Assembly (NCBI RefSeq): GCF_008122265.1
Contig: NZ_CP043042.1
Coordinates: 186,001-250,000 of the forward strand
Reading direction: 5' to 3'
DNA: 64,000 nucleotides
DNA from: Marinobacter fonticola
GTDB taxonomy: Bacteria; Pseudomonadota; Gammaproteobacteria; Pseudomonadales; Oleiphilaceae
The notes beneath the pieces were generated by a model. That model ran no database searches. It saw only the letters and a list, made by a program, of their open reading frames with translations, and was not told the DNA's origin. Of the stretch, positions 1-64,000 are shown in pieces. A program made the position numbers and the translations under genes. Position 1 is the stretch's first letter. Each line of letters begins with the position of its first letter.

Positions 1-847
<847 letters not shown>

Positions 848-1081
848 AGTCGCTTCGGATGCTCAGTCGTTAGAGTTAAATTCAATTGTGGAGACAACAA
901 AGCGAATATGATGCTTATCGTGCTCCACATGCTGCGTTCAAGCTACTGTTATTCAAGCCTTGAGCGTGCAGCTGAAGTAATCTTTAGAGTTGTAATTATA
1001 TAGACCACGAAAGAAAAATCAAATTGAGCTAGGTTGCTGTTGTGTAAGTATGCAACCTTTTACCGGCGGTCAACCTTGAAT
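848..1081. promoter_or_regulatory. ectA upstream region
   Basis: 234 bp of AT-richer DNA between ectA and the end of the phosphoesterase-like gene, both on the minus strand. It must hold the osmoregulated ect promoter, but I cannot single out -35/-10 boxes with confidence. A short inverted repeat (AGGTTGC 1031-1037 with GCAACCT 1052-1058) may form a hairpin at the end of the upstream operon; it has no adjacent T-run on the minus strand, so I do not call it a terminator. Confidence 0.4.
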
Positions 1082-2035
1082 TCATAGGGTTCCGAGAGCC
1101 ATTCGGTGAGGCTCCAGCCCAGTGCCTTGCAGGATGCGCTGACGGTATGACAGCGCGGCGTCGCTGCCCTCGGGCCACCAGCGGTCGAAGAGTTCCAGCC
1201 AGCGCTCCAGATTGAACATGACCGGCACTAACGATACGGATAGATCCCCCTGGAGGACGGCCATAAGCGGTTCCACCGGCGATTCGCGAAACATCGGCAG
1301 GCTGATCCGGCTTACCAGGCCGCGCGCATCGCCGGTCAGGTTGCCCATGCCCGCAGAACCGTTATTGATGACCGTGTGTGCGCCGTCTTGCCAAATGGCA
1401 GGCAAGCAGGTGTGGGTACACGCCATCAGGTCGGCTCCAGTGCGTTCGAACCACTGTGCAACCGTTTTCTGGTGTGTCGATTGGCTTAGGTGCTCATGCG
1501 CCAGGCCCCAGCCGGCGAGGGATTCCGGGTCGCCGTGGAGAATAAGCAGCCGTTGCCCGGCCAGTGACAGGCAGCGCCAGCGTGGGGCATTCCGCAACCG
1601 GGACTGGATCGCCGGAAAGCTCCCGGCGACGGCCTGCAATTGCTGCATGATCCGGTTGGAACGCGCCACCACGCGACTGTCGACGAAGTCGGGATAAGCG
1701 CAGCCGCATCCCGCGTCCGGGCTGGGGTTGGATAGCTCGTACTCGACGTTGCCGAGGACGATATCGTGGGCTAAAACGCGGTGGTTGAAGTCTTCGAAGC
1801 CATCTACGGCGCGGTTGAACCAGTTGAAGTCGCCATTGAAGACGACCCGGACTCGCCGGCCGAGCGCCTGCTCCTTCTCCACAAGAGACTCGATGGCCTC
1901 CAGTGCCAGCGGATTGCCGTAGAGGCCACCGACGACGTAGAGCACGTCGGCGTCGAGACTTTCGGGTGCCTGGCACAGCTGTTCGGGCCGGTAGCGGTAG
2001 TGGATCGGACAACTGCGGCCGGGGCGACTATCCAT
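1082..2035 (-). CDS. Metallophosphoesterase-like protein with degenerate metal ligands
   Basis: 317 residues. The layout follows calcineurin-like phosphoesterases, but key ligands are replaced: motif I (normally GDxHGN) reads GGLYGN, motif III (GNH) reads GNVE and motif V (GHTH) reads CTHT, while NGDFNWF (motif II), LHGDP and VINNGSAG are kept. A Cys-rich CGCAYP lies between. It may be a pseudo-enzyme or use another metal set. The start at 2035 is chosen for GGGGAGA just upstream; a longer frame would overlap the symporter C-terminus. It is last in the run DUF547, radical SAM, symporter, this gene, 20 bp after the symporter stop. Substrate unknown. Confidence 0.7.
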   Translation of the reverse strand: MDSRPGRSCPIHYRYRPEQLCQAPESLDADVLYVVGGLYGNPLALEAIESLVEKEQALGRRVRVVFNGDFNWFNRAVDGFEDFNHRVLAHDIVLGNVEYELSNPSPDAGCGCAYPDFVDSRVVARSNRIMQQLQAVAGSFPAIQSRLRNAPRWRCLSLAGQRLLILHGDPESLAGWGLAHEHLSQSTHQKTVAQWFERTGADLMACTHTCLPAIWQDGAHTVINNGSAGMGNLTGDARGLVSRISLPMFRESPVEPLMAVLQGDLSVSLVPVMFNLERWLELFDRWWPEGSDAALSYRQRILQGTGLEPHRMALGTL

Positions 2036-2055
2036 CGATCGTATCTCCCCTGACG

Positions 2056-3459
2056 TTAATGGACGCGAGATACAGTTCGGCCACGGGCCAGACGCTGCAC
2101 GATAATCGGCAGGAAGAAGCCGGCGGTGCAGATCAGGATGCCCCAGGCGTTCACGCCCAACAGCGCGGCGTACTTGCCTTCGCCGATGGACCAGCTTGGC
2201 GGAATCAGTCCCGTGGCCAGCAAGACACCGAGCACGATGCCGCTCCAGAAACTGAGGTGGAAGCTCCACGGGGACCAGCGAGTGAAGCCGTAAAATAGAA
2301 ATACCGGGGCCAGACCCATGACCATGGTGCCGGAGATCGTGGTCGCCTTAAGAATGTCGGTACCGGCGAACATCGGCAGGTTGCCGAGGATGGCGAACGC
2401 GACCATGACGACCGCGCCGACGCGCATGGAGGGTAGTTGCTCCGTTACGCGCCTTACCAGTTTCGGCAAGTCCACGGCAATCGACTTGGCCAGAGACGTA
2501 AAGGTGGAATCCAGCGTCGAGCCGGCGGAGGTCATCATTACCACGCTCATGAAGAATAAGGCTGTCAGGCCCAGTGCCGCGCCCACGGCTGCCGGCGCGT
2601 TGCCATTGGTGTCAATGCCATTGAGTTGGGCGTGTACGCCGACGAGGCTGAAAATGAACACAGCAACGAAACCGAGCAGACCGGCGACCACGAAGCTTTT
2701 AAGCATGGTTTTTTCTTTGTTCACGAAGCCGCGGTCAGTGAGCACCGGATCATGGAACGGGTAGCTGAAGATCTGCAGACCGGCCACCAGCAGCAAATCG
2801 GCACCGGCATTGAGGCGGAAATCGCCGGTGGACAGCAGGGTGCCGGTATCATTGGCTGGAACGATCAGAAACAGCACCGCTGCCAGGAAGAAGACGAACA
2901 GCACGGCCTGGATGACATCGGTGAAGATCGAACTGCGCAGCCCGCCTTTGAGGCTGTATGCCAGCGTGAATGCAGTGAAGAGCATGGCGGCGGTGTAGTA
3001 CTGCCATTCACCGGGAAGCCCGAAATAGCCCCCGACCACCGCGGTATTGCTCCAGACTTCGTTGTACAGGCGGATCAGGATCGCAGCGGCAAACGCCAGC
3101 GCCGCCAGACGGCCAAAGCGGGAGGTGAGAAAGTCTTGTAGGCTCGTGGCGCCGGTCTGGGTACGAATCAGGTAAATGATGTAGCCTGCGACCGGTATCG
3201 ATAGCCAATAAGTGGCGTAGGCCAAGCCGCCGACAACACCGTAGGCTGCGCCCAGGTTAGCGGCGTTGGTTACCGATTTGGCAAAAATCCAGCTAATAAA
3301 GATGCTGGCCGTGAGTGACCATTGCCCCACCGGATTGCCGTGTTTATCCGCGCCACGGTAGAACGAGGCGGGATTGGTGCTGCGTGGCGACAGGGCATAC
3401 ATCACCACGCCATAAACGATAAGAAAGCCCCAGAACAGGCCCGCTTCGGCGAACGACAT
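2056..3459 (-). CDS. Sodium:solute symporter (SSS family)
   Basis: 467-residue inner-membrane protein of about 13 hydrophobic helices, of the LeuT-fold SSS family (PutP/PanF/SglT relatives), which import small solutes with Na+. Recognisable segments are SWIFAKSVTNAANLGAAYG in the second helix region and SLKGGLRSSIFTDVIQ, typical of this family. The substrate cannot be read from sequence. The ATG at 3459 is preceded by AAGGAA. It lies 72 bp after the radical SAM gene; that gap contains a GC-rich hairpin (GGCAG, then CTGCC, with inner CCGC/GCGG) without a T-run on the transcribed strand. Its place between a radical SAM enzyme and a phosphoesterase-like protein suggests uptake of the precursor or export of the product. 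Confidence 0.85.
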   Translation of the reverse strand: MSFAEAGLFWGFLIVYGVVMYALSPRSTNPASFYRGADKHGNPVGQWSLTASIFISWIFAKSVTNAANLGAAYGVVGGLAYATYWLSIPVAGYIIYLIRTQTGATSLQDFLTSRFGRLAALAFAAAILIRLYNEVWSNTAVVGGYFGLPGEWQYYTAAMLFTAFTLAYSLKGGLRSSIFTDVIQAVLFVFFLAAVLFLIVPANDTGTLLSTGDFRLNAGADLLLVAGLQIFSYPFHDPVLTDRGFVNKEKTMLKSFVVAGLLGFVAVFIFSLVGVHAQLNGIDTNGNAPAAVGAALGLTALFFMSVVMMTSAGSTLDSTFTSLAKSIAVDLPKLVRRVTEQLPSMRVGAVVMVAFAILGNLPMFAGTDILKATTISGTMVMGLAPVFLFYGFTRWSPWSFHLSFWSGIVLGVLLATGLIPPSWSIGEGKYAALLGVNAWGILICTAGFFLPIIVQRLARGRTVSRVH

Positions 3460-3531
3460 TGTTGAACGATTCCTTCTTTTATTTTTTTTCCGTGTTGTTG
3501 AGGCAGACCGCCGCTTAGCGGGCTGCCAGTA

Positions 3532-4494
3532 TCAGCCTGGAGCGCTACAGCTGGCGCCGAACCGGTAGCAGGCGAAGCAGCGGTGGTGGCGCAGCATGAT
3601 CCGTGTGTCCATGCTCTCTTTCAACGTGCCGCCCAGGTCGTAATCCGGATCGTCGTCCACCAGCGTACAGGCGTAGACCCGCACCCGGTCGTCCCTCTTC
3701 ACCAGCATGCGCGTGTACGTGCACATGAAATGCGACTGGCTTTCACGCGTGGGGTATTTCTCCATGCAGCTTTCGGTGATTTCCGGGCTGCCGTCGTCGG
3801 AGCCGGGCGTGCCGAAATCCGGGAAGGCGGTAAACGCCAGATCTTCGGGAATCGCCCATTCGCGAAAAATGGCCCGGAAGTCAGCCTCTACTTGCCCGGG
3901 ATCTTCGTCGTTATCGCTCTGACGGGCGATGGACACTTCAAAGCCGTTATCGTGCAGCCAGCGAATCCCTTCCAGCGCCTTGTCAAAACTGCCCGCGCCG
4001 CGATCGACGTCGTGGCGGGCGCGATCCGGGAAGTCCAGGCTGACGCGAAAGCGAACCGGAAACGGATTCTCCCGCAGGGGCAACAGTTGATGCGTGCGCT
4101 TGAGCAGCGGGTCCGTGGCATTGGTCAGCACAAAACAGGGCCGGTGCTGGCTAACGTAGTCCAAGATATTGATAAAATCGCGAATGACGAAAGGCTCGCC
4201 GCCGGTAAAGGAAAACTGCTCGACGCCCATTTCCAGCGCCTCGTGAATGAACGGCTTGACGTCGCTCAGCTTCATGCCTGGTATGCGGCCGTCGCCGGGA
4301 TGGGAGCCCTCCAGGCAAAAGGGGCAGGCCAAATTACATGCGGTGCCGGTATGTATCCACAGCTCTTTGAGCCGGTCGGCATCGATATAGCCGCGAGGCT
4401 CGCCTTCGCGGGTGTGGGTCCAGCTATCGATGTGGCGGGGCGCAACGACTTCCTTCGCCGGGATGCGCTGTAGGCCACCGGATATTACAGACAT
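3532..4494 (-). CDS. Radical SAM protein with C-terminal cysteine cluster
   Basis: 320 residues. CNLACPFC supplies the CX3CX2C [4Fe-4S] site (Cys53, 57, 60), followed by the SAM-binding GGEP motif (98-101). The last 65 residues hold further cysteines (FMC, YAC, CFAC, ASC) in a SPASM/twitch-like tail that could bind an auxiliary cluster. Such enzymes modify peptides or small molecules by radical chemistry in the cytoplasm; no precursor peptide gene is visible nearby. The start at 4494 is set by GGGAG and lies 2 bp from the DUF547 stop, so translation is probably coupled. A longer frame to 4680 only overlaps DUF547. I do not recognise a named subfamily. Confidence 0.8.
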   Translation of the reverse strand: MSVISGGLQRIPAKEVVAPRHIDSWTHTREGEPRGYIDADRLKELWIHTGTACNLACPFCLEGSHPGDGRIPGMKLSDVKPFIHEALEMGVEQFSFTGGEPFVIRDFINILDYVSQHRPCFVLTNATDPLLKRTHQLLPLRENPFPVRFRVSLDFPDRARHDVDRGAGSFDKALEGIRWLHDNGFEVSIARQSDNDEDPGQVEADFRAIFREWAIPEDLAFTAFPDFGTPGSDDGSPEITESCMEKYPTRESQSHFMCTYTRMLVKRDDRVRVYACTLVDDDPDYDLGGTLKESMDTRIMLRHHRCFACYRFGASCSAPG

Positions 4495-4496
4495 AA

Positions 4497-5303
4497 TTAC
4501 TCCCTTGTATTCTCGACGCTGTTCAACGACCAGTCGTAGTCGAGGTATTCGAATCCGGGTTTTTCTGTGTCGCGTGAGGACAGGGCGCCGGCTCCGGCAA
4601 GATGCTCCCGGTTCTTCAGAAGAAAGCCGCGTACCCCGTGAGGATAGCCGGACTCGGTGTTCCAGTCGTCGCCATACCATTTAAAGATGGACGAGATTTC
4701 AAACGTTCCCGTCACAGAGTTATAACGATTCCGTGACGAATCTGAGAGGAAGCGTCTGACCGCTTCATCCAACTGTGTGTCCAATGTTTCAGCGTTATAC
4801 GCATGTTTTGCCAAGGCGGGGCAACCAATGGAGGCGCAATTGACCGCCATATGGATGCGAGGTTCCGCAAACCATTCACGAATCATGTCGTGTTCTAACT
4901 CGTCTAAGCTGCGTTCCGATCCCAGTAGCGTAAAGAACCGTTTTGACCAGGGCGAGCCGAACAGGCCGCCGATATCCTTGATGGACTCCAAATCGGAAGC
5001 CTGGTCCAGGATCAGACGCACCGTAAAAGCGTTATAGGCGTTGATTAGAAAAGCCAGTTGCTGCCGGTCATTCCAGGCATCGAACTCCGTCCGTGCGACA
5101 TCGGACAACTCGGCCAGATAATCATTCAGCGGCGCTTGATCCTGACGCCATGCCGAGTAGTCCACTGCCGAGGATGTACCCTTGTTGATCCACTCGACAT
5201 GGCTCTGCAGCTCGCTTTCCCAAAGGCTGTGCGCATGGTCGAAGGGTGCGGCGCTCAAGCCGGTGGAGGTTAGGAAGGCCAGCAAAAACAGTAACTGTCG
5301 CAT
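4497..5303 (-). CDS. DUF547 domain-containing exported protein
   Basis: 268 residues with a signal peptide (MRQLLFLLAFLTSTGLSA, cleavage near 18-19), so periplasmic or secreted. DUF547 marks are AFLINAYNAFTVRLIL, VNCASIGCPAL with its conserved CX6C pair, ISSIFKWYGDDW and LDYDWSLN near the C-terminus. The biochemical role of DUF547 is not established. It heads the minus-strand operon DUF547, radical SAM, SSS symporter, phosphoesterase-like protein, and is divergent from the DUF3179 gene. A TGTAAC-N17-GTC motif lies 78 bp upstream of the start, suggesting an ECF sigma factor promoter. Confidence 0.85.
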   Translation of the reverse strand: MRQLLFLLAFLTSTGLSAAPFDHAHSLWESELQSHVEWINKGTSSAVDYSAWRQDQAPLNDYLAELSDVARTEFDAWNDRQQLAFLINAYNAFTVRLILDQASDLESIKDIGGLFGSPWSKRFFTLLGSERSLDELEHDMIREWFAEPRIHMAVNCASIGCPALAKHAYNAETLDTQLDEAVRRFLSDSSRNRYNSVTGTFEISSIFKWYGDDWNTESGYPHGVRGFLLKNREHLAGAGALSSRDTEKPGFEYLDYDWSLNSVENTRE

Positions 5304-5380
5304 ACGTCCGCATTCCAGTAGATGATTTGAAGCATACGTGCCTTGGGCAGGATTCGATGCATGGCGCTTGTGTAGTTACT

Positions 5381-5406
5381 GACACGAGGCCGGCCTGGAT
5401 GTTACA
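5381..5406 (-). promoter_or_regulatory. Candidate ECF-sigma promoter for the DUF547 operon
   Basis: On the minus strand TGTAAC (5406-5401) is followed after exactly 17 nt by GTC (5383-5381). The divergent DUF3179 gene carries the same pair at the same spacing. ECF sigma factors typically read an AAC-containing -35 and a GTC-containing -10 box, and an ECF sigma gene lies 1.5 kb away. Assignment to that sigma factor is inference. Confidence 0.5.
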
Positions 5407-5442
5407 GCCAGCCTCAAACCTGCGTATACCATCGCAGGCCCG

Positions 5443-5468
5443 TGTAACGCTCTCGGCTTGTGGGGGTC
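5443..5468 (+). promoter_or_regulatory. Candidate ECF-sigma promoter for the DUF3179 gene
   Basis: TGTAAC at 5443-5448 and GTC at 5466-5468, separated by 17 nt and lying 58 bp before the DUF3179 start. Same motif and spacing as on the opposite strand at 5406-5381. The two starts are only 37 bp apart, back to back, so the operons probably respond together. Confidence 0.5.
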
Positions 5469-5526
5469 TATTAAAAACAGGGAGTCCTCGCAAAGCCTTA
5501 TTGCTAAATCTGGAGGAGTGAGTCAC

Positions 5527-6474
5527 ATGCGCCCCGCAAGACGTTTTATCGCCTTTCTGCTGACCTGGCCAATCGTGACCGGTTTGATTGCTGCACCATT
5601 CAAGAATGGATTTGACCTGAGGGGTGCTCTGGTACCTCCCGAGGCCATCATAAGTGGCGGACCTCCACGGGACGGCATTCCCGCGTTGACCAATCCGTCG
5701 TTTGTGGAGCACGAGGTGGCCTCGCTTTGGCAGCCTGATGACATTGTACTCTCGGTAGAAACCGAGTCGGGCTCCAGGGCCTATCCGGTGGGCGTCCTGA
5801 ACTGGCATGAGCTGGCTAACGATACGATTGACGGCCAGCCGGTATTGATTAGCTTTTGCCCGCTATGCGGCACCGGCATGATTTTCGAGCGCAGGGTTGC
5901 GAACCGGACGCTAACGTTTGGTGTCTCGGGGCTGCTCTACAACAGCGATCTGCTGATGTATGACCACCAGACCGAATCGCTTTGGTCGCAAATTGGGGCG
6001 CGGGCGATTGCCGGTCCGCTGGCCGGTACGCGGCTGGAGCAGCGGCCCGTGCGCCACGAGCGCTGGCAAGCGTGGAAGGCACGGGTCGGGAATGCGGGGA
6101 AGGTGCTGTCGACCGACACGGGCTACTCGCGGGATTACCGACGTTCGCCCTACGGTGAGTACGACCACTCCGAAAGGCTCTATTTTCCGGTGTCGCACCA
6201 GAGTCGTCTGTATCACCCCAAGACCTTGGTGCTAGGCGGATCCTTCAAGGGTGAGCATAAAGCCTGGCCATTTCCGGAACTGGCCAAGACTGACGGCACG
6301 GTCAACGACCGGATTGGCGGCGAAGCGGTCGTGATCCATTACGATGCTACGGTGCCGACGGCTCGACTTTATCGCGCTTCGGGCGAGTTGCTGCCGGCGG
6401 TCCAGGCCTTCTGGTTCGCATGGTTTACGTTTCACCCGGAAACCGATGTATACACTCATGATCAGCCGGATTGA
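5527..6474 (+). CDS. DUF3179 domain-containing exported protein
   Basis: 315 residues with a signal peptide (MRPARRFIAFLLTWPIVTGLIAA). DUF3179 marks: SFCPLCGTGMIFER with a CX2C pair (Cys111, Cys114), LLYNSDLLMYDHQTESLWSQ and KAWPFPEL. The family has no settled biochemical function; the CX2C in an exported protein could bind metal or act in thiol redox. The start is fixed by the strong GGAGGAG 9 bp upstream; a longer reading from 5458 lacks such a site. It is divergent from the DUF547 operon, with matching candidate ECF promoters between them. Ends 43 bp before the convergent anti-sigma gene. Confidence 0.88.
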   Translation: MRPARRFIAFLLTWPIVTGLIAAPFKNGFDLRGALVPPEAIISGGPPRDGIPALTNPSFVEHEVASLWQPDDIVLSVETESGSRAYPVGVLNWHELANDTIDGQPVLISFCPLCGTGMIFERRVANRTLTFGVSGLLYNSDLLMYDHQTESLWSQIGARAIAGPLAGTRLEQRPVRHERWQAWKARVGNAGKVLSTDTGYSRDYRRSPYGEYDHSERLYFPVSHQSRLYHPKTLVLGGSFKGEHKAWPFPELAKTDGTVNDRIGGEAVVIHYDATVPTARLYRASGELLPAVQAFWFAWFTFHPETDVYTHDQPD

Positions 6475-6516
6475 AAAAATCCTGCCATCGGGCGCCTTGG
6501 ATGGCGTGTGGCAGGA

Positions 6517-6759
6517 TCACCTGGACCGATCATCAATCGCGTCAGTCACCGCCTGTTCAAGGCGCTCCAGGTAACTCTCATGGGCCTGACCGATGGCATG
6601 GCGCTCGATGATTTCTGTCGTCAGGCGAATATGGTTGATAAACGCCCTGCAGCGCCGGCACATCATCAGGTGGGCTCGCAAAGAGAGTCGCTTGAGCGGC
6701 TTGACTTCGTCATCAATGTAGTCGCTGGCAAGTAGCGCGATATCCTTGCACATCAACAT
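6517..6759 (-). CDS. Zinc-finger anti-sigma factor (ZAS type)
   Basis: 80 residues, soluble. It carries the HX3CX2C zinc site (His30, Cys34, Cys37) plus Cys4, the pattern of putative zinc-finger anti-sigma factors, which hold their sigma partner inactive until thiol oxidation or another signal releases it. The ATG at 6759 has AGGAG 8 nt upstream and overlaps the sigma gene stop by 7 bp, so the two are translationally coupled. No membrane segment is present, which points to a cytoplasmic signal. Confidence 0.8.
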   Translation of the reverse strand: MLMCKDIALLASDYIDDEVKPLKRLSLRAHLMMCRRCRAFINHIRLTTEIIERHAIGQAHESYLERLEQAVTDAIDDRSR

Positions 6760-7367
6760 TCGCCGGTCTCCTGAAAATGTTCCAGCATAAGAAAGATGCG
6801 TTGGCGGGCGCGATGAATCATGACCCTCAGATTAGACGGTGAAATCCGGAGAATGTTACAGATGTCCTCCGAGCATCGTTGGTGGGCTTCGTAGAGTATC
6901 AGCGCCGTTCTCTGGTTCTCGGGCAGCGACGATAGGTGTTTGTCGAGGCAATCCTTGAGAGCCTCGTTTTCAAGCCAGTGTTCGGCGGTCTCGTGGGTTT
7001 GCAGTCTGGGCGGTTGGGTCCAGCGTCCATTCCGACCAAATCGGGCGCCCAGGGTGGGGTCGAGAGCATCGGAAAAGTCCACGTTTATCTCCCGGTCAGC
7101 GGTGCGAACCGCGTTCTTGCAGCGGTTCGCCACTATCCGACACAGCCAGGTTTTAAGGGAGGATCGCCCCTCAAACGAGTCGATGGCGTCGATAATTTTA
7201 AGCCAGCACTCCTGCACGACATCTTCCGCTTTGTCGGGCGCGACGTAGCAACGAGCGACCGCCAGCATCGTCGGACTATAGGTACGTACGGCGAGACGAT
7301 AGGTAGCGGGGTCGCGGTCCTGCAAGCCAGCCAGCAAGTGCTCGTCGGTCGTCGAATCGGCGGTCAT
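6753..7367 (-). CDS. RNA polymerase ECF sigma-70 family factor
   Basis: 204 residues with the two ECF regions: sigma2 (VVQECWLKIIDAIDSFEGRSSLKTWL split over about 50-75) and sigma4 (LSSLPENQRTALILYEAHQR, then the helix-turn-helix around DICNILRISPSNLRVMIHRAR, about 150-195). The long linker around GARFGRNGRWTQPPRLQ is notable. It directs RNA polymerase to a small regulon and is presumably bound by the anti-sigma protein encoded immediately downstream. GGAG precedes the start. Likely targets, by proximity and motif, are the DUF547 and DUF3179 operons; I see no TGTAAC-N17-GTC in front of the sigma gene itself. Confidence 0.88.
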   Translation of the reverse strand: MTADSTTDEHLLAGLQDRDPATYRLAVRTYSPTMLAVARCYVAPDKAEDVVQECWLKIIDAIDSFEGRSSLKTWLCRIVANRCKNAVRTADREINVDFSDALDPTLGARFGRNGRWTQPPRLQTHETAEHWLENEALKDCLDKHLSSLPENQRTALILYEAHQRCSEDICNILRISPSNLRVMIHRARQRIFLMLEHFQETGEC

Positions 7368-7501
7368 GTCTTACACTCCATCATTCTGCGTGGCTGATGC
7401 CTGGAAACCCTCGAGTGCGACCTCTCGGTTATATTTGGGTTTGCGTGGCATAGCGCTGCTTCGTCGCATTTTGTATATATGAGTAATCGCCCAATATTAA
7501 T

Positions 7502-7554
7502 TTGAGCATCTGCTCAAGAATAGGTTAGCGTATCGGATATTGATCGTTCGCTCA
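7502..7554. promoter_or_regulatory. Pair of operator-like dyads between the sigma gene and the AhpD-like gene
   Basis: TTGAGCATCTGCTCAA (7502-7517) is a perfect 7-bp dyad with a 2-bp centre. A second 14-mer, TGATCGTTCGCTCA (7541-7554), shares 10 of 14 positions with TGAGCATCTGCTCA. Their starts are 38 bp apart. This is the look of a repressor or activator site (TetR-like dyads are similar) controlling the divergent genes; the regulator is not identified. Confidence 0.45.
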
Positions 7555-7606
7555 AAAATGGGGCAACGTTCAAGGTTGTGAACGAATGTCACAAGGAGGA
7601 TGCGTT

Positions 7607-8158
7607 ATGTCAGATTTCAAACTGCACGATCAGGGTTCGGCGCCGCAAGAAGCAAAGCCACTGCTGGAAAAGTCGCAGAAGGCTTTTGGTATGGTGCCCA
7701 GTCTGCACGCCATCATGGCGGAAGCGCCGGGCGTCCTGCAGGCATACCAGGAGCTCCACCAGCTGTTTCTGGAGACCAGCTTCGACAATGACGAAACCAC
7801 TGTGGTCTGGCAAACCATCAACGTCGAGCATGCCTGCCACTATTGCGTCCCCGCCCATACCGGCATTGCCAAGTCCATGAAGGTTTCGGACGACATTATC
7901 GACGCGCTGCGCGATGAAACGCCATTGCCTAGCGAGAAACTGGAGGCCCTGCGCACGTTCACCCTGGCAGTGGTTCGTAAGCGCGGTGAGGTTAATCGAG
8001 AAGACCTCGATGCATTCCATGCCGCCGGTTATGAACATCGGCATGTGCTCGAAGTGGTCCTTGGGCTCTCGCAAAAAGTGTTGAGCAACTACATCAACCA
8101 CATTGCGGAAACACCCATTGACGAGCCATTCAAAAAGTTCGAGTGGAAGAAGAGCTAG
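7607..8158 (+). CDS. Carboxymuconolactone decarboxylase/AhpD-like protein
   Basis: 183 residues. The AhpD-like redox motif EX2CX2CX3H is complete (Glu74, Cys77, Cys80, His84), so a peroxidase or thiol-redox role is more likely than ring-opening decarboxylation. Cytoplasmic, no signal peptide. The start at 7607 is set by AAGGAGG at good spacing. It is divergent from the ECF sigma/anti-sigma pair, with two dyads in the shared intergenic space. Proteins of this family often accompany stress ECF factors, which fits an oxidative-stress setting, but no direct proof is in the sequence. Confidence 0.85.
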   Translation: MSDFKLHDQGSAPQEAKPLLEKSQKAFGMVPSLHAIMAEAPGVLQAYQELHQLFLETSFDNDETTVVWQTINVEHACHYCVPAHTGIAKSMKVSDDIIDALRDETPLPSEKLEALRTFTLAVVRKRGEVNREDLDAFHAAGYEHRHVLEVVLGLSQKVLSNYINHIAETPIDEPFKKFEWKKS

Positions 8159-8200
8159 TATCCACCCTTTCCAGGCGGTAACACCACGCGTGCTACGAAC

Positions 8201-8228
8201 GAGGCCCTGTCGCTCATGTCAGGGCCTC
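8201..8228 (+). terminator. Hairpin after the AhpD-like gene
   Basis: GAGGCCCTG (8201-8209) pairs with CAGGGCCTC (8220-8228) and can be extended by CCAGGC (8171-8176) with GCCTGG (8232-8237). Stable and well placed 40 bp after the stop, but without a clear T-run. Confidence 0.5.
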
Positions 8229-8314
8229 TCTGCCTGGATTAGCGTCTTCAGAGTGTTAAGTCCTTTAAGTACCCCCTTTCTCTAAAATGCACTAAGGCAA
8301 GCGAGCACATGTTT

Positions 8315-8331
8315 CTCACCATTTCGGTGCA
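8315..8331. promoter_or_regulatory. Candidate NtrC site upstream of aapJ
   Basis: CTCACC-N5-GGTGCA matches the NtrC consensus TGCACC-N5-GGTGCA at 10 of 12 positions, about 165 bp upstream of the sigma-54 promoter. A further half-site TGCACC lies at 8393-8398. Placement is normal for an enhancer. Confidence 0.5.
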
Positions 8332-8493
8332 ATTCTGATATTTTCTCCTATCCTGTACTGAGGATTTCATTATTGGGCAGGTTATCGAACCCTGCACCAA
8401 TCGAGGGCGGTATCCCTTTAATATGAAGTCTGAAGGCAGTGGTTTTGCGCGATAGCGTAAGCTAAATAAAACAAAATCAATAACCTGCAAAGT

Positions 8494-8510
8494 TTGGCTT
8501 AGGCCTTGCT
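8494..8510 (+). promoter_or_regulatory. Sigma-54 promoter of aapJQMP
   Basis: TTGGCTTAGGCCTTGCT has GG at -24 and GC at -12 separated by exactly 10 nt and keeps the TTGCT of the consensus. It lies 48 bp before the aapJ start. With the NtrC-like site upstream it predicts induction under nitrogen limitation. Confidence 0.65.
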
Positions 8511-8557
8511 GATGCGGGAGTGCTATGCACACAACCGATATTCGGAGGCAACCTATA

Positions 8558-9583
8558 ATGAAAAAACTAATTTCACTTGCTGCGGGAACGGCAACACTGG
8601 TGGGTACGTTGATGGCTGGAAATGCCATGGCGGCAACTACTCTGGAAACCGTCCAGGAAAGGGGGCATGTCCAATGCGGCGTTACCAACGGCCTGCCCGG
8701 TTTCTCCCAGCCGGATGAAAAGGGCAACTGGACGGGGATTGACGTCGATACATGCCGTGCGGTGGCTGCTGCGGTTTTCGGCGATGGCGGTAAGGTACAA
8801 TTCACGCCCCTGACGGCCAAAGAGCGTTTTACCGCGCTACAATCCGGCGAAATCGACGTGCTGTCCCGCAACACGACTTGGACGCTGACCCGGGACGCCT
8901 CGCTGGGTCTGAACTTCACCGGCACCAACTACTACGATGGCCAGGGCTTCCTGGTGCGCAAAGAGATCGGCGTGAGCGATGCAACCGAACTGGATGGCGC
9001 CACGTTCTGTATCCAATCCGGCACCACCACCGAGCTCAACCTGGCGGACTATTTCCGCGCCAACGACATGGACTTCAAGCCGTTGGTCTTCGATACGTCC
9101 GAGCAGACTGTGCAGGGCTTTGCCTCCGGCCGCTGCGACGTGCTGACCTCTGACCGTTCACAGCTGGCCGCTCTGCGCTCCAAGCTGTCGGATCCCTCCA
9201 GTGCGGTCATCCTGCCGAACACCATTTCCAAGGAACCGCTGGGTCCGGTGGTTCGCCAGGGCGACGACCAGTGGTTCAACATTGTGAAGTGGTCATTGTT
9301 CGCTCAGATCAATGCTGAAGAACTGGGCGTGACGTCCGAGAACGTCGACAAGATGAAGGACTCCGATAACCCCAACATCCAGCGTCTGCTGGGTACCGAT
9401 GGCGATATGGGCGATAAGCTGGGTCTGCCGGCTGATTTCGGCCACGCTATCGTTAAGGAAGTGGGCAACTACGGCGAAATGTATAACCGTAACGTTGGCC
9501 CGGGCACCCCGCTCGATCTCGAGCGCGGCCTGAACGCGCTGTGGACCGAAGGCGGCATCATGTACGCGCCGCCGCTGCGTTAA
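8558..9583 (+). CDS. aapJ: General L-amino-acid ABC transporter, periplasmic binding protein
   Basis: 341 residues with a 25-residue signal peptide ending AMA. Binds a broad range of L-amino acids in the periplasm and delivers them to AapQM. Sequence marks: GHVQCGVTNGLPGFSQPDEKG, RNTTWTLTRDASLGLNFTG and GRCDVLTSDRSQLAALR, typical of AapJ/BztA. The ATG at 8558 has GGAGG upstream; the longer frame from 8525 adds residues before the signal peptide and is rejected. First gene of aapJQMP, behind a sigma-54 promoter. A palindromic element in the following gap probably keeps aapJ mRNA more abundant than the permease mRNA. Confidence 0.95.
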   Translation: MKKLISLAAGTATLVGTLMAGNAMAATTLETVQERGHVQCGVTNGLPGFSQPDEKGNWTGIDVDTCRAVAAAVFGDGGKVQFTPLTAKERFTALQSGEIDVLSRNTTWTLTRDASLGLNFTGTNYYDGQGFLVRKEIGVSDATELDGATFCIQSGTTTELNLADYFRANDMDFKPLVFDTSEQTVQGFASGRCDVLTSDRSQLAALRSKLSDPSSAVILPNTISKEPLGPVVRQGDDQWFNIVKWSLFAQINAEELGVTSENVDKMKDSDNPNIQRLLGTDGDMGDKLGLPADFGHAIVKEVGNYGEMYNRNVGPGTPLDLERGLNALWTEGGIMYAPPLR

Positions 9584-9651
9584 AACCCGAAAGCAACCGC
9601 AAGCCGGCAAACACGCGCTGTTCGCCGGCTTACGCCTTGAATGACGTTTTG

Positions 9652-9731
9652 GGAGTCTCTGAATCGCTCCTGGATCGCTCTGAATGCCCCGAAGGGCGCG
9701 CAGAGACGATCCAGGGGTGGTTCAGCGACTC
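9652..9731. mobile_element. Short degenerate MITE-like palindrome between aapJ and aapQ
   Basis: About 80 bp whose ends are imperfect inverted repeats of about 30 nt (left begins GGAGTCTCTGAATCGC; right end reads GAGTCGCTGAACCACC on the opposite strand). Ends and the internal GCCCCGAAGGGCGCGC resemble the larger element at 40499-40778, so it looks like an internally deleted relative. No intact target duplication is seen. As RNA it would form a strong hairpin inside the aap operon. Confidence 0.6.
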
Positions 9732-9761
9732 TTAACCCAAGGGTGCTTTCCGGGATTCTGC

Positions 9762-10949
9762 ATGAACGATACTAACCCGCAATTCGAACAAACCCGGCGC
9801 AAGCCCTGGAATGATCCACGGGTGCGCGCTCTTGTTTTCCAAGCTATAGCTATTGCCGGGGTTTTCTGGGCTGGCTGGGCGCTGATCGACAATACCCTGG
9901 CCAACATGGAAAGCCGTGGCATCAGTACCGGCTTTGGCTTCCTCGACCAATCCGCCGGCTTCGGCATCATCATGAGCCTGATTCCCTACGATGCGACCAT
10001 GTCTTATGGCCGTACGTTCTGGGTCGGGCTGCTCAATACCTTGCTGGTGTCCGTCATGGGTATCGTCGCGGCGACGATCCTGGGGTTCATCATCGGCGTG
10101 GCCCGGTTGTCCAGCAACTGGCTGGTTGCCAAGCTGGCCTTGGTTTACGTCGAAATCTTCCGCAACATCCCGCTACTCCTGCAGATTTTCTTCTGGTACT
10201 TCGCGGTGTTGAGAAATCTCCCCTCGCCGCGGCAAAGTGTCGATGTCGGCGGATTGCTGTTTCTCAACAACCGGGGGCTTTATTTGCCTGAGCCGGTGGC
10301 CCAGCCCGGGTTCGCCTGGGTAACGGCAGCGATTGTGATTGCGATCGCTGCGGTGGTGGGAATTCGCGTGATGGCCAAGCGGCGCCAGATGGCGACCGGC
10401 AAGATCTTCCCGACGGTTAAAGTCAGCGCCGCTGTGCTTATCGGCCTGCCCCTCGTGACATATCTGCTCGCTGGTGGCCCGATTGTTTGGGAAATTCCAG
10501 AGTTGAAAGGCTTCAATTTCGGCGGGGGCATGACCCTGATTCCGGAACTGGCCGCTCTCTGGTTCGCGCTCTCCATCTACACGGCCAGCTTCATTGCCGA
10601 GATCGTCCGCTCGGGTATTCTCGCGGTTAGCAAAGGCCAGACAGAGGCCGCTCAGGCCCTGGGTTTACGCTCCGGCATGACGTTGCGGCTGGTGGTCATC
10701 CCCCAGGCCATGCGGGTCATCATCCCGCCGCTCACCAGTCAGTACCTGAACCTGATGAAGAACTCCTCCCTGGCAACCGCGATCGGCTACCCGGATCTGG
10801 TGTCTGTGTTTATGGGCACGACCCTGAACCAGACCGGTCAGGCGGTCGAAGTGGTGGCGATGACGATGGGGGTCTACCTGACGCTCAGTCTGCTGATCTC
10901 GCTGCTCATGAACATCTACAATCGCGCCGTTGCGCTTAAGGAGAGATGA
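9762..10949 (+). CDS. aapQ: General L-amino-acid ABC transporter, permease
   Basis: 395 residues, multi-spanning inner-membrane subunit. The HisM-type EAA loop that contacts the ATPase is near the C-terminus (TEAAQALGLRSGMTLRLVV, about 308-326, then IPQAMR). It has the large insert between the first helices seen in AapQ/BztB compared with ordinary HisM proteins. Start at 9762 is weakly supported (GGGAT upstream), but the longer frame from 9684 would begin inside the palindromic element. Its stop overlaps the aapM start. Confidence 0.93.
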   Translation: MNDTNPQFEQTRRKPWNDPRVRALVFQAIAIAGVFWAGWALIDNTLANMESRGISTGFGFLDQSAGFGIIMSLIPYDATMSYGRTFWVGLLNTLLVSVMGIVAATILGFIIGVARLSSNWLVAKLALVYVEIFRNIPLLLQIFFWYFAVLRNLPSPRQSVDVGGLLFLNNRGLYLPEPVAQPGFAWVTAAIVIAIAAVVGIRVMAKRRQMATGKIFPTVKVSAAVLIGLPLVTYLLAGGPIVWEIPELKGFNFGGGMTLIPELAALWFALSIYTASFIAEIVRSGILAVSKGQTEAAQALGLRSGMTLRLVVIPQAMRVIIPPLTSQYLNLMKNSSLATAIGYPDLVSVFMGTTLNQTGQAVEVVAMTMGVYLTLSLLISLLMNIYNRAVALKER

Positions 10950-12034
10950 TGTCCGAGTCTGTAATGTCACCTCCCAAGCGCAACATCGGCCCGGTCCGTT
11001 GGGCGCGCGATAACTTGTTCAACACGTGGTACAACACGGTGCTGACCCTGGTGGTCGGCTACCTGGTGGTGACCAGTGTCGGGCCCCTGCTGAGCTGGGT
11101 GTTGCTGGATGCCAATTTCGTTGGCGATTCGCCGGAGGCCTGTGTGGGAGAAGGCGCCTGCTGGGTGTTTATCAACCAGCGGCTGAACTTCTTCATCTAT
11201 GGGTTCTATCCCGGCGACGAGCAGTGGCGGGTCAACATTATGTTTGCCCTGCTGGCGCTGTGCGTCATACCCCAGTTTATCGAGAGCTTCCCTGCCCGGC
11301 GCTGGCTGGGCATCTTCGCCCTGACGGGTTTGCCCGTGGTGGGTTACTTCCTGATCAGCGGAGGCTGGTTCGGGCTGGAAACCGTGCCGACCAGCCGGTG
11401 GGGCGGTTTGATGCTGACCCTGATCCTGGCCTACGTGGGGATCCTGGCGTCGCTGCCCATCGGCATCGTGCTGGCTCTGGGGCGGCGCTCGGACATGCCG
11501 ATCATCCGCGGTATCTGCGTGGTCTTCATCGAAGTCTGGCGGGCGGTGCCATTGATTACCGTGCTGTTCATGGCCTCGGTGATGCTGCCGCTATTCCTGC
11601 CTGAAGGCATGAACTTCGAGAAGCTGATGCGCGCCTTGATCGGTATCACCCTGTGGCAGTCCGCCTATATGGCCGAGGTGATCCGTGGCGGCTTGCAGGC
11701 CATTCCCCGTGGCCAATACGAGGCGGCCAGTGCGCTGGGGTTGGGCTACTGGCGCAAGATGGGGCTGATCATTCTGCCCCAGGCGTTGAAGCTGGTTATT
11801 CCCGGCATCGTCAACACCTTTATCTCTCTGTTCAAGGACACCACCCTGGTGCTGATCATTGGCCTGTTCGACGTGCTGGGCACGGTGCAGTCGACGATCA
11901 CCGACCCGGCGTGGCAGAACGTTGCCATCGAAGGCTATGTCTTCGTCGCCTTCTGTTTCTGGGTATTCTGCTTCGGCATGTCCCGCTATAGCCAGAACCT
12001 TGAACGTAAGCTTGATACCGGTCACCGGACCTGA
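10949..12034 (+). CDS. aapM: General L-amino-acid ABC transporter, permease
   Basis: 361 residues, partner of AapQ in the membrane heterodimer. EAA loop YEAASALGLGYWRKMGLI followed by ILPQALK lies in the C-terminal third. Two ATG codons adjoin (10946 and 10949); GGAG spacing favours 10949, which overlaps the aapQ TGA, so the two permeases are translationally coupled. The extended N-terminal half with the extra loop CVGEGACWVFINQRLNFF matches AapM/BztC. Confidence 0.93.
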   Translation: MSESVMSPPKRNIGPVRWARDNLFNTWYNTVLTLVVGYLVVTSVGPLLSWVLLDANFVGDSPEACVGEGACWVFINQRLNFFIYGFYPGDEQWRVNIMFALLALCVIPQFIESFPARRWLGIFALTGLPVVGYFLISGGWFGLETVPTSRWGGLMLTLILAYVGILASLPIGIVLALGRRSDMPIIRGICVVFIEVWRAVPLITVLFMASVMLPLFLPEGMNFEKLMRALIGITLWQSAYMAEVIRGGLQAIPRGQYEAASALGLGYWRKMGLIILPQALKLVIPGIVNTFISLFKDTTLVLIIGLFDVLGTVQSTITDPAWQNVAIEGYVFVAFCFWVFCFGMSRYSQNLERKLDTGHRT

Positions 12035-12046
12035 TGGATACGCAAC

Positions 12047-12838
12047 ATGACAGAGCAAATGCAGAAAACTGAGAAACAGACGGTTTTGGACTCCACCAAG
12101 GCGGAAAAGACCATTATCCGGGTGGAAGACATGCACAAGTGGTACGGCAGCTTTCATGTACTCAAGGCGCTCAATCTGGAGGTTTCCCAGGGTGAGCGGA
12201 TCGTGGTGTGTGGCCCGTCCGGTTCTGGTAAGTCGACGTTTATCCGGTGTATTAACCGGCTTGAAGAGCACCAGCAGGGCAAGATCGTCGTCGACGATGT
12301 GGAGCTGACCGACGATGTGCGTCAGATCGACAGCGTACGGCGCGAAGTGGGTATGGTGTTCCAGCACTTCAACCTGTTTCCGCACATGACGGTACTGGAG
12401 AACTGCTGCGTGGCGCCGATCTGGGTGCGCAAGACACCGCGCAAGGATGCCGAGGCCACGGCCATGGAATACCTGAAGCGAGTCAAGATTCCCGACCAGG
12501 CTCACAAGTACCCGGGGCAGTTATCCGGTGGTCAGCAGCAACGGGTGGCCATCGCCCGAGCGCTGTGCATGAAACCCAAGATCATGTTGTTTGACGAGCC
12601 CACGTCGGCGCTGGATCCGGAGATGATCAAGGAGGTGCTCGACACGATGATCGAACTGGCCAGCAGCGGCATGACCATGATTTGCGTGACCCACGAAATG
12701 GGCTTCGCCAAGACCGTTGCGGACCGCGTGATTTTCATGGACGGCGGTGAAATCGTCGAATCCGCTCCGCCCCACGATTTCTTCGATAATCCACAGGAAG
12801 CGCGGACCCAGCAGTTTCTGCGGCAGATCCTGCACTGA
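12047..12838 (+). CDS. aapP: General L-amino-acid ABC transporter, ATP-binding protein
   Basis: 263 residues, cytoplasmic ATPase of the Aap importer. Walker [10 protein letters not shown] (56-64), signature LSGGQQQR (159-166), Walker B IMLFDEP (180-186) and the H-loop in VTHEMGF are intact. Strongly similar to GlnQ/AapP. It carries an extra 20-residue polar N-terminus relative to GlnQ. It is 12 bp after aapM and is the last gene, followed by a perfect hairpin. Confidence 0.95.
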
Positions 12839-12860
12839 GAGGGCTATCGGAATGACGGGC

Positions 12861-12886
12861 ACGAAGGGCACGTGCGTGCCCTTCGT
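12861..12886. terminator. Terminator after aapP
   Basis: ACGAAGGGCACG pairs with CGTGCCCTTCGT (12 bp, tiny loop), 22 bp after the aapP stop and before the convergent PEBP gene. Followed only by a weak T-rich stretch; may act for both strands. Confidence 0.65.
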
Positions 12887-12912
12887 GATTTGGGTCGTTT
12901 CCGGCTAAGCCC

Positions 12913-13536
12913 TTATCGTAGCGATGGGTTCAAGGTGTAAGTGCCGGTCACCCGCGCCGAGGCCAGCACATGACCCTGCATGGCTTCGCGCACGGCGTCG
13001 CCTTCGAATTCGCCGTCCAGATTTAGAGTCTCTACATCCAGAGCGTGGATCTCGTAGTGGTAGCGGTGCACGATTTCATCGTTCCAGGGCGGGCAGGGGC
13101 CATCGTAGCCGCCGTAGGTGCCCGCCATGTCCGGGTTGCCAGCTAGGAAATGGGTGAAGGTGTTGACCCCGCGCACACCAATCGGGCCGGCGCCGGGGGA
13201 TTTACCCTTGGGGATAACGCCGTCGCTGTCCGTGCCTTCGGGGATACGGCTCATATCGGCCGGTACATCCACCAATAACCAGTGGAAAAAATCCACCCGG
13301 GGCAGATCTTTGGGTACAACCTTGTCTTCCTGATTGACGTCGTCGGCCTTGCTGGGCACATCCGGGTCGAACATGATCACCACGAAGCTTTTGGTGCCGG
13401 CCGGGGTGTCCGACCACTCCATTTCCGGATTCCGGTTGGGCCCAAAACTCATGTGATCCTCTTCGCTGTAAACGCCGAAGGCGAAGGTTTCCGGAATCGG
13501 CTGTCCGTCGGTGATACCTTTCACTTGAAGTTTCAC
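12913..13536 (-). CDS. YbhB/YbcL family PEBP-like protein
   Basis: 207 residues of the phosphatidylethanolamine-binding/Raf-kinase-inhibitor-like fold. Visible marks: NRNPEMEWSDTPAGTKSF, MFDPDVPS, FFHWLLVDVP (His of the anion pocket) and YGGYDGPCPPWNDEIVHRYH. Bacterial members have no firm function. A GTG start at 13536 is chosen because AAGGAG lies 7 nt upstream; an ATG reading further upstream has no such site. Divergent from ndh across about 300 bp. Confidence 0.85.
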   Translation of the reverse strand: MKLQVKGITDGQPIPETFAFGVYSEEDHMSFGPNRNPEMEWSDTPAGTKSFVVIMFDPDVPSKADDVNQEDKVVPKDLPRVDFFHWLLVDVPADMSRIPEGTDSDGVIPKGKSPGAGPIGVRGVNTFTHFLAGNPDMAGTYGGYDGPCPPWNDEIVHRYHYEIHALDVETLNLDGEFEGDAVREAMQGHVLASARVTGTYTLNPSLR

Positions 13537-13761
13537 GGTTTGCTCCTTGTTGGGATGGCTTCGTACACGCCGTGCGTCGTAATCCGCAGTCAACATGCTT
13601 ACGTTTTAACAGTCTGTTTTTCCCTGTGTCCAGTGTTTACGGCTTGGTGCAGATCATTGGCGGGCATTGCATTGGACGGGCAGAACGCTAACATGCCCCC
13701 CGGAAGTCGCATTGAGCCGTCTGTAGCCTCCGGTTACGATATCGTTATCTCTGCACAAGTG

Positions 13762-13820
13762 AAGACAGCCAAAGGCTTTCCCTGCAGATCGATGATGCAG
13801 GTAGAGCATTTGGCTGTCTT
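13762..13820 (+). promoter_or_regulatory. Nested hairpin in the ndh leader
   Basis: AAGACAGCCAAA (13762-13773) pairs perfectly with TTTGGCTGTCTT (13809-13820), and a second stem CCTGCA/TGCAGG (13781-13786, 13796-13801) sits inside the loop. The outer arm runs into CTTTTCTTATGGG, 20 nt before the ndh start. It could be an attenuator or translation-control element; it matches no riboswitch class I know. Confidence 0.5.
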
Positions 13821-13839
13821 TTCTTATGGGATTTATGCA

Positions 13840-15162
13840 ATGGATAATCTGCACCACGATAATCTGCACCACATAGTGGTCGTCGGTGGCGGCGCCGGTG
13901 GCCTTGAGCTTGTGACACGCCTAGGCAATAAGCTGGGTAAAAAGAAAAAAGCCCGCATTACCCTGGTCGACGCCGGCCTGACCCACGTCTGGAAACCCCT
14001 GCTCCACGAAGTGGCCTCCGGCTCGCTGGACGCCAACGCCAACGAAATCAACTACCGGGCGCATGCCCGTAAGCATCACTATGAATATCAACTGGGCCGC
14101 ATGGGGGGGCTCGAACGTCGCGAGCGCAAGGTCGTTGTCGAGGCCTTCTACGATGAGGACGGCTACGAGGTCGTTCCCCAGCGGCGTATCGGTTACGACA
14201 CCCTGATCATCGCTGTCGGCAGCACCGCCAACGATTTCGGCACGCCAGGCGCCCAGGATCACTGCCTATTTCTCGACAGTCTGAGCCAGGCAAGGCGCTT
14301 CCACAACCTGATGCTTAACGCCTTTCTGCGCAAGAATCACGAGGCCGAGGAAGGGCGAAGTCACATCTTGCCAATCACGATCATTGGTGCCGGTGCCACC
14401 GGGGTGGAGCTGGCTGCCGAACTGCGCCTGGCTTCGCGGGAATTGCCGGTTTATGGCATGAACCACCTGCGGCCCGAGGACGTCAGCATTTCCATTGTCG
14501 AAGCTGCGGACCGCATTCTTCCCGCCTTGCCCGCCCGGTTATCCACCGGGGCGACCCGTGAGTTGGAGCGCCTCAATGTCAAGGTGCTCACGGGCGAGCC
14601 GGTACGGGAGGTGCGCGAGCAGGGCATTCTCATCAACGGCACGGAGATTCCGTCGGAGATGACCATCTGGGCGGCCGGCATCAAGGCGCCGGCCTTCCTC
14701 GCCGAGCTTGATGGCCTGGAGACCAATCGCGGCAACCAGTTGGTGGTCAAGCAGACCCTGCAGACCACTGTCGATGACAACGTGTTTGCTCTGGGCGATT
14801 GTGCCGCCTGCCCCCAGCCGGAATCGGACCGGACGGTTCCGCCCCGGGCCCAGGCGGCGCACCAGCAAGCCGATACGCTATTCCAGACCCTGGTTAACCG
14901 GCTGGATGGCAAAGAGCCGGTTGCGTTTGTCTACAACGATCATGGGTCGTTGATCAATTTTAGCCGCTACACCACGGTGGGGAATCTAATGGGCAACCTG
15001 TCGGGGCGCAGCATGTACATCGAGGGCAAAGTGGCACGCCTGTTCTATATCTCGCTGTATCGCATGCACCAGGTCGCGCTACATGGTCTGCTGCGTACGG
15101 GGGTGATCTGGCTGATGGATCGCATCAGCCGTGCCATGCATCCGCGCCTGAAGCTGCACTGA
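13840..15162 (+). CDS. ndh: Type II NADH dehydrogenase (NDH-2)
   Basis: 440 residues. Single-subunit, non-proton-pumping, membrane-attached NADH:quinone oxidoreductase feeding the respiratory chain. FAD-binding GXGXXG in VVVGGGAGGLE near the N-terminus, NADH-binding GAGATGVELAAEL in the middle, the second FAD contact FALGDCAA, and an amphipathic C-terminus for membrane contact. Start at 13840 gives the usual N-terminus; in-frame ATGs at 13792/13795 lie inside the leader hairpin. Preceded by a structured leader; no obvious FNR site was identified. Confidence 0.92.
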   Translation: MDNLHHDNLHHIVVVGGGAGGLELVTRLGNKLGKKKKARITLVDAGLTHVWKPLLHEVASGSLDANANEINYRAHARKHHYEYQLGRMGGLERRERKVVVEAFYDEDGYEVVPQRRIGYDTLIIAVGSTANDFGTPGAQDHCLFLDSLSQARRFHNLMLNAFLRKNHEAEEGRSHILPITIIGAGATGVELAAELRLASRELPVYGMNHLRPEDVSISIVEAADRILPALPARLSTGATRELERLNVKVLTGEPVREVREQGILINGTEIPSEMTIWAAGIKAPAFLAELDGLETNRGNQLVVKQTLQTTVDDNVFALGDCAACPQPESDRTVPPRAQAAHQQADTLFQTLVNRLDGKEPVAFVYNDHGSLINFSRYTTVGNLMGNLSGRSMYIEGKVARLFYISLYRMHQVALHGLLRTGVIWLMDRISRAMHPRLKLH

Positions 15163-15256
15163 CGGGATTGGCTAGTCGATCCGTCGGAATCGGCCAGCGG
15201 TTCCGGCGGTCGCCGGTGGCATACTGATTCCAGTATTCGTACAAGCTGGAGTCTGT

Positions 15257-16210
15257 ATGTCCCCGACACCTCTGACGGACCTTCTCGGATTCGATCCACA
15301 TCTGGTGACCCTGGCCTTGGCGCCGGCTTTCCTCCTGGCCATGGCAGGCGAGTGGATGCACTTGCGCCGGGGCCAGGGGGCTTATCCTTCGGCGACTTAC
15401 ACTTGGGCCGATACGCTGAGCAATATGACGCTGGCGGGCCTCTATCAGGCCAGCGACGTCCTGGCGGCTTTGCTGACTATCGTGGTCTACAATGCGTTGT
15501 TCGACGTGCGGCTGTTCGACATTCCGTTTACCGCTTGGTCTGTCGTGCTGCTGTTCGTGGTCCAGGACTTCGTCTATTACTGGTTCCACCGGGCTCACCA
15601 TCGTATTCGCTGGTTCTGGTGCTCTCACGTGGTTCATCATTCCTCAGAAAAGCTCAACCTCTCTACCGCCTTCCGTCAGAGTGTGACTTATCCCATCACC
15701 GGCATGTGGCTGTTTTGGCTGCCTATCGTGTTGATCGGCTTTCCACCGGAGACGGTCATTTTTGCCGTAGCCATCAGTCTGGCGTACCAGTTCTTCATCC
15801 ACACCCAGGCTGTGGGCAAGCTGGGACCGCTGGAATGGTTCCTCAATACCCCATCGCACCATAGAGCCCATCACGGGCGTAACCCGAAATACATCGATCG
15901 CAACTACGGAGGCATCCTGATCGTCTGGGATCGCCTGTTCGGCACCTTTGTTGAAGAGGACGCGAACGAGCAGCCGGATTACGGCATCCCGCGCCAGGTG
16001 CGCACGCATAACCCGGTGACGCTGAACTTCCACGAATGGCGGGATATGTTTGCCGACGTCCGGGCGCCGGGGCTGAGGCCGTTGGAAAGACTGGAGATGC
16101 TCTTCGGTCCGCCGGAGGTGGCGAATCGCGTGCGGATGCAGGAGTTTCTTAGGCAAGAACACGAAGAGCGGGAAATGGAGCGGGTGAAGGGAATCGAACC
16201 CTCGTCGTAA
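15257..16210 (+). CDS. Sterol desaturase/fatty acid hydroxylase family protein
   Basis: 317 residues, integral membrane di-iron oxygenase family. The histidine clusters HRAHH, HVVHH and HHRAHH are present with about four hydrophobic segments around them, enough for a di-iron centre. The substrate (lipid, sterol or carotenoid) cannot be read. The C-terminal tail ERVKGIEPSS is an oddity: it is translated from the antisense of the tRNA-Gly gene, and its TAA stop lies inside that gene. The family core ends earlier, so the tail is read-through into tRNA sequence rather than conserved protein. Confidence 0.85.
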   Translation: MSPTPLTDLLGFDPHLVTLALAPAFLLAMAGEWMHLRRGQGAYPSATYTWADTLSNMTLAGLYQASDVLAALLTIVVYNALFDVRLFDIPFTAWSVVLLFVVQDFVYYWFHRAHHRIRWFWCSHVVHHSSEKLNLSTAFRQSVTYPITGMWLFWLPIVLIGFPPETVIFAVAISLAYQFFIHTQAVGKLGPLEWFLNTPSHHRAHHGRNPKYIDRNYGGILIVWDRLFGTFVEEDANEQPDYGIPRQVRTHNPVTLNFHEWRDMFADVRAPGLRPLERLEMLFGPPEVANRVRMQEFLRQEHEEREMERVKGIEPSS

Positions 16211-16249
16211 GCTTGGGAAGCTTCTGCTCTACCATTGAGCTACACCCGC
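16176..16249 (-). tRNA. tRNA-Gly (anticodon CCC)
   Basis: Full cloverleaf on the minus strand: acceptor GCGGGTG/CACCCGC, D arm GCTC/GAGC, anticodon loop TTCCCAA giving anticodon CCC (16217-16215), T arm with TTCGATT loop, discriminator T and an encoded CCA. It reads Gly GGG codons and closely resembles E. coli glyU from memory. One mismatch (G-A) at the top of the anticodon stem. It overlaps the 3' end of the fatty acid hydroxylase gene on the other strand by 35 bp. Confidence 0.95.
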
Positions 16250-16274
16250 GGAGGCCCCGCCGGGCCACGGTGCC

Positions 16275-16303
16275 AATATAGATTGTCAACTCTTGTCAGG
16301 CAA
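16275..16303 (-). promoter_or_regulatory. Candidate tRNA-Gly promoter
   Basis: On the minus strand TTGCCT (16303-16298), a 17-nt spacer and TATATT (16280-16275), followed by a GC-rich discriminator-like stretch before the tRNA 5' end at 16249. GC-rich discriminators are usual for stringently controlled stable-RNA promoters. Confidence 0.5.
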
Positions 16304-16367
16304 GGCTCTCGCTGTTTGACTGTGTGCTATTATCTTATTGTTCGTTTTTTATACATGAGATCCCCTT

Positions 16368-19157
16368 TTGGCCACGGTTTCAAAATCCGCTCTGCGGCGT
16401 ATTCTGGTTCATGGATGGCCTGTACTGCTCGTTTTTGCACTCGGGATCACGTTGACGCTGGTGCTTGCACGGCGGGCTGCGGAAACCGAGGCACAGCTTG
16501 CTCACTCCCGTTTTGAGCAGAGTGCGCGTGCGCGCATTGCGCTCGTTAAGGAATTAATTCAGGGGCAGTTGCGTGAGTTGGACGCGCTGCGCCGGTTTAT
16601 AACCCTGGGTCCCGAACTGACGCGGCAGGATTTCCAGGCCCTGGCCCGCCTGTCGGATCGCATCCAGATGACGGTCGCCTGGAACCAAAATGTACCGTCT
16701 ACCGAGCTGGACCAGTACCGGGCACGGATGCGTGAAAACTATGGCGATAACTTCCGCTTACGTCTGCCGGAATCAGTGGAACCTCTGGGCTCCGGCGATA
16801 TTCGGCGTTATTTCCCCATCACCTACCACAAATCCAGTGTGCCGGGCGCCGACCTGATTGGTATCGATACCGGCTACCTGCCGAGTCGAATCGCAGCCTA
16901 CGAGCAAGCCATGTCCACCGGAGAGGCGGTAATGATCGGGGGGGTTCGTACCCTCGACGACCCCGGTGACCAAACGGGCATTCTGGTATTTTCGCCGGTT
17001 TTCGAGGGCGACGCCGGGAACGATATTACCGAACGACATTTCGGCAATCTGCGTGGCTTTGTAGCTATGAGTCTTCGTCTCAATGCCCTAGCCGACTTGG
17101 CTTCCGAGGCACATGGCGGTGGTCCTGGTATAGAGTTGCTTTTCTCTCCGTTTCCGTCCGATAGTTCCGACGATATGCCCGCCGATGTTGCCGACCTTCT
17201 GTCCCGCCACAAGCGGGTTTTTACCGATGAGCTGGAACTCGCCGACGGCATCGTGTCGGTGCATGCGGTGCCCTTACAGCGTGATGACTGGCAACCGCGA
17301 CCGATCGGCCTGGTAATCGCTATTGTGGGGGTGGCCGGCGCTTTTCTGGGCGCGGCCTATCTCGCACTGGTTATCCTGCAGCGGTCCCGGGCTGAGCAGA
17401 TGGTGGCCAGTCGTACCAAGGAACTGAAATCAGCCCTCGACGCACTGTCGGAATCCGAAGCCCGCTGGCAGTTTGCCCTAGCCGGCTCTGGCGATGGCGT
17501 CTGGGACCGGAATATGGAAACCGGCGAGGTGTTCTATTCCGAAGCCTGGAAAGCCATGCTGGGCTACGCATCCGATGAAATCGGCAATGGTTTGAGTGAG
17601 TGGACGAGCCGCATACATCCTGACGATCTAGCGGGTTGCCGCCACGCCCTGGAAACCCACTTCCGGGGTGAGTCCCAGTACTACGAGCATGTCCACCGGA
17701 TACGTTGCAAGGCCGGCCATTACAAATGGATTCTGGATCGCGGCAAGGTGGTCGAATGGTTGGCCCCGGGGCGGCCTGCGAGAGTAATCGGGACCCATTC
17801 TGATATCACCCACGTCAAGCAGACCGAGTTGGAGTTGGTGGAGGCCAATGCCTTTCTCTCAAACCTGCTATCGTCCGCTGAAAACATGTCGATCGTGGCA
17901 ACGGACAGCCGAGGGGTTATCCGCCTGTTTAACAGCGGGGCGGAACGTTTATTGGGCTATGCGTCCGAGGACATGATTGGTCAGCAGACTCTTGAGTATT
18001 TCCATGACGCGAAAGAACTGAGCGCGCAGCGCCAGGCCTTGGCAAAGGACAACGAAGCGGGTCTCGAGGGCGTTGCCATTTTCCAGGCCTGCATCGATGC
18101 CGGAGCCCAGTCCCAGCGTTGGACCTACCACTGTAAGAACGGGCAAGAGCGGCAAGTGCAACAGACGCTGTCGGTCATGCGCGACAACGAGGGGAAACGC
18201 TTGGGGTATCTATCCATAGCACTGGATATGACTGATTACCTCAAGGCTGTCGATGCGTTGGAGCAGAGTGATCGCCTGCTACAGGATCTTACCGCCAACG
18301 TACCCGGTGCTATTTATCAAATGGTCGTGCGCCCGGACCATAGTTTCTTCTTTCCCTACGTCAGCGATGGTGTGCGGCAGGTGTACGGTCTGACGCCGGA
18401 AGAAACCCGTGAAGACGGTGCGCGGCTTCTGCAACGGATTCACCCCGACGAAGTTGATGGTTTCAGGCGCTCCGTCCAGCGATCACGGGAGACCTTGCTG
18501 CCCTGGATGCGGGAGTTCAAGGTGTCGGTGCCCGGACAGGCGGAAAAGTGGCTGCGTGGCGAAGCGACGCCAAGGCGTCTGGACGATGGCAGCACGCTGT
18601 GGCATGGCTACGTCAGCGATGTCACCGAAATTAAACAGCTGGAAATGCAGCTGCGCAAACAGGCTACGATCGATCCTTTGACCGGTACGTTCAATCGCCG
18701 CCACCTGGAAACCCATTGGCAGCGTGAAATCGCCCGGGTGCAGCGCAAGGGAATGCCATTTTCCTTGATCATGCTGGATATCGACCACTTCAAGCTCGTC
18801 AATGACACGTATGGTCACGATATCGGCGACGAAGCCTTGATACGCCTGGGGCGGATGCTGCGAAAAGAGGTGCGCTCGACGGACGTGGTCTATCGCCTGG
18901 GCGGGGAAGAGTTCCTGGTGTTGTGTGAAGACACGGATGTCGATGGTGCGACCAGGCTGGCCGACATGCTGCTGGACCGGCTGCGGCACTTGCCCATGCC
19001 CTTCGAGAAATGGATAACGGCCAGTATGAGCGTGATCGAGGTGGTGGCGGACGACGATATGCCGACAGCCTTCAAGCGTCTGGACGAACTGCTTTACGAA
19101 GCCAAGGCCAGCGGTCGCGACCAGGTCGTGTCCGAGCCGGTCAAGCCGGTAGTTTGA
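16368..19157 (+). CDS. Diguanylate cyclase with CHASE, three PAS and GGDEF domains
   Basis: 929 residues. Membrane helix near 13-33, a periplasmic CHASE-type sensor domain to about 310, second helix near 311-333, then three PAS domains (about 365-485, 495-620, 635-760) and a C-terminal GGDEF domain. The active site reads GGEEF (845-849) and the inhibitory I-site RSTD (836-839) is intact, so it should make c-di-GMP from two GTP and be product-inhibited. The sub-motif after the active site is unusual (WITASMSVIEV instead of the common SIGVA). No ATG fits the frame; TTG at 16368 gives the helix at a normal distance, with only a weak GAGAT upstream. Confidence 0.88.
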   Translation: MATVSKSALRRILVHGWPVLLVFALGITLTLVLARRAAETEAQLAHSRFEQSARARIALVKELIQGQLRELDALRRFITLGPELTRQDFQALARLSDRIQMTVAWNQNVPSTELDQYRARMRENYGDNFRLRLPESVEPLGSGDIRRYFPITYHKSSVPGADLIGIDTGYLPSRIAAYEQAMSTGEAVMIGGVRTLDDPGDQTGILVFSPVFEGDAGNDITERHFGNLRGFVAMSLRLNALADLASEAHGGGPGIELLFSPFPSDSSDDMPADVADLLSRHKRVFTDELELADGIVSVHAVPLQRDDWQPRPIGLVIAIVGVAGAFLGAAYLALVILQRSRAEQMVASRTKELKSALDALSESEARWQFALAGSGDGVWDRNMETGEVFYSEAWKAMLGYASDEIGNGLSEWTSRIHPDDLAGCRHALETHFRGESQYYEHVHRIRCKAGHYKWILDRGKVVEWLAPGRPARVIGTHSDITHVKQTELELVEANAFLSNLLSSAENMSIVATDSRGVIRLFNSGAERLLGYASEDMIGQQTLEYFHDAKELSAQRQALAKDNEAGLEGVAIFQACIDAGAQSQRWTYHCKNGQERQVQQTLSVMRDNEGKRLGYLSIALDMTDYLKAVDALEQSDRLLQDLTANVPGAIYQMVVRPDHSFFFPYVSDGVRQVYGLTPEETREDGARLLQRIHPDEVDGFRRSVQRSRETLLPWMREFKVSVPGQAEKWLRGEATPRRLDDGSTLWHGYVSDVTEIKQLEMQLRKQATIDPLTGTFNRRHLETHWQREIARVQRKGMPFSLIMLDIDHFKLVNDTYGHDIGDEALIRLGRMLRKEVRSTDVVYRLGGEEFLVLCEDTDVDGATRLADMLLDRLRHLPMPFEKWITASMSVIEVVADDDMPTAFKRLDELLYEAKASGRDQVVSEPVKPVV

Positions 19158-19250
19158 TCCAAGGACGCGTAGGCAACCTGTAGCCTGTCGTGCTGGATCA
19201 TTCTAAACGTCAGGACCTGCTATCATGCCGGTGAACGGACTGGAGATAGC

Positions 19251-20966
19251 ATGGACCCAACCTTTACCCTGATCGGTGCCCTGATGCTGGTGGTCAGCAT
19301 CCTTCTCAGCCCGCTATCCAGCCGGCTCGGCATGCCGGTACTCCTTATTTTTCTCGGCGTCGGGATGTTGATGGGGGAAGATGGCCCCGGGGGTATCCGA
19401 TTCGATGACTTCGAGCTGACCTTCATGGTGGGCAACCTGGCCCTGGCGGTGATCCTGCTGGATGGCGGGATGCGAACCCGGGCAGAAACCTTCCGCGTCG
19501 GCCTTAAACCCGCCTTGTTGCTCGCTTCGGCCGGTGTGCTGCTCACAGCCGCCGTTGCCGCTCTGGCGGCGCGCTGGCTGTTCGACCTGAGTTGGATGAC
19601 GGCATTTCTGGTGGGGGCCATTATCTCGTCCACGGATGCCGCCGCCGTGTTTTCGCTGTTGCAGGGACGTGGCCTTCACCTGAACGAACGGGTGGGCGCC
19701 ACCCTGGAGATCGAATCGGGCAGCAACGACCCGATGGCTATCTTTCTCACCCTTATGCTGCTGGCCATCATGACGCGGGAAGAATCGGGTCTGTTGGGCA
19801 GCATCTGGTTATTGGTGGAGCAGTTCGGCATCGGCGCGATCATGGGGCTATTGGGTGGGCGGCTGATCGTGCGCCTGGTTAACTGGGTGCGTTTGATGCC
19901 GGCGCTTTACCCGCTGCTGGTGGCGGCGGCGGGGATCGTCTTGTTTGCGGCGACCAATGCGCTGTCCGGCAGTGGCTTCCTGGCGATCTACCTGGCCGGC
20001 GTGGTGATGGGTAATCGCTCGGTGCGTATGATGCCGATGATTCTTCAAGTCCATGACGGATTGGCTTGGCTGGCACAGATGAGCCTGTTCCTGATACTCG
20101 GGCTGCTGGTCAATCCCAGCCAGCTGATGCCGCTGGCGGGCAGCGCGTTGCTGCTGTCGCTGGTGCTGATCCTGTTTGCCCGGCCGCTGGCGGTTTTCTC
20201 CACCCTCTGGCCGTTCAGCTTCAACCGTCGCGAATTGACCTTCATCAGTTGGGTCGGCCTGCGGGGTGCGGTGCCCATTGTGCTGGCCCTGTTTCCGATG
20301 ATGGCCAGCCTGCCGGAGGCGCCGCTGATCTTTAACATTGCCTTCTTCGTGGTGCTGGTTTCGCTGGTGGTCCAGGGTAGCTCCCTTGCGCGCATTGCCC
20401 GCTGGCTCAAGCTGGAGGTGCCGGCGCCGGAAGAGCCTTATCGCCGCTTGCCCCTGGACGTCTCTGCCGCGGGCGACCATGAATTGATGCTATTTCCGCT
20501 GCGGGGGGACCGTTGGGAGGACCCGCGCCCGGTGGGTCGCTTGCGGTTGCCGGCCAATGCGGCGTTGGCCGGTATCTTCCGCAACCGTCAGTGCTTAGCG
20601 CCGGACAAAGAGACGCTGGTTCAGCGCGGTGATGTGCTGGCGGTGTTTGCGCTCTCCGACAGCCTCACGGATCTGGGCCATATCCTCAGTGGTCGTCAGC
20701 CGCCAAGCCACCTGATGGAAAGGGCGTTCTTCGGTGATTTTGTGCTGAACGGCGATGCGTTGCTGGGCGACGTGGAGCAGGTTTATGGCATTGAGTTCGA
20801 CGAACTGCCGCCTGAGATCTCGCTGGCGGATTGCTTTGCCCGTCGCAGCAAGGGCCATCCGGTGGTCGGTGACCGCGTCGTGCTTGGCCCGGTAACGCTG
20901 GTTGCTCGAGCCACTGAGGCGGACCGTGTCACCAAGGTGGGTCTGAAGATGGATGAGCGGGGCTGA
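19251..20966 (+). CDS. K+/H+ antiporter, NhaP2/CvrA type
   Basis: 571 residues. About twelve membrane helices of a CPA1 antiporter (ISSTDAAAVFSLLQGRG and ESGSNDPMAIFLTLML contain the ion-binding acidic residues), then a cytoplasmic half with TrkA_C and CorC_HlyC-like regulatory domains after about residue 385, the layout of NhaP2. It exports K+ (or Na+) in exchange for protons and helps with osmotic and pH balance, fitting a halotolerant cell. Start at 19251 with GGAGA upstream. Confidence 0.9.
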   Translation: MDPTFTLIGALMLVVSILLSPLSSRLGMPVLLIFLGVGMLMGEDGPGGIRFDDFELTFMVGNLALAVILLDGGMRTRAETFRVGLKPALLLASAGVLLTAAVAALAARWLFDLSWMTAFLVGAIISSTDAAAVFSLLQGRGLHLNERVGATLEIESGSNDPMAIFLTLMLLAIMTREESGLLGSIWLLVEQFGIGAIMGLLGGRLIVRLVNWVRLMPALYPLLVAAAGIVLFAATNALSGSGFLAIYLAGVVMGNRSVRMMPMILQVHDGLAWLAQMSLFLILGLLVNPSQLMPLAGSALLLSLVLILFARPLAVFSTLWPFSFNRRELTFISWVGLRGAVPIVLALFPMMASLPEAPLIFNIAFFVVLVSLVVQGSSLARIARWLKLEVPAPEEPYRRLPLDVSAAGDHELMLFPLRGDRWEDPRPVGRLRLPANAALAGIFRNRQCLAPDKETLVQRGDVLAVFALSDSLTDLGHILSGRQPPSHLMERAFFGDFVLNGDALLGDVEQVYGIEFDELPPEISLADCFARRSKGHPVVGDRVVLGPVTLVARATEADRVTKVGLKMDERG

Positions 20967-20986
20967 ACACAGGCACGGCTGTTCTC

Positions 20987-21009
20987 GAAGTGTTATGCTA
21001 TAACGTTTC
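20987..21009. promoter_or_regulatory. Zur box
   Basis: A 23-bp dyad with core GTTATGCTATAAC (20992-21004) and flanks GAAG/TTTC, 16 of 23 positions symmetric and close to the gammaproteobacterial Zur consensus (GTTATA-TATAAC core). It lies 18 bp before the CobW start, where a bound repressor would block transcription when zinc is sufficient. Confidence 0.75.
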
Positions 21010-21026
21010 TATTTCGAGGCCTTTGT

Positions 21027-22106
21027 ATGCGTATTCCGACCCATTTGGTGCTGGGCTTTTTGGGCGCCGGTAAGACCACCGCCATCCTGGATCTTTTGAC
21101 TCGAAAGCCGGCGAACGAGACCTGGGCGGTGCTGGTCAACGAGTTCGGTGAGGTGGGCATCGACGGCGCGCTGCTGGCCACGCAAGGTGCTGTGGTGCGC
21201 GAGGTGCCCGGCGGCTGTATGTGTTGCGTGGCGGGCTTGCCAATGCAAATGGGGCTTAACATGCTGATCAAGCAGGCCCGGCCCGACCGGCTTTTGATCG
21301 AACCCACCGGTCTTGGGCACCCGGCCCAGATTCTGAAGACGCTATCGGGCGAATTCTATCGCCAGGTGCTGGATCTGCGCGCCAACCTCTGCCTGGTGGA
21401 TCCACGCCGTTTGGAGGAGCCCCGGGTGCGCGATAACGTTCACTTTCGGGATCAAGTGGCGGCTGCGGATATCTTGGTGGCGAACAAAACCGACCTGTGT
21501 AGCGATGCTCAGTTGAGCGCCTTCTGGTCCTGGGCGGGGGCGTTGAACCCGATGAAGTCGCAGTTGGCGCAAACCCGGTATGGCCGGCTGGAGCTTGATT
21601 GGTTGGAGGGCGCCGGCGGGACGCCCCGGTTCTCCGATGCGCAGGCCCACGCCCACGCCCACGCCCACAACCATGACCATGACCATGACCATGACCATGA
21701 CCATGACCATGACCATGGCGATCACCCTTCCCCGCCGGTCGATACGGCTACGCTCGGAGCGCAGCCGTGGCAGCATCGCGCGAATAGCGGCAATGGCTTT
21801 GTCAGCCTCGGCTGGTTGATTGATCCCGCAACGACGTTCGACGCCTCCCGTCTCTGCTCTTTGGCGGGCGATAGCCGGCTGGTAAGAGCCAAGGGCGTTC
21901 TCCATACGGATCGGGGGTGGCTGGCCATCAATGCCGTGGATGGAGCCTTACAGCGCTATCCTGTTTCACCCCAGTTGGCCAGCCGGCTTGAGTTAATCGC
22001 TGATCAGCCGCTGGCATCCGCCTGTTTTGATTCACGGCTGCGTGGTAGCGTAGTGGCTTCCGCGGATACATCCGATTACGCACAAAGATTCCAGAGTTAC
22101 GATTAG
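21027..22106 (+). CDS. CobW/COG0523 family metallochaperone GTPase
   Basis: 359 residues. Walker A GFLGAGKTT (10-18), the metal-binding CXCC (Cys65, 67, 68) in GGCMCC, guanine motif NKTD (154-157) and a His-rich stretch (about 208-234) of alternating AH and DH pairs, then a CobW C-terminal domain. With the Zur box upstream it is best read as a zinc-starvation GTPase of the ZigA/YeiR kind that delivers Zn2+ to essential enzymes. The His stretch is encoded by near-perfect hexanucleotide repeats (GCCCAC, then GACCAT), so its length may vary by slippage without frameshift. Confidence 0.9.
   Translation: MRIPTHLVLGFLGAGKTTAILDLLTRKPANETWAVLVNEFGEVGIDGALLATQGAVVREVPGGCMCCVAGLPMQMGLNMLIKQARPDRLLIEPTGLGHPAQILKTLSGEFYRQVLDLRANLCLVDPRRLEEPRVRDNVHFRDQVAAADILVANKTDLCSDAQLSAFWSWAGALNPMKSQLAQTRYGRLELDWLEGAGGTPRFSDAQAHAHAHAHNHDHDHDHDHDHDHDHGDHPSPPVDTATLGAQPWQHRANSGNGFVSLGWLIDPATTFDASRLCSLAGDSRLVRAKGVLHTDRGWLAINAVDGALQRYPVSPQLASRLELIADQPLASACFDSRLRGSVVASADTSDYAQRFQSYD
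21642..21717 (+). repeat. Hexanucleotide repeat encoding the His-rich metal stretch
   Basis: Four GCCCAC-type units are followed by AACCAT and seven GACCAT units, coding AH and DH pairs. Multiples of six keep the frame. The DNA repeats are more perfect than coding need requires, since His could use either codon, which suggests recent slippage. Confidence 0.85.
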
Positions 22107-22174
22107 GAGTCGAACGCAACCTACGGCTATGCTATATAAAAGCCATTAAACTTTCGCAATCTGCCGGTCCACGC

Positions 22175-22720
22175 ATGCTGTCTCGAGCCTTTCCACTATT
22201 CTTGCTGTTCGCTCTGTTCTGGGTTCCGGGTTATCTCTCGGCGGAAAACCTGGCCATGATTGATACCTCTTACGGCAAATTGACGCGCGGCCAATTGCAG
22301 GTCGATCGGGTGGTGGTTCACAAGGCTAGTCGCCGTATGGACCTGATTGCAGGCAATGAGCCGATTCTTAGCTATCGGATTTCACTGGGCGACAATCCTG
22401 AAGGGCACAAGCTTTGGGAAGGTGACGAGCGTACGCCGGAGGGCGACTACACGCTGGATTGGCGAAATTCAGAGAGCCGGTTCTACAAATCGCTGCACAT
22501 TTCTTATCCCAATGATCGGGACCGCAAGCTGGCCGAAGCCTGGGGGCTGAACCCCGGCGGCGCTATCATGATCCACGGTCTGCCCAACGATGCAGGCGAT
22601 TTGGCTTTCGCCTACGCGGGGCTGGATTGGACCGACGGCTGCATTGCGGTTAACAATGAAGCCATGGACGAGATTTGGTCATTGGTCAAAGACGGCACTC
22701 CTATCCGTATACTCCCCTGA
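22175..22720 (+). CDS. Exported L,D-transpeptidase family protein (YkuD)
   Basis: 181 residues with a signal peptide (cleavage near LSA-EN, residue 23). Catalytic pattern His134 (IMIHGLPN) and Cys156 (WTDGCIAVNN) of the YkuD fold, which crosslinks peptidoglycan stem peptides or attaches proteins to them in the periplasm. This is the short YafK/ErfK-like form without LysM. It is followed 205 bp later by the Lpp-type lipoprotein gene, a natural substrate for such an enzyme. Confidence 0.85.
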   Translation: MLSRAFPLFLLFALFWVPGYLSAENLAMIDTSYGKLTRGQLQVDRVVVHKASRRMDLIAGNEPILSYRISLGDNPEGHKLWEGDERTPEGDYTLDWRNSESRFYKSLHISYPNDRDRKLAEAWGLNPGGAIMIHGLPNDAGDLAFAYAGLDWTDGCIAVNNEAMDEIWSLVKDGTPIRILP

Positions 22721-22925
22721 CGCGTAACCTTAGTTTACGGGTTACGAAGCGGTAATTGGCGAACACTATTGTCTCATCTATAGTTCACTATTCGTAACGC
22801 AGTGTTCTACACTGTCGAAGACGATTTGGATGTTCACTGTCCAGAATGAGGGACTTACAGGGAGTTGGTTCCGGTAAGACTTCTGCAGTCTAGGAAGAAA
22901 TAAACACCAATAAGGGGTATCGATA

Positions 22926-23210
22926 ATGCGTAAGTTGACGATCGCAGGTTTTGCACTGGCCACCGCTCTGACTGCTGGCTGTGCCAGCACGGCCAACCAG
23001 GAAGCTATGGACGATGCAGCAGCAACTGCAGATTCTGCAGAGCAGACTGCCAGCAACGCACTGAGCACCGCTAACTCTGCTCAGAGCCGCGCAAATGCTG
23101 CCTATGAAAAGGCAGAGCAAGCAATGGACGCGGCGATGAAAGCCCAGCGTTCAGCTGAAGAAGCCAACGAGCGTGCCAAGCGTATGCTGCAGAAGTCGAG
23201 CCAGAAGTAA
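22926..23210 (+). CDS. Lpp/OprI-type major outer-membrane lipoprotein
   Basis: 94 residues. Signal peptide with lipobox LTAGC (lipidated Cys at 19), then an Ala-rich heptad coiled coil (AMDDAAATADSAEQTA, TANSAQSRANAAYEKAEQ) and a C-terminal Lys (SSQK) that can be joined to diaminopimelate of peptidoglycan. It tethers the outer membrane to the wall. Strong RBS (AAGGGG) and a strong terminator fit high expression. OprI-like rather than E. coli Lpp in composition. Confidence 0.9.
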   Translation: MRKLTIAGFALATALTAGCASTANQEAMDDAAATADSAEQTASNALSTANSAQSRANAAYEKAEQAMDAAMKAQRSAEEANERAKRMLQKSSQK

Positions 23211-23231
23211 TCTCTCTGCTCTGACAGATGC

Positions 23232-23260
23232 AAAAAAGGCCGGTTCAACCGGCCTTTTTT
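23232..23260. terminator. Bidirectional terminator after lpp
   Basis: Near-perfect hairpin: A6-GGCCGGTT and AACCGGCC-T6, loop CA. The A and T tracts make it a good intrinsic terminator in both directions, serving lpp and the convergent slipin gene. Confidence 0.92.
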
Positions 23261-23279
23261 ATGCGTGAAATATACCCGG

Positions 23280-24074
23280 CTAGCCGTTTCGGGAAATGTC
23301 GTCATGACCCCCGCCCGGAGGTTGTTTGCGCTTGGCGAAACTTTCCATGATATCCATCGGCAACGGGAAGACGATGGTCGAGCTGTTATTGTTACTCATG
23401 TCAGCCAGCGTTTGCAGGTAGCGCAGTTGCAGGGCCGCTGAGTTGGCGGACATGACGTTGGCTGCCTCGACGAGCTTTTCCGACGCCTGTAATTCACCCT
23501 CGGCATGGATAACCTTGGCTCGGCGTTCCCGCTCAGCTTCCGCCTGACGGGCAATGGCGCGGATCATCGACTCGTTCAGGTCCACATGCTTGATTTCCAC
23601 ATTGGCGACCTTGATCCCCCACTCTTCGGTTTGGGTGTCCAGGATTTCCTGAATATCGGCGTTGAGTTTATCCCGCTCGGAGAGCATTTCATCTAAATCG
23701 TGTTTGCCCAACACCGAGCGCAAGGTGGTCTGGGCCAGCTGGCTGGTAGCGGCGCCGAAATTCTCGACTCGAATAATGGCTTTCTCCGGGTCGACCACTC
23801 GGAAATAGAGCACGGCGTTGACGCGTACGGTGACATTGTCGCGGGAAATAACATCCTGACTGGGCACATCCAAGGTGATGACCCGCAAGTCGACGCGGGT
23901 AATCTGCTGGATGGCGGGAATCACAAAGATAAGGCCGGGTCCTTTAACGCCCTGAAAGCGCCCCAGGAAAAACACGACGCCACGCTCGTATTCCCGCAGG
24001 ATGCGGATGGCGGCGCCGAGGATGATCAACAGCAGGATGATCGGTGCGACGTAAGGTATCAGGTTGCCTAGCAT
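23280..24074 (-). CDS. Slipin/stomatin-like membrane protein (SPFH)
   Basis: 264 residues. One N-terminal membrane helix (about 8-26), then an SPFH/prohibitin domain ([33 protein letters not shown]) and a C-terminal coiled coil ([25 protein letters not shown]). Slipins form oligomeric membrane platforms and are substrates or partners of NfeD/STOPP proteases; the NfeD gene lies directly upstream on the same strand, the common pairing. A degenerate 17-bp tandem array fills the gap between the two. Confidence 0.92.
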
Positions 24075-24122
24075 GGCATGCTCTCCAAATCGACGGTGGT
24101 TGATCCCTGAAAAAGCCTGTAG

Positions 24123-24322
24123 TTGCTCTCAATAAATGCTGATATAGCTGCTCTCGATACAGTCGATGTTCCCGATCCGGTAACTACTTTTGAGCCAGTG
24201 CTTACCCTTGATCCAGCGGTTGCTCCTGATCTCGCAGTACTTCTGATTTTGCAGTACTTCTGATCTTGCAGTACTTCTGATCTCGCGGTACTCCTGATCT
24301 AAAGCTACTCCCGATGATGCGA
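24123..24322. repeat. Degenerate 17-bp tandem array between nfeD and slipin genes
   Basis: From 24238 to 24322 five copies follow a 17-bp period: TACTTCTGATTTTGCAG, TACTTCTGATCTTGCAG, TACTTCTGATCTCGCGG, TACTCCTGATCTAAAGC, TACTCCCGATGATGCGA. More decayed copies extend back to about 24123 with 17-20 bp spacing. No spacers and no dyad, so not CRISPR. It lies in the transcribed leader of the slipin gene. Confidence 0.85.
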
Positions 24323-24355
24323 TGAACGCTAAAGCGCTTGCTGGCGATGCATCGT

Positions 24356-25822
24356 TTATTCGGTATCCGTTGCCGTGTCGTCCACCGGCAAGACGACGGC
24401 GGTCAAGCCGTCTACGCGTTCGACCCGGACCGTTTGGTTCCGCTCAATCGGGGCGCTGCTAATGGCGTTCCAGCGCTCGCCGTTGAGGCGGGCATGGCCG
24501 CGGTACTGCTCCTCCTGCGCGATAAAGGTATCCAGAGCCAGGCCCTCTTCGCCCTGCATCTGTTCCATGCCGCTGACCACTTGGCGTTTGCGCAGTGACA
24601 TGAAACGGGTCACGGTCCATAGCATGAATCCGGCGGCAACAGCGGCTGTGCCGCCGATCAGCGGCCGCGATATCGCCTGGTGGGTGCCGTCCATCAGGAT
24701 CACTGAGCCCACCACGAAGGCGGCAATACCTCCCAGCCCCAATATGCCGAAACTGGGCATAAAGGCTTCGGCAACAATAAAGGCCAGTCCCAGCAGGATC
24801 AGCGCCAGACCGGCGTAGTTCACCGACAGTACTTGAAATGCGAACAGCGCCAGTACAAGGCAAATGGCGCCAATGACGCCAGGCACGAGGCCGCCCGGAT
24901 TGGCCAGTTCAAAGATGATGCCGTAAAAACCGATGATCATCAGAAAGTAGGCCACATTGGGATCGGTCAGCACGGCCAGAATCTGCGTGCGCCAGTCCGG
25001 CTCAAAACGCTCCAGGGTGAGATTGGCGGTCTGCAGGGTCTGTTCCTCGCCTTGCGCCATAGTGACGGTGCGGCCGTCGATTTTGCTCAGCAGTTGGGGA
25101 ATATCAGCGGCGACGACATCGATAACGTTCTGTTCCAGTGCACCGGTCGCACTGAGATTAACCGCCTCGCGCACGGCGCGTTCCGCCCAATCGGCATTGC
25201 GCCCACGCCGTTCCGCCAGGCTGCGGATGTAGGCAACGGCGTCTTCCATGACCTTGCGCTCCATGGCGCTTCCGCCCTGGGTCTCTTTTTGGTCGCGCTC
25301 GTTTTCTGCGTTGCCGTTGTTACCGTTTTGATTTTCCGGCGCCGATTCTTTGGAAGACGGGTCCTCCTGTTGTCCCGGCATCCCGCCCATCTGGACCGGG
25401 GTGGCCGAGCCCAAGTGCGTGGCGGGGGCCATGGCGGCGATATGGCTGCCGTAGAGGATATAGGTGCCGGCACTGGCTGCACGCGCTCCGGACGGCGATA
25501 CATAGGTTGCGACCGGGACTGGCGAGGCCAGTATCGCCTTGATCATATCGCGCATGGAAGACATCAGGCCGCCGGGCGTATCCATGGCGATGATCACCAG
25601 GTCGGCCTGCTGCTCTTCGGCTCGCTCTAGCCCCCGGAGGAGATAATCCATGGTGGCGGGCCCGATGGCCCCGTCGATGGTCAGGACGTGGGCTGAACCT
25701 TGGGAAGAGGTAGGGGTATCCTGGGCCAGAGTATGTATCGATAGCCCGAAGCCAAGCATGGCGCACACCAGCCAGAAGCAGAGCATCGGCGGACGCAGGG
25801 CCGGTTGCGGTAGTCGGCGCAT
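24356..25822 (-). CDS. NfeD-family membrane serine protease (NfeD1b, ClpP-like)
   Basis: 488 residues. Signal/anchor helix at 14-33, ClpP-like protease domain with catalytic Ser117 (ARAASAGT) and Lys190 (ERKVMEDAV), four to five membrane helices around 285-410 and a C-terminal OB-fold NfeD domain (RGHARLNGERWNAIS). It cleaves stomatin-like proteins at their hydrophobic C-terminus. Between Ser and Lys is an unusually long, low-complexity Asn/Gln/Glu-rich insert (about 147-186). Pairs with the slipin gene downstream. Confidence 0.9.
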   Translation of the reverse strand: MRRLPQPALRPPMLCFWLVCAMLGFGLSIHTLAQDTPTSSQGSAHVLTIDGAIGPATMDYLLRGLERAEEQQADLVIIAMDTPGGLMSSMRDMIKAILASPVPVATYVSPSGARAASAGTYILYGSHIAAMAPATHLGSATPVQMGGMPGQQEDPSSKESAPENQNGNNGNAENERDQKETQGGSAMERKVMEDAVAYIRSLAERRGRNADWAERAVREAVNLSATGALEQNVIDVVAADIPQLLSKIDGRTVTMAQGEEQTLQTANLTLERFEPDWRTQILAVLTDPNVAYFLMIIGFYGIIFELANPGGLVPGVIGAICLVLALFAFQVLSVNYAGLALILLGLAFIVAEAFMPSFGILGLGGIAAFVVGSVILMDGTHQAISRPLIGGTAAVAAGFMLWTVTRFMSLRKRQVVSGMEQMQGEEGLALDTFIAQEEQYRGHARLNGERWNAISSAPIERNQTVRVERVDGLTAVVLPVDDTATDTE

Positions 25823-25942
25823 AGCAGCGATCTCCCAGCTCGACGTGAATCAGGGACTATAAGCCCCAGTCTTCAGAGTCCTCACTTACAGATACGTTCC
25901 CTGCATCTGTCGAGATCTGCGTCAGTGCATTCCGTTCGCGCG

Positions 25943-26695
25943 TCAGACCATGCGTTTCAGCAGGGGAAGCGGTAGCCGTTTCATGATGAAACCGAGCGGT
26001 CGCCAGGGCCAGCCCGGGACGAAGGCCTCAGCCTTCTCGGATTCGATAGCGCGGACCAAAGCGCGGCAACCGGTCGCGGTATCCACGATGAACGGCGTAT
26101 TCTTCACTTTTTCGTTAATCTCAGTACGAATGTAGCCCGGATAGAGTGTCGTGACACGGATCGGCGAACGTTTTCGGGCTAATTCCACCCGTAAGCCTTC
26201 TGCCAGGGAGGCGATGCCGGCCTTGGTGGCGGCATAGGTGGTGACGTTACCGGGCATACCACGTATGGCACTGACTGAAGACATGACGATCAGGTGGCCT
26301 TGGTTCTGGCCACGGTAGATTTCCATCGCCGCCTCCATTTGGGCCAGGGCGGCGACGAAGTTGGTCTCGGCGGTTTGGCGGTTGGCTTCAAAGTTGCCTG
26401 TACCCAGGGGCTGGCCTTTGCCGATACCGGCGTTGACGACGATGCGGTCCAAGCGGCCGAAATCCTCGTGGAAGCCCCGAAAGACCTCTAAGACCTGGCC
26501 ATGGTCGTTCACGTCCAGTGCACGTATCTTGATGCTCACGGGCGCGAAACGCTCGGTCAATTCATCCCGGAGCTGCTCCAGGCGTCCGGTGCGCCGGGCG
26601 CACAGTGCGAGGTTGTAACCGCGTTCCGCGAACTCGCGGGCCATGCCTTCACCAAGTCCCGAGCTAGCGCCGGTAATCAGAACGGTTTTTGCCAT
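25943..26695 (-). CDS. Short-chain dehydrogenase/reductase
   Basis: 250 residues. NAD(P)-binding TGASSGLGEG (about 7-16), NAG (residues around 90) and catalytic Ser...Tyr-X3-Lys (MSSVSAIRG ... YAATK). The C-terminal segment WRPLGFIMKRLPLPLLKRMV is amphipathic/hydrophobic and may touch the membrane. Substrate unknown. The start at 26695 follows a tandem-repeat array in the upstream gap. Confidence 0.88.
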   Translation of the reverse strand: MAKTVLITGASSGLGEGMAREFAERGYNLALCARRTGRLEQLRDELTERFAPVSIKIRALDVNDHGQVLEVFRGFHEDFGRLDRIVVNAGIGKGQPLGTGNFEANRQTAETNFVAALAQMEAAMEIYRGQNQGHLIVMSSVSAIRGMPGNVTTYAATKAGIASLAEGLRVELARKRSPIRVTTLYPGYIRTEINEKVKNTPFIVDTATGCRALVRAIESEKAEAFVPGWPWRPLGFIMKRLPLPLLKRMV

Positions 26696-26740
26696 GGCGG
26701 TGCCTATTTGTTGTTATCCCGGCCTTTATGTCGGTCACGC

Positions 26741-26830
26741 CACTATTGAGCACGACATTGAGCACGACTGGTATTTTGCGTGATCGCTATTTAGTGCGAT
26801 CACTACTCTAGCGTGATCACTATTCCGGCG
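26741..26830. repeat. Degenerate 16-17-bp tandem array upstream of the SDR gene
   Basis: Units such as GCGTGATCACTATTCCG, GTGCGATCACTACTCTA and GCGTGATCGCTATTTA follow each other at 16-17 bp; each holds a GATCAC-type core. The left part repeats ATTGAGCACGAC twice. Sequence is unrelated to the array at 24123 apart from GATC. It sits between the L,D-transpeptidase and SDR genes. Confidence 0.75.
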
Positions 26831-26836
26831 TGATCA

Positions 26837-27796
26837 CTACAGGGAGGTGGACGATGCCTCGGTGTCATCGGCGGCCTGGGCCATTTGCCGGACCCGCTCG
26901 CCGACCAGGCGCGGTACGCCATCGGCCTGATCGATGGCCATCTCTACAGCGGCGCGCTGGAACTCGACGCCGGGATGTGCGTCCAGCAGGGAGTCCATAC
27001 GCTCCATTACGCGTCGCCACAGCATGTCTTTCGTGTTGCTGTCGACTTCTTCCTTGGGGCGATGGATTTCCAGCCAAACTTCGTTGCCCCGCATGCCGAC
27101 CTTGACCGGCTGGTTGACGAACTCGACCGGTGTGCCTTTGGGCACCGCGTAGACCAGCTCGGCAATGTCCTCGTTATACATGCGGATGCAGCCATGGCTG
27201 ACTTGCATGCCGATACCGAATTTTTTGTTGGTACCGTGGATCAGGTAACCTTCGGCGCTGAGTTTGAGTGCGTAAGGGCCGAGTGGGTTTTCCGGTCCGG
27301 GTGGAATGACGCGAGGCAGCGCCTCCCCGGACGCCGCGTATTCTGCACGCACGCTGGCCGGTGGATACCACGCCGGTGACTCCAGGCGCATGGTGACCTC
27401 GGTCTGGGTCAAAGGAGACGGGTTCTGCTCGGTGCCGACGCCGACGGGATAGGTTTTAACGCCATCCCGGGTGTAGTAATAAAGGCGGAATTCCGCCAGA
27501 TTGATCACGATGCCGTCCCGGGGGGCGTCGGGCAGAACGTGTTGCTGGGGCAGGCTAATTTGCGTGCCGTCGCCTGGCAGCCAGGGATCGACGCCGGGGT
27601 TGGCATGCACCAGCTCGAGGTAGCCTATGCTGTTGCGGCTGCCGATGTCGGCAAAGGTGTCTTCGTAGCGGGTGGCCATGGTGCCCATAGCGCCCACCAG
27701 GTCGCCATTAATTGGTAGGGCGACTTTTTCCGCAAACGCGGGGGACGCTGTCAGTAACAGCCAGGTCGCAATCAGGCCCGGTCTGAAAAATGCCAT
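26837..27796 (-). CDS. L,D-transpeptidase with LysM-like domain (ErfK/YbiS type)
   Basis: 319 residues. Signal peptide ending AFA (22), LysM-like wall-binding segment (about 38-85, RYEDTFADIGSRNSIGYLEL ... LPGDGTQISLP), then YkuD domain with His188-Gly and SHGCIRMYN (Ser200-His-Gly-Cys203). In E. coli such enzymes attach Lpp to peptidoglycan. It is the second L,D-transpeptidase in the window. Start at 27796 has AAGGAA upstream; a longer frame to 27952 runs into repeat DNA and is rejected. Tail past 270 is polar. Confidence 0.9.
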   Translation of the reverse strand: MAFFRPGLIATWLLLTASPAFAEKVALPINGDLVGAMGTMATRYEDTFADIGSRNSIGYLELVHANPGVDPWLPGDGTQISLPQQHVLPDAPRDGIVINLAEFRLYYYTRDGVKTYPVGVGTEQNPSPLTQTEVTMRLESPAWYPPASVRAEYAASGEALPRVIPPGPENPLGPYALKLSAEGYLIHGTNKKFGIGMQVSHGCIRMYNEDIAELVYAVPKGTPVEFVNQPVKVGMRGNEVWLEIHRPKEEVDSNTKDMLWRRVMERMDSLLDAHPGVEFQRAAVEMAIDQADGVPRLVGERVRQMAQAADDTEASSTSL

Positions 27797-27899
27797 TGCT
27801 GAATTCCTTGGGGAATGTTCCCTGCCAATTCGGGTGAATCTGTCTGCCCGCAGTATTGTACGGTCAACCGGCGGCTGACTTCGAAATCCACGCTGGCAG

Positions 27900-27955
27900 A
27901 GTAACTTTTGCACAAAGAGTAATCTTCTGCACAAAGAGCAATCTTTATGCACAAT
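27900..27955. repeat. 19-bp tandem repeat upstream of the LysM L,D-transpeptidase
   Basis: TTTTGCACAAAGAGTAATC and TTCTGCACAAAGAGCAATC are adjacent 19-bp copies, followed by a partial third (TTTATGCACAATAAG). It lies about 100 bp upstream of the start of the minus-strand gene, in its promoter or leader. Confidence 0.75.
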
Positions 27956-28007
27956 AAGTGGACTGGCCCAACGTTAACCGCTCCGTTGTCGGGCGTCCAG
28001 TCGCTAG

Positions 28008-28150
28008 GGAGCCTCTGAAAAAGTTCAGGCTGTGGATGAAGCGCAAGGCGCACGGAGCGCAAGATGCGAGACATACCTTGCTGGTAGGCGAGTGTCTGAG
28101 CACCGCGCAACGCAGTGATTCGCCGCAGAATGGACTTTTTCAGAGGCTCC
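28008..28150. mobile_element. MITE-like element with YTAR target duplication (143 bp)
   Basis: Perfect 17-bp terminal inverted repeats (GGAGCCTCTGAAAAAGT) are flanked by CTAG on both sides (28004-28007 and 28151-28154), an intact 4-bp target duplication. Interior 109 bp has no open frame for a transposase. The ends start like those of the 40499-40778 element. A 4-bp YTAR target site is characteristic of part of the IS5 family; I infer an IS5-like helper elsewhere in the genome. Confidence 0.85.
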
Positions 28151-28292
28151 CTAGAACGATGTCTTGATTATCCCATACTGTAAGCGGTCTTGCGTGGGTT
28201 GCAGTAGGGTCTTGCCGTAATTCCAGTGATGTTTTGTTCGCTTGTGTAAGCCTGCGGACATTCACAGGCCCGCCGGGAAGGGTTCGGCGCCT

Positions 28293-28874
28293 TCAAGGCG
28301 ATAGGCTGATGCCATTGTAAGCTCCCCATATCGTCAGCACGCCGAGCACGATAAACAACGCGCAGGCCAGCAAGCGCGCTGCAGCCAGGGGGAGCCGGTC
28401 CATAAGCCAGCGGCCGGCCCAGATGATCGGGATGTTGGCCAGCAGCATCCCGGCAGTCGTGCCGAGAATCACCCATACCGTTTCTTCATAGCGGGCTGCC
28501 AGTACAACGGTGGCGATCTGGGTTTTGTCGCCGATCTCGGCAATAAAAAACATCAGAGTGGTGGCGGTAAAGGCGCCAAAACGCAGCAGACCCGAGCTTT
28601 CGCTGTCGTCCTTATCGGGAATCAGCAGCCATAAGGCAATGCCGATAAAGCTGGCCGCGACGATCCAGGGGAGCCAGCTAGCAGGAATGACTTTGGCCAG
28701 CCAGACCCCAAGTAAGGCCGAAAGCGCGTGATTAAGTAGCGTAGCGACAAGGATGCCCAGGACAATAGGCGTGCGCTTAGCGAAACGGCAAACCAGGAAA
28801 AGTGACAACAACTGGGTCTTGTCGCCGATTTCGGCAATAGTGACGGCAAGCGTTGAAGCCAGGAAGGCATCCAT
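28293..28874 (-). CDS. TMEM165/GDT1 family Mn2+ exporter (UPF0016)
   Basis: 193 residues, six membrane helices in two repeats, each with the ion motif EIGDKTQ (15-21 and about 113-119). Family members move Mn2+ or Ca2+ out in exchange for protons; bacterial members (MneA-like) export Mn2+. Start at 28874 has TGGAG upstream; a longer frame runs into leader RNA. The gene lies behind a yybP-ykoY riboswitch, which strongly supports the Mn2+ role. Confidence 0.92.
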   Translation of the reverse strand: MDAFLASTLAVTIAEIGDKTQLLSLFLVCRFAKRTPIVLGILVATLLNHALSALLGVWLAKVIPASWLPWIVAASFIGIALWLLIPDKDDSESSGLLRFGAFTATTLMFFIAEIGDKTQIATVVLAARYEETVWVILGTTAGMLLANIPIIWAGRWLMDRLPLAAARLLACALFIVLGVLTIWGAYNGISLSP

Positions 28875-28911
28875 GAACACTCCAATAATGGGGCGGATTT
28901 CTGAAGACGCA

Positions 28912-28954
28912 GGGATAACTCGACCGTCCACCCCATGGCAGGCCGTGTTATCCC
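28912..28954 (-). promoter_or_regulatory. Expression-platform hairpin after the Mn2+ riboswitch
   Basis: GGGATAAC (28954-28947) pairs with GTTATCCC (28919-28912). Its first bases also form the 3' side of riboswitch helix P1, so the two folds exclude each other. It ends about 37 nt before the start codon, suggesting control of read-through or ribosome access. Confidence 0.55.
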
Positions 28955-29060
28955 AGGTCTCGTCAATCCCTTTGGTGGGACGCGACAGCCATGAGGATGT
29001 GCCTCAAGCTTGTTGACTATCGCCCGCGCGGCAGGACCGGCGCGAAGACTACTCCCCTGG
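28953..29060 (-). promoter_or_regulatory. yybP-ykoY (Mn2+) riboswitch
   Basis: 108 nt on the minus strand. It has the class hallmarks in order: GGGGAGTAG (29057-29049), GTCAACA in the middle, and GAGACC (28961-28956), closed by P1 pairing CCAGG (29060-29056) with CCTGG (28957-28953). This class binds Mn2+ and turns on exporters such as MntP, Alx and UPF0016 proteins; the gene 79 bp downstream encodes the last of these. Confidence 0.88.
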
Positions 29061-29132
29061 AGATGCGGGAAAGTCTAACCAAGCTCGGGCCTAGGGGCAA
29101 CTGTTAGGTGCAGTTGCGACACGATTTATAAC

Positions 29133-29151
29133 CTTAATGATACGGATTTGC
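29133..29151. promoter_or_regulatory. Possible Fur box before the siderophore-uptake operon
   Basis: CTTAATGATACGGATTTGC agrees with the 19-bp Fur consensus at 12 positions, mainly the left half. It lies 36 bp before the first gene of an iron-siderophore uptake operon, where Fur control is expected. It is weak by sequence alone. Confidence 0.4.
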
Positions 29152-29186
29152 ATTTGCTCGAAGTCGGCGTGCTGAGTAAACTTGCC

Positions 29187-30026
29187 ATGGCAGTTGTCAC
29201 TACTCGAAAGCCGGTACGCGTTCTATCGGCCACCGCCCATCCCACGGACCTTGCACGCTCCATGGCCCACGCCCAGTCTACAGCGCTAGAGAGATTTTTT
29301 GCCCTCTCCACCCGGGTGCATCCGGCACTGGCGGGCGAGTGCTCGAACAGCGACGATCAGTGTATTCGCGCCGGACGGGACAACAGCGCGGTCATCCAGT
29401 CACTGTACGATGAGCTTCGCCTCGCCAATCCGGAGGCTGGAATGCCTTATTGGTCCGTTCGATGCTGGACCCTGCTCATCTGGCAACCGGCGGTGCTGGT
29501 GCTGGTCGGTGTCCATGGCGCGGGAATCCTGCCGCCACTGGATGAGCTGCGTCAGAAAGCGGGAAAGCAGATGGTGGCGGGTTTTCGCTTCCCGGCAGAT
29601 TCGGAGTGGGAAACGGGCAGCCAGGCGGCGTTGATTCAGCGCGGTGGCGCGGCGTTGCGATGGTTTTGTGACTCGTTGCTGGCCGAGTTGCGCGAAATCA
29701 CCCGGATCAAGCCGCTGAGTGCGTTGCGCCTGGTTGCGGACAGCCTGATGGCTGGCGTTAGTCGGCTGAGCGAACTGTGCCCTGACCTGTCTCAGGCGGA
29801 CCAGTTGGCGCTGGCCGATGCCTGGCTCGCCGCCACCGGCCTGGAGAACCAGAGTGCGTTGATGGCCTTGCCCTTGCCGGATGGCCGCACCCCGCTGGTG
29901 CTGGACCGCAAAGCCTGCTGTATGCATTATCGGCGGCACGATGGCGATCTGTGTGCGACCTGTCCCAAACTAAAGCCCAGCGTACGTATCGAACGCCTTA
30001 AACAAGAGCTGACTGACTATGCTTGA
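29187..30026 (+). CDS. FhuF-like siderophore ferric iron reductase
   Basis: About 279 residues. The C-terminus has the [2Fe-2S] pattern of this family, KACCMHYRRHDGDLCATCP (adjacent Cys pair, then CX2C). Such cytoplasmic proteins reduce Fe3+ in imported ferrisiderophores to free the iron. Start uncertain: ATG 29187 is preferred because the TTG at 29148 would lie inside the putative Fur box and neither has a strong RBS. It overlaps the ATPase gene by 8 bp, so it belongs to the operon. Confidence 0.82.
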   Translation: MAVVTTRKPVRVLSATAHPTDLARSMAHAQSTALERFFALSTRVHPALAGECSNSDDQCIRAGRDNSAVIQSLYDELRLANPEAGMPYWSVRCWTLLIWQPAVLVLVGVHGAGILPPLDELRQKAGKQMVAGFRFPADSEWETGSQAALIQRGGAALRWFCDSLLAELREITRIKPLSALRLVADSLMAGVSRLSELCPDLSQADQLALADAWLAATGLENQSALMALPLPDGRTPLVLDRKACCMHYRRHDGDLCATCPKLKPSVRIERLKQELTDYA

Positions 30027-30786
30027 GCTGAGCGCCATCCGGATGAATCGCGACGGCCGCGACATCCTGAAGCTGAAGCAGCTCTCCATTGCCGCACATG
30101 AGTTCACGGTCATCCTGGGGCATAACGGCTCGGGTAAATCCACGCTGATGAACCTGCTAGCGCGTCAGTCGGTTCCTGACGAGGGCGAAGTGCGCCTCAA
30201 TGGCCAGCCGATCCGGAGTTTCTCGCAGCGCGCTTTGGCGCGGGAAATTGCTTTTCTGCCCCAGCGTTTGCCGGAGGTTGCCGGTCTCAATGTACGTGAA
30301 CTGGTCGCGTTGGGCCGCTACCCCTGGCGTGGGCTGTTCGGCCGCTGGCGGTCGGAGGATGCCGAAGCTATTGACGATGCCATGGTGCGTACCGATATCA
30401 CCGCTTACGCCGATCAGTTGACCGACCAACTTTCCGGTGGCGAGCGTCAGCGGGCCTGGATCGCCATGTTGCTGGCCCAGCAATCGCCACTGTTGTTGCT
30501 CGACGAGCCCACATCGGCACTGGATCTGTCCCACCAGTATGAATCCATGCGGCTATTGCGCGAGCTGAACCAGGGGTCCGGCCGTGGCGTGGTGGTTATT
30601 CTGCACGACGTCAATCTGGCCGCCCGCTACGCCGATCGTATTATTGCGCTCAAGGGCGGGGCGCTGGTGTTCGACGGCACGCCGGACGAGTTGCTCTCCC
30701 ACGATCGTCTCAGTCATCTCTACGGTATTGATATTCAACTCTTGCCCCAGCCCGGCCATGAACGCCCGGTCGCTGTGGTCGCCTGA
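30019..30786 (+). CDS. Iron-siderophore ABC transporter, ATP-binding protein
   Basis: 255 residues, FhuC/FecE family. Walker A GHNGSGKST (34-42), signature LSGGERQR (138-145), Walker B LLLLDEP (158-164), switch His in VILHDVNLAARYAD. It drives import of ferrisiderophore from periplasm to cytoplasm with the fused permease two genes downstream. Start overlaps the reductase gene end. Confidence 0.93.
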   Translation: MLELSAIRMNRDGRDILKLKQLSIAAHEFTVILGHNGSGKSTLMNLLARQSVPDEGEVRLNGQPIRSFSQRALAREIAFLPQRLPEVAGLNVRELVALGRYPWRGLFGRWRSEDAEAIDDAMVRTDITAYADQLTDQLSGGERQRAWIAMLLAQQSPLLLLDEPTSALDLSHQYESMRLLRELNQGSGRGVVVILHDVNLAARYADRIIALKGGALVFDGTPDELLSHDRLSHLYGIDIQLLPQPGHERPVAVVA

Positions 30787-30802
30787 TTTTCGGAGTTCGT
30801 TG

Positions 30803-31720
30803 ATGGTAGTTCGTACCCTTTTACGTGTGTCGGCCCTGTGTGTTGGCTTTTTAGCTGCCTTCCAGGCTCTCGCGGTGACGGTCACCGATGGCCGTGGCGA
30901 GCACACTTTCGATACCGTGCCCAAACGTGTGGTCTCCATCAGTTGGGCGATGACCGAGGATGTGCTGGAACTGGGCGTCGAACCGGTGGGTGTGGCGGAT
31001 ATCGAGGGCTATAACACCTGGGTGGTGCGCCCGGCCGTGCCTGAAGGCGTCGCCGACGTAGGCAAACGCACCGAGCCGAGTATCGAGAAGCTGGCCGAAC
31101 TGGAGCCGGACGTGATTATTCTCTCCAACGGCCAGGAAGGGCTGGTGGAAAAGCTGGAACGGATCGCCCCGGTGCTGTTCTTCGATGCCTTCAGTGAAGA
31201 ACACGATAATGCCGAGGCGGCCCGGCAGATCTATCTGGAGCTGGCCAAGCTGTTCGACAAACAGGCACTTGCGAAGAAAAAACTGGCGGCGATGGAGGAC
31301 CAGTTCGCGGACCTCAAGGCCCGGCTGCACGCGCACTTTGGCGAAACGCTCCCGAACGTTACCGGCATCCGCTTCTTTAACGAAGCGGTTGCTTTGGTGT
31401 TTGGGGCCAACTCCACAGTCCAGGCTGCACTGCAGAACATAGGGATTGAGCCCGCCATGCCGGTGCCGGAGAGCCAGTGGGGCTTCGCTCAGCGCAAAAT
31501 TACCGAGCTGAGCCAGATCCAAGAGGGCATCCTGCTTTACTTCAAACCGGCGCCGGGCGTCGAAAAGCTGTTCGCCTCACCGCTTTGGCAGGCGATGCCG
31601 GTTGCCCGCGCCAGCCGGGTCGCGGCGGTTGAGTCCACCTGGTCCTATGGCGGCGCCCTATCGGTGGGCTATCTTGCCCAGGCGATGGCGGAAGCGCTGT
31701 TGACCATCCCGTCGCAATGA
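30803..31720 (+). CDS. Iron-siderophore ABC transporter, substrate-binding protein
   Basis: 305 residues, FhuD/FecB-type (cluster C) periplasmic protein with signal peptide ending ALA near 24. Marks: PKRVVSISWAMTEDVLELGVEPVGVAD at the N-lobe, PSIEKLAELEPDVIILS, a long central helix, and the C-lobe. Start at 30803 has GGAG upstream; a frame from 30584 only overlaps the ATPase. Its stop overlaps the permease start (ATGA). Confidence 0.92.
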   Translation: MVVRTLLRVSALCVGFLAAFQALAVTVTDGRGEHTFDTVPKRVVSISWAMTEDVLELGVEPVGVADIEGYNTWVVRPAVPEGVADVGKRTEPSIEKLAELEPDVIILSNGQEGLVEKLERIAPVLFFDAFSEEHDNAEAARQIYLELAKLFDKQALAKKKLAAMEDQFADLKARLHAHFGETLPNVTGIRFFNEAVALVFGANSTVQAALQNIGIEPAMPVPESQWGFAQRKITELSQIQEGILLYFKPAPGVEKLFASPLWQAMPVARASRVAAVESTWSYGGALSVGYLAQAMAEALLTIPSQ

Positions 31721-33744
31721 CCGCCACGGCAGCGCTCGATCGCGCCGGCAGCGCGGGGCTGCAGGCACGCGTGTCCCGCTACATTCTGGTCAGCCTGGCG
31801 CTGCTGGCCGCGCTGGTTATCCATCTTTCCCTCAACAGTACCCTGACGCTGGCTGATCAATGGTCGCTGATCTTGGGGCGGGCGCCGGAGACGTTCGAGG
31901 ATTTCCAGTTTATCTATGCGGCTTTGCCCCGGGTGGTGCTGGCCATGCTTGTCGGGGCGGTCATGGCGCTGGTAGGCAGTCTGCTGCAGCAGGTTACCCA
32001 AAACCCATTGCTATCGCCGATGACGCTCGGCGCCTCTTCCGGTGCCTGGCTGGCGCTGGTCTGTGTGAGCATCTGGGCGCCTGAGCTCAAGGGCAGCTGG
32101 GGCGCCTGGTTTGCCATGGGCGGCGCGCTGGTTTCGGTCGTCATTGTGCTATTGATCGCCGGGCGTAGCGGTTTGGGCGGCCTGCCGGTGATTCTGGCGG
32201 GAATGGCGACCCATATCCTGATGGGGGCTATCGCAACCACCCTGGTGTTGCTGAATCAGTACGCCACCGAAACGCTATTCATCTGGGGTGCCGGCGACCT
32301 GACCCAAACCGATTGGACCTGGGTGACTTGGTTGCTGCCCAAGCTGAGCATCGCGCTGCTGGTCCTGCTGGTTGCTCCGCGACCGTTGACGTTGCTGCGC
32401 CTTGGGGATGCCGGGGCGGGCGCCCGGGGTTTGAGTACCGGGCCCATCATTGCCGTGCTGTTGCTGTTATCCCTATGGTTGGTGGCCTCGGCGATTACCG
32501 CTGTCGGCGTCATCAGCTTCATCGGGCTGATTACCCCTAATATTGCGCGGGCGCTGGGCGCTCGGACGGCACGGGATGAACTGCACTTCAGTCTCTTGCT
32601 GGGCGCCGTGCTATTGCTGCTGACCGATAGCGTGGCGGTGCAAGCCAGTAGCTGGTTCCCCGACCTCGTGCCCAGTGGTACGGCGGCGGCGCTGGTGGGC
32701 GCGCCGGCCCTGATCTGGTTCGCTCGCCGCAAGCTCTCCGCGCGGGATCAGACCGCCCTACAGTTGCCGGAAGGTGCTGCGCGCGTCGGGCGCCGGGTAT
32801 GGCTGCTGGCGCCGGCGACGCTGGTTGTTCTGGTGCTTCTGACCCTTTGCTTCAAGCCCGATGCGTTTGCCTGGACGCAGCCCTGGGCCGCCTTGCGGTG
32901 GCCGTCGGAACTGGTGTTGTCCCTACGCTGGCCCCGCGTGCTGACCGCCGCCTGTGCCGGAGTCGGCATGGCGGTGGCCGGGCTGATATTGCAGCGTCTG
33001 ATTCGTAATCCGCTGGCCAGCCCGGATATTCTCGGTATGTCCGCCGGCGCCACTCTTGCGCTGGTGCTATACACCGTCTTTGTCGGCGGCTCGATTCACG
33101 AGGCGGGCCCCGTCCTGGCCTTTGCCGGCAGCGGAGGCGTACTGGCGCTGCTGCTCCTGCTCGGCCGCCGGACTCACTACGCGCCTGGCATTATGATCTT
33201 GGTTGGTATCTCGCTCGGGGCCCTGATTGAGGCTATCGTCCATTTTGTCCTGGCCAAGGGTAGCGATCAGGCTTTTGCCATTCTGGGGTGGTTGTCCGGC
33301 TCCACCTATCGGGTATCGGATACCAAGGCGCTGCTTTTCGCCGGCGGAACGGTCGCGCTGTTCTTGCTGGCGCTCACGACCTCGCGCTGGCTGACCTTGA
33401 TATCGGCGGGCGATCACGTCGCCCTGGCGCGTGGCTTGAATACCGGCCGCGCACGCTTGGTGCTGCTGATCCTTGCGTGTGCGCTGTGCGCGCTGGTTAC
33501 CGCGATTATGGGGCCGATTGCCTTCGTTGGTCTGCTGGCGCCGCATGTGGCGACGCTGATGGGCGCGCGCAAAGTGTGGCCGCAGCTCTGGCTGGCGCCT
33601 CTGGCGGGCATGGTGCTGATGATTTTTTCCGACTGGCTGGGATGGGCTTTGCTGTACCCCAAACAAATGCCCGCTGGCACCATTGCCGCCATCCTTGGCG
33701 GCAGCTACTTCATTTTTCTGCTGACGCGGCGGCGGCTGGGATAG
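31717..33744 (+). CDS. FhuB-type fused iron-siderophore permease
   Basis: 675 residues formed by two tandem FecCD permease units (about 1-340 and 350-675), each with the GSLLQQVTQNPLLSP or GLILQRLIRNPLASPDI loop and a GLxxPH/N motif (GLITPNIAR, GLLAPHVA). One chain replaces the usual dimer, as in FhuB. Joined with the preceding ATPase and binding protein it is a complete hydroxamate-type ferrisiderophore importer; no TonB receptor gene lies in the window. Its 3' end overlaps the convergent MFS gene by 35 bp. Confidence 0.93.
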   Translation: MTATAALDRAGSAGLQARVSRYILVSLALLAALVIHLSLNSTLTLADQWSLILGRAPETFEDFQFIYAALPRVVLAMLVGAVMALVGSLLQQVTQNPLLSPMTLGASSGAWLALVCVSIWAPELKGSWGAWFAMGGALVSVVIVLLIAGRSGLGGLPVILAGMATHILMGAIATTLVLLNQYATETLFIWGAGDLTQTDWTWVTWLLPKLSIALLVLLVAPRPLTLLRLGDAGAGARGLSTGPIIAVLLLLSLWLVASAITAVGVISFIGLITPNIARALGARTARDELHFSLLLGAVLLLLTDSVAVQASSWFPDLVPSGTAAALVGAPALIWFARRKLSARDQTALQLPEGAARVGRRVWLLAPATLVVLVLLTLCFKPDAFAWTQPWAALRWPSELVLSLRWPRVLTAACAGVGMAVAGLILQRLIRNPLASPDILGMSAGATLALVLYTVFVGGSIHEAGPVLAFAGSGGVLALLLLLGRRTHYAPGIMILVGISLGALIEAIVHFVLAKGSDQAFAILGWLSGSTYRVSDTKALLFAGGTVALFLLALTTSRWLTLISAGDHVALARGLNTGRARLVLLILACALCALVTAIMGPIAFVGLLAPHVATLMGARKVWPQLWLAPLAGMVLMIFSDWLGWALLYPKQMPAGTIAAILGGSYFIFLLTRRRLG

Positions 33745-35140
33745 TCCCCGCGAGGCCGATCCGGCGTACCGGCCAAAGGGCGATCAGGACAAAGGCGGTA
33801 ACCAGCCACCAAGCGGTATGGAAAGCGTCAATGGTGGGGAGTCCGTTGACGTGGTCACCGTATTCGATCGTCAAGGCAACGATATTGACGCCGAAAGCAC
33901 CGCCGAGCTGGCGGGTAAAATTGATAATGCTGGAGCCATAGCCCAATTCGTCGGTGTCCAGGGGATTCAGTGCACCGGTGGAGAGCGCCGGCATGATCAG
34001 CCCCAATCCTACCCGGCCAATGACGGCCCAAAGCGCCAGCCAGGCGAAGCCCAGACTCATATCAGAGACCGCAAACAGCGTCGTCGATAGCGCAAAGGCC
34101 AGTATTCCGCCCATAATCATCCAGCGCGCCGGTTGCCGGTCTGCCATGCGTCCGGCAATGGGGAAGGTAATGCCGAGAGCGATCCCCGCCGGCAACATCA
34201 GCAAGCCCGCTTCCGTGGCGGAGTAGTGCAAGGCTGACTGCACAAATAGCGGAATCAGATAGGTCGATCCGAAAAGCGCCAGACCCAACGCCATGGCGCC
34301 CAGGCAAGCACTGAGAAACTCCGGCCGCTGCAGCAACCCCAGGTGCAATAGCGGGTGTTTGGCGTGACGCTGTCGCAGAACAAACAAAATCAGCGCTACA
34401 ATCGCCACACCGGCACCCAGGGAGATGCGAAGCCCTTGTCCGTCGGCGTGTTGCAGCGCATTGAGTGCATCCAGGCTGGGCCCGATAAAGAGGGCCAGCA
34501 AGGCCAGGCCGGGGAAGTCGAACCGATAGGGCGCGGGCCGGGACACCGGCCAGGGCAGGAAGCGATAAACCATGTAGATGCCCAATAGGGTCACCGGCGC
34601 GGGCGCAAACATGACGTATCGCCAGCTCAACTGGTCGACGATAAACCCGCCGATCACGGGGCCGAGGGCGGGCGCCAGAATCACGCCCACGCCGTAGATG
34701 CCCATGGCCTGGCCCCGCATGTCGCGTGGAAAAACCCGAAAGACAAGATACATGGCCATTGGCTGCATCAGGCCGGCCACAGCGCCCATGCCAATGCGGG
34801 CGGCGATCAGCCATTCGGGTGTGGGCGCAAAGCCGCCGGCGATTGCAATCAGCGTGAAGACAAACATCGCCGCCGCAAGGCTGCGGCGCAGGCCGTAATG
34901 GTCGAGCAACCAGCCGGTGGTGAGCATGGTGGTGGTCATCGCGGCGATAAAGCCGGTGACCATCCAGTGTGCCTGGCCTTGGCGAATACCGAAATGCTGC
35001 ATGATATCCGGCAGGGCGACATTGATAATGGTGGCGCTGAGCACCGTGGCTATGGTGCCCAGCATCACCGTTCCCACCGCCAGCCAGCGCCATTTCGCGC
35101 CATATCGGGCTTGCAGGGCCTGCAGGCTGAAATCGCTCAG
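33710..35140 (-). CDS. MFS multidrug exporter, DHA2/EmrB type
   Basis: 476 residues with 14 hydrophobic helices if started at 35140. The N-terminus YGAKWRWLAVGTVMLGTIAT belongs to helix 1, so the GTG at 35077, which would begin inside that helix and has no RBS, is unlikely. In frame upstream a CTG codon (35140-35138) follows GGAGG at 5 nt, a textbook spacing; I propose CTG as the start. Motifs GWLLDHYGLRR (motif A) and GPVIGGFIVD (motif C) mark a drug:H+ antiporter. A MarR regulator gene lies immediately upstream on the same strand. Confidence 0.85.
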   Translation of the reverse strand: MSDFSLQALQARYGAKWRWLAVGTVMLGTIATVLSATIINVALPDIMQHFGIRQGQAHWMVTGFIAAMTTTMLTTGWLLDHYGLRRSLAAAMFVFTLIAIAGGFAPTPEWLIAARIGMGAVAGLMQPMAMYLVFRVFPRDMRGQAMGIYGVGVILAPALGPVIGGFIVDQLSWRYVMFAPAPVTLLGIYMVYRFLPWPVSRPAPYRFDFPGLALLALFIGPSLDALNALQHADGQGLRISLGAGVAIVALILFVLRQRHAKHPLLHLGLLQRPEFLSACLGAMALGLALFGSTYLIPLFVQSALHYSATEAGLLMLPAGIALGITFPIAGRMADRQPARWMIMGGILAFALSTTLFAVSDMSLGFAWLALWAVIGRVGLGLIMPALSTGALNPLDTDELGYGSSIINFTRQLGGAFGVNIVALTIEYGDHVNGLPTIDAFHTAWWLVTAFVLIALWPVRRIGLAGTIPAAAASAEK

Positions 35141-35171
35141 AAGAACCTCCGGTGGGGTCGGTCGCCGGGAA

Positions 35172-35603
35172 TCAGCCTTTTTGCAACTGATCCCCGTTGA
35201 TCATAATGCGATTGAAGACGTTCATGGCGACGGCCAGGTCGTCTGCATTCACGCCTTCGAGCATTTCCTCGCGCAGTTTATCGGCGCGGCTATTGAGGTC
35301 ATCCATAAAGGCTTCGCCGGCTGGCGTCAGGTGCAGGCGACGGGCGCGACGGTCCTTGCTGCAAGGCCGGCGCTCGATCAGTTCCTGGTTTTCCAGGCTG
35401 TCGAGCAAGCGCACCAGCGTCGGGTTCTCGATGGCCATGAGGTTGGCCAGCTCGCGCTGGGTCAGACCTTCGCCGCCGCGCTGAAGGTAAACCATGGTCG
35501 TCCAGCGGGCCTGGGTCACGCCCAAGTCCTTGAGGCGTTCATCCAGCAGCTTGCGCCAACGTCTGGTGACCCGCGCTACGGCGAAAGGAAACTGGTCTCT
35601 CAT
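35172..35603 (-). CDS. MarR/SlyA family transcriptional regulator
   Basis: 143 residues, winged helix-turn-helix (LTQRELANLMAIENPTLVRLLDSLENQELIER) with the wing SKDRRARRLHLTPAGEAF. Dimeric repressor that responds to small phenolic ligands. It is followed by an MFS exporter gene 31 bp downstream, the usual marR-emr arrangement, and probably represses both. A SlyA-like dyad lies in its promoter region. CTGGAG precedes the ATG. Confidence 0.92.
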   Translation of the reverse strand: MRDQFPFAVARVTRRWRKLLDERLKDLGVTQARWTTMVYLQRGGEGLTQRELANLMAIENPTLVRLLDSLENQELIERRPCSKDRRARRLHLTPAGEAFMDDLNSRADKLREEMLEGVNADDLAVAMNVFNRIMINGDQLQKG

Positions 35604-35670
35604 CAGGTTGCTCCAGCAAAAAATAGTGTCCCTTGGATCGACTAAATACCCAAAGGTGATGCGTTTAATA

Positions 35671-35683
35671 ATAGTTTGCTAAC
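35671..35683. promoter_or_regulatory. Candidate MarR/SlyA operator
   Basis: ATAGTTTGCTAAC, read on the other strand as GTTAGCAAACTAT, is close to the SlyA site TTAGCAAGCTAA. It lies 68 bp upstream of the marR-type start, in the AT-rich promoter region, and fits autoregulation. Confidence 0.45.
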
Positions 35684-35739
35684 TGTTGTAATAAAAACAG
35701 ATACAGGAACAAAATTAAAATGAGGGAAAACCGAGAGCG

Positions 35740-35961
35740 ATGACTCGGATCAACCGTGTTATGGAACAATCTATTGTCGGTTTCTATAAAGACGCAGAGA
35801 ACAATTGGGTGGCCCGGCTGGCTTGCGGCCATGGCCAACACATGCGCCACCGCCCACCGTTCGTTAACCGGCCCTGGGTGACCACCGCGTCCGGGCGCCG
35901 CAAACAACTGGGCACCCGGCTTGATTGCCTGAAGTGCGATCGGTGCGAGCCGGTGGATTAG
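35740..35961 (+). CDS. DUF3565 family small protein
   Basis: 73 residues. Matches the DUF3565 pattern: IVGFYKDAENNWVARLACGHGQHMRHRPPF and WVTTASGR, ending LDCLKCDRC. The Cys/His positions (CGHxxHxRH, CXXCDRC) suggest a zinc-bound fold. Function not known. Start could also be ATG 35761 (MEQSIVGF); 35740 has GAGAG close upstream. Divergent from the MarR gene. Confidence 0.75.
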   Translation: MTRINRVMEQSIVGFYKDAENNWVARLACGHGQHMRHRPPFVNRPWVTTASGRRKQLGTRLDCLKCDRCEPVD

Positions 35962-36006
35962 GGCGTTTGCCCGCAATCTTTCGCAGTAGTGTGCGGTACG
36001 CCCTAA
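35958..36006. terminator. Hairpin between convergent DUF3565 and MFS genes
   Basis: TTAGGGCGT (35958-35966) pairs with ACGCCCTAA (35998-36006), with an inner CCGCA/TGCGG stem. The DUF3565 stop codon is part of the stem. No T-run; may end transcription from both sides. Confidence 0.45.
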
Positions 36007-36012
36007 GGCCCC

Positions 36013-37308
36013 TTAGCTATCGGTGCCGGTCTTCTTTGCTGTCTCGTCCTCCTCCTGCTCAACCGCCATCGACGTATGGAACGCCTCGTTGCGTGGATCC
36101 ATCTCGGTGAGCACCGGCATGGCTTCAGGCATGGTGGTCACAAAGTGCTCTTGCTCGGCCACCGGAATATCTTCGGTGGTGATGATGTAGTAGGCGGTTA
36201 CCAGTCCCAGTAAGGCAAGGAATCCGGCACTGCCGAGAAACAGCCCCTTGGGACCGACGATCCCGATCAGTTCGCCCATAGCCAGAGGCCCGACCACGCT
36301 GCCCAGTCCGTAGCTGAGCAGGAGGGTGGCGCTGGCGGCCACGATGCGGGACTGCGGCATGCGGTCGTTGGCAATCGCCACGGCAATAGGATAAAGCGCG
36401 GCGGACAGACCGGTGAACAAGCCCACCGCGACGATCAGCGCCAGCGGCAAGTGAACGCCGATGAAAGCCGCTGCCAGCGCAGCGACGCCGGCGGCAATCG
36501 ATACGGTAAACAAGACCCGTCGTCGGTCGAAGCGATCGCAGACAAGCCCCATGGGCCACGCCAGTAACATGGCCGCGATGATCGCAATCGCCATAAACAG
36601 CGATGTCTGGGCGACGTCCAGGCCGATCAGCGTGGCATAGACCGGCCCCAGCGCGTAAAACGAGCCAATCAATACGCCGCAAATGAAGGTGCCGGCGACC
36701 CCCGTCGTGGCTTCCCGCAACAAGCTGAATATGGAGACGCGCTCGACCTGCTCGATGTGAGGGGCTTCCATCTTGGTCAGCGACAGGGGAACTAGAGACA
36801 GCGCCAACAGGATGCCAGCCACGGTGTAGAGCTGGAAGGCTGCAGGATCGCCCAAGTTGATGATCAACTGGCCCCCCGCCACGGAGATGAAAAAAACGAT
36901 TTGGTAGACCGCGAACAGAGCGCCGCGATTGGCATTGGTGGCGCGGCTGCTGAACCAACTCTCGATCACCAGCAGTACGCCGGCCATGCTGAGGCCCGAC
37001 AGGCCGCGCAGGATGGCCCATAACGTCATCGATACGTCCATGGGATAGAGCAGCGCAGTCACGGCGGCCAAGGCCGAGAAGACGGCGAAGGCGCGGATGT
37101 GGCCGACCCGTTCGATCACCCGGCCGACGTAGAGCGTGCCCAGAACGAAGCCGATGGAATAGCACACCAGTACCCGGCCGATCGTGGCGGGATCGACCGC
37201 CTCCAGGCCTAAGCGAACGCCCAGCAGGGTCATCAGGAAGGCGTTGCCGCTGACCAGCAGAATCGTGCTCACGATGAGTGCAGAGAGGGAAGTCACCATG
37301 CGAGTCAT
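36013..37308 (-). CDS. MFS transporter (YcaD-like)
   Basis: 431 residues, twelve membrane helices and a 50-residue acidic cytoplasmic tail (about 385-431). Motif GTLYVGRVIERVGHIRAF after helix 2, and the ESWFSSRATNANRGALFAVYQ segment, typical of the YcaD-like branch. Substrate unknown. Start 37308 with GGAG about 9 nt upstream. Confidence 0.85.
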   Translation of the reverse strand: MTRMVTSLSALIVSTILLVSGNAFLMTLLGVRLGLEAVDPATIGRVLVCYSIGFVLGTLYVGRVIERVGHIRAFAVFSALAAVTALLYPMDVSMTLWAILRGLSGLSMAGVLLVIESWFSSRATNANRGALFAVYQIVFFISVAGGQLIINLGDPAAFQLYTVAGILLALSLVPLSLTKMEAPHIEQVERVSIFSLLREATTGVAGTFICGVLIGSFYALGPVYATLIGLDVAQTSLFMAIAIIAAMLLAWPMGLVCDRFDRRRVLFTVSIAAGVAALAAAFIGVHLPLALIVAVGLFTGLSAALYPIAVAIANDRMPQSRIVAASATLLLSYGLGSVVGPLAMGELIGIVGPKGLFLGSAGFLALLGLVTAYYIITTEDIPVAEQEHFVTTMPEAMPVLTEMDPRNEAFHTSMAVEQEEDETAKKTGTDS

Positions 37309-37579
37309 GCCATCAGCTCCGGAATGTTAATTCGACTATAGAGGAGGCCGCCTAAACGGGGGTTCACGAGGCTCCACTCAAACCATAGCAGCCTCCGTGG
37401 GAGCATGCCGGGCAATCCGCGATTACAGCAGGGGCGCGGCGTGCAGGCTATTACGCACTTACCGAATGGCGGATGTTACCTGAATGTAAGTGGTGGATTT
37501 ACCTGGAAACCGACAAACTGCATGTGCAGTGTTTGACGTTATTTTACATTAATGTGCCGTAACACGCGGCGCATCGGGA

Positions 37580-37599
37580 AGCTGATAGCATAATCAGCT
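37580..37599. promoter_or_regulatory. Dyad upstream of the WYL regulator gene
   Basis: AGCTGAT-N6-ATCAGCT, a perfect 7-bp inverted repeat, 50 bp before the regulator start. Placement suggests an autoregulatory operator. A further TGATCACGGATTGATC follows. Confidence 0.45.
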
Positions 37600-37649
37600 C
37601 TGATCACGGATTGATCGGAATCCAATCAGTTTATGAAGAGCGGCATATC

Positions 37650-38537
37650 ATGAAAAAAACGGATTGGCCTATTCGCTGGGATCTCCTGCTACGTTACCGG
37701 CTAATTGAGATCATCGCCTTATGGGAAGGGCGGCTGACAACCAACCATATCTGCCATGCATTTGGCATTGGTCGGCAGCAGGCGTCCAAGGATATCAATA
37801 CTTATCTACGCGAGGTCGCCCCCGGCAACCTTGAATACGATAGGCATCTCAAGGGCTACGTGCCGGCGGACAGGTTCCAGCCCACGGTGACCCAGGGACG
37901 GTCGGACGAATACCTCGAAGTTTTAGGGCGCGACCATGCCTTGAGCGAAACCTTCGAGTCCCTGGATCTGGGATTGCCTAACACCGAAATTCTGCATGTA
38001 CCGCGCCGGCTGGCCGAACCCGATGTCGTGCGTCCCATTGTTCTGGCCACCCGCCAGGGACGCCGTTTGGAAGCCGAGTACTTTTCGCTGACCAAGCCGG
38101 AAGGCGAAAGGCGCGTGCTCGAGCCTCATACCCTGATCTACAGTGGGCAGCGTTGGCATGTCCGTGCCTGGTGCGACACCAATGGCGAGTATCGGGACTT
38201 TATGCTCAGCCGTTTCCGCGGCACCCCTCAGGTACTGCCAGAGCGGAGCCGCCACAAGGCGCGCAACGATGAAACCTGGAATACCCGGGCGACCATCGTC
38301 CTGCGCCCGGATCACCGGCTAACGGAGGCGCAGCAGTCTATCATTGCCAACGATTACGCCATGGTGGAGGGCAAGTTGCGGATTGAAACCCGCGCGGCCC
38401 TCGTTCGTTATATATTGACGCTCGCCGGGCTCTGTGGTGATACGCCGAATAGCGATCCTTTGGTCCAGCAACTGGAGCTGGCCAACCGGGACGAACTGCA
38501 CCCCTGGCTCCAGAAAGCGCGCCGGGTAGGCCCCTAG
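37650..38537 (+). CDS. WYL-domain transcriptional regulator (BrxR/CapW-like)
   Basis: 295 residues: N-terminal winged helix (RWDLLLRYRLIEIIALWEGRLTTNHI, then FGIGRQQASKDINTYLR), central WYL domain (about 120-200, RVLEPHTLIYSGQRWHVRAW, FMLSRFRG) and a C-terminal WCX-like domain. Same three-part plan as BrxR and CapW, which repress defence operons, but no BREX, CBASS or other defence genes are recognisable nearby. It is 21 bp from a secreted nuclease gene on the same strand. ATG 37650 follows GAAGAG; the TTG at 37611 is rejected. Confidence 0.85.
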   Translation: MKKTDWPIRWDLLLRYRLIEIIALWEGRLTTNHICHAFGIGRQQASKDINTYLREVAPGNLEYDRHLKGYVPADRFQPTVTQGRSDEYLEVLGRDHALSETFESLDLGLPNTEILHVPRRLAEPDVVRPIVLATRQGRRLEAEYFSLTKPEGERRVLEPHTLIYSGQRWHVRAWCDTNGEYRDFMLSRFRGTPQVLPERSRHKARNDETWNTRATIVLRPDHRLTEAQQSIIANDYAMVEGKLRIETRAALVRYILTLAGLCGDTPNSDPLVQQLELANRDELHPWLQKARRVGP

Positions 38538-38558
38538 CCGCCGGCGCTTCCCAGCAAG

Positions 38559-40298
38559 GTGTTTTCGGCGCTCGCAGGGCCGGGGCAGAGACTGATACTC
38601 CTCGCGCTGATGAGCGTGGCACCGCTGGCTGCGGCGGATAGCTGCGGCGACGCTCTCACCCCCATTTCAGCGATTCAGGGAACCCGAGACACATCGCCGT
38701 TGCAAGGATCCGTGCAGCGGGTAGAGGGCGTCATAACCTTGGATGGCCGTGGTCCCGGCGGGTTGTCCGGGTTCTACCTGCAGTCGCTCCCGGATGATAC
38801 CGATGCCAACGTCTCCACCTCCGAAGGGCTTTTTATATTTACCGGTGCCGAAGGCGGGCAGGTGGGTGACCACGTGCGCGTCGAAGGCTCGATCAAAGAA
38901 TATTACGGCCTGACGGAAATGACCGGACGGGGTTCGGTGGAAGTATGCGGCTCAGCGGCGCTGCCAGCGCCTGTCCCGATTGACTTGCCTCTGACCCACC
39001 CTGAACGCCTGGAAAGTATGCGGGTCACCTTCGACCAGCCGCTGGCCGTGATCGATACCTATGCTTACGGCCGCTTCGGCGCGGTGACGCTGGCGGCTGA
39101 CGATCCACTACGAAGCCAGCGGCCGCAGCAGCACCGCAAGAATCGACAGTACCGTATTCTGCTGGACGACCGTCGCTTGGCGCAAAATCCTGAGATATTG
39201 CCGCTGCCCCAGCCCCGTCTCAGCGCTGGGAACAGTTTGCGAACCGGTAGCCGGCTCGCGCCGGTTCGGGGGGTATTGGATTTTCGCTACGATCACTGGC
39301 GTATCCAGCCTGAGGTTTGGCCGGATATCGTCATCGCCAATGAACGCCCGGCGCCACCCATCGCACCGCAGGCAGGCGTTATCCGCGTGGCCAGCTTCAA
39401 TACGCTGAATTTCTTTAACGGCGATGGCAGCGGGGGTGGCTTTCCCACGGCCCGGGGTGCAGATAACCGATCCGAGCTGAAACGCCAGCAACAGAAACTG
39501 GCGGCCGCCATCCGCGGTCTGGAGGCTGACGTTGTCGGCCTCATGGAGCTGGAGAACGATGGCAGCGATACCGACAGCGCAATCGCCGAATTGGCCCGAA
39601 CGCTGGGTGAAGATTGGGCCTATGTGTCTCAAGCCTTCGCCGGCGGCGATGCCATTCGGGTCGGGCTACTCTACCGCAGTGATCGTGTCGAGCCGGTAGG
39701 CGACACACGGGTTTTGAGCGATGGCGTGTTTTCCCGCTATAGCCGGGCGCCGGTAGCGCAGGATTTCCAGTCGCGCGGCGGAGAGGGTCGTATGCGAGTG
39801 GTGGTGAATCATTTCAAGTCCCGCTCATGCCGCAACGCCGAAGGTGACCATCGGGCGGTTGATGAAGGCTGCTACGCGCCTGTGCGCGAGCGTTCAGCCC
39901 GCGAGCTGCTGGCTTGGCTGGAGACACTGCCCGAGTCAGGTAATCTATTGGGCACCCTGATCCTCGGCGATCTGAATACCTACATCGGTGAGCGGCCTCT
40001 GGCCATCCTGGCGGCGGCGGGCTTCCAGCGGCCCGCGGTGCTGAGCGGGGAGGATCAGCATACTTACCGCTTCAAGGGCGTTCGCGGGGTTTTGGACTAC
40101 ATTCTGCCTGACGAATCGCTGCAGTCGCGCGTCACCGGTGGCGATGTCTGGCACATCAATGCCGATGAGCCGACGGTGTTGGATTACAACCTGGAATTTC
40201 ATCCGCCCAAACGCGCCGAACGACTCTACGGGCCTGGCCCCTGGCGCTCCTCCGATCACGATCCTGTCTACCTGGATATCCGCCTGGACCGGCATTGA
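38559..40298 (+). CDS. Secreted ExeM/NucH-type endonuclease
   Basis: 579 residues. Signal peptide (LILLALMSVAPLAAA), an N-terminal OB-fold-like region with YLQ and VRVEGSIKEYYGLTE (about 35-230) and a C-terminal endonuclease/exonuclease/phosphatase domain: ASFNTLNFF, LMELENDG (metal Glu), NHFKSR, LGDLNTY and the catalytic SSDHDPVYLDI. Such enzymes degrade extracellular DNA for phosphorus supply or biofilm release. GTG 38559 lacks a clear RBS, so the first few residues are uncertain. Confidence 0.88.
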   Translation: MFSALAGPGQRLILLALMSVAPLAAADSCGDALTPISAIQGTRDTSPLQGSVQRVEGVITLDGRGPGGLSGFYLQSLPDDTDANVSTSEGLFIFTGAEGGQVGDHVRVEGSIKEYYGLTEMTGRGSVEVCGSAALPAPVPIDLPLTHPERLESMRVTFDQPLAVIDTYAYGRFGAVTLAADDPLRSQRPQQHRKNRQYRILLDDRRLAQNPEILPLPQPRLSAGNSLRTGSRLAPVRGVLDFRYDHWRIQPEVWPDIVIANERPAPPIAPQAGVIRVASFNTLNFFNGDGSGGGFPTARGADNRSELKRQQQKLAAAIRGLEADVVGLMELENDGSDTDSAIAELARTLGEDWAYVSQAFAGGDAIRVGLLYRSDRVEPVGDTRVLSDGVFSRYSRAPVAQDFQSRGGEGRMRVVVNHFKSRSCRNAEGDHRAVDEGCYAPVRERSARELLAWLETLPESGNLLGTLILGDLNTYIGERPLAILAAAGFQRPAVLSGEDQHTYRFKGVRGVLDYILPDESLQSRVTGGDVWHINADEPTVLDYNLEFHPPKRAERLYGPGPWRSSDHDPVYLDIRLDRH

Positions 40299-40440
40299 TT
40301 TGCTATCCGGCCGCGCTCCGGCGACAGACGGGCCATTCCTCGATGTTGTTTTGCCGCTAGACTCCGAGCTATCCATGCCTTTCGTGTAACACTTTTCGTG
40401 CATACTTGTTTCGTAATGACTGTTTGAAATAGCTGTTTTT

Positions 40441-40496
40441 CAGTGCTTGTTTTTCAGCGCTTGTTTTTCAGCGCTTGTTTTTCTATACCGGTTTTT
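40441..40496. repeat. 14-bp tandem repeat
   Basis: Four exact 14-bp steps: CAGTGCTTGTTTTT, CAGCGCTTGTTTTT, CAGCGCTTGTTTTT, CTATACCGGTTTTT. It lies immediately left of the MITE-like element at 40499. The last copy is decayed except for the GTTTTT end. Confidence 0.85.
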
Positions 40497-40498
40497 AG

Positions 40499-40778
40499 GG
40501 AGCCTCTGAACAACTCCTGGAGCGCCTCTGGCTTTCAAAGCCATCCACAATCAAGGCGCGACTTTGCGGGAAGGCTGGTTGCCTTTCAAAAAGTCGCAAC
40601 GCGGAGTGTGGATGGCTCTGAAAGCCCCGAAGGGCGCGCTCTGAAGACTGCATCTGCCGCGTTGCGGCTCTTGGTAAGGGCTATCCGAATGCGGCCCAGG
40701 CCATTACCGGCGAGCCACGCCTTGCAGCTACAGCCTTCAGAGCACGCAGAGGCGGTCCAGGAGTTATTCAGAGGCTCC
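40499..40778. mobile_element. MITE-like element with YTAR target duplication (280 bp)
   Basis: Terminal inverted repeats of 32 bp with two mismatches, beginning GGAGCCTCTGAA, flanked by TTAG on both sides (40495-40498 and 40779-40782). Inside is a further near-perfect inverted repeat (CTTTCAAAGCCATCCACA near 40533 with its complement near 40608). A 122-codon frame crossing it looks non-genuine. It carries the same first 12 bp as the 28008 element and more extensive similarity to the 9652 element. Confidence 0.88.
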
Positions 40779-40837
40779 TTAGTACTTATCGTGCCGTATT
40801 TTTCTTTTTGAATTACTACCTTGGAAAAGCTCTAGCC

Positions 40838-41752
40838 ATGTCTGCAGATGTTCCAGTGCTCTCTAAACTTCATAACCGTATCCCCAATCCCTGGCCGTTG
40901 GCTCGCACCGGTCATCGCTGGTTGCAGCGCGCGCGTCGGCATTCGGTTCGGGTAGACGATCATCGCATCGTTTGGCTGGAGCGTGGCCGGCGCCAATCGC
41001 ATAAGCCTTCGGTCGTTTTGCTCCATGGCTTGGCGGCGATGAAGGAAAACTGGAGTGCATGGCTACCGCTGTTCCCCTCGGACCAGCATGTGCTCGCCGT
41101 GGATATTCCCGGTTTCGGCGAGAGCGACTACCGCGTCGGCGCCAGCTATCGCTACCGGGATCAGGCGGACAGATTAACGCAGTGGTTGGGCGCTGCGGGG
41201 CTGGGCCAGGTCCACCTGGTGGGCAGCTCCATGGGCGCAGCGATTGCGACCGTGATGGCCCGCAAAATAGGAGACCGGGCGGCCAGCCTGACGGTTATGA
41301 ATAGCGCCGGCATCCCGGCCCACGACACCGTCGATTTGAACCGCCCACCGGCTTTCGACCGCAGTGTGCTCGTGCCAGTGGACTGGCAGGGGGTTTATCG
41401 CATGTTCAATACCGTGGGCAACGGCAAGCCCACGGCCACCGGCCTGGCCATGACCGGTCTGCTGGGGACGGATCTGCTGCGCCGGGCCGGGCAGAACCGC
41501 CATGTCTTCGCCGATATGGTGGCCGATCCCTATGCGCCGATCAACGCGCTGGATAACGACACAGCGCCCCTGCTGGTGATCTGGGGCGAGAAGGATCGCA
41601 TTACGCCACCAGGCTGCGTGGCGTTCTACCGTAGCAAGACACCTCACGCGGAGGTGCATGTGATGCGGGGTATTGGTCATCTGCCGATGCTGGAAAATCC
41701 CCGCCGGTCCTATCGTATTCTCCAGGCGTTTATTCGCCGCCATGGCGGCTGA
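40838..41752 (+). CDS. Alpha/beta hydrolase
   Basis: 304 residues. Oxyanion HGLAAMKENW (63-), nucleophile elbow GSSMG with Ser131, acid Asp in WGEKDRITPP and His in GIGHLPMLENP complete the triad. Resembles lipase/esterase or epoxide-hydrolase-like members; substrate unknown. Start 40838 with GGAAAAG upstream. The MITE-like element ends 60 bp before the start, so it may contribute to the promoter. Confidence 0.88.
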   Translation: MSADVPVLSKLHNRIPNPWPLARTGHRWLQRARRHSVRVDDHRIVWLERGRRQSHKPSVVLLHGLAAMKENWSAWLPLFPSDQHVLAVDIPGFGESDYRVGASYRYRDQADRLTQWLGAAGLGQVHLVGSSMGAAIATVMARKIGDRAASLTVMNSAGIPAHDTVDLNRPPAFDRSVLVPVDWQGVYRMFNTVGNGKPTATGLAMTGLLGTDLLRRAGQNRHVFADMVADPYAPINALDNDTAPLLVIWGEKDRITPPGCVAFYRSKTPHAEVHVMRGIGHLPMLENPRRSYRILQAFIRRHGG

Positions 41753-41870
41753 GACGGAACAATTGGCCTCTTCCTCCAGTTGACGCGTCATTGAAGTCAT
41801 GGGGTGGCCGGCAAGATCCGTTCATACTCTTTGCACTATTACAATAATGCAACTAGTGAGGACGCATCCC

Positions 41871-42911
41871 ATGCCTGCTGCCGCACAGATCCAGGACCTG
41901 GGCCTGCCCGCCATTTACTTGCACACGATTGCCGAGCTTCTACGCCAACGAGGGGTAGACGACCGGGCCCTGTTGACGCGTGTCGGGCTCGATCCCGCCT
42001 GCCTGACTGACGACGACGTACGCGTGTCGCTCTCCCAGGCCAGCGAATTCGTGACGCGAGCGATTGTCGAGAGCGGCGAACCGGGCCTCGGTATTCTGCT
42101 GGCTTCGGAATTGCGCCTGCCGTTGCACGGTGCTCTGGGACTTGCGGCTATGAACAGCCGTACCCTCGGTGAGGCCATGGATCTAATGGTGCGTTACCTG
42201 AGCCTGCGGGCCCCGCACTTGCGCATTTTCTGCCGAACCGAAGGCGATACCACAACCCTGCGTGTGGTGAGCGGTTTCGACTTGGGACCGCTGCAGAGCT
42301 TTATTATGGACGCCATGGTGTTTGGTTGCGTGATGATGGGCATCCAGCTCCTGGGGGAACCCTTGCGCGGTGCCCGCGTGCATCGCCGGGGTCATGAGCC
42401 CAGCTATTTTCAGCGTTTCCGTCAGCGCATTCCGGTACCGGTGATGTACGGCTGTGACGAGGACGCCATTTTGATCCCCAGGGGGCAGCTTTCGTCGCCG
42501 ATCCGCTTCAGCGACGAGCAGGCGGCTGAAGTCAGCCGCGAGCAGTGCGAACAGGCGCTGCTCCGACTTAACGAAAATGCGGGCTTTGTCGCCCGGGTGC
42601 GGCGGGTGATCGAAACCAGCCATCCGTTCCCGCCTAAGCTGGGACGCGCGGCCGGCACGTTGTTCGTTTCCGAGCGGACCCTCAAACGCCGGTTGCAGGA
42701 AGAGAACGCCAGCTTCCAGATGCTGGTGGACGAGGTGCGGCTGGAGCGTGCCCAAGACCTGTTGGTCAACACTCACATGGGCCTGAGCCAGATCGCCGAT
42801 GCGTTGGGTTACGCCGATGCGGCCAATTTCACCCGCGCCTTCAAGCGCTGGACCGGGACGAGCCCGAGCGCCCATCGCCATAGCTGTCGCGAGCTTCCGC
42901 AAGCCGGTTAA
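41871..42911 (+). CDS. AraC family regulator (OruR-like)
   Basis: 346 residues: N-terminal Arabinose_bd-type domain (PF12625-like, about 15-200, LPLHGALGLAAMNSRTLGEAM) and C-terminal AraC helix-turn-helix pair (VSERTLKRRLQEENASFQMLV, then LSQIADALGYADAANFTRAFKRWTG). Regulators of this branch often control lipid or amino-acid catabolism. It follows the alpha/beta hydrolase gene on the same strand. ATG 41871 has GAGGA upstream. Confidence 0.88.
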   Translation: MPAAAQIQDLGLPAIYLHTIAELLRQRGVDDRALLTRVGLDPACLTDDDVRVSLSQASEFVTRAIVESGEPGLGILLASELRLPLHGALGLAAMNSRTLGEAMDLMVRYLSLRAPHLRIFCRTEGDTTTLRVVSGFDLGPLQSFIMDAMVFGCVMMGIQLLGEPLRGARVHRRGHEPSYFQRFRQRIPVPVMYGCDEDAILIPRGQLSSPIRFSDEQAAEVSREQCEQALLRLNENAGFVARVRRVIETSHPFPPKLGRAAGTLFVSERTLKRRLQEENASFQMLVDEVRLERAQDLLVNTHMGLSQIADALGYADAANFTRAFKRWTGTSPSAHRHSCRELPQAG

Positions 42912-43063
42912 CGCCTATGCCGCAAAAGCCTGCGGTCAAACTGTAGGCATCGATTACATAGCCATTACCTTTCGTACAGGACCGTAGCCTGGACTGGCGG
43001 GTTTTGGCATGATTCCGAGCGTTCACCGGCAACGCCGGTTATGCCCTCAACAAGGAGTTCTGC

Positions 43064-43636
43064 ATGAAATACGGATTGAGTCTTTGGCTGGCAGTGGTCA
43101 TGGCCTTCTCGGCGCCGATGGTGCTGGCAGACGACGATGACAGTGAGGGGCCGGATACTCTCGGCTTCGTGGAATGGATCGTATTGCATGATACCGGTGT
43201 GCGTGTGAAGGCCCGGCTGGATACCGGCGCCAAGACCTCGTCTTTGCATGCGGTGAATGTCGAGCCGTTCAAGAAGGGCGATGAGGAATGGGTCAGCTTC
43301 GAATTGCCATTGGACGATCATAAAGAGCTGGAGGGGGCCGACGACAACAATGTCGTCCTGAATTTCGAGATGCCGGTTGAGCGCACAGTACTGATCAAGC
43401 GCAAAGGGGCTGATTCCCAGCGCCGCTATGTGGTCAAGATGGACTTCTGTGTCTCCGGCCACGTCTACGAAACCCAATTCTCGTTAACCGATCGTGGCCG
43501 TTTCCACTATGCCGCTATCCTTGGCCGTCGCTTTATGGGCGATGACGACGTGTTGGTAAGCTCGTCTGAAAGCTTCCTGGCTAACGACGAGTGTGACTAC
43601 CAGACCCTCGAGGAGCTCAATAAGAGCCAGGATTAA
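43064..43636 (+). CDS. Exported retropepsin-like aspartic protease family protein
   Basis: 190 residues with signal peptide (cleavage near VLA-DD, 22). [13 protein letters not shown] holds the Asp-Thr-Gly of the retropepsin-like ATP-dependent zinc protease/RimB family, and ILGRRFM is the second conserved strand. Acidic after the signal (DDDDSEG). Role in the periplasm unknown. RBS AAGGAG. Its stop overlaps the convergent NUDIX stop by 4 bp. Confidence 0.82.
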
Positions 43637-44049
43637 GTGCCAGCCTCGGCCAGGACCCGCTCGCAGATGGCCAGCACGTCGTGGCTGAAGTGTGCGGGGG
43701 CCGTGCGCATGGCGTCGAGGCTGAACCAGTCCACCTCCGACACATCGTCGCTGGCGAGCGGTTTGCCGGAGCGATAGCGGCATATCACCGGGCAGAGCAC
43801 GAAGTGGTATTCCACCGTGGGTCCACGGGTAATGACCTCCAGGGGCGGCATCAGTCGCTCCGCCTCCGCCCCGAGCCCGGTTTCTTCACGCAGTTCCCGT
43901 AGTGCCGCGTCCATCAACGATTCTCCCCACTCCACCTTGCCGCCAGCATGACCCCAGAGGCCCGCATCTGGCGGATTGCGCCGGCGAACCAATCGGAATT
44001 CGCCCCGATGTTCGAGAATGGCGATAACAGCCGGGATGGGGTAGGCCAT
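43633..44049 (-). CDS. NUDIX hydrolase
   Basis: 138 residues. Complete Nudix box GX5EX7REUXEEXGU in [20 protein letters not shown] followed by TGL. Members cleave nucleoside diphosphates linked to another moiety, often housecleaning; the exact substrate is not readable. The start at 44049 follows GGAAGGAC; the longer frame to 44133 is not supported. Confidence 0.88.
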
Positions 44050-44257
44050 GACGAGAGTCCTTCCGAGATCGACGGAGCGGTAGATATAGTTTATCAGCAC
44101 CGGCCTTAGGGTGGCCGGATTGCCTGCCGCCACCTCAGTTTTCAGCCATATGCTGGTCCGGTGCAGTTGTTTAAAGTAGGTGCTTTAATGGGTTAGGGCG
44201 CTGTGCCCGACATCAAGAATAATATGAAACCCTCAGTTGGGTAATGCAGGTGAGACG

Positions 44258-45076
44258 ATGAAGAAGCTAAAAGACAAAGTTGCGGTGGTCACCGGGGCCG
44301 GATCGGGCATCGGTCGTGCCTTGGCGATAAAACTGGCGCAGAAAGGATGTCGTCTGGCGTTGTCCGATGTGAATGAAACGGGCTTGAAAGAGACGGCAGA
44401 CGCCTGTACCGGCAAGGTCGAGGTGAAGACATACAGGCTGGATGTGGCCGAGCGGGACGCGATCTATGCCCACGCCGAAGCTGTCGCGAAGGATTTTGGA
44501 CAGGTCAATTTAATCATCAATAACGCCGGTGTAGCGCTGTCCGCATCTGTTCGTGAAATGACCGATGAGGATTTCAAGTGGATCATGGATATCGATTTCT
44601 GGGGCGTGGCTCATGGTACCCGCGCTTTCCTGCCGCATCTGATTGCCTCCGGCGACGGGCACGTGGTGAACATTTCAAGCGTGTTCGGGCTGATCGGCGT
44701 ACCCAAACAAAGTGCCTATAACGCCGCCAAGTTCGCCGTACGCGGCTTTACCGAAGCACTGCGCCAGGAAATGAAGCTTGAGAAACAGCCGGTTGCGGTG
44801 AGTTGCGTGCATCCTGGCGGAATCCGCACGAATATCGCCCGCGCGGCGCGAATGGGGGCTTCCGAGAACGCCGAAGCTCAGCGTAAAGGCTTCGATAAGT
44901 TGGCGATTACCACGCCGGAGAAGGCCGCAGCCGTCATTATCCGTGGCATCGAAAAAAATGAGTCCCGTATTCTTGTCGGGCCCGATGCCTGGGGCATCGA
45001 AGCCCTGAACCGCGTGCTGGGGGCCGCCTACCAACCGCTGGTGGAACGATTCTCCCGCAAGAGCCTGTACGTCTGA
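44258..45076 (+). CDS. Short-chain dehydrogenase/reductase
   Basis: 272 residues. TGAGSGIGRA (cofactor), NNAG, catalytic Ser in ISSVFGLIG and YNAAK. The classical SDR plan; sequence VALSASVREMTDEDFKWIMDIDFWGVAHG resembles lipid- or hydroxyl-metabolising SDRs. Substrate unknown. Start 44258 with AGGTGAGA upstream. Confidence 0.88.
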   Translation: MKKLKDKVAVVTGAGSGIGRALAIKLAQKGCRLALSDVNETGLKETADACTGKVEVKTYRLDVAERDAIYAHAEAVAKDFGQVNLIINNAGVALSASVREMTDEDFKWIMDIDFWGVAHGTRAFLPHLIASGDGHVVNISSVFGLIGVPKQSAYNAAKFAVRGFTEALRQEMKLEKQPVAVSCVHPGGIRTNIARAARMGASENAEAQRKGFDKLAITTPEKAAAVIIRGIEKNESRILVGPDAWGIEALNRVLGAAYQPLVERFSRKSLYV

Positions 45077-45226
45077 CCGGCCGCTGTTTGTCCTGAGGCC
45101 GCTAAAGCGTGGACGGCCTGCTGAGATCGGGATAAAGCGGGGGCGCCAGACCGCTACGCCGTGTGGGTCCGGGAGCAACCGGCCAGCCCGGAGGCGGCCG
45201 TATCCCGGTGATAGCGTGGTTGATGC

Positions 45227-45802
45227 TTAAAGCTTGATCTTCGCGCCCAGCACCTCTAAAAAGCGGGCTATCCAGGCAGGGTGAGCCGGCCATGCTGGCG
45301 CCGTCACCAGCTTGCCATCCACATGGGCCTCATTCGCCTCGATGGACTGGAACTTGCCACCGGCCAGCGTCACCTCTGGAGCGCAAGCCGGATAGGCCGA
45401 GCATTCTTTGCCTTCCAGGATGCCTGCAGCCGCCAGTATTTGCGCACCGTGGCAGATCGCGGCGATCGGCTTGTCCGCTTCGGCAAAGTGCCGCACGATC
45501 TTGAGCACGTCGTCGTTCAGCCGTAGATACTCGGGCGCCCGTCCGCCGGGCACTATGAGGCCGACGTAGTCTGACGGTTTCACCGACGCAAAGGTGGCAT
45601 TAACCGTAAAATTGTGGCCCGGTTTCTCCGAGTAGGTTTGATCCCCCTCGAAATCGTGGATTGCGGTACGCACGTATTCGCCGGCCTTTTTGTCCGGGCA
45701 GACCGCGTGCACTTCATATCCGACGGCCATTAGCGCCTGGAAGGGCACCATCACTTCGTAATCCTCGACATAGTCGCCGACCAGCATGAGTAAGCGTTTC
45801 AT
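45227..45802 (-). CDS. DJ-1/PfpI family protein
   Basis: 191 residues. Nucleophile Cys117 followed by His in AAICHGAQ and acidic residues near the N-terminus (DYVEDYE). The family includes intracellular proteases, deglycases and chaperones; this one is closest to the PfpI-like group with [11 protein letters not shown]. Role not determined. Confidence 0.88.
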
Positions 45803-45906
45803 TTCCGATTCCCTCCTTCATCGTTCCCGGTTCGATCCAAGCCCTTAAGCTTCACCTATGGCGATGGGTTGTCAAATGAACCTTAGTCGAACAGAGGGAA
45901 AGCGAT

Positions 45907-46341
45907 TCAGCGTTGACGGGCTGCCTGGCGCTGCGCAAACCAGCCGAAGAACAGGCTGAGAATGCCGTAATAGACCAGCGCGATAACCACCAGCACGGCT
46001 AGCCAAGCCAACGGAGACAGCGCGCTGAAAGCGCTGGACAGCGCAGCCGGCGTCTGGGCCAAGCCGACATTCCCGACCACCAGGGACAGCGTCGTCACGA
46101 TTGAAATCGCGAAGGTTACCCCGACGCAGCCTAGCGCCAGCTTGCGCTTCTCTGCCGCGTCGGGGGCGTGCTGCTGTTCTCTGACAAACAGCGATGCGGC
46201 GCCCGTCCCGGCCCCGACCAGATAAGCCAGGCTGGCAATGAAGCCGAGGCTGGTGCCGGTAAAGTAGACGATCAGGCTTATAGCGGCCATCAGCGCCACG
46301 TAGATGACGCCGAAAAGGATGAAATAGCGTTGCAGTTTCAA
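45907..46341 (-). CDS. Small membrane protein with four helices
   Basis: 144 residues if started at TTG 46341, which follows AGGGGA at 6 nt. Four hydrophobic helices are clear (YFILFGVIYVALMAAISLIV, GFIASLAYLVGAGTGAASLF, LGCVGVTFAISIVTTLSLVV, LAWLAVLVVIALVYYGILSL), with a charged loop after the second. It resembles ABZJ_00895-type proteins from memory. Function unknown; an ATG frame from 46428 has a non-natural N-terminus. Confidence 0.65.
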   Translation of the reverse strand: MKLQRYFILFGVIYVALMAAISLIVYFTGTSLGFIASLAYLVGAGTGAASLFVREQQHAPDAAEKRKLALGCVGVTFAISIVTTLSLVVGNVGLAQTPAALSSAFSALSPLAWLAVLVVIALVYYGILSLFFGWFAQRQAARQR

Positions 46342-46431
46342 GGCGTTCCCCTGCGTACGGAGTGGGTTGTTGTTGTGACGCAAAGGATAGGGAAAAGCGG
46401 GGCGGCACGCCATGGTTCCCGATTTCACTTA

Positions 46432-46457
46432 TAAAAAACGCCCGCAAAATACGGGCG
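46432..46457 (-). terminator. Terminator downstream of the PF10118 gene
   Basis: On the minus strand CGCCCG, a short loop, CGGGCG, then T6. It lies 160 bp after the stop of the PF10118 hydrolase, beyond a repeat array. Confidence 0.75.
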
Positions 46458-46513
46458 TGAAGGGGCAGGATGGCACTGAAACGATCGCCGCAGCTTGAAC
46501 TATGGGCCGCGAT

Positions 46514-46612
46514 ACGGATTGGCCCGTACTATCGTCCTGTACTAACGACCTGTATTACCGTCCTGTACTCCTTGCCTTGCTACTGGCCTCACTACTGCCT
46601 CACGACTGGTTT
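46514..46612. repeat. Two adjoining short tandem arrays (13 bp and 11-12 bp)
   Basis: TATCGTCCTGTAC, TAACGACCTGTAT and TACCGTCCTGTAC are consecutive 13-bp units; soon after come CTACTGGCCTCA, CTACTGCCTCA, CGACTGGTTTCA and CTACTGGAGA. They lie just after the PF10118 stop, inside its 3' untranslated region. Confidence 0.75.
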
Positions 46613-46614
46613 CA

Positions 46615-47508
46615 CTACTGGAGAGTACGGCGATTACCGTTGCGATATTGCGGGGCGATGTGGCTGGTGATCTCGCTCTTGAAGCGCGCAATGAGTTCGC
46701 TATTGTCGTGCTGCCAAGGATGGAAGCCCGGCTTGAAGTACTCCAGCCAAGTGGGAATCAGGCTGGAGAAAACGCCGTTGGTACCCCATGTGCGCCAGAG
46801 GCCCTTGCCCACATCCTTCAGTGAGACGCTGCGCTTGTCGTTCCACATCATGCGCGCGGTGAAATAGGTGGTCATGACGCCGAGCAGCGCGGTACTGACG
46901 ATCTGATAGAAAGAGCGCTCCAGATAGGTGCCGCCGACCTGCTGAAAGACGTCGTAGGCCACGGCCTTGTGTTCGGTTTCCTCGATGGCATGCCAGACCC
47001 ACAGCGGACGCATGGTTTCGTGCATGTCTTCGCGTACGTCGTCCCGCTCCAGCAGCATATCCGCCATCATCGCGGTCATGTGTTCCAGCGCGCAGGTCAC
47101 GGCGAGCTGGTGGCGTTTGGGCAGGCGCTTGCCGAAACCCTCCAGCAACAGGCGCAGATGGTGCTCAAGTTCTTCCACCGGCATGTCCTGGTCACGCACG
47201 TGCTGATTCATGGCGATATGTTCCAGCGAGTGCATGGCCTCCTGCCCAATGAACCCGGCCACTTCTTTCTTGAGTTCCGGATCGTCGATCTGGTCCCGGT
47301 AGTAGCGCACGGAATCGACGAAGAACTGTTCGCCCTGGGGAAAGAGTACTGATAGCGCGTTCATCATGTGGCTCAGGAACGGACTGTCGTCGAGCCAGTA
47401 GCGCGGCACCTGGTCGTTGAACTCAAAGCCCATGCGCTGGGGCTTGATAGCCACGTGGTTAGGCTTGCGGATGGCGGGCTTGGTATGGGCGGTCGATGTT
47501 CTCAGCAT
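46615..47508 (-). CDS. PF10118 metal-dependent hydrolase
   Basis: 297 residues. Helical protein with conserved Glu/His pairs (FIGQEAMHSLEHIAMN, HAIEETEHKAVAYDVF) that fit a di-metal, ferritin-like site as expected for PF10118. The reaction is not established. One or two hydrophobic segments near 205-225 may attach it to the membrane. Strong RBS (AGGAGG). Divergent from an AraC regulator that may control it. Confidence 0.85.
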   Translation of the reverse strand: MLRTSTAHTKPAIRKPNHVAIKPQRMGFEFNDQVPRYWLDDSPFLSHMMNALSVLFPQGEQFFVDSVRYYRDQIDDPELKKEVAGFIGQEAMHSLEHIAMNQHVRDQDMPVEELEHHLRLLLEGFGKRLPKRHQLAVTCALEHMTAMMADMLLERDDVREDMHETMRPLWVWHAIEETEHKAVAYDVFQQVGGTYLERSFYQIVSTALLGVMTTYFTARMMWNDKRSVSLKDVGKGLWRTWGTNGVFSSLIPTWLEYFKPGFHPWQHDNSELIARFKSEITSHIAPQYRNGNRRTLQ

Positions 47509-47676
47509 TAATCCTCCTATGCGCCGTCAATGGGCGCCGATGCCGGAAAGGACGTTGCGGGCGTTCGGGTATATCGGCTCCCGAAACAGCCTTCGATGTG
47601 ATGGAGCCAGTGTCGGTGCTGCAAGCCTTGGGGGCCATGCTTAAACAGGACGCGGGTCGTGGATGATGGGCCAGGG

Positions 47677-47698
47677 CGTTCCGGGATTGACCGGAACG
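47677..47698. promoter_or_regulatory. Dyad in the 306-bp gap before the AraC gene
   Basis: CGTTCCGG-N6-CCGGAACG, a perfect 8-bp inverted repeat between the divergent PF10118 and AraC-type genes, about 117 bp from the AraC start and 169 bp from the other. Could be an operator or a hairpin. Nothing else is recognisable in the gap. Confidence 0.4.
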
Positions 47699-47814
47699 AC
47701 AGAAAATCCGGGCGCCACGCCAAATAGAGACGGGGGGGCTTCTGATAGCATCGGGTTGTCGAATGCCCCACGGCACCTGTGCCGACTACGCTGTTTTTTG
47801 ATGAAGGAATCCGG

Positions 47815-48957
47815 ATGGCTAAGGTGAGCGCGGATAGAGAACGTCAGATGCTGGGCCTTTTCCTACTGCCCGGTGTTTATCTGCGGGTATTGGGCGATAC
47901 CGTAAAACGCCTGGGATTCAATGATCGTCCGCTCTACGAAGGACTGAACTTCGCGGCGACCGATCTGCAAGCTGCCGACAGCCGGGTGTTCGTCACCGAT
48001 GCCATCGTCTTCGCTGACCGCGCGATAGCGTTGGCTGGCCGCCAGGGGTTGAGTTTCGCCCTGGCGCGGGAGTTGCGGGTCACGATCCATGGCATGCTGG
48101 GGTTTGCGGCGCTGACCAGCCCCACCGTGGGCGGCGCGCTGGATTCCGTGCGCCGCTATCTGCAGTTGCGGGCGCCTTTCCTGAATATGGTCATGCGCGA
48201 TGCCGGCGAACGGGTGCTGGTACAGCTTAAGGCCGAGTTTGAGGTGCCCACCCTCTACCCTTTCCTGGTAGAAACCGTAATGGCCACCCTGGTGCTGCTG
48301 TGCGAACAGCTGGTGGATCGCGAGAGCGCCGAACAATTGGGCTTTGAACTGCGGGACGGCAAGTTGCCCGGGGTTTCGGCCCAGTTGACCTGTGTTGAGC
48401 CGGCCTACTACACGGACTATGCCCACCAGCTGCCAATCCGCTTCGAGTACAGCCGCGATGCCGAAATGCTGATCTTCCCCAAGCCTTTCCTGGATATCCG
48501 CATGCGTCTGGCCGACGCGGAGGCCTCGGAAATGGCCCGCAGCCAATGCGAGTTCGAGTTGCAGAAAGCACTCAAGGAACAGGGCGATATTGTGCTGGCG
48601 ATTCGCAACATGCTGCACTTAATGCCTGGCCCCTTGCCGTCCCTGGAAGAGATGGCCGAGCGATTCTGCGTTTCTTCGCGAACCCTGAAGCGCCGCCTGG
48701 CGGAACGGGATACAACCTACCGGGAAATTGTCGAAACGGTGCTCAAGGACCGCGCGATCCAGCTTTTGCGTTATACCAATCAATCGATTAGCGAAATTGC
48801 CTACGACCTGGGTTATGCTGATCTCTCCAACTTCAGTCGCGCCTTTCGCAAGTGGACCGGTAAATCGGCCAGCGAATTCCGCGAAGGCGGGCCGGACCGG
48901 AGCTGGGGCCGTAACGCATCGGACTCGGCGTCTGGCCTGCTGGAAAGGCGTGACTGA
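47815..48957 (+). CDS. AraC family regulator (OruR-like)
   Basis: 380 residues, same two-domain plan as the gene at 41871: Arabinose_bd-like N-terminal domain (VTIHGMLGFAALTSPTVGGAL) and C-terminal helix-turn-helix pair (VSSRTLKRRLAERDTTYREIV; ISEIAYDLGYADLSNFSRAFRKWTG). Start 47815 with AAGGAA; a longer frame from 47779 is rejected. A 25-residue polar tail follows the DNA-binding domain. Confidence 0.87.
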   Translation: MAKVSADRERQMLGLFLLPGVYLRVLGDTVKRLGFNDRPLYEGLNFAATDLQAADSRVFVTDAIVFADRAIALAGRQGLSFALARELRVTIHGMLGFAALTSPTVGGALDSVRRYLQLRAPFLNMVMRDAGERVLVQLKAEFEVPTLYPFLVETVMATLVLLCEQLVDRESAEQLGFELRDGKLPGVSAQLTCVEPAYYTDYAHQLPIRFEYSRDAEMLIFPKPFLDIRMRLADAEASEMARSQCEFELQKALKEQGDIVLAIRNMLHLMPGPLPSLEEMAERFCVSSRTLKRRLAERDTTYREIVETVLKDRAIQLLRYTNQSISEIAYDLGYADLSNFSRAFRKWTGKSASEFREGGPDRSWGRNASDSASGLLERRD

Positions 48958-49091
48958 CCCTGTTGATTTTGGGGCCTCCGTTTAAGACTGTTGGCGATTT
49001 GCGCTGTATTGATAAAAGGCGATAAACCGGCGCAAGAGGCCTTCGTGGCTTGCAGACTGCATCAGAGGTTCCTTTGGCTGGAGGTAATTGA

Positions 49092-49493
49092 ATGCCGCAG
49101 ACGGATACGCACAGCAAGGTGGTTGGCTATTTGCTCTGGATTTTCGGATTTCTGGGTGCACACCGGTTCTATTACGGTAAGCCGGTCACCGGAACCATCT
49201 GGTTTTTCACCCTGGGCCTGTTTCTTATTGGCTGGATTATCGACGTGTTTCTGATTCCCGGCATGGACCGGCAAGCCGACGTTCGATTCCGCGGGGGTGA
49301 CACGAGCTACAATATCGCCTGGGTACTGCTGACGTTCCTGGGTGTATTTGGCGTCCACCGCATGTACATGGGCAAGTGGATTACCGGCGTTATTTACCTG
49401 CTCACCGGCGGGCTGTTCCTGATTGGCGTTCTCTATGATTTCTGGACGTTGAACGACCAGGTTTCGGTTAAGAATGCCTCTGTGCTGGACTAA
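49092..49493 (+). CDS. TM2-domain membrane protein
   Basis: 133 residues with a duplicated TM2-like pattern: GYLLWIFGFLGAHRFYYGKP, then TGTIWFFTLGLFLIGWIID, and again AWVLLTFLGVFGVHRMYMGK with TGVIYLLTGGLFLIGVLYD. Four helices, two GxHRxYxGK motifs. Function unknown. Strong GGAGG upstream and a hairpin terminator after. Confidence 0.85.
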   Translation: MPQTDTHSKVVGYLLWIFGFLGAHRFYYGKPVTGTIWFFTLGLFLIGWIIDVFLIPGMDRQADVRFRGGDTSYNIAWVLLTFLGVFGVHRMYMGKWITGVIYLLTGGLFLIGVLYDFWTLNDQVSVKNASVLD

Positions 49494-49527
49494 CGCTACC
49501 TCTTCAATCCTCTCACTCTCCACATTT

Positions 49528-49562
49528 CCCGTGAGCGGCTATTGTCGCTCACGGGGCCTTTT
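49528..49562 (+). terminator. Terminator after the TM2 gene
   Basis: CCCGTGAGCG pairs with CGCTCACGGG (10 bp, 8-nt loop), followed by GCCTTTTAG. It also separates the convergent nirD end. Confidence 0.75.
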
Positions 49563-49609
49563 AGGGTTCATCGTACTTTAGGGAACTCTTCCAAGTGCTT
49601 AGCGCTGCT

Positions 49610-49975
49610 TTAGGCAGCGCAATCTTCCTTGGCGGTGACCGGTACAGCCAGTTCCAGCGCCTCGCCATTTACCCGAACGTTATAGACGGGCACTTTAACA
49701 GCCCCGTCTTCCTGGCATTGGCCCGTGGTCAGGCTGTAGTGCTGTTTGTACAGTGGCGAGGCCACGACCAGCTCACCCTTGAGATCGCCGACGATGCCCC
49801 GCGCCAGGACATTGGCCTTGCCCAGCGGACAGTAGTGGCCAATTGCATAGAGTTCCGGCTTTTCCCCCGGCAGATAGAATACGGCGACCGGCCCATCGGG
49901 GGTCCAGACGGCGATGCCGGATTCCGGAATCAGATCTTCGCGCTTGCCGACTTGTATCCATTGTGTATCAGACAT
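49610..49975 (-). CDS. nirD: Assimilatory nitrite reductase small subunit
   Basis: 121 residues, Rieske-like fold lacking the [2Fe-2S] ligands (HYCPLGKANVLARGIVGDLKG), as usual for NirD. It supports NirB in reducing nitrite to ammonium with NAD(P)H. Start at 49975 has GAGGAAAG. It follows nirB by 52 bp. Confidence 0.92.
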   Translation of the reverse strand: MSDTQWIQVGKREDLIPESGIAVWTPDGPVAVFYLPGEKPELYAIGHYCPLGKANVLARGIVGDLKGELVVASPLYKQHYSLTTGQCQEDGAVKVPVYNVRVNGEALELAVPVTAKEDCAA

Positions 49976-50027
49976 GGTGCTTTCCTCGAAACAGTAAGTA
50001 CGCTCGCGTGTTTTAGCGGGGAGAGGG

Positions 50028-52547
50028 CTAAACCATCTCCACCTTGATTTCGTTGGCAGGGCGGCGCTGCTCGCGCTCGGTGGTCCAGTGTTGCACTGGA
50101 TCTTTCTTGTCCGGCGCGTTGACGAACTCGCGGAAGCGCTTGCGCTTCTCGGGATCTTCCACCGTGGTTTTCCACTCGCACTGGTAGGTGCCGATGACGT
50201 CCTGCATGTGGGCTTCCAGTTCGTCGCCCAGGCCCAGGCTGTCTTCCAGCACCACTTGCTTGAGGTAGTCCAGGCCGCCGTCCAGGTTTTCCAGCCAGAC
50301 GCTGGTGCGCTGCAAGCGGTCGGCGGTGCGTACATAGAACATCAGGACCCGGTCGATGGTGCTGATCAGTTGCTCGTCCGACAGATCAGTGGCGAACAGG
50401 TCGGCGTGGCGCGGGCGCATGCCGCCGTTGCCGCAGACGTAGAGGTTCCAGCCGTTCTCGGTGGCGATCACGCCGATATCCTTGCTCTGGGCTTCGGCAC
50501 ATTCGCGGGTGCAGCCGGAGACGGCGAACTTCAGCTTGTGAGGCGAACGCAGGCCCTTATAGCGGTCCTCCAGGCGGATCGCCATGCCCACGCTGTCCTG
50601 CACGCCGTAGCGGCACCAGGTGCTGCCGACGCAGGATTTTACGGTGCGCACCGACTTGCCGTAGGCGTGGCCGGTTTCGAATCCGGCGGCGATGAGCTTC
50701 TCCCAGATTTCCGGCAGCTCGCTCAGGGTGGCGCCGAACAGGTCGACCCGCTGACCGCCGGTGATCTTGGTGTAGAGGTTATATTCCTTGGCCACTTCAC
50801 CCAGCACGATCAGTTTCTCGGGCGTGATTTCGCCACCCGGGATACGCGGCACGATGGAATAGGTGCCGTTCTTCTGCATGTTGGCCATGAAGGTGTCGTT
50901 GGTGTCCTGCAGCGGGACGTGGTCGGTGGCCATGATGTGCTCGTTCCAGCAGGTGGCCAGAATCGACGCCACCGTGGGCTTGCAGATATCGCAGCCGTGG
51001 CCTTTGCCGTGCTGTTCGATCAGCGTATGGAAGGTGCGGATGCCGTTCACTTTCACTAAGTGGAACAACTCTTGGCGGCTGTACGGGAAGTGCTCGCAAA
51101 TGTCCTTGCTGACTTCCACGCCGCGCTTTTCCAGCTCGACATCCACAACGCTCTTGAGCAGCGCTGCGCAACCACCGCAGCCGGTGCTCGCCTTGGTCTC
51201 GCCCTTGACCGCCGCAAGATCGCTGCATCCCGCGTCGATGGCAGTGCAGATATCGCCCTTGCTGACGTTGTGGCAGGAGCAGATGGAGGCCGTTTCTGGC
51301 AGAGCATCCGGACCCAGTGCCGGAGCGCCGCCTTCGGATTCCGGCAGGATCAGGGTTTCCGGGTGCTTGGGCAGGTCGATACCGTTCAGCGCGTATTGCA
51401 GCAGCGTATCGTAGGGGCCGTTGTCACCCACCAGGATCGCCCCCAGCAGTTTCTTGCCGTCCTCGCTGATCACCAGACGGCCATAGGTGCCGGCCTGTTC
51501 GTCGTTGAAGCGGATATTGCGGGCACCCGGCGTGGAGGCGTGGGCGTCGCCGATGGAGCCCACATCCACACCCAGCAACTTGAGCTTGGTGCTCATGTCG
51601 GCCCCTGCAAAGGAGGCTTCACTCTGCTGATTTAAGCGGGAGGCAAGGGTACGGGCCATGGTGTAACCGGGCGCGACCAGGCCAAAGATGCGGTTGTCCC
51701 AGAGCGCACATTCGCCGATGGCAAAGATCTGCGGATCGGAGGTGGTGCACTGGTCGTCGATAATGATGCCGCCGCGTTCGCCGATCTCCAGACCACTGCT
51801 GCGGGCCAGGGTATCCTGCGGACGAATGCCGGCGGAGAACACGATCAGGTCGGTCTCCAGGTGGGATTCGTCAGCGAAGTTCATGCGCAGACGGGCCTCT
51901 TCACCGGCAACGATTGCTGTGGTGGCCTTTTCGGTATGGACCTTTACCCCCAACTCTTCGATCTTGCGCTTCAGTAGCGCACCGCCGTCGGCATCCAGTT
52001 GAACCGGCATGAGCCGTGGTGCGAATTCCACCACCTGAGCTTCCAGGCCCAGCGTTTTCAGCGCATTGGCCGCTTCCAGACCCAGCAGCCCACCACCAAC
52101 GACGACGCCGCTCTTGACGCCTTGAGCGCTGGCGCGAATGGCATCCAGGTCGGCGAGGGTGCGATAAACCAGGCAGTGCTCATGGTCGTTGCCCTCGATC
52201 GGCGGTACGAACGGGTAGGACCCGGTCGCCAGCACCACGGCGTCATACTCATATTCGCCCTTGGGCGTATGTACCCGGCGCAAGTCACGGTCGATGGCCG
52301 TCACCTGCTCGTCCAGATGTAATTGCAGGTTCTTGGCCGCGTAATCTTCCAGCGTGCCGAGGGCCAGTTCTGCATGGGTTGAACCACCGAAATACTCGGA
52401 CAGATGCACCCGGTCGTAGGCGATCAGAGGTTCTTCGCCGAACACGTGGATGTCGTACTCTGCCGCTGCGGGCGTGTCCGCGAACTGCTCGAGAAAGTGA
52501 TGGCCAACCATGCCATTCCCAATCACGATCAATGTTTTCTTAGCCAT
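50028..52547 (-). CDS. nirB: NAD(P)H nitrite reductase large subunit
   Basis: 839 residues. FAD domain GNGMVG (10-15), NAD(P)-binding VVGGGLLGLE (149-158), BFD [2Fe-2S] site (Cys423, 425, 457, 460), a second Cys pair (519, 522) and siroheme/[4Fe-4S] ligands Cys639-X5-Cys645 and Cys679-X3-Cys683. Reduces nitrite by six electrons to ammonium in the cytoplasm. Start 52547 is the second-choice ATG; the 8 extra residues of an upstream ATG lie in repeat-like DNA. Part of the flavoprotein-nirB-nirD operon. Confidence 0.95.
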   Translation of the reverse strand: MAKKTLIVIGNGMVGHHFLEQFADTPAAAEYDIHVFGEEPLIAYDRVHLSEYFGGSTHAELALGTLEDYAAKNLQLHLDEQVTAIDRDLRRVHTPKGEYEYDAVVLATGSYPFVPPIEGNDHEHCLVYRTLADLDAIRASAQGVKSGVVVGGGLLGLEAANALKTLGLEAQVVEFAPRLMPVQLDADGGALLKRKIEELGVKVHTEKATTAIVAGEEARLRMNFADESHLETDLIVFSAGIRPQDTLARSSGLEIGERGGIIIDDQCTTSDPQIFAIGECALWDNRIFGLVAPGYTMARTLASRLNQQSEASFAGADMSTKLKLLGVDVGSIGDAHASTPGARNIRFNDEQAGTYGRLVISEDGKKLLGAILVGDNGPYDTLLQYALNGIDLPKHPETLILPESEGGAPALGPDALPETASICSCHNVSKGDICTAIDAGCSDLAAVKGETKASTGCGGCAALLKSVVDVELEKRGVEVSKDICEHFPYSRQELFHLVKVNGIRTFHTLIEQHGKGHGCDICKPTVASILATCWNEHIMATDHVPLQDTNDTFMANMQKNGTYSIVPRIPGGEITPEKLIVLGEVAKEYNLYTKITGGQRVDLFGATLSELPEIWEKLIAAGFETGHAYGKSVRTVKSCVGSTWCRYGVQDSVGMAIRLEDRYKGLRSPHKLKFAVSGCTRECAEAQSKDIGVIATENGWNLYVCGNGGMRPRHADLFATDLSDEQLISTIDRVLMFYVRTADRLQRTSVWLENLDGGLDYLKQVVLEDSLGLGDELEAHMQDVIGTYQCEWKTTVEDPEKRKRFREFVNAPDKKDPVQHWTTEREQRRPANEIKVEMV

Positions 52548-52578
52548 GGTCTGTCTCTCTCTTTCTGTCACTTTCTAA

Positions 52579-52602
52579 TCGGTCTGTCGGTCTGTTGGTC
52601 TA
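52579..52602. repeat. 8-bp tandem repeat upstream of nirB
   Basis: TCGGTCTG, TCGGTCTG, TTGGTCTA: three 8-bp units, preceded by a CT-rich tract that includes the nirB ribosome-binding region. It lies between the flavoprotein stop and the nirB start. Confidence 0.6.
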
Positions 52603-53814
52603 ACCGGCGTCGCAGTAGGCGGCGCCGAACGCGAGTTGCTGGCGGTAGGCCGACAGATCCCGCTGTTGCTGGAGTTGGTCGAAATACCAGGGACCGTCCT
52701 GGGTCTCGCCGAACAGCACGGCGCCGGCCAGGCGGTTATCCCTGAGCAATAGATGGCAGTAACGGGCCGAGTCGTGGTCTTGCCAGATAACGGATTCGGT
52801 ATCCGGGCCGGGCTTGGCCTGGCCGCAGGAGAAAATCGGAATGCCGCTGATCTTCAGGCGGGTGGCCACCTGGGAGGGCTCGAACGCCGCCGCTTCGCCG
52901 CAAAGTACGTGAGCCAGCACATCCGCCTGCTGATAGCCCGGCTCCACCAGACCGAACGTCTGCTCGCCGAGCTGGCAGCACTCGCCCAGGGCGTAGATGT
53001 TGGGCACGCTGGTCTTGAGCTGGCGGTTCACCAGAATGCCGCGCTCGCAGGCGATGCCGGCCTGGCGGGCAAAATCGGCATTGGGGATGATGCCGGCGGC
53101 CAGCACCACCAGATCGGTGCTGATCAGCGTCTCGTCGGCTAATTCCACGGCTCGTACCCGGCGCTGTCCCACAAGGCCGCGCGGGGTCTCGCCGGTGATG
53201 CTGTGGATACCCCGAGCCTCCAGCGCTTCTTCCAGTAGTCGGCCCGCGGTGGCATCAAGCTGGCGGTTGAGCAAATGCGAGCTACGATGGATGACGGTGA
53301 CTGACATGCCCTGCTGGCGCAGGCCCTCGGCGGCTTCCAGGCCGAGGAACCCGCCGCCGATCACGACCGCCCGGCGATGGCGCTGGCTCATGTTCAGCAA
53401 TTTTTCGGTATCGCGTACATCGCGAAAGGTGAACACGCCTTCAAGATGCTCGCCCTCAAGCTTCAGTGAAGCGGGGCGTGCACCGGTGGCGATGACCAGA
53501 TCGTCGTAATCGAAGTGTTGCCCATTGGCGATCGTGACCACCTGGCGTTGCGGGTCGATCCCGGTGACCGGAGCGTCGGGGTGCAGGCGGATGCTGTGCG
53601 TCCTGAACCAGTTCGACGGCTGCAGCGTGATGGCCTCAAGGCTGGCTTCCCCGGCCAGCACGGACGACAGCAGCACGCGGTTGTAAGCCGGTACGGCCTC
53701 CGCGCTCAATACCTCGATCCGTGTGTAGGGATGGCGGTCACGCGCGACCAGTCGCTCCAGCAGACGCTGGGCCACCATGCCGTGTCCAATCACCAGTAAT
53801 GTGCGCTCTTTCAT
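52600..53814 (-). CDS. NAD(P)H:nitrate reductase electron-transfer flavoprotein (NasB/NasC-like)
   Basis: 404 residues, the FAD and NAD(P)H half of NirB without Fe-S or siroheme parts: GHGMVA near 10-15, VVIGGGFLGLEAAEGL in the middle, YALGECCQ near the C-terminus. By analogy with NasC of Klebsiella it passes electrons from NAD(P)H to NasA, which has its own C-terminal [2Fe-2S] domain here. First gene of the operon with nirBD, behind a leader with hexaloop and terminator and a sigma-54 promoter. Start 53814 with AGAGGC. Confidence 0.85.
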   Translation of the reverse strand: MKERTLLVIGHGMVAQRLLERLVARDRHPYTRIEVLSAEAVPAYNRVLLSSVLAGEASLEAITLQPSNWFRTHSIRLHPDAPVTGIDPQRQVVTIANGQHFDYDDLVIATGARPASLKLEGEHLEGVFTFRDVRDTEKLLNMSQRHRRAVVIGGGFLGLEAAEGLRQQGMSVTVIHRSSHLLNRQLDATAGRLLEEALEARGIHSITGETPRGLVGQRRVRAVELADETLISTDLVVLAAGIIPNADFARQAGIACERGILVNRQLKTSVPNIYALGECCQLGEQTFGLVEPGYQQADVLAHVLCGEAAAFEPSQVATRLKISGIPIFSCGQAKPGPDTESVIWQDHDSARYCHLLLRDNRLAGAVLFGETQDGPWYFDQLQQQRDLSAYRQQLAFGAAYCDAG

Positions 53815-53870
53815 GCTGTGCCTCTGTTTCGTTGCATCAACAACCGGTCGCATCGACGACGTGGCGGGCT

Positions 53871-53919
53871 GAAAACAAAAAAGCCGGAGCATCTACCCCT
53901 TGCGGGGCGATGGTCCGGC
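53871..53919 (-). terminator. Attenuator in the flavoprotein-nirBD leader
   Basis: On the minus strand GCCGGA-C-CATC ... GATG-C-TCCGGC with inner CCCC/GGGG, then TTTTTTGTTTTC. A strong intrinsic terminator 57 nt before the flavoprotein start, so transcription must be rescued by antitermination. Confidence 0.85.
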
Positions 53920-53931
53920 GTCAGTGCCAAC
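53914..53931 (-). promoter_or_regulatory. ANTAR-type hexaloop hairpin (nirBD leader)
   Basis: GTTGGC and GCCGGA frame the hexaloop ACTGAC (53925-53920), with A1 and G4 as in ANTAR targets. Two stem pairs are G-U. The 3' arm (GCCGGA) is the 5' arm of the terminator, so NasT binding would prevent termination. Confidence 0.7.
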
Positions 53932-53971
53932 AACGATGTTTGATGGTTCGATCAATCCCTGATCGGGCAAG

Positions 53972-54011
53972 TCGTCCTGTTTCGACCTGTTTCTCCTTAT
54001 TTCTCCCTGTT
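53972..54011. repeat. 10-bp tandem repeat at the start of the flavoprotein-nirBD leader
   Basis: Four 10-bp units: TCGTCCTGTT, TCGACCTGTT, TCTCCTTATT, TCTCCCTGTT. They fall between the predicted sigma-54 transcription start (about 54010) and the regulatory hairpins, so they form the first 40 nt of the RNA. Confidence 0.75.
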
Positions 54012-54018
54012 TAAATAG

Positions 54019-54036
54019 TAGCGATAACCGTGCCAG
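54019..54036 (-). promoter_or_regulatory. Sigma-54 promoter of the flavoprotein-nirBD operon
   Basis: CTGGCACGGTTATCGCTA: GG and GC 10 nt apart, CTGGCACG intact. A partial NtrC-like dyad (8 of 12) lies at 54100-54116. Confidence 0.7.
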
Positions 54037-54144
54037 TCACGGATGCCCTTTAAAATCAGTTGCATGCACGAATATCAGCCGATTCTCATCGTTGAGATTT
54101 GCCCATCACTGGTTCGTCGCGGGGGCAAAGTGCACTAAAACTGA

Positions 54145-55065
54145 TCAGTGGGTTTCGACGGTTTCCGCCGGTTTTTCCTGTTTCGGCGTCGTCGTCACAG
54201 CGGTAGTCTGCGATTCCTGAGCCTCCGGGTTGTCTTGCGGCGCTTCGGTATCGGCCGCTTCCGTCGCTGTGTTCTTGCCCGGGAAACGCTGCTTCTCGTA
54301 AAGGAAGCGCAGCACGGCCTGCCGGTAATGGACGTAGTCCGGGTCGTCCGCCAGCGTGACGCGGTTACGCGGCCGTGGTAGTTCGATCCGGAGTTCCTCG
54401 CCGATAACGGCAGCCGGGCCGTTGGTCATCATGACGATGCGGTCGGACAACAGCACCGCCTCGTCGACGTCGTGGGTAATCATGATCACGGTGCTGTTGA
54501 GGTCCTGCTGGATGTCCATCAACGCATCCTGCAGATGGGCCCGGGTCAGGGCGTCCAGGGCGCCGAAAGGCTCGTCCATCAGCAACACCCTGGGGCGCAT
54601 GGCCAGAGCCCGGGCGATACCGACCCGCTGGGCCATGCCGCCGGAGATCTCGCCAGGCCGTTTATGCCGCGCGTGCGCCATGTTGACCAGCTCCAGGTTA
54701 TGAACGATCCAATCCTTGCGCTCGGCCTTGCTCATGGTCTTGCGGAAGACCTGTCGCACGGCGAGTTCGACATTCTCGTAGACGGTCAGCCACGGCATCA
54801 GCGCATGGTTCTGGAACACCACGGCTCGCTCCGGCCCCGGTGTGTTCACTTCGTGCCCGTCGAGTACGCAACCGCCCTGAGTCGCCTGTAAAAGCCCGGC
54901 CACGATGTTGAGAACCGTGGACTTACCGCAGCCGGAGTGGCCGATCAAGGAAACGAACTCTCCCTTGTGGATTTTCAGGTTGATGCGGTCCAGGGCCTGG
55001 AACGGGCCCTGTGGCGTATCGAAAGCCATGCTGACGCCGGTCAGTTCGAGGTGTGGCTTGCTCAT
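54145..55065 (-). CDS. nrtD: Nitrate ABC transporter, ATP-binding protein
   Basis: 306 residues. Walker A GHSGCGKST (42-50), signature ISGGMAQR (140-147), Walker B VLLMDEP (160-166). Cytoplasmic ATPase of NrtABD nitrate uptake. The last 44 residues (from about 262) are a low-complexity Glu/Thr/Pro/Gln tail not usual for NrtD (normally about 260-275 residues). Last gene of nrtABD; the next operon begins 330 bp on. Confidence 0.9.
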   Translation of the reverse strand: MSKPHLELTGVSMAFDTPQGPFQALDRINLKIHKGEFVSLIGHSGCGKSTVLNIVAGLLQATQGGCVLDGHEVNTPGPERAVVFQNHALMPWLTVYENVELAVRQVFRKTMSKAERKDWIVHNLELVNMAHARHKRPGEISGGMAQRVGIARALAMRPRVLLMDEPFGALDALTRAHLQDALMDIQQDLNSTVIMITHDVDEAVLLSDRIVMMTNGPAAVIGEELRIELPRPRNRVTLADDPDYVHYRQAVLRFLYEKQRFPGKNTATEAADTEAPQDNPEAQESQTTAVTTTPKQEKPAETVETH

Positions 55066-55125
55066 GAATCTTCTCCTTGCGAATCCACGGTGGAGGCAAA
55101 CAACTGTCCGAGAGGGCGGCAGCGC

Positions 55126-56103
55126 CTATTCATCCCAGGCGACCTTGCGCTGAACGATCAGCATCACCCTATCCAGCGCATAGCCGATAAAGCCGATGGC
55201 AAGAACCGCGACCATGATGCGGCTGAGCGATTCGCTGCTCCCGTTCTGAAATTCATCCCAGACGAACTTGCCCAGTCCCGGGTTCTGCGCCAGCATTTCG
55301 GCGGCGATCAGCACCATCCAGGCGATGCCCAGCGACACCCGCAGGCCGGTAAAGATCATCGGCACCGCCGCTGGCAGTACTACCTTGCGGGCATGGGTCC
55401 AAAACGGCAGACGTAGCACGCGGGAAACGTTGACCAGATCCGGATTCACCTGGGCGACGCCGGTACTGGTGTTGATCAAAGTCGGCCAGAGACTGCACAG
55501 GGTGACGGTGATCATCGAGGTGATGAAGGCTTTCTCGAACATGGGGTCGTCGCTGACGTAGGTGGCTGAAACCACCATCGTCACCAGCGGCAGCCAGGCC
55601 AGGGGCGAAACCGGCTTAAAGATCTGGATGATCGGATTGGCCGCGGCGGAGAAATAGCGGTTCAGGCCGATCAGCACGCCCAGCGGTACCGCAATCAGTG
55701 TGGCCAGGAAGAAGCCCGCCAGCACCGTCACCAGGCTGGTGCCGATCTGATCGAAGAACGTGGGCGCGCCGGGGTAGGGCCGGATGAGGGTTTCCGCATC
55801 CGGGTTGTCCGCCAGGATGCGTGCGTTACGCGTTTCCTGCATTTCGACGAATTTAGCGGCACGGTCCTGTTCGTTTTCGTGTTCCTGCCAGAGCGCACCC
55901 GCTTGTTCCCAAACATTGGCGGGCGTGGGAAAGTTGCCCAGCGACGTATTGATCTGGGGCGCGATCAGCTGCCAGGCGATCAGGAAGAGCGCGATGCCGA
56001 GCATCGGCAAGGTCACGGATTGCAACAGCACCTTGCCGGTCAAGTCCGGATAGCGGCGCCGGATCATCTGTAGCAGCGGATTCGAGGGTGTCAGCGTGCT
56101 CAT
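55126..56103 (-). CDS. nrtB: Nitrate ABC transporter, permease
   Basis: 325 residues, about six helices. EAA-loop region VNVSRVLRLPFWTHARKVVL followed by PAAVPMIFTGLRVSLGIAWM, typical of SsuC/TauC/NrtB permeases. A charged periplasmic loop (EHENEQDRAAKFVEMQETRN) after the first helix. Forms the membrane dimer with NrtD. Start 56103 follows GAGAACG at modest strength. Confidence 0.92.
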   Translation of the reverse strand: MSTLTPSNPLLQMIRRRYPDLTGKVLLQSVTLPMLGIALFLIAWQLIAPQINTSLGNFPTPANVWEQAGALWQEHENEQDRAAKFVEMQETRNARILADNPDAETLIRPYPGAPTFFDQIGTSLVTVLAGFFLATLIAVPLGVLIGLNRYFSAAANPIIQIFKPVSPLAWLPLVTMVVSATYVSDDPMFEKAFITSMITVTLCSLWPTLINTSTGVAQVNPDLVNVSRVLRLPFWTHARKVVLPAAVPMIFTGLRVSLGIAWMVLIAAEMLAQNPGLGKFVWDEFQNGSSESLSRIMVAVLAIGFIGYALDRVMLIVQRKVAWDE

Positions 56104-56123
56104 AACCGTTCTCCAGAACCCCG

Positions 56124-57491
56124 TTACAGGGTCTCTTTGCCTTTGAGTCCAATCTCGAAGCTGTCGATATAGGCGTTCGGCTGTTTGGGATCGAATGCCA
56201 CGCCGTCGATCAGCTCACCCTGATGGGGCCGGGTAAAGTTCTCTGCATCGAAGTCGGGAAAAGCGCTTGCAGGAAGAGTGCCGTCCGCAATCAGCGACTT
56301 CGCGGCCTGTTCATAGATGTCGGCGCGATAAACTTTTTTGGCGACATCCATGTACCAGTCGTCTGGCTTCTGCTCGGAGATCTGGCCCCAGCGACGCATT
56401 TGCGACAGGTACCAGATGGCATCGGACGGGTAGGGGTAGGTGGCAAAATAGCGGAAGAACACGTTGAAGTCGGGGACTTTGCGCACGTCGCCCTTTTCAT
56501 ACTCGAAGGTGCCGGTCATGGAGTTGGCAATCACTTCCTCGTCGGCGCCGACATAGTTGGGGCGGGCCAGCATCTTCACGGCCTCTTCGCGGTTGGCGTT
56601 GTCGTTCTCATCCAGCCAGTGCGCGGCGCGGATCAGGGCGCGTAGCAGGTGCAGGTGGGTATTGGGATTCTTTTCCGCCCAGGACTGGGTCACACCGAAG
56701 ACTTTTTCCGGGTTGTTGGGCCAGATTTCGTAGTCGGTGATCACCGGTACGCCAATGCCCTTGAACACGGCCTGCTGGTTCCAGGGTTCGCCCACGCAGT
56801 AGCCCTGAATGGTGTCCGCTTCCAGGGTGGCCGGCATTTGCGGTGGCGGCGTCACGGAGAGCTGCACATCGGCTTGCAGCGTGCCGCTGGAGTCGCCCTT
56901 ATGGGGGGCGTAGTAGCCCGGATTGAGACCGCCGGCGGCAAGCCAGTAGCGTAACTCGTAGTTGTGGGTGGAGACCGGGAATACCATACCCATCTTGAAC
57001 GGGCGCCCGGAGTTGCGCTGCTTCTCCACGACCGGTTTGAGGGCGGAGGCGCTAATCGGATGCTGTGGCAGGCCTTCGTCATTCTGAGGGAGGTGCGCCT
57101 TCATCTGGTTCCAAACATCGTTGGAGACCGTAATCCCGTTGCCGTTGAGGTCCATGCTGAAGGCAGTGACGATATCGGCCTGGGTGCCATAGCCGATGGT
57201 CGCGCCCAGCGGCTGACCGGCCAGCATGTGCGCGCCGTCCAGTTCGCCGGTGATGACACGGTCGAGCAGGACTTTCCAGTTAGCCTGGGCCTCGAGTTCG
57301 ACGAACAGCCCTTCATCCATAAAGAAGCCCTGTTCCCAGGCGACCGCCAATGGCGCCATGTCCGTCAGCTTGATGAATCCGATTCTCAGCTCCGGCTGTT
57401 CGGGTGGCCCAATCTCTTGCGCGCTGGCAGGCAGGATCTGGGACGTGCCGAGCGCCAGTGCCAGTATTGCGGTCAGGGTACGGCTAGCCAT
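56124..57491 (-). CDS. nrtA: Nitrate ABC transporter, substrate-binding protein
   Basis: 455 residues, signal peptide ending ASA (24 or so). CmpA/NrtA family: LRIGFIKLTDMAPLAVAWEQGFF, HMLAGQPLGATIGYG, GYCVGEPWNQQAVFKGIGV. Binds nitrate in the periplasm for NrtBD. Start 57491 has GAGGAGAG; the frame to 57584 crosses the attenuator and is not coding. First gene of nrtABD, with sigma-54 promoter and NasT-type attenuator. Confidence 0.93.
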   Translation of the reverse strand: MASRTLTAILALALGTSQILPASAQEIGPPEQPELRIGFIKLTDMAPLAVAWEQGFFMDEGLFVELEAQANWKVLLDRVITGELDGAHMLAGQPLGATIGYGTQADIVTAFSMDLNGNGITVSNDVWNQMKAHLPQNDEGLPQHPISASALKPVVEKQRNSGRPFKMGMVFPVSTHNYELRYWLAAGGLNPGYYAPHKGDSSGTLQADVQLSVTPPPQMPATLEADTIQGYCVGEPWNQQAVFKGIGVPVITDYEIWPNNPEKVFGVTQSWAEKNPNTHLHLLRALIRAAHWLDENDNANREEAVKMLARPNYVGADEEVIANSMTGTFEYEKGDVRKVPDFNVFFRYFATYPYPSDAIWYLSQMRRWGQISEQKPDDWYMDVAKKVYRADIYEQAAKSLIADGTLPASAFPDFDAENFTRPHQGELIDGVAFDPKQPNAYIDSFEIGLKGKETL

Positions 57492-57538
57492 GCGTCTCTC
57501 CTCGATTTTTAATCGTGTCGTGAGTTCTTTTTTCAGGC

Positions 57539-57582
57539 CAAAAAAAAGCGCCCGTCCCCGGGGGAAGCCGGGAACAGGCGCC
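57539..57582 (-). terminator. Attenuator in the nrtA leader
   Basis: On the minus strand GCGCCTGTTCCCGG pairs with CCGGGGACGGGCGC, followed by nine Ts. A strong intrinsic terminator 48 nt before the nrtA start. Confidence 0.88.
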
Positions 57583-57591
57583 AATGCCTGC
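57574..57591 (-). promoter_or_regulatory. ANTAR-type hexaloop hairpin (nrtA leader)
   Basis: GCAGGC and GCCTGT frame the hexaloop ATTGGC (57585-57580), carrying the A1 and G4 needed by ANTAR proteins. Its 3' arm is part of the terminator 5' arm. I could not place the upstream P1 hairpin with confidence. Confidence 0.78.
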
Positions 57592-57670
57592 AGATCGTAT
57601 CGTCAGGTTAAAACGATTCGGCGTCCGCCACAGGGCGAGGCTCGGTACGCGTCATCGTCAATTTAGTTAA

Positions 57671-57687
57671 AGCAGGGGGCGTGCCAA
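57671..57687 (-). promoter_or_regulatory. Sigma-54 promoter of nrtABD
   Basis: TTGGCACGCCCCCTGCT, a near-perfect match (TTGGCACG-N4-CTGCT). An NtrC half-site TGCACC lies at 57781-57786, about 94 bp upstream. Confidence 0.85.
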
Positions 57688-57799
57688 CAAAATTAGTTCA
57701 TATAAAACTGTGGGTTATTTGGCTTTGACGCGCGGCCAGTCTGCGTTTGCGAGGCCTTTATGGGTCAGTTGTCTAAAAAATGCACCACGGCCGGGCGAA

Positions 57800-57857
57800 G
57801 GCAGGTTAGAACGGCAAGATAGATAGGCAGGGTAGAAAGGCAGGATAGGCAAGAAGT
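57800..57857. repeat. 13-bp tandem repeat upstream of nrtA
   Basis: GGCAGGTTAGAAC, GGCAAGATAGATA and GGCAGGGTAGAAA (13 bp each), then shorter GGCAGGATA and GGCAAGAAG. Purine-rich, between nasS and the nrtA promoter region, next to the NtrC half-site. Confidence 0.75.
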
Positions 57858-57918
57858 ATGCGAAACGGGAATTTGGGAGAATTAACCGAAGCATCGGCTA
57901 TGAAAGGCGGGTCGTCGG

Positions 57919-59091
57919 TCAGCCGGGCCAGCGGTGAATATGCTCGCCCAGTAGGCTATCACCGGCTATGTTCACCGGACCCTCATCGCCCTCGAGTACA
58001 TAAGGCAAACGATGGTGGCCTTCGGTCTTTGCGTCGATAAGCGGCGCGTCGATACCCACGGAGCGGGCGGCTTTGCGGAATAGCGCCGGTTTGACGATGC
58101 TGCGAATGTCCGCCGCCGTCGGTTCTTCCAACTGGCCCCAGCGTGCCAGCCTTGTGGCCAGCCAGTGGGCTTGGGATAGCCAGGGAAAGTTGGCGCTGTC
58201 GCGGAAGAAATGCTGGTGCAGGCGTGGGTGGAACAGCGAGAACGGGTGGCCGTCCAGCGCTTGAACCTGATTGCCTAGATAGCGTTCGTCGGACAGGATG
58301 TCCCGCAGCGCCCCGTGGTGGTCGGGATTATCCAGCCATTGGCAGGCGCGCAGCAGCACACGAATCAGGCGCTGATGGATTTCGGGGTGTTGATCGGCCC
58401 AGTCCTGGCGCATCCCCAGCACTTTTTCCGGCGAGTTCTGCCAGATCTGATGACCGGCATGGAGAATGACACCCAGGTCCTGCCATTCCAGCAGGCTGTT
58501 CCACGGTTCGCCGACACAGCATCCTTCGATGGCACCGGCGCGGAACGCATCCAGCATTTGCAGAGGCGATACCGGTACGATTTGCAGATGATGGCGTGCT
58601 TCCGGACCTGCCGCCGCGACCCAGTCCCGCAGCTGCAGATCATGGCTGGACCACGGCGCTACCGAGGCCAGCCGGATTGGCGAATCCCGGCGCCGGGCAA
58701 CATCTATCAGCGCTCTCGCCGAAGCCAGCGGGGCGTCGGGCGTGGCGCCGCAGTCGACCAGCTTGGAATAAAGGGACGTGGATACGGTAATGCCGTTGCC
58801 GTTGCGGCTGAGCACCATGCCCGTGGCAATCGGTGTGCGCGGGCGGTCTGTCGCCAGCGACATGGCCAAAGGCATCGGCGCCAGCATCTGAGCGCCATCC
58901 AGCAAGCCAAAGGATATCTTGTCGCGCAGTGACGCCCATGACGCTTCCCGAACCAGTTCGACGTCCAAACCTTCGTGAAAGAACAGGCCCAGCTCGCGGG
59001 CAATGATCAAGGGCGCGCTATCCAGCAGCGGCACGAAGCCTAACCGGACGGTGAAGCCTTTATGCCTGCGAAACGGTATGGGGTCGGTCAT
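57919..59091 (-). CDS. nasS: Nitrate/nitrite sensor that restrains NasT
   Basis: 390 residues, NrtA-like fold without signal peptide, so cytoplasmic (VRLGFVPLLDSAPLIIARELGLF; GCCVGEPWNSLLEWQDLGV). In other bacteria NasS binds NasT when nitrate is absent and lets go on binding nitrate or nitrite. Here it is downstream of nasT, not upstream, and separated from it by a 305-bp gap filled by a mobile-like element. RBS AAAAGGA near the start. Confidence 0.9.
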   Translation of the reverse strand: MTDPIPFRRHKGFTVRLGFVPLLDSAPLIIARELGLFFHEGLDVELVREASWASLRDKISFGLLDGAQMLAPMPLAMSLATDRPRTPIATGMVLSRNGNGITVSTSLYSKLVDCGATPDAPLASARALIDVARRRDSPIRLASVAPWSSHDLQLRDWVAAAGPEARHHLQIVPVSPLQMLDAFRAGAIEGCCVGEPWNSLLEWQDLGVILHAGHQIWQNSPEKVLGMRQDWADQHPEIHQRLIRVLLRACQWLDNPDHHGALRDILSDERYLGNQVQALDGHPFSLFHPRLHQHFFRDSANFPWLSQAHWLATRLARWGQLEEPTAADIRSIVKPALFRKAARSVGIDAPLIDAKTEGHHRLPYVLEGDEGPVNIAGDSLLGEHIHRWPG

Positions 59092-59137
59092 GGCCTGAAC
59101 CGGTCCTTTTCAGGTTTCATTCGGATGCGCCAAGCTA

Positions 59138-59392
59138 GTGTGCCGTGCGGTTAATTCGCTGATCTGCTGCGCGTCGCTGACGGCGCTGGACAAGGCGCCA
59201 AGCCGCAGGCGGGGTGGTTCCCCGTCAAGGTTTGGGAACGACGGCCCAGCGTCGTCAGCGACGCGCCCTTCGGGAGCCCCTGAGAGCCGCGTTGCGATGG
59301 CTCGATTTGGAACCACCAAACCTTCGCCACCGCGTCTTGCTCTCAAAGCTCTCAGGGGCTCAGTAGATCAGCGAATTAACCGCACGGCACAC
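59138..59392. mobile_element. MITE-like element between nasT and nasS (255 bp)
   Basis: Perfect terminal inverted repeats of about 28 bp starting GTGTGCCGTGCGG, plus near matches beyond, flanked by TA on both sides (59136-59137 and 59393-59394), consistent with a TA-target element. Internal paired repeats include GCGTCGCTGACG/CGTCAGCGACGC and CCCCTGAGAGC/GCTCTCAGGGG. No open frame of transposase type. The right end lies 4 bp from the nasT stop codon. Confidence 0.85.
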
Positions 59393-59396
59393 TAAG

Positions 59397-60014
59397 TCAG
59401 GAGGCGCGTTTCATTTTATCGGCATCCTTGCCTCCGAACATGGCAATCACGCGCTCGGCAATCTGGCCGATGCGCTGGCTGTGATCCATCGCGGCTTTTT
59501 GCAGCACCCGATAAGCCTCGTCTTCGTCGCAGCTCTCGCGCTTCATGATGAGACCTTTGGCGCGATCGATCAGCTTACGCTCTTCCAACGCCGTACGGGT
59601 TTCTTCCAATTCCGTCCGCAACGCCTGGAAAGCCTCAAAACGTGCAACCGCGGTATCGATGATCCCACGAACATGCTTGGGCTGCACGCCATCGACGACG
59701 TAGGCACTCACGCCCGCGCGCACGGCGGCCTGAATGGTGTTGCGATCACTTTGCTCCTGGGCAAAGAAGATGATCGGGCGCGGCGCGTGAGCGTTCAGGG
59801 TACTCATATTTTCCAGCGTGTCGCGGTCCGGCAGGTCCATATCGATGATTACCATGTCCGGTTCATCACGGGCGACGGCGGCGGTCAGGCCGGTGGCATC
59901 CGGACGCTGGCTAATGACGTCATGGCCTTCGTCGACCAGAGCCTTGCGCACGATCGCAGCGCGGTCGGCATCATTATCGATTAACAGAATTCTCAGGGGT
60001 TGGAAATCATTCAT
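59397..60014 (-). CDS. nasT: ANTAR-domain antitermination regulator
   Basis: 205 residues: receiver-like domain (LRILLIDNDADRAAIV, IIDMDLPDRD) and a C-terminal ANTAR RNA-binding domain (ERKLIDRAKGLIMKRESCDEDEAYRVLQKAA, about 145-195). NasT binds hexaloop hairpins in leaders of nitrate genes and prevents termination. Start 60014 with GAGGAC; the frame is open upstream to 60371 but that part is promoter DNA. Its targets are presumably the three leaders described here. Confidence 0.92.
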   Translation of the reverse strand: MNDFQPLRILLIDNDADRAAIVRKALVDEGHDVISQRPDATGLTAAVARDEPDMVIIDMDLPDRDTLENMSTLNAHAPRPIIFFAQEQSDRNTIQAAVRAGVSAYVVDGVQPKHVRGIIDTAVARFEAFQALRTELEETRTALEERKLIDRAKGLIMKRESCDEDEAYRVLQKAAMDHSQRIGQIAERVIAMFGGKDADKMKRAS

Positions 60015-60184
60015 GGCAACGTCCTCGGTGTTTCTGTACGAGGTAAAAGCAATAAACTGACCAAGCCTGTTGATCTGTAGTCTAACTGGTTGATTCGATG
60101 ACTTTTTTGAATTATTCAGCGGCACCGTACGAGCCTTGAGAAAGGCGCCGATACTGCTCGCTAGTGGGTCAAAAATTGGGCTTA

Positions 60185-60201
60185 TGCACTGTTTTGGCGT
60201 G
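60185..60201. promoter_or_regulatory. Partial NtrC-like dyad upstream of nasA
   Basis: TGCACT-N5-GGCGTG, 8 of 12 positions of the NtrC consensus, 40 bp upstream of the nasA sigma-54 promoter and within the divergent nasT/nasA gap. Confidence 0.35.
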
Positions 60202-60240
60202 TCGGCAGAAATCGACTGCCCTGTTTTCGTGGACTTACGG

Positions 60241-60257
60241 CTGGCCCCTAAATTGCT
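60241..60257 (+). promoter_or_regulatory. Sigma-54 promoter of nasA
   Basis: CTGGCCCCTAAATTGCT: GG and GC 10 nt apart with intact TTGCT. It would start transcription near 60268 and yield a leader of about 160 nt. Confidence 0.65.
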
Positions 60258-60287
60258 TCGTTTACCGCACGGTCTATAAAAGGAACC

Positions 60288-60299
60288 GGCAATGAAGCC
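60288..60299 (+). promoter_or_regulatory. ANTAR-type hexaloop hairpin (nasA leader)
   Basis: GGC and GCC frame the hexaloop AATGAA (60291-60296) with A1 and G4. The stem is short (3 bp, then a C-C mismatch). The 3' arm lies in the 5' arm of the following terminator, as in the two other nitrate leaders. Confidence 0.55.
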
Positions 60300-60351
60300 C
60301 GATCTCCCTGTCGCCGACTGCGGTCTGCGATCCGGGCGTTCGGGCTTTTTT
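60295..60351 (+). terminator. Attenuator in the nasA leader
   Basis: AAGCCCGA (60295-60302) pairs with TTCGGGCTT (60339-60347), followed by a T-run. The loop of about 36 nt has smaller inner stems. It lies about 75 nt before the nasA start. Confidence 0.7.
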
Positions 60352-60427
60352 ATGGCTTTTTGCCGATTCACGCATTTTGTGTCTTTGGGTTTTTTGCCCG
60401 GGGCGAAGACGATTAAGAGAGGTGCCC

Positions 60428-63088
60428 GTGAACGACATGCCCGACTCAGTCTGCAAGACCACCTGCCCCTATTGTGGTGTGGGTTGCGGCGTCGAGGCCC
60501 GCGCCGGCGAGGCGGTCCAGGGCGACAAGGAGCATCCTGCCAATTTCGGCCGTCTGTGTGTCAAAGGTTCGAGCCTCCACGAGACGCTGGGTGAGACCGG
60601 CCGTTTGCTACATCCCAAGGTGAACCACCAGCGGGTGGATTGGCCGGCGGCCAGCCGAGCTGTGGCCGCGGCCATCCGTGGGTCTATTGAAGAGCACGGG
60701 CCCGAGTCCGTGGCTTTCTATCTGTCCGGGCAATTACTGACAGAGGACTATTATGTCGCCAACAAGCTGGCCAAGGGCTTTATTGGCACGCCTCATGTGG
60801 ACACCAACTCGCGGCTTTGTATGTCGTCGGCGGTGGCGGCCCATAAGCGGGCGTTCGGCGCAGATGTGGTGCCGGGATGCTACGAGGATCTGGAACTGGC
60901 CGACTTGCTGGTACTGGTGGGCAGCAACACCGCCTGGAATCACCCGATCCTGTACCAGCGGATGAAAGCAGCGGCCCGGGCTGGCCGGCGCGTGGTCGTC
61001 ATCGATCCGCGCCGGACCGCCACTAGCGAGCTGGCGGATCTACACCTCAGCCTCAAACCGGGGACAGATGCCCTATTGTTCAACGGTTTGCTGCGTTGGC
61101 TGGCCAACCAGATGGCGTTGGATCAAGCCTATATCGACCGTCATTGCGCCGGTTTTGAAGAAGCGCTGGACGCTGCAGCCGCATCAGCGCCTTGCGTTGA
61201 AACAGTAGCGCAAGGTTGCGACTTGCCTCAGGCTGACGTCGAGCGATTCTTTCGCTGGTTTTCCGAAACTGCCCGTACGGTCACTGTCTTTTCCCAGGGG
61301 GTCAATCAGTCCAGCAGCGGTACCGATAAGGGCAACGCCATCATCAATTGCCACCTGGCCACCGGCCGCGTGGGCAAGCCGGGCGCCTCGCCCTTCTCCG
61401 TCACCGGCCAGCCCAACGCCATGGGGGGGCGTGAGGTGGGCGGACTGGCCAACACCCTGGCGGCGCACATGGACTACGACACGCCCGGCGATGCCGATAG
61501 AGTCACTCGATTCTGGCAATCACCGGGGCTGGCGAAGGGGCCGGGGCACAAGGCGGTGGATCTGTTCGATGCGGTTCATCGCGGCGACATAAAAGTACTC
61601 TGGATCATGGCCACCAATCCCGCCGTCAGCCTTCCGGATAATGCCAAGGTACGTGAAGCCCTGGCCCGCTGCCCCACGGTGATCGTGTCCGACTGCATTG
61701 CCGATACGGACACGGCCGCCTATGCCGATATCCTGCTGCCCGCTGCGGGCTGGGGGGAGAAGGACGGCACTGTCACCAATTCCGAACGACGGATTTCGCG
61801 CCAGCGCCGGTTCCTGCCGTTGGCCGGGGAAGCCCGGCCGGATTGGTGGATCATGAGCGAGGTGGCCCGTGAGTTGGGTTACCAGGCGGCTTTCGACTAT
61901 CGCAACGCAGCCGACATTTTTAGCGAACACGCCCGGCTTTCGGCTTTCGAAAACACCGGGCGCCCCTTTGACATCGGCGGCCTCAGCACACTGGACGAAG
62001 ACCAGTACGACGCTCTCGCACCCATCCAATGGCCAGTCAATCCGGCGTTTCCTGCCGGGCGGGCACGGCTTTTCGACGACGGGCAGTTTGCCACGCCGGA
62101 CGGCCGGGCCCGTTTTATCGCCGTGAAACCCTCATTGCCGCGCCAGCAAACAGACGACACTTATCCGCTGGTGGTCAACAGCGGCCGCATCCGTGACCAG
62201 TGGCACACCATGACCCGCACGGGCCGTGCTGCCAGGCTGTGGCAGCATCGGGCGGAGCCGTTTATCGATGTTCACCCGGGAGATTTGGAAAAACAGGGGC
62301 TAAAGCCGGGCCAGCTGGCCCGATTGATCGGACGGAAGGGCGAGTTTGTCGGGCGTTTGCAGGCTGTCGATGAGCAGCGCGAGGGCGAGGTTTTCATCCC
62401 GATTCATTGGAACCAGCAGTTTTCCGCCAAGGGCATGGCCTCCAGTCTGATGGCGCCGGTGGTGGACCCCGTGTCTGGCCAACCGGAATCGAAACATGGT
62501 GTGGCGCGGCTCGAGCCCTTGGCGGTCCGCTGGGAGGCCCGGCTGCTGTGCCGGCCGGGCCACGCGGGCTTCTGGCAGGCCGAGCACTGGTCGAAAGTGC
62601 CTCAGGCTGGCTGCGACAGTTGGTGGCTGGCGGGGCCGGAGGCGCCGGACTGGCCCCAGTGGGCGCAGCAGTGGCTGGGCGGCACGCCGCAGCTGGAGAT
62701 GTCCGATGTTGCGGCAGGCCGCTATCGCGCAGCCCGGTTCCATCAAGGCCGGTTGCTGGCGGTCCTGATTGCGGAGCCGGCCGGCGGTACGTTGCCCGAC
62801 TTGGCCTGGCTGGCTCAATGCTTCACGCGCGATGCACTGTCCGCCGCTGAAAGGCGTGCGATTCTGGCGGGACGGGATGTGGAGCAACCGGATATCGGGC
62901 CTGTGATCTGTAGCTGTTTCCAGGTGGGGGAAAAACAGATCGCTGCAGCGCTGCAAAACGGGGCGGACTCGGTGGATGCGCTGGGCGTTGCTTTGAAATG
63001 TGGGACCAACTGTGGCTCCTGTGTCCCGGAGCTGAAGAAGCTGGTGGAACAGGCCCGTATTGGCGATGCGGAAACGGCGAGCCGCTGA
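60428..63088 (+). CDS. nasA: Assimilatory nitrate reductase, catalytic subunit
   Basis: 886 residues, molybdopterin (bis-MGD) enzyme that reduces nitrate to nitrite in the cytoplasm. N-terminal [4Fe-4S] ligands CPYCGVGC (Cys13, 16, 20) and Cys44; molybdopterin domains (MSSAVAAHKRAFGAD, MATNPAVSLPDN, SGRIRDQWHTMTRTG); C-terminal BFD-like [2Fe-2S] domain (Cys828, 830, 862, 865) for receiving electrons, as in Klebsiella NasA. GTG 60428 is chosen for AGAGG at 6 nt; ATG 60437 is an alternative. Divergent from nasT. No twin-arginine signal, so cytoplasmic. Confidence 0.95.
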   Translation: MNDMPDSVCKTTCPYCGVGCGVEARAGEAVQGDKEHPANFGRLCVKGSSLHETLGETGRLLHPKVNHQRVDWPAASRAVAAAIRGSIEEHGPESVAFYLSGQLLTEDYYVANKLAKGFIGTPHVDTNSRLCMSSAVAAHKRAFGADVVPGCYEDLELADLLVLVGSNTAWNHPILYQRMKAAARAGRRVVVIDPRRTATSELADLHLSLKPGTDALLFNGLLRWLANQMALDQAYIDRHCAGFEEALDAAAASAPCVETVAQGCDLPQADVERFFRWFSETARTVTVFSQGVNQSSSGTDKGNAIINCHLATGRVGKPGASPFSVTGQPNAMGGREVGGLANTLAAHMDYDTPGDADRVTRFWQSPGLAKGPGHKAVDLFDAVHRGDIKVLWIMATNPAVSLPDNAKVREALARCPTVIVSDCIADTDTAAYADILLPAAGWGEKDGTVTNSERRISRQRRFLPLAGEARPDWWIMSEVARELGYQAAFDYRNAADIFSEHARLSAFENTGRPFDIGGLSTLDEDQYDALAPIQWPVNPAFPAGRARLFDDGQFATPDGRARFIAVKPSLPRQQTDDTYPLVVNSGRIRDQWHTMTRTGRAARLWQHRAEPFIDVHPGDLEKQGLKPGQLARLIGRKGEFVGRLQAVDEQREGEVFIPIHWNQQFSAKGMASSLMAPVVDPVSGQPESKHGVARLEPLAVRWEARLLCRPGHAGFWQAEHWSKVPQAGCDSWWLAGPEAPDWPQWAQQWLGGTPQLEMSDVAAGRYRAARFHQGRLLAVLIAEPAGGTLPDLAWLAQCFTRDALSAAERRAILAGRDVEQPDIGPVICSCFQVGEKQIAAALQNGADSVDALGVALKCGTNCGSCVPELKKLVEQARIGDAETASR

Positions 63089-63123
63089 GGCGGCCGGTGC
63101 TGGCTAGCCCGGGACAATGCCGG

Positions 63124-63825
63124 TCAGCGATGGGTCATCATGGAAACCGGCACACGGTAGCGTGCCCCGCGCCAGCGACCCGTACCCTGCACGGTGCAGG
63201 TGCGCCGATTGATACGGACGATCTCGCCCTCCCGCTGGTGCCGGTCGCGGCCGAAGCGCACCGCGTCCCCCACCGAAAAGGCCTGCAGCTGTTCTCGGAC
63301 ATCGTTGAGGTTCATGGTGGTCTGGGGCAGCTCGATACCTGACCGTGCGCTCCGCTCCAGCAGGAAATGCCTGACCGCGGCCGCGCCGCCGCTCCCATGT
63401 AATTCATCGAGAATAGTGTAGAACGCCGCATTATGAACCGAACCGTAGCGCCGCTCGCCGCTGATGCTCTGCAGCAAATGGGCGAACTCATGGCAGCAGG
63501 TATGGGCCAGCAGGTTGGCGGTAGACACCTCCCCGTCGAAATAACCCTTGTGCTGGATCTCCCGGGTCGATAACCAGCCCTGGCTGGTCTGCGCTGAGAA
63601 CTTGGCTTCGACCATGCGCTGGCCGAAGCTGATGAGGTGATGGTGGGTATTGGGGTCAAACCGGTGATAAGTGGCCTGGCCCGAACCGATCCGGCATTTC
63701 AGCTCGCTACGGGCCGAGCGCTGCTTCACCCAGTCCCTTGCCGGCCCCCAGAGAATAGCCTCGGTGGCGCTGCACATCAGGCGTGCGGTGTGGTGGATCG
63801 TCTGTGGGGTGGGACTGCTGGTCAT
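63124..63825 (-). CDS. SprT-like zinc metalloprotease domain protein
   Basis: 233 residues. HEFAH (112-116) in THTCCHEFAHLLQS gives the HEXXH zinc site of SprT-like proteins; the rest has the matching KFSAQTSQGW and the C-terminal domain DVREQLQAFSVGDAVRFGRD. Related to E. coli SprT/YggI and SPRTN proteases; substrate unknown. It follows nasA tail to tail with 35 bp between. Confidence 0.85.
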   Translation of the reverse strand: MTSSPTPQTIHHTARLMCSATEAILWGPARDWVKQRSARSELKCRIGSGQATYHRFDPNTHHHLISFGQRMVEAKFSAQTSQGWLSTREIQHKGYFDGEVSTANLLAHTCCHEFAHLLQSISGERRYGSVHNAAFYTILDELHGSGGAAAVRHFLLERSARSGIELPQTTMNLNDVREQLQAFSVGDAVRFGRDRHQREGEIVRINRRTCTVQGTGRWRGARYRVPVSMMTHR

Positions 63826-64000
63826 GCCGGGTAAGGGGTCCTCGATGGTATCGGGAGAATAATGGCGCCTTGGGGCCCTGGCTGCAACTTGGTTACGCGG
63901 ACCCCAAATTCGCCGTACCCACTGCCGCTGGCAGGGGGTTCAATGGCAAGTCCGGTCACACAATATCGAGAGGGGATTTGTGCCGGGGCGCGGGGAAGAC
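63826..64000. other. Right end of window
   Basis: 175 bp without a supported gene. An ATG at 63942 opens a frame to the window edge, but too little is present to judge. Confidence 0.3.

Follow-up and report, generated by a model that had tools for sequence, protein, structure and literature searches.

An ECF-linked gene block of Marinobacter fonticola as the probable core of an arsenosugar-type pathway, with an unnamed radical SAM family in place of ArsS

Which pathway is encoded by a compact gene block of Marinobacter fonticola, in which a radical SAM enzyme, a sodium symporter and proteins of uncharacterised domain families lie next to an ECF sigma factor? The window, the whole 64-kb stretch of DNA analysed here, carries this block beside genes of ectoine biosynthesis. 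Pfam and NCBIfam profiles, together with the coordinates, confirmed every gene named in the first-pass annotation at its place, as follows.

326..847, minus strand: ectA (ectoine biosynthesis), TIGR02406 above cut-off; the start of ectB lies at the window edge
1082..2035, minus strand: metallophosphoesterase-like protein, sub-threshold PF12850 (Metallophos_2), with GGLYGN in place of the usual first metal motif
2056..3459, minus strand: SSS-family sodium:solute symporter, PF00474 at 44.7 bits (above the cut-off of 22.8)
3532..4494, minus strand: radical SAM enzyme of the twitch/SPASM fold class, PF04055 at 68.2 bits
4497..5303, minus strand: DUF547 protein with a signal-like N-terminus (by eye), PF04784 at 88 bits
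5380..5406, minus strand: ECF-type promoter motif TGTAACATCCAGGCCGGCCTCGTGTCA, ahead of the DUF547-radical SAM-SSS-phosphoesterase genes
5443..5469, plus strand: ECF-type promoter motif TGTAACGCTCTCGGCTTGTGGGGGTCT, ahead of DUF3179
5527..6474, plus strand: DUF3179 protein with a signal-like N-terminus (by eye), PF11376 at 282.8 bits
6517..6759, minus strand: zf-HC2 anti-sigma factor, PF13490 at 36.2 bits (cut-off 22.2), NF052368 above cut-off
6753..7367, minus strand: ECF sigma factor, PF04542, PF08281 and TIGR02937 above cut-off (TIGR02937 79.9 bits, cut-off 42.9)
7586..8158, plus strand: AhpD/peroxidase-related protein, TIGR01926 below cut-off (50.4 versus 81.8 bits)

Some of the initial descriptions hold in part. 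The minus-strand run is tight between DUF547 and the radical SAM gene (2 bp) but less so between the latter and the SSS gene (72 bp); the sigma and anti-sigma genes overlap by 7 bp. The phosphoesterase-like gene is present, but its Metallophos_2 score of 22.8 bits falls below the Pfam cut-off of 27, and it lacks the DxH that forms the first metal motif of calcineurin-like phosphoesterases. A Cys-Gly-Cys (CGC) motif occurs in all 42 alignment rows covering this region (the family plus two distant loci, with several loci or genomes present twice). Likewise an AhpD-like gene is there, but Pfam gave no match for it at E 1e-3, and it remains under the TIGR01926 cut-off. The suggestion of exported partner proteins agrees with their signal-like starts.

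Conservation of the block was followed in the window's own family, represented by 23 loci (genera g1, g2, g12, g13 and g16), with distances counted from the radical SAM gene. Within 4 kb lie SSS genes in 22 of the 23 loci, phosphoesterase genes in 21, ectA in 20 and ECF genes in 14, and the SSS, phosphoesterase and ECF counts place the co-location of the block beyond chance. The neighbours whose conservation the first-pass annotation had made decisive are thus retained as far as these three are concerned, whereas DUF547 (3/23 within 4 kb, 5/23 within 8 kb), DUF3179 (3/23 and 8/23) and AhpD (0/23 and 2/23) are seldom so close. The usual family unit comprises the ECF pair, a TMEM64-flavoprotein fusion, the radical SAM enzyme, the symporter, the degenerate phosphoesterase and ectAB, with DUF547 as an occasional member. 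AhpD was rejected as a member given its absence within 4 kb in the family, and it is probably a bystander; this is likely, short of proven, because AhpD-like genes do lie within 4 kb in 3/80 named loci (1/17 Marinobacter, 2/63 other) and in 2/11 further loci outside the family. A generic operon for stress salvage that includes AhpD and has no connection with arsenic would fit the ECF link, the signal-bearing partners and the adjoining ectoine genes; the AhpD counts and the arsenic context of the relatives described below make it highly improbable.

The radical SAM protein falls into no named family of the NCBIfam models. Its best-scoring named radical SAM model among the matches listed, that of the Rv1681 family (NF049973), reaches 100.9 bits against a cut-off of 380 and spans residues 36-216 only; we know of no function for that family. 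The ArsS model TIGR04167 ranks 13th among the matches listed, with 37.6 bits against a cut-off of 300. On these sub-cut-off scores, assignment of the protein to ArsS, to Rv1681 or to any other named family of radical SAM enzymes was rejected. The CxxxCxxC motif reads CNLACPFC, and its three cysteines are invariant in 65 alignment rows. The C-terminal pattern HCxxCTAGxGSSCxG, taken from 19 ArsS sequences, is replaced by RCFACYRFGASCS, with the C-terminal cysteines of the two proteins aligned in position. A profile alignment of the family with ArsS by hhalign gave 97.7%, no other twitch enzymes having been run as control, and on the phylogenetic tree the family forms a clade separate from ArsS (support 100/99), a deep separation. 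Going by record titles, the enzyme occurs in Gammaproteobacteria, Alphaproteobacteria, Nitrosospira and Kiritimatiellae, with metagenome bins making up many of these records.

The genes around relatives indicate the chemistry. The 80 best named relatives of the protein comprise 17 Marinobacter and 63 non-Marinobacter loci; 51 of these 63 have an ArsM-like, TIGR04282-like or TIGR04283-like gene within 4 kb, and 12 have none of them. Over all 80 loci the counts within 4 kb are 24, 34 and 34, respectively, compared with 1, 0 and 1 at 5.5-10 kb, an outer stretch available in 66 of these loci, and an MTAP-like phosphorylase lies within 4 kb in 11. Operons of this kind are TIGR04282-TIGR04283-ArsM-radical SAM-TMEM64/FAD in Nitrosospira NpAV (L174) and TIGR04282-ArsM-radical SAM-ArsC-like-MTAP-TIGR04283 in Motiliproteus MSK22-1 (L130). 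Locus L066, with ArsS in place of the radical SAM family, combines ECF/anti-sigma-like genes, ArsS, a TMEM64/FAD fusion, DUF547, TIGR04283 and TIGR04282. The arsenosugar cluster (TIGR04167 with TIGR04282, TIGR04283 and ArsM) thus has TIGR04282, TIGR04283, ArsM, MTAP-like, TMEM64, FAD and DUF547 neighbours in common with the family, and in L066 also the ECF pair; the DUF547 protein of L066 is 46% identical to that of the window over 270 residues. It differs in that most family genomes have no ArsM and carry the glycosyltransferases at another site, TIGR04282- and TIGR04283-like genes being absent both within 4 kb and at 5.5-10 kb in the 23 family loci, and in that the family has the SSS symporter, the CGC phosphoesterase and the ECF-type promoter. 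Since relatives sit in arsenosugar-type clusters, organoarsenical chemistry is very probable. The earlier idea of a pathway handling a small molecule is very probably right; that of a system of unknown kind finds no support, the kind being already described with ArsS. The first-pass annotation put the genes together well and overlooked the arsenic.

Names of the neighbours should be read with care: "arsenosugar" in TIGR04282 and TIGR04283 is NCBI's label, three of ten such proteins scanned from the named loci exceeded the cut-off and seven fell below, and the ArsM-like and ArsC-like proteins scanned were below the ArsM and ArsC cut-offs. These names would mislead if what the pathway links to the sugar were not arsenic but some other element or group, such as selenium or phosphorus. 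In a Roseomonas plasmid operon a phosphonate-type ABC transporter and a CGC phosphoesterase directly follow a distant relative (33%), and 62 of 72 enzyme-bearing genomes have no ArsM, both in keeping with such a product; ArsM-like and arsenate-reductase-like genes nevertheless share operons with the enzyme and in M. mobilis are preceded by the same motif as its operon, which leaves another element improbable. OpuAC-type ABC genes also lie near the CGC phosphoesterase of locus L185, and were excluded from its operon because a gene on the other strand intervenes. In the wider 33-38% group (16 further loci, L182-L197 with L195 left out) few loci show pathway genes (ArsM-like in L186 and L187, TIGR04283-like in L186, TIGR04282-like in L189, phosphoesterase in L185), and the claims made here are therefore restricted to the family proper unless stated.

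Distribution across genomes relates the enzyme to ArsS more directly. Among 146 related genomes the radical SAM enzyme occurs in 72, ArsS in 43 and both in none; by genus (n=64) the numbers are 12, 25 and 0, and in a class sample of 369 genomes, which shares a few genomes with the first, 8, 182 and 0. The wider 33-38% group supplies six of the 72 genomes and one of the 8. TIGR04283 is present in 114/115 of the 146 genomes with either enzyme versus 2/31 with neither (Fisher 4e-27, uncorrected for kinship, so that the P value overstates independence because the genomes are related). In the class sample it accompanies the radical SAM enzyme in seven of the eight genomes, the exception, G283, having none at E 1e-35, and it is found in 11 genomes with neither enzyme. 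ArsM is present in 10 of the 72 genomes with the radical SAM enzyme, and is also missing from 16/43 ArsS genomes (hand count). The enzyme fills the same genomic niche as ArsS, never together with it in either sample, and is an apparent functional replacement of it.

A replacement need not form the same bond. ArsS adenosylates arsenic (PMC12159101), and ArsL, as described in PMC8552651, is a radical SAM enzyme which puts another part of SAM, proposed to be the 3-amino-3-carboxypropyl group, on arsenic. The arsinothricin cluster arsQML resembles the present loci by that description in its radical SAM enzyme, C-As bond and ArsM neighbour, and is set apart, again by description rather than by sequence comparison, by the 428 residues of ArsL and by ArsQ as a further partner; no ArsL model was among the best 25 of 40 NCBIfam matches of the radical SAM protein. 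A different SAM part or another arsenical would yield a new organoarsenical instead of a classic arsenosugar, as the ArsL precedent, the distance from ArsS in score and tree and the lack of ArsM in the window genome might suggest. Mutual exclusion with ArsS, the TIGR04283 partner in common and the MTAP-like phosphorylase, which fits a 5'-modified adenosine product, render this unlikely.

The M. fonticola genome itself contains the glycosyltransferase pair at C1:2815675-2817034 (L079), with TIGR04282 at 167.8 bits (cut-off 134) and TIGR04283 at 267 bits (cut-off 182), and a TMEM64/FAD fusion (57%) at C1:4189268-4191400. Its best match to the ArsS model is 36.4 bits against the cut-off of 300. 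For ArsM there was none with profile A2 at 1e-30, and the best NF008823 match was 60.4 versus 263 bits; a hidden ArsM was ruled out by these two scans.

A promoter motif ties the parts of the block together. This motif, TGTAACA-N13-cGTGTCT, was learned from other loci, and since its matrix was built without the window, scanning the window was an independent test. The TGTAACATCCAGGCCGGCCTCGTGTCA site, 76 bp ahead of the DUF547 start, scores highest in the window (20.3 of 25.4 bits), and the TGTAACGCTCTCGGCTTGTGGGGGTCT site, 57 bp ahead of the DUF3179 start, third-highest (17.0 bits), the two standing back to back between these genes. The motif was also found in 18 of 25 stretches ahead of ECF genes, always in operon direction, ahead of DUF3179 in six other scanned loci (two of the same genome), and in M. 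mobilis (L149) ahead of the ArsM-ArsC-like genes, DUF3179 and the fusion-radical SAM operon. The promoter motif in common links the operon, DUF3179 and the ECF pair, supporting the view of one ECF-linked functional unit, and the ECF factor is proposed as regulator of both promoters. The arrangement resembles ECF sigma/zf-HC2 anti-sigma modules in its gene pair and two-block promoter motif; no description of this ECF regulon was found in the literature searched.

Scanning positions 5250-7650 for sigma-70 promoters returned none, and a motif match at 6860 was not counted, being inside the ECF coding sequence. Outside the family, 12 loci gave two matches of at least 16.5 bits, neither ahead of a labelled gene. 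Seven family glycosyltransferase loci had no match of at least 14 bits: there was none in L079 of M. fonticola, and the strongest in the six others, 205 bp ahead of the L090 glycosyltransferase, reached 13.3 bits. An exact-pattern search of the M. fonticola genome, partly circular because the pattern was drawn up after the window sites were known, found two perfect sites, both in the window, and 18 with one mismatch, compared with 50 matches of a reversed control pattern; 10 of 100 window shuffles reached two matches at one mismatch. One of the 18 lies about 70 bp upstream of the TMEM64/FAD fusion gene, a site below 11 bits in the matrix scan.

Judged from sequence, the block probably encodes the core of an arsenosugar-type (organoarsenical) pathway that is linked to an ECF factor and has a radical SAM enzyme of an unnamed family in place of ArsS. 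The ECF factor, freed by the zinc anti-sigma factor, would transcribe the DUF547-radical SAM-SSS-phosphoesterase genes and DUF3179 from the back-to-back promoters. The enzyme would make a 5'-deoxyadenosyl radical and place it, like ArsS, on trivalent methylated arsenic; in relatives the MTAP-like phosphorylase would remove adenine, and the TIGR04282 and TIGR04283 proteins would then build the sugar product, a pair that M. fonticola has at its other site. For the reduction of arsenic or thiols the TMEM64-flavoprotein fusion is a candidate. Because the window genome and most enzyme-bearing relatives have no ArsM, methylated arsenical may be imported, for which the SSS symporter, with SGLT1 as its nearest solved chains (E 3e-6), is a speculative candidate and the CGC phosphoesterase a conceivable partner. 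The DUF547 model (pLDDT 91) had no PDB fold match at E<=0.001, though this does not establish a new fold, and sequence searches of the PDB with DUF547 and DUF3179 gave no relatives at E 0.1.

Arsenosugars are a main arsenic form in much marine life, and a survey of the pathway based on ArsS would overlook 72 of the 146 related genomes, those that bear the radical SAM enzyme instead. If the proposal is true, more than one kind of enzyme joins arsenic to sugar, one of them without a name in genome annotation, and this rare bond has a second enzyme lineage; DUF547, DUF3179 and an SSS transporter would gain a place in arsenic metabolism, and the ECF promoter motif would be directly testable. More tentatively, a radical SAM enzyme of separate evolutionary origin may be widespread as a second maker of C-As bonds, with the Marinobacter branch an ECF-controlled scavenging version in which a sodium symporter imports methylated arsenic and ArsM is missing. 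This ArsM-less branch raises the question of whether methylated arsenic made by others sustains some marine bacteria.

The genes named in the first-pass annotation are all present in the window, with corrected starts. The start of ectB also lies to the left of the block, beside ectA.

Features of the block and its flanks
326-847, minus strand: ectA, left of the block
1082-2035, minus strand: phosphoesterase-like (start corrected)
2056-3459, minus strand: SSS symporter (start corrected)
3532-4494, minus strand: radical SAM (start corrected)
4497-5303, minus strand: DUF547 (start corrected)
5527-6474, plus strand: DUF3179 (start corrected)
6517-6759, minus strand: anti-sigma (start corrected)
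6753-7367, minus strand: ECF sigma (start corrected)
7586-8158, plus strand: AhpD-like (start corrected)
8525-12838, plus strand: general amino-acid ABC transporter (aapJ, aapQ, aapM, aapP-like), assigned by eye

The 4.54-Mb genome of M. fonticola is a single contig, of which the window is bases 186001-250000. The closest named relative of the radical SAM enzyme is a Marinobacter protein (87%), and a Modicisalibacter sp. protein (P0112) is 68% identical to it. The structure of DUF547 (4497-5303) is predicted confidently (pLDDT 91); its model had no match among solved structures in Foldseek at E<=0.001.

Regions of roughly 20 kb surrounding the radical SAM gene were compared in 23 genomes of the enzyme's family (genera g1, g2, g12, g13 and g16). 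The grouping proposed earlier held within 4 kb for the SSS symporter (22 of 23 loci), the phosphoesterase (21) and the ECF factor (14; 15 within 8 kb), but not for DUF547 (3; 5 within 8 kb), DUF3179 (3; 8 within 8 kb) or AhpD (none; 2 within 8 kb). Also within 4 kb are ectA (20/23) and a fused TMEM64(VTT)-pyridine-nucleotide-disulphide oxidoreductase (18/23). The usual unit is therefore ECF/anti-sigma divergent from fusion-radical SAM-SSS-phosphoesterase-ectA-ectB. In the window, as in L042 from the same genus, DUF547 occupies the place of the fusion, whose gene lies elsewhere in the M. fonticola genome (C1:4189268-4191400, 57%). Four loci (L029, L040, L048 and L049) have neither fusion nor DUF547; in these aapJ directly adjoins the radical SAM gene, which suggests insertion or loss of the ECF, DUF547 and fusion genes between aapJ and radical SAM. 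On the Marinobacter adhaerens plasmid pHP-187 (L180) the match to the radical SAM gene is split in two; unlike the SSS gene after it, the gene carries no listed annotation, and it looks broken. The match in genome G057 is split in two as well.

Arsenic-type neighbours were sought around the best 80 of 508 confirmed relatives from named genomes, using BLAST against seeds (E<1e-6, half of the seed covered); some of these loci share genomes with the related-genome set, so the two sets are not independent. Counts within 4 kb versus an outer zone of 5.5-10 kb, present in 66 of the 80 loci, were 34 versus 0 for TIGR04282-like and 34 versus 1 for TIGR04283-like proteins (both NCBI-labelled 'arsenosugar glycosyltransferase' models), 24 versus 1 for ArsM-like, 40 versus 1 for VTT, 42 versus 1 for FAD, 11 versus 0 for MTAP-like and 19 versus 0 for ECF proteins. 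With the 17 Marinobacter loci removed from these best 80, at least one of ArsM, TIGR04282 and TIGR04283 lies within 4 kb in 51 of 63 loci; the other 12, some of them short contigs, have none in that range. The expected NCBIfam model was the best match for all 15 neighbour proteins scanned (8 + 7); cut-offs were exceeded by only 3 of 10 glycosyltransferase-like proteins and by two MTAP-like proteins (TIGR01694), while the ArsM-like proteins fell below theirs. The small phosphatase-like neighbour is related to arsenate reductase: the three such proteins scanned match TIGR02691 with scores under the cut-off.

Of 146 related genomes, 72 carry the window enzyme (E<=1.6e-37) and 43 carry an ArsS over cut-off; no genome has both. 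TIGR04283 (E<1e-40) is found in 116 of the 146. It accompanies one or other enzyme in 114 of 115 genomes and occurs in 2 of the 31 that lack both. At genus level the enzymes occupy 12 and 25 of 64 genera with no overlap (P 0.0012), and within the 39 TIGR04283-bearing genera exclusion gives P 2e-8, kinship between genera being uncorrected in both values. A class-wide sample of 369 genomes (window enzyme E<1e-25, ArsS E<1e-60) contained the former in 8, one being of the 38% kind, ArsS in 182, and both in none; TIGR04283 accompanies the window enzyme in 7 of the 8 (P 1.7e-7 among 187 ArsS-less genomes). Eleven genomes of this sample have TIGR04283 without either enzyme, and may be incomplete assemblies or users of yet another enzyme. 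M. fonticola has no ArsS over cut-off and carries a TIGR04282-TIGR04283 pair at C1:2815675-2817034. Within 4 kb of 20 ArsS loci, glycosyltransferases were found in 17, VTT in 5, and DUF547 and ECF in 1 each. One of these loci, L066, holds in a row ECF/anti-sigma-like genes, ArsS, the TMEM64-FAD fusion, DUF547, TIGR04283 and TIGR04282, which is the design of the window's family with ArsS standing where the window enzyme would be.

ArsM-like proteins (profile A2, E<1e-30) occur in 40 of the 146 genomes, divided by a hand count into 27 of the 43 with ArsS, 10 of the 72 with the window enzyme and 3 with neither; none was found in M. fonticola at this threshold. Where present in Marinobacter, ArsM can sit at the radical SAM locus itself, as in M. 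zhejiangensis (ArsM - anti-sigma/ECF - fusion - radical SAM - SSS - phosphoesterase - ectAB) and M. mobilis (ArsM - ArsC-like - DUF3179 - DUF6969 - anti-sigma/ECF - fusion - radical SAM - SSS - phosphoesterase - ectAB); in genomes G059 and G082 it is located away from it.

Comparison of 25 stretches around ECF starts, including the window and at least two pairs from the same genome, gave TGTAA with GTCT as the commonest word pair, found in 18 and always directed into the operon, against 3 in one shuffled set. A matrix derived from 16 distinct instances, all from outside the window, scores highest in the window at a site 76 bp before DUF547 (20.3 of 25.4 bits); its third-best match (17.0 bits) stands 57 bp before DUF3179, and the second-best is coding sequence inside the ECF gene; twenty shuffled windows gave 0.35 matches of at least 15 bits per 64 kb. 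In 34 family loci, matches of at least 16.5 bits precede the fusion (30), DUF3179 (6), DUF547 (3), radical SAM (3) and ArsM (1), with 7 before the anti-sigma gene (coding) and 24 before no labelled gene. Twelve loci outside the family yielded 2 such matches, neither preceding a labelled gene. Elsewhere in the window, a motif-like site of 14.2 bits (13605-13631, plus strand) adjoins a PEBP gene (12913-13596). Stronger copies of this site (18.7 bits) occur at L040 19178, L048 969 and L049 525, three loci in which no ECF pair stands close to the radical SAM gene. A further match in the window, of 16.3 bits (40385-40411, plus strand), lies far from the block.

A Roseomonas haemaphysalidis plasmid operon holds a 33% relative of the window enzyme in the order TIGR04282 - DUF547 - radical SAM - radical SAM - phosphonate-type ABC transporter - phosphoesterase; DUF547, FAD and VTT genes lie in the vicinity. 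Its phosphoesterase is 27% identical to that of the window, and both have a Cys-Gly-Cys motif. Since arsonates and arsinates are similar to phosphonates, this one operon hints faintly that the transporter and phosphoesterase may take up and handle an organoarsenical. Locus L185 (13340-18677) has a CGC phosphoesterase gene close to a glycine-betaine-type ABC transporter; a single unrelated gene on the opposite strand separates the two.

In the account of oxo-arsenosugar synthesis in PMC12159101, arsenic is adenosylated by ArsS; ArsL and the link between ArsS and ArsM are described in PMC8552651. Two arsenosugar glycosyltransferases appear in the resistance-gene table of a genome paper on a Modicisalibacter species other than that of P0112 (PMC13077682); neither ArsS nor ArsM was seen there. 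No description of the window enzyme's family or gene set was found in the open-access literature searched. The gene set, its conservation, the exclusion with ArsS in two samples, the glycosyltransferases in the same genome and the shared promoter motif can be read directly from the sequences. In the proposed pathway the radical SAM enzyme would adenosylate trivalent methylated arsenic, the MTAP-like protein would perform phosphorolysis, the fusion protein reduction and SSS uptake, and the ECF factor would control the block's promoters. The block, initially taken for a candidate undescribed system, is not of an unknown kind; it probably encodes a form of arsenosugar-type biosynthesis that has gone unrecognised and does without ArsS. 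This variant has an ECF-type promoter of its own and a transport module characteristic of the window's family.
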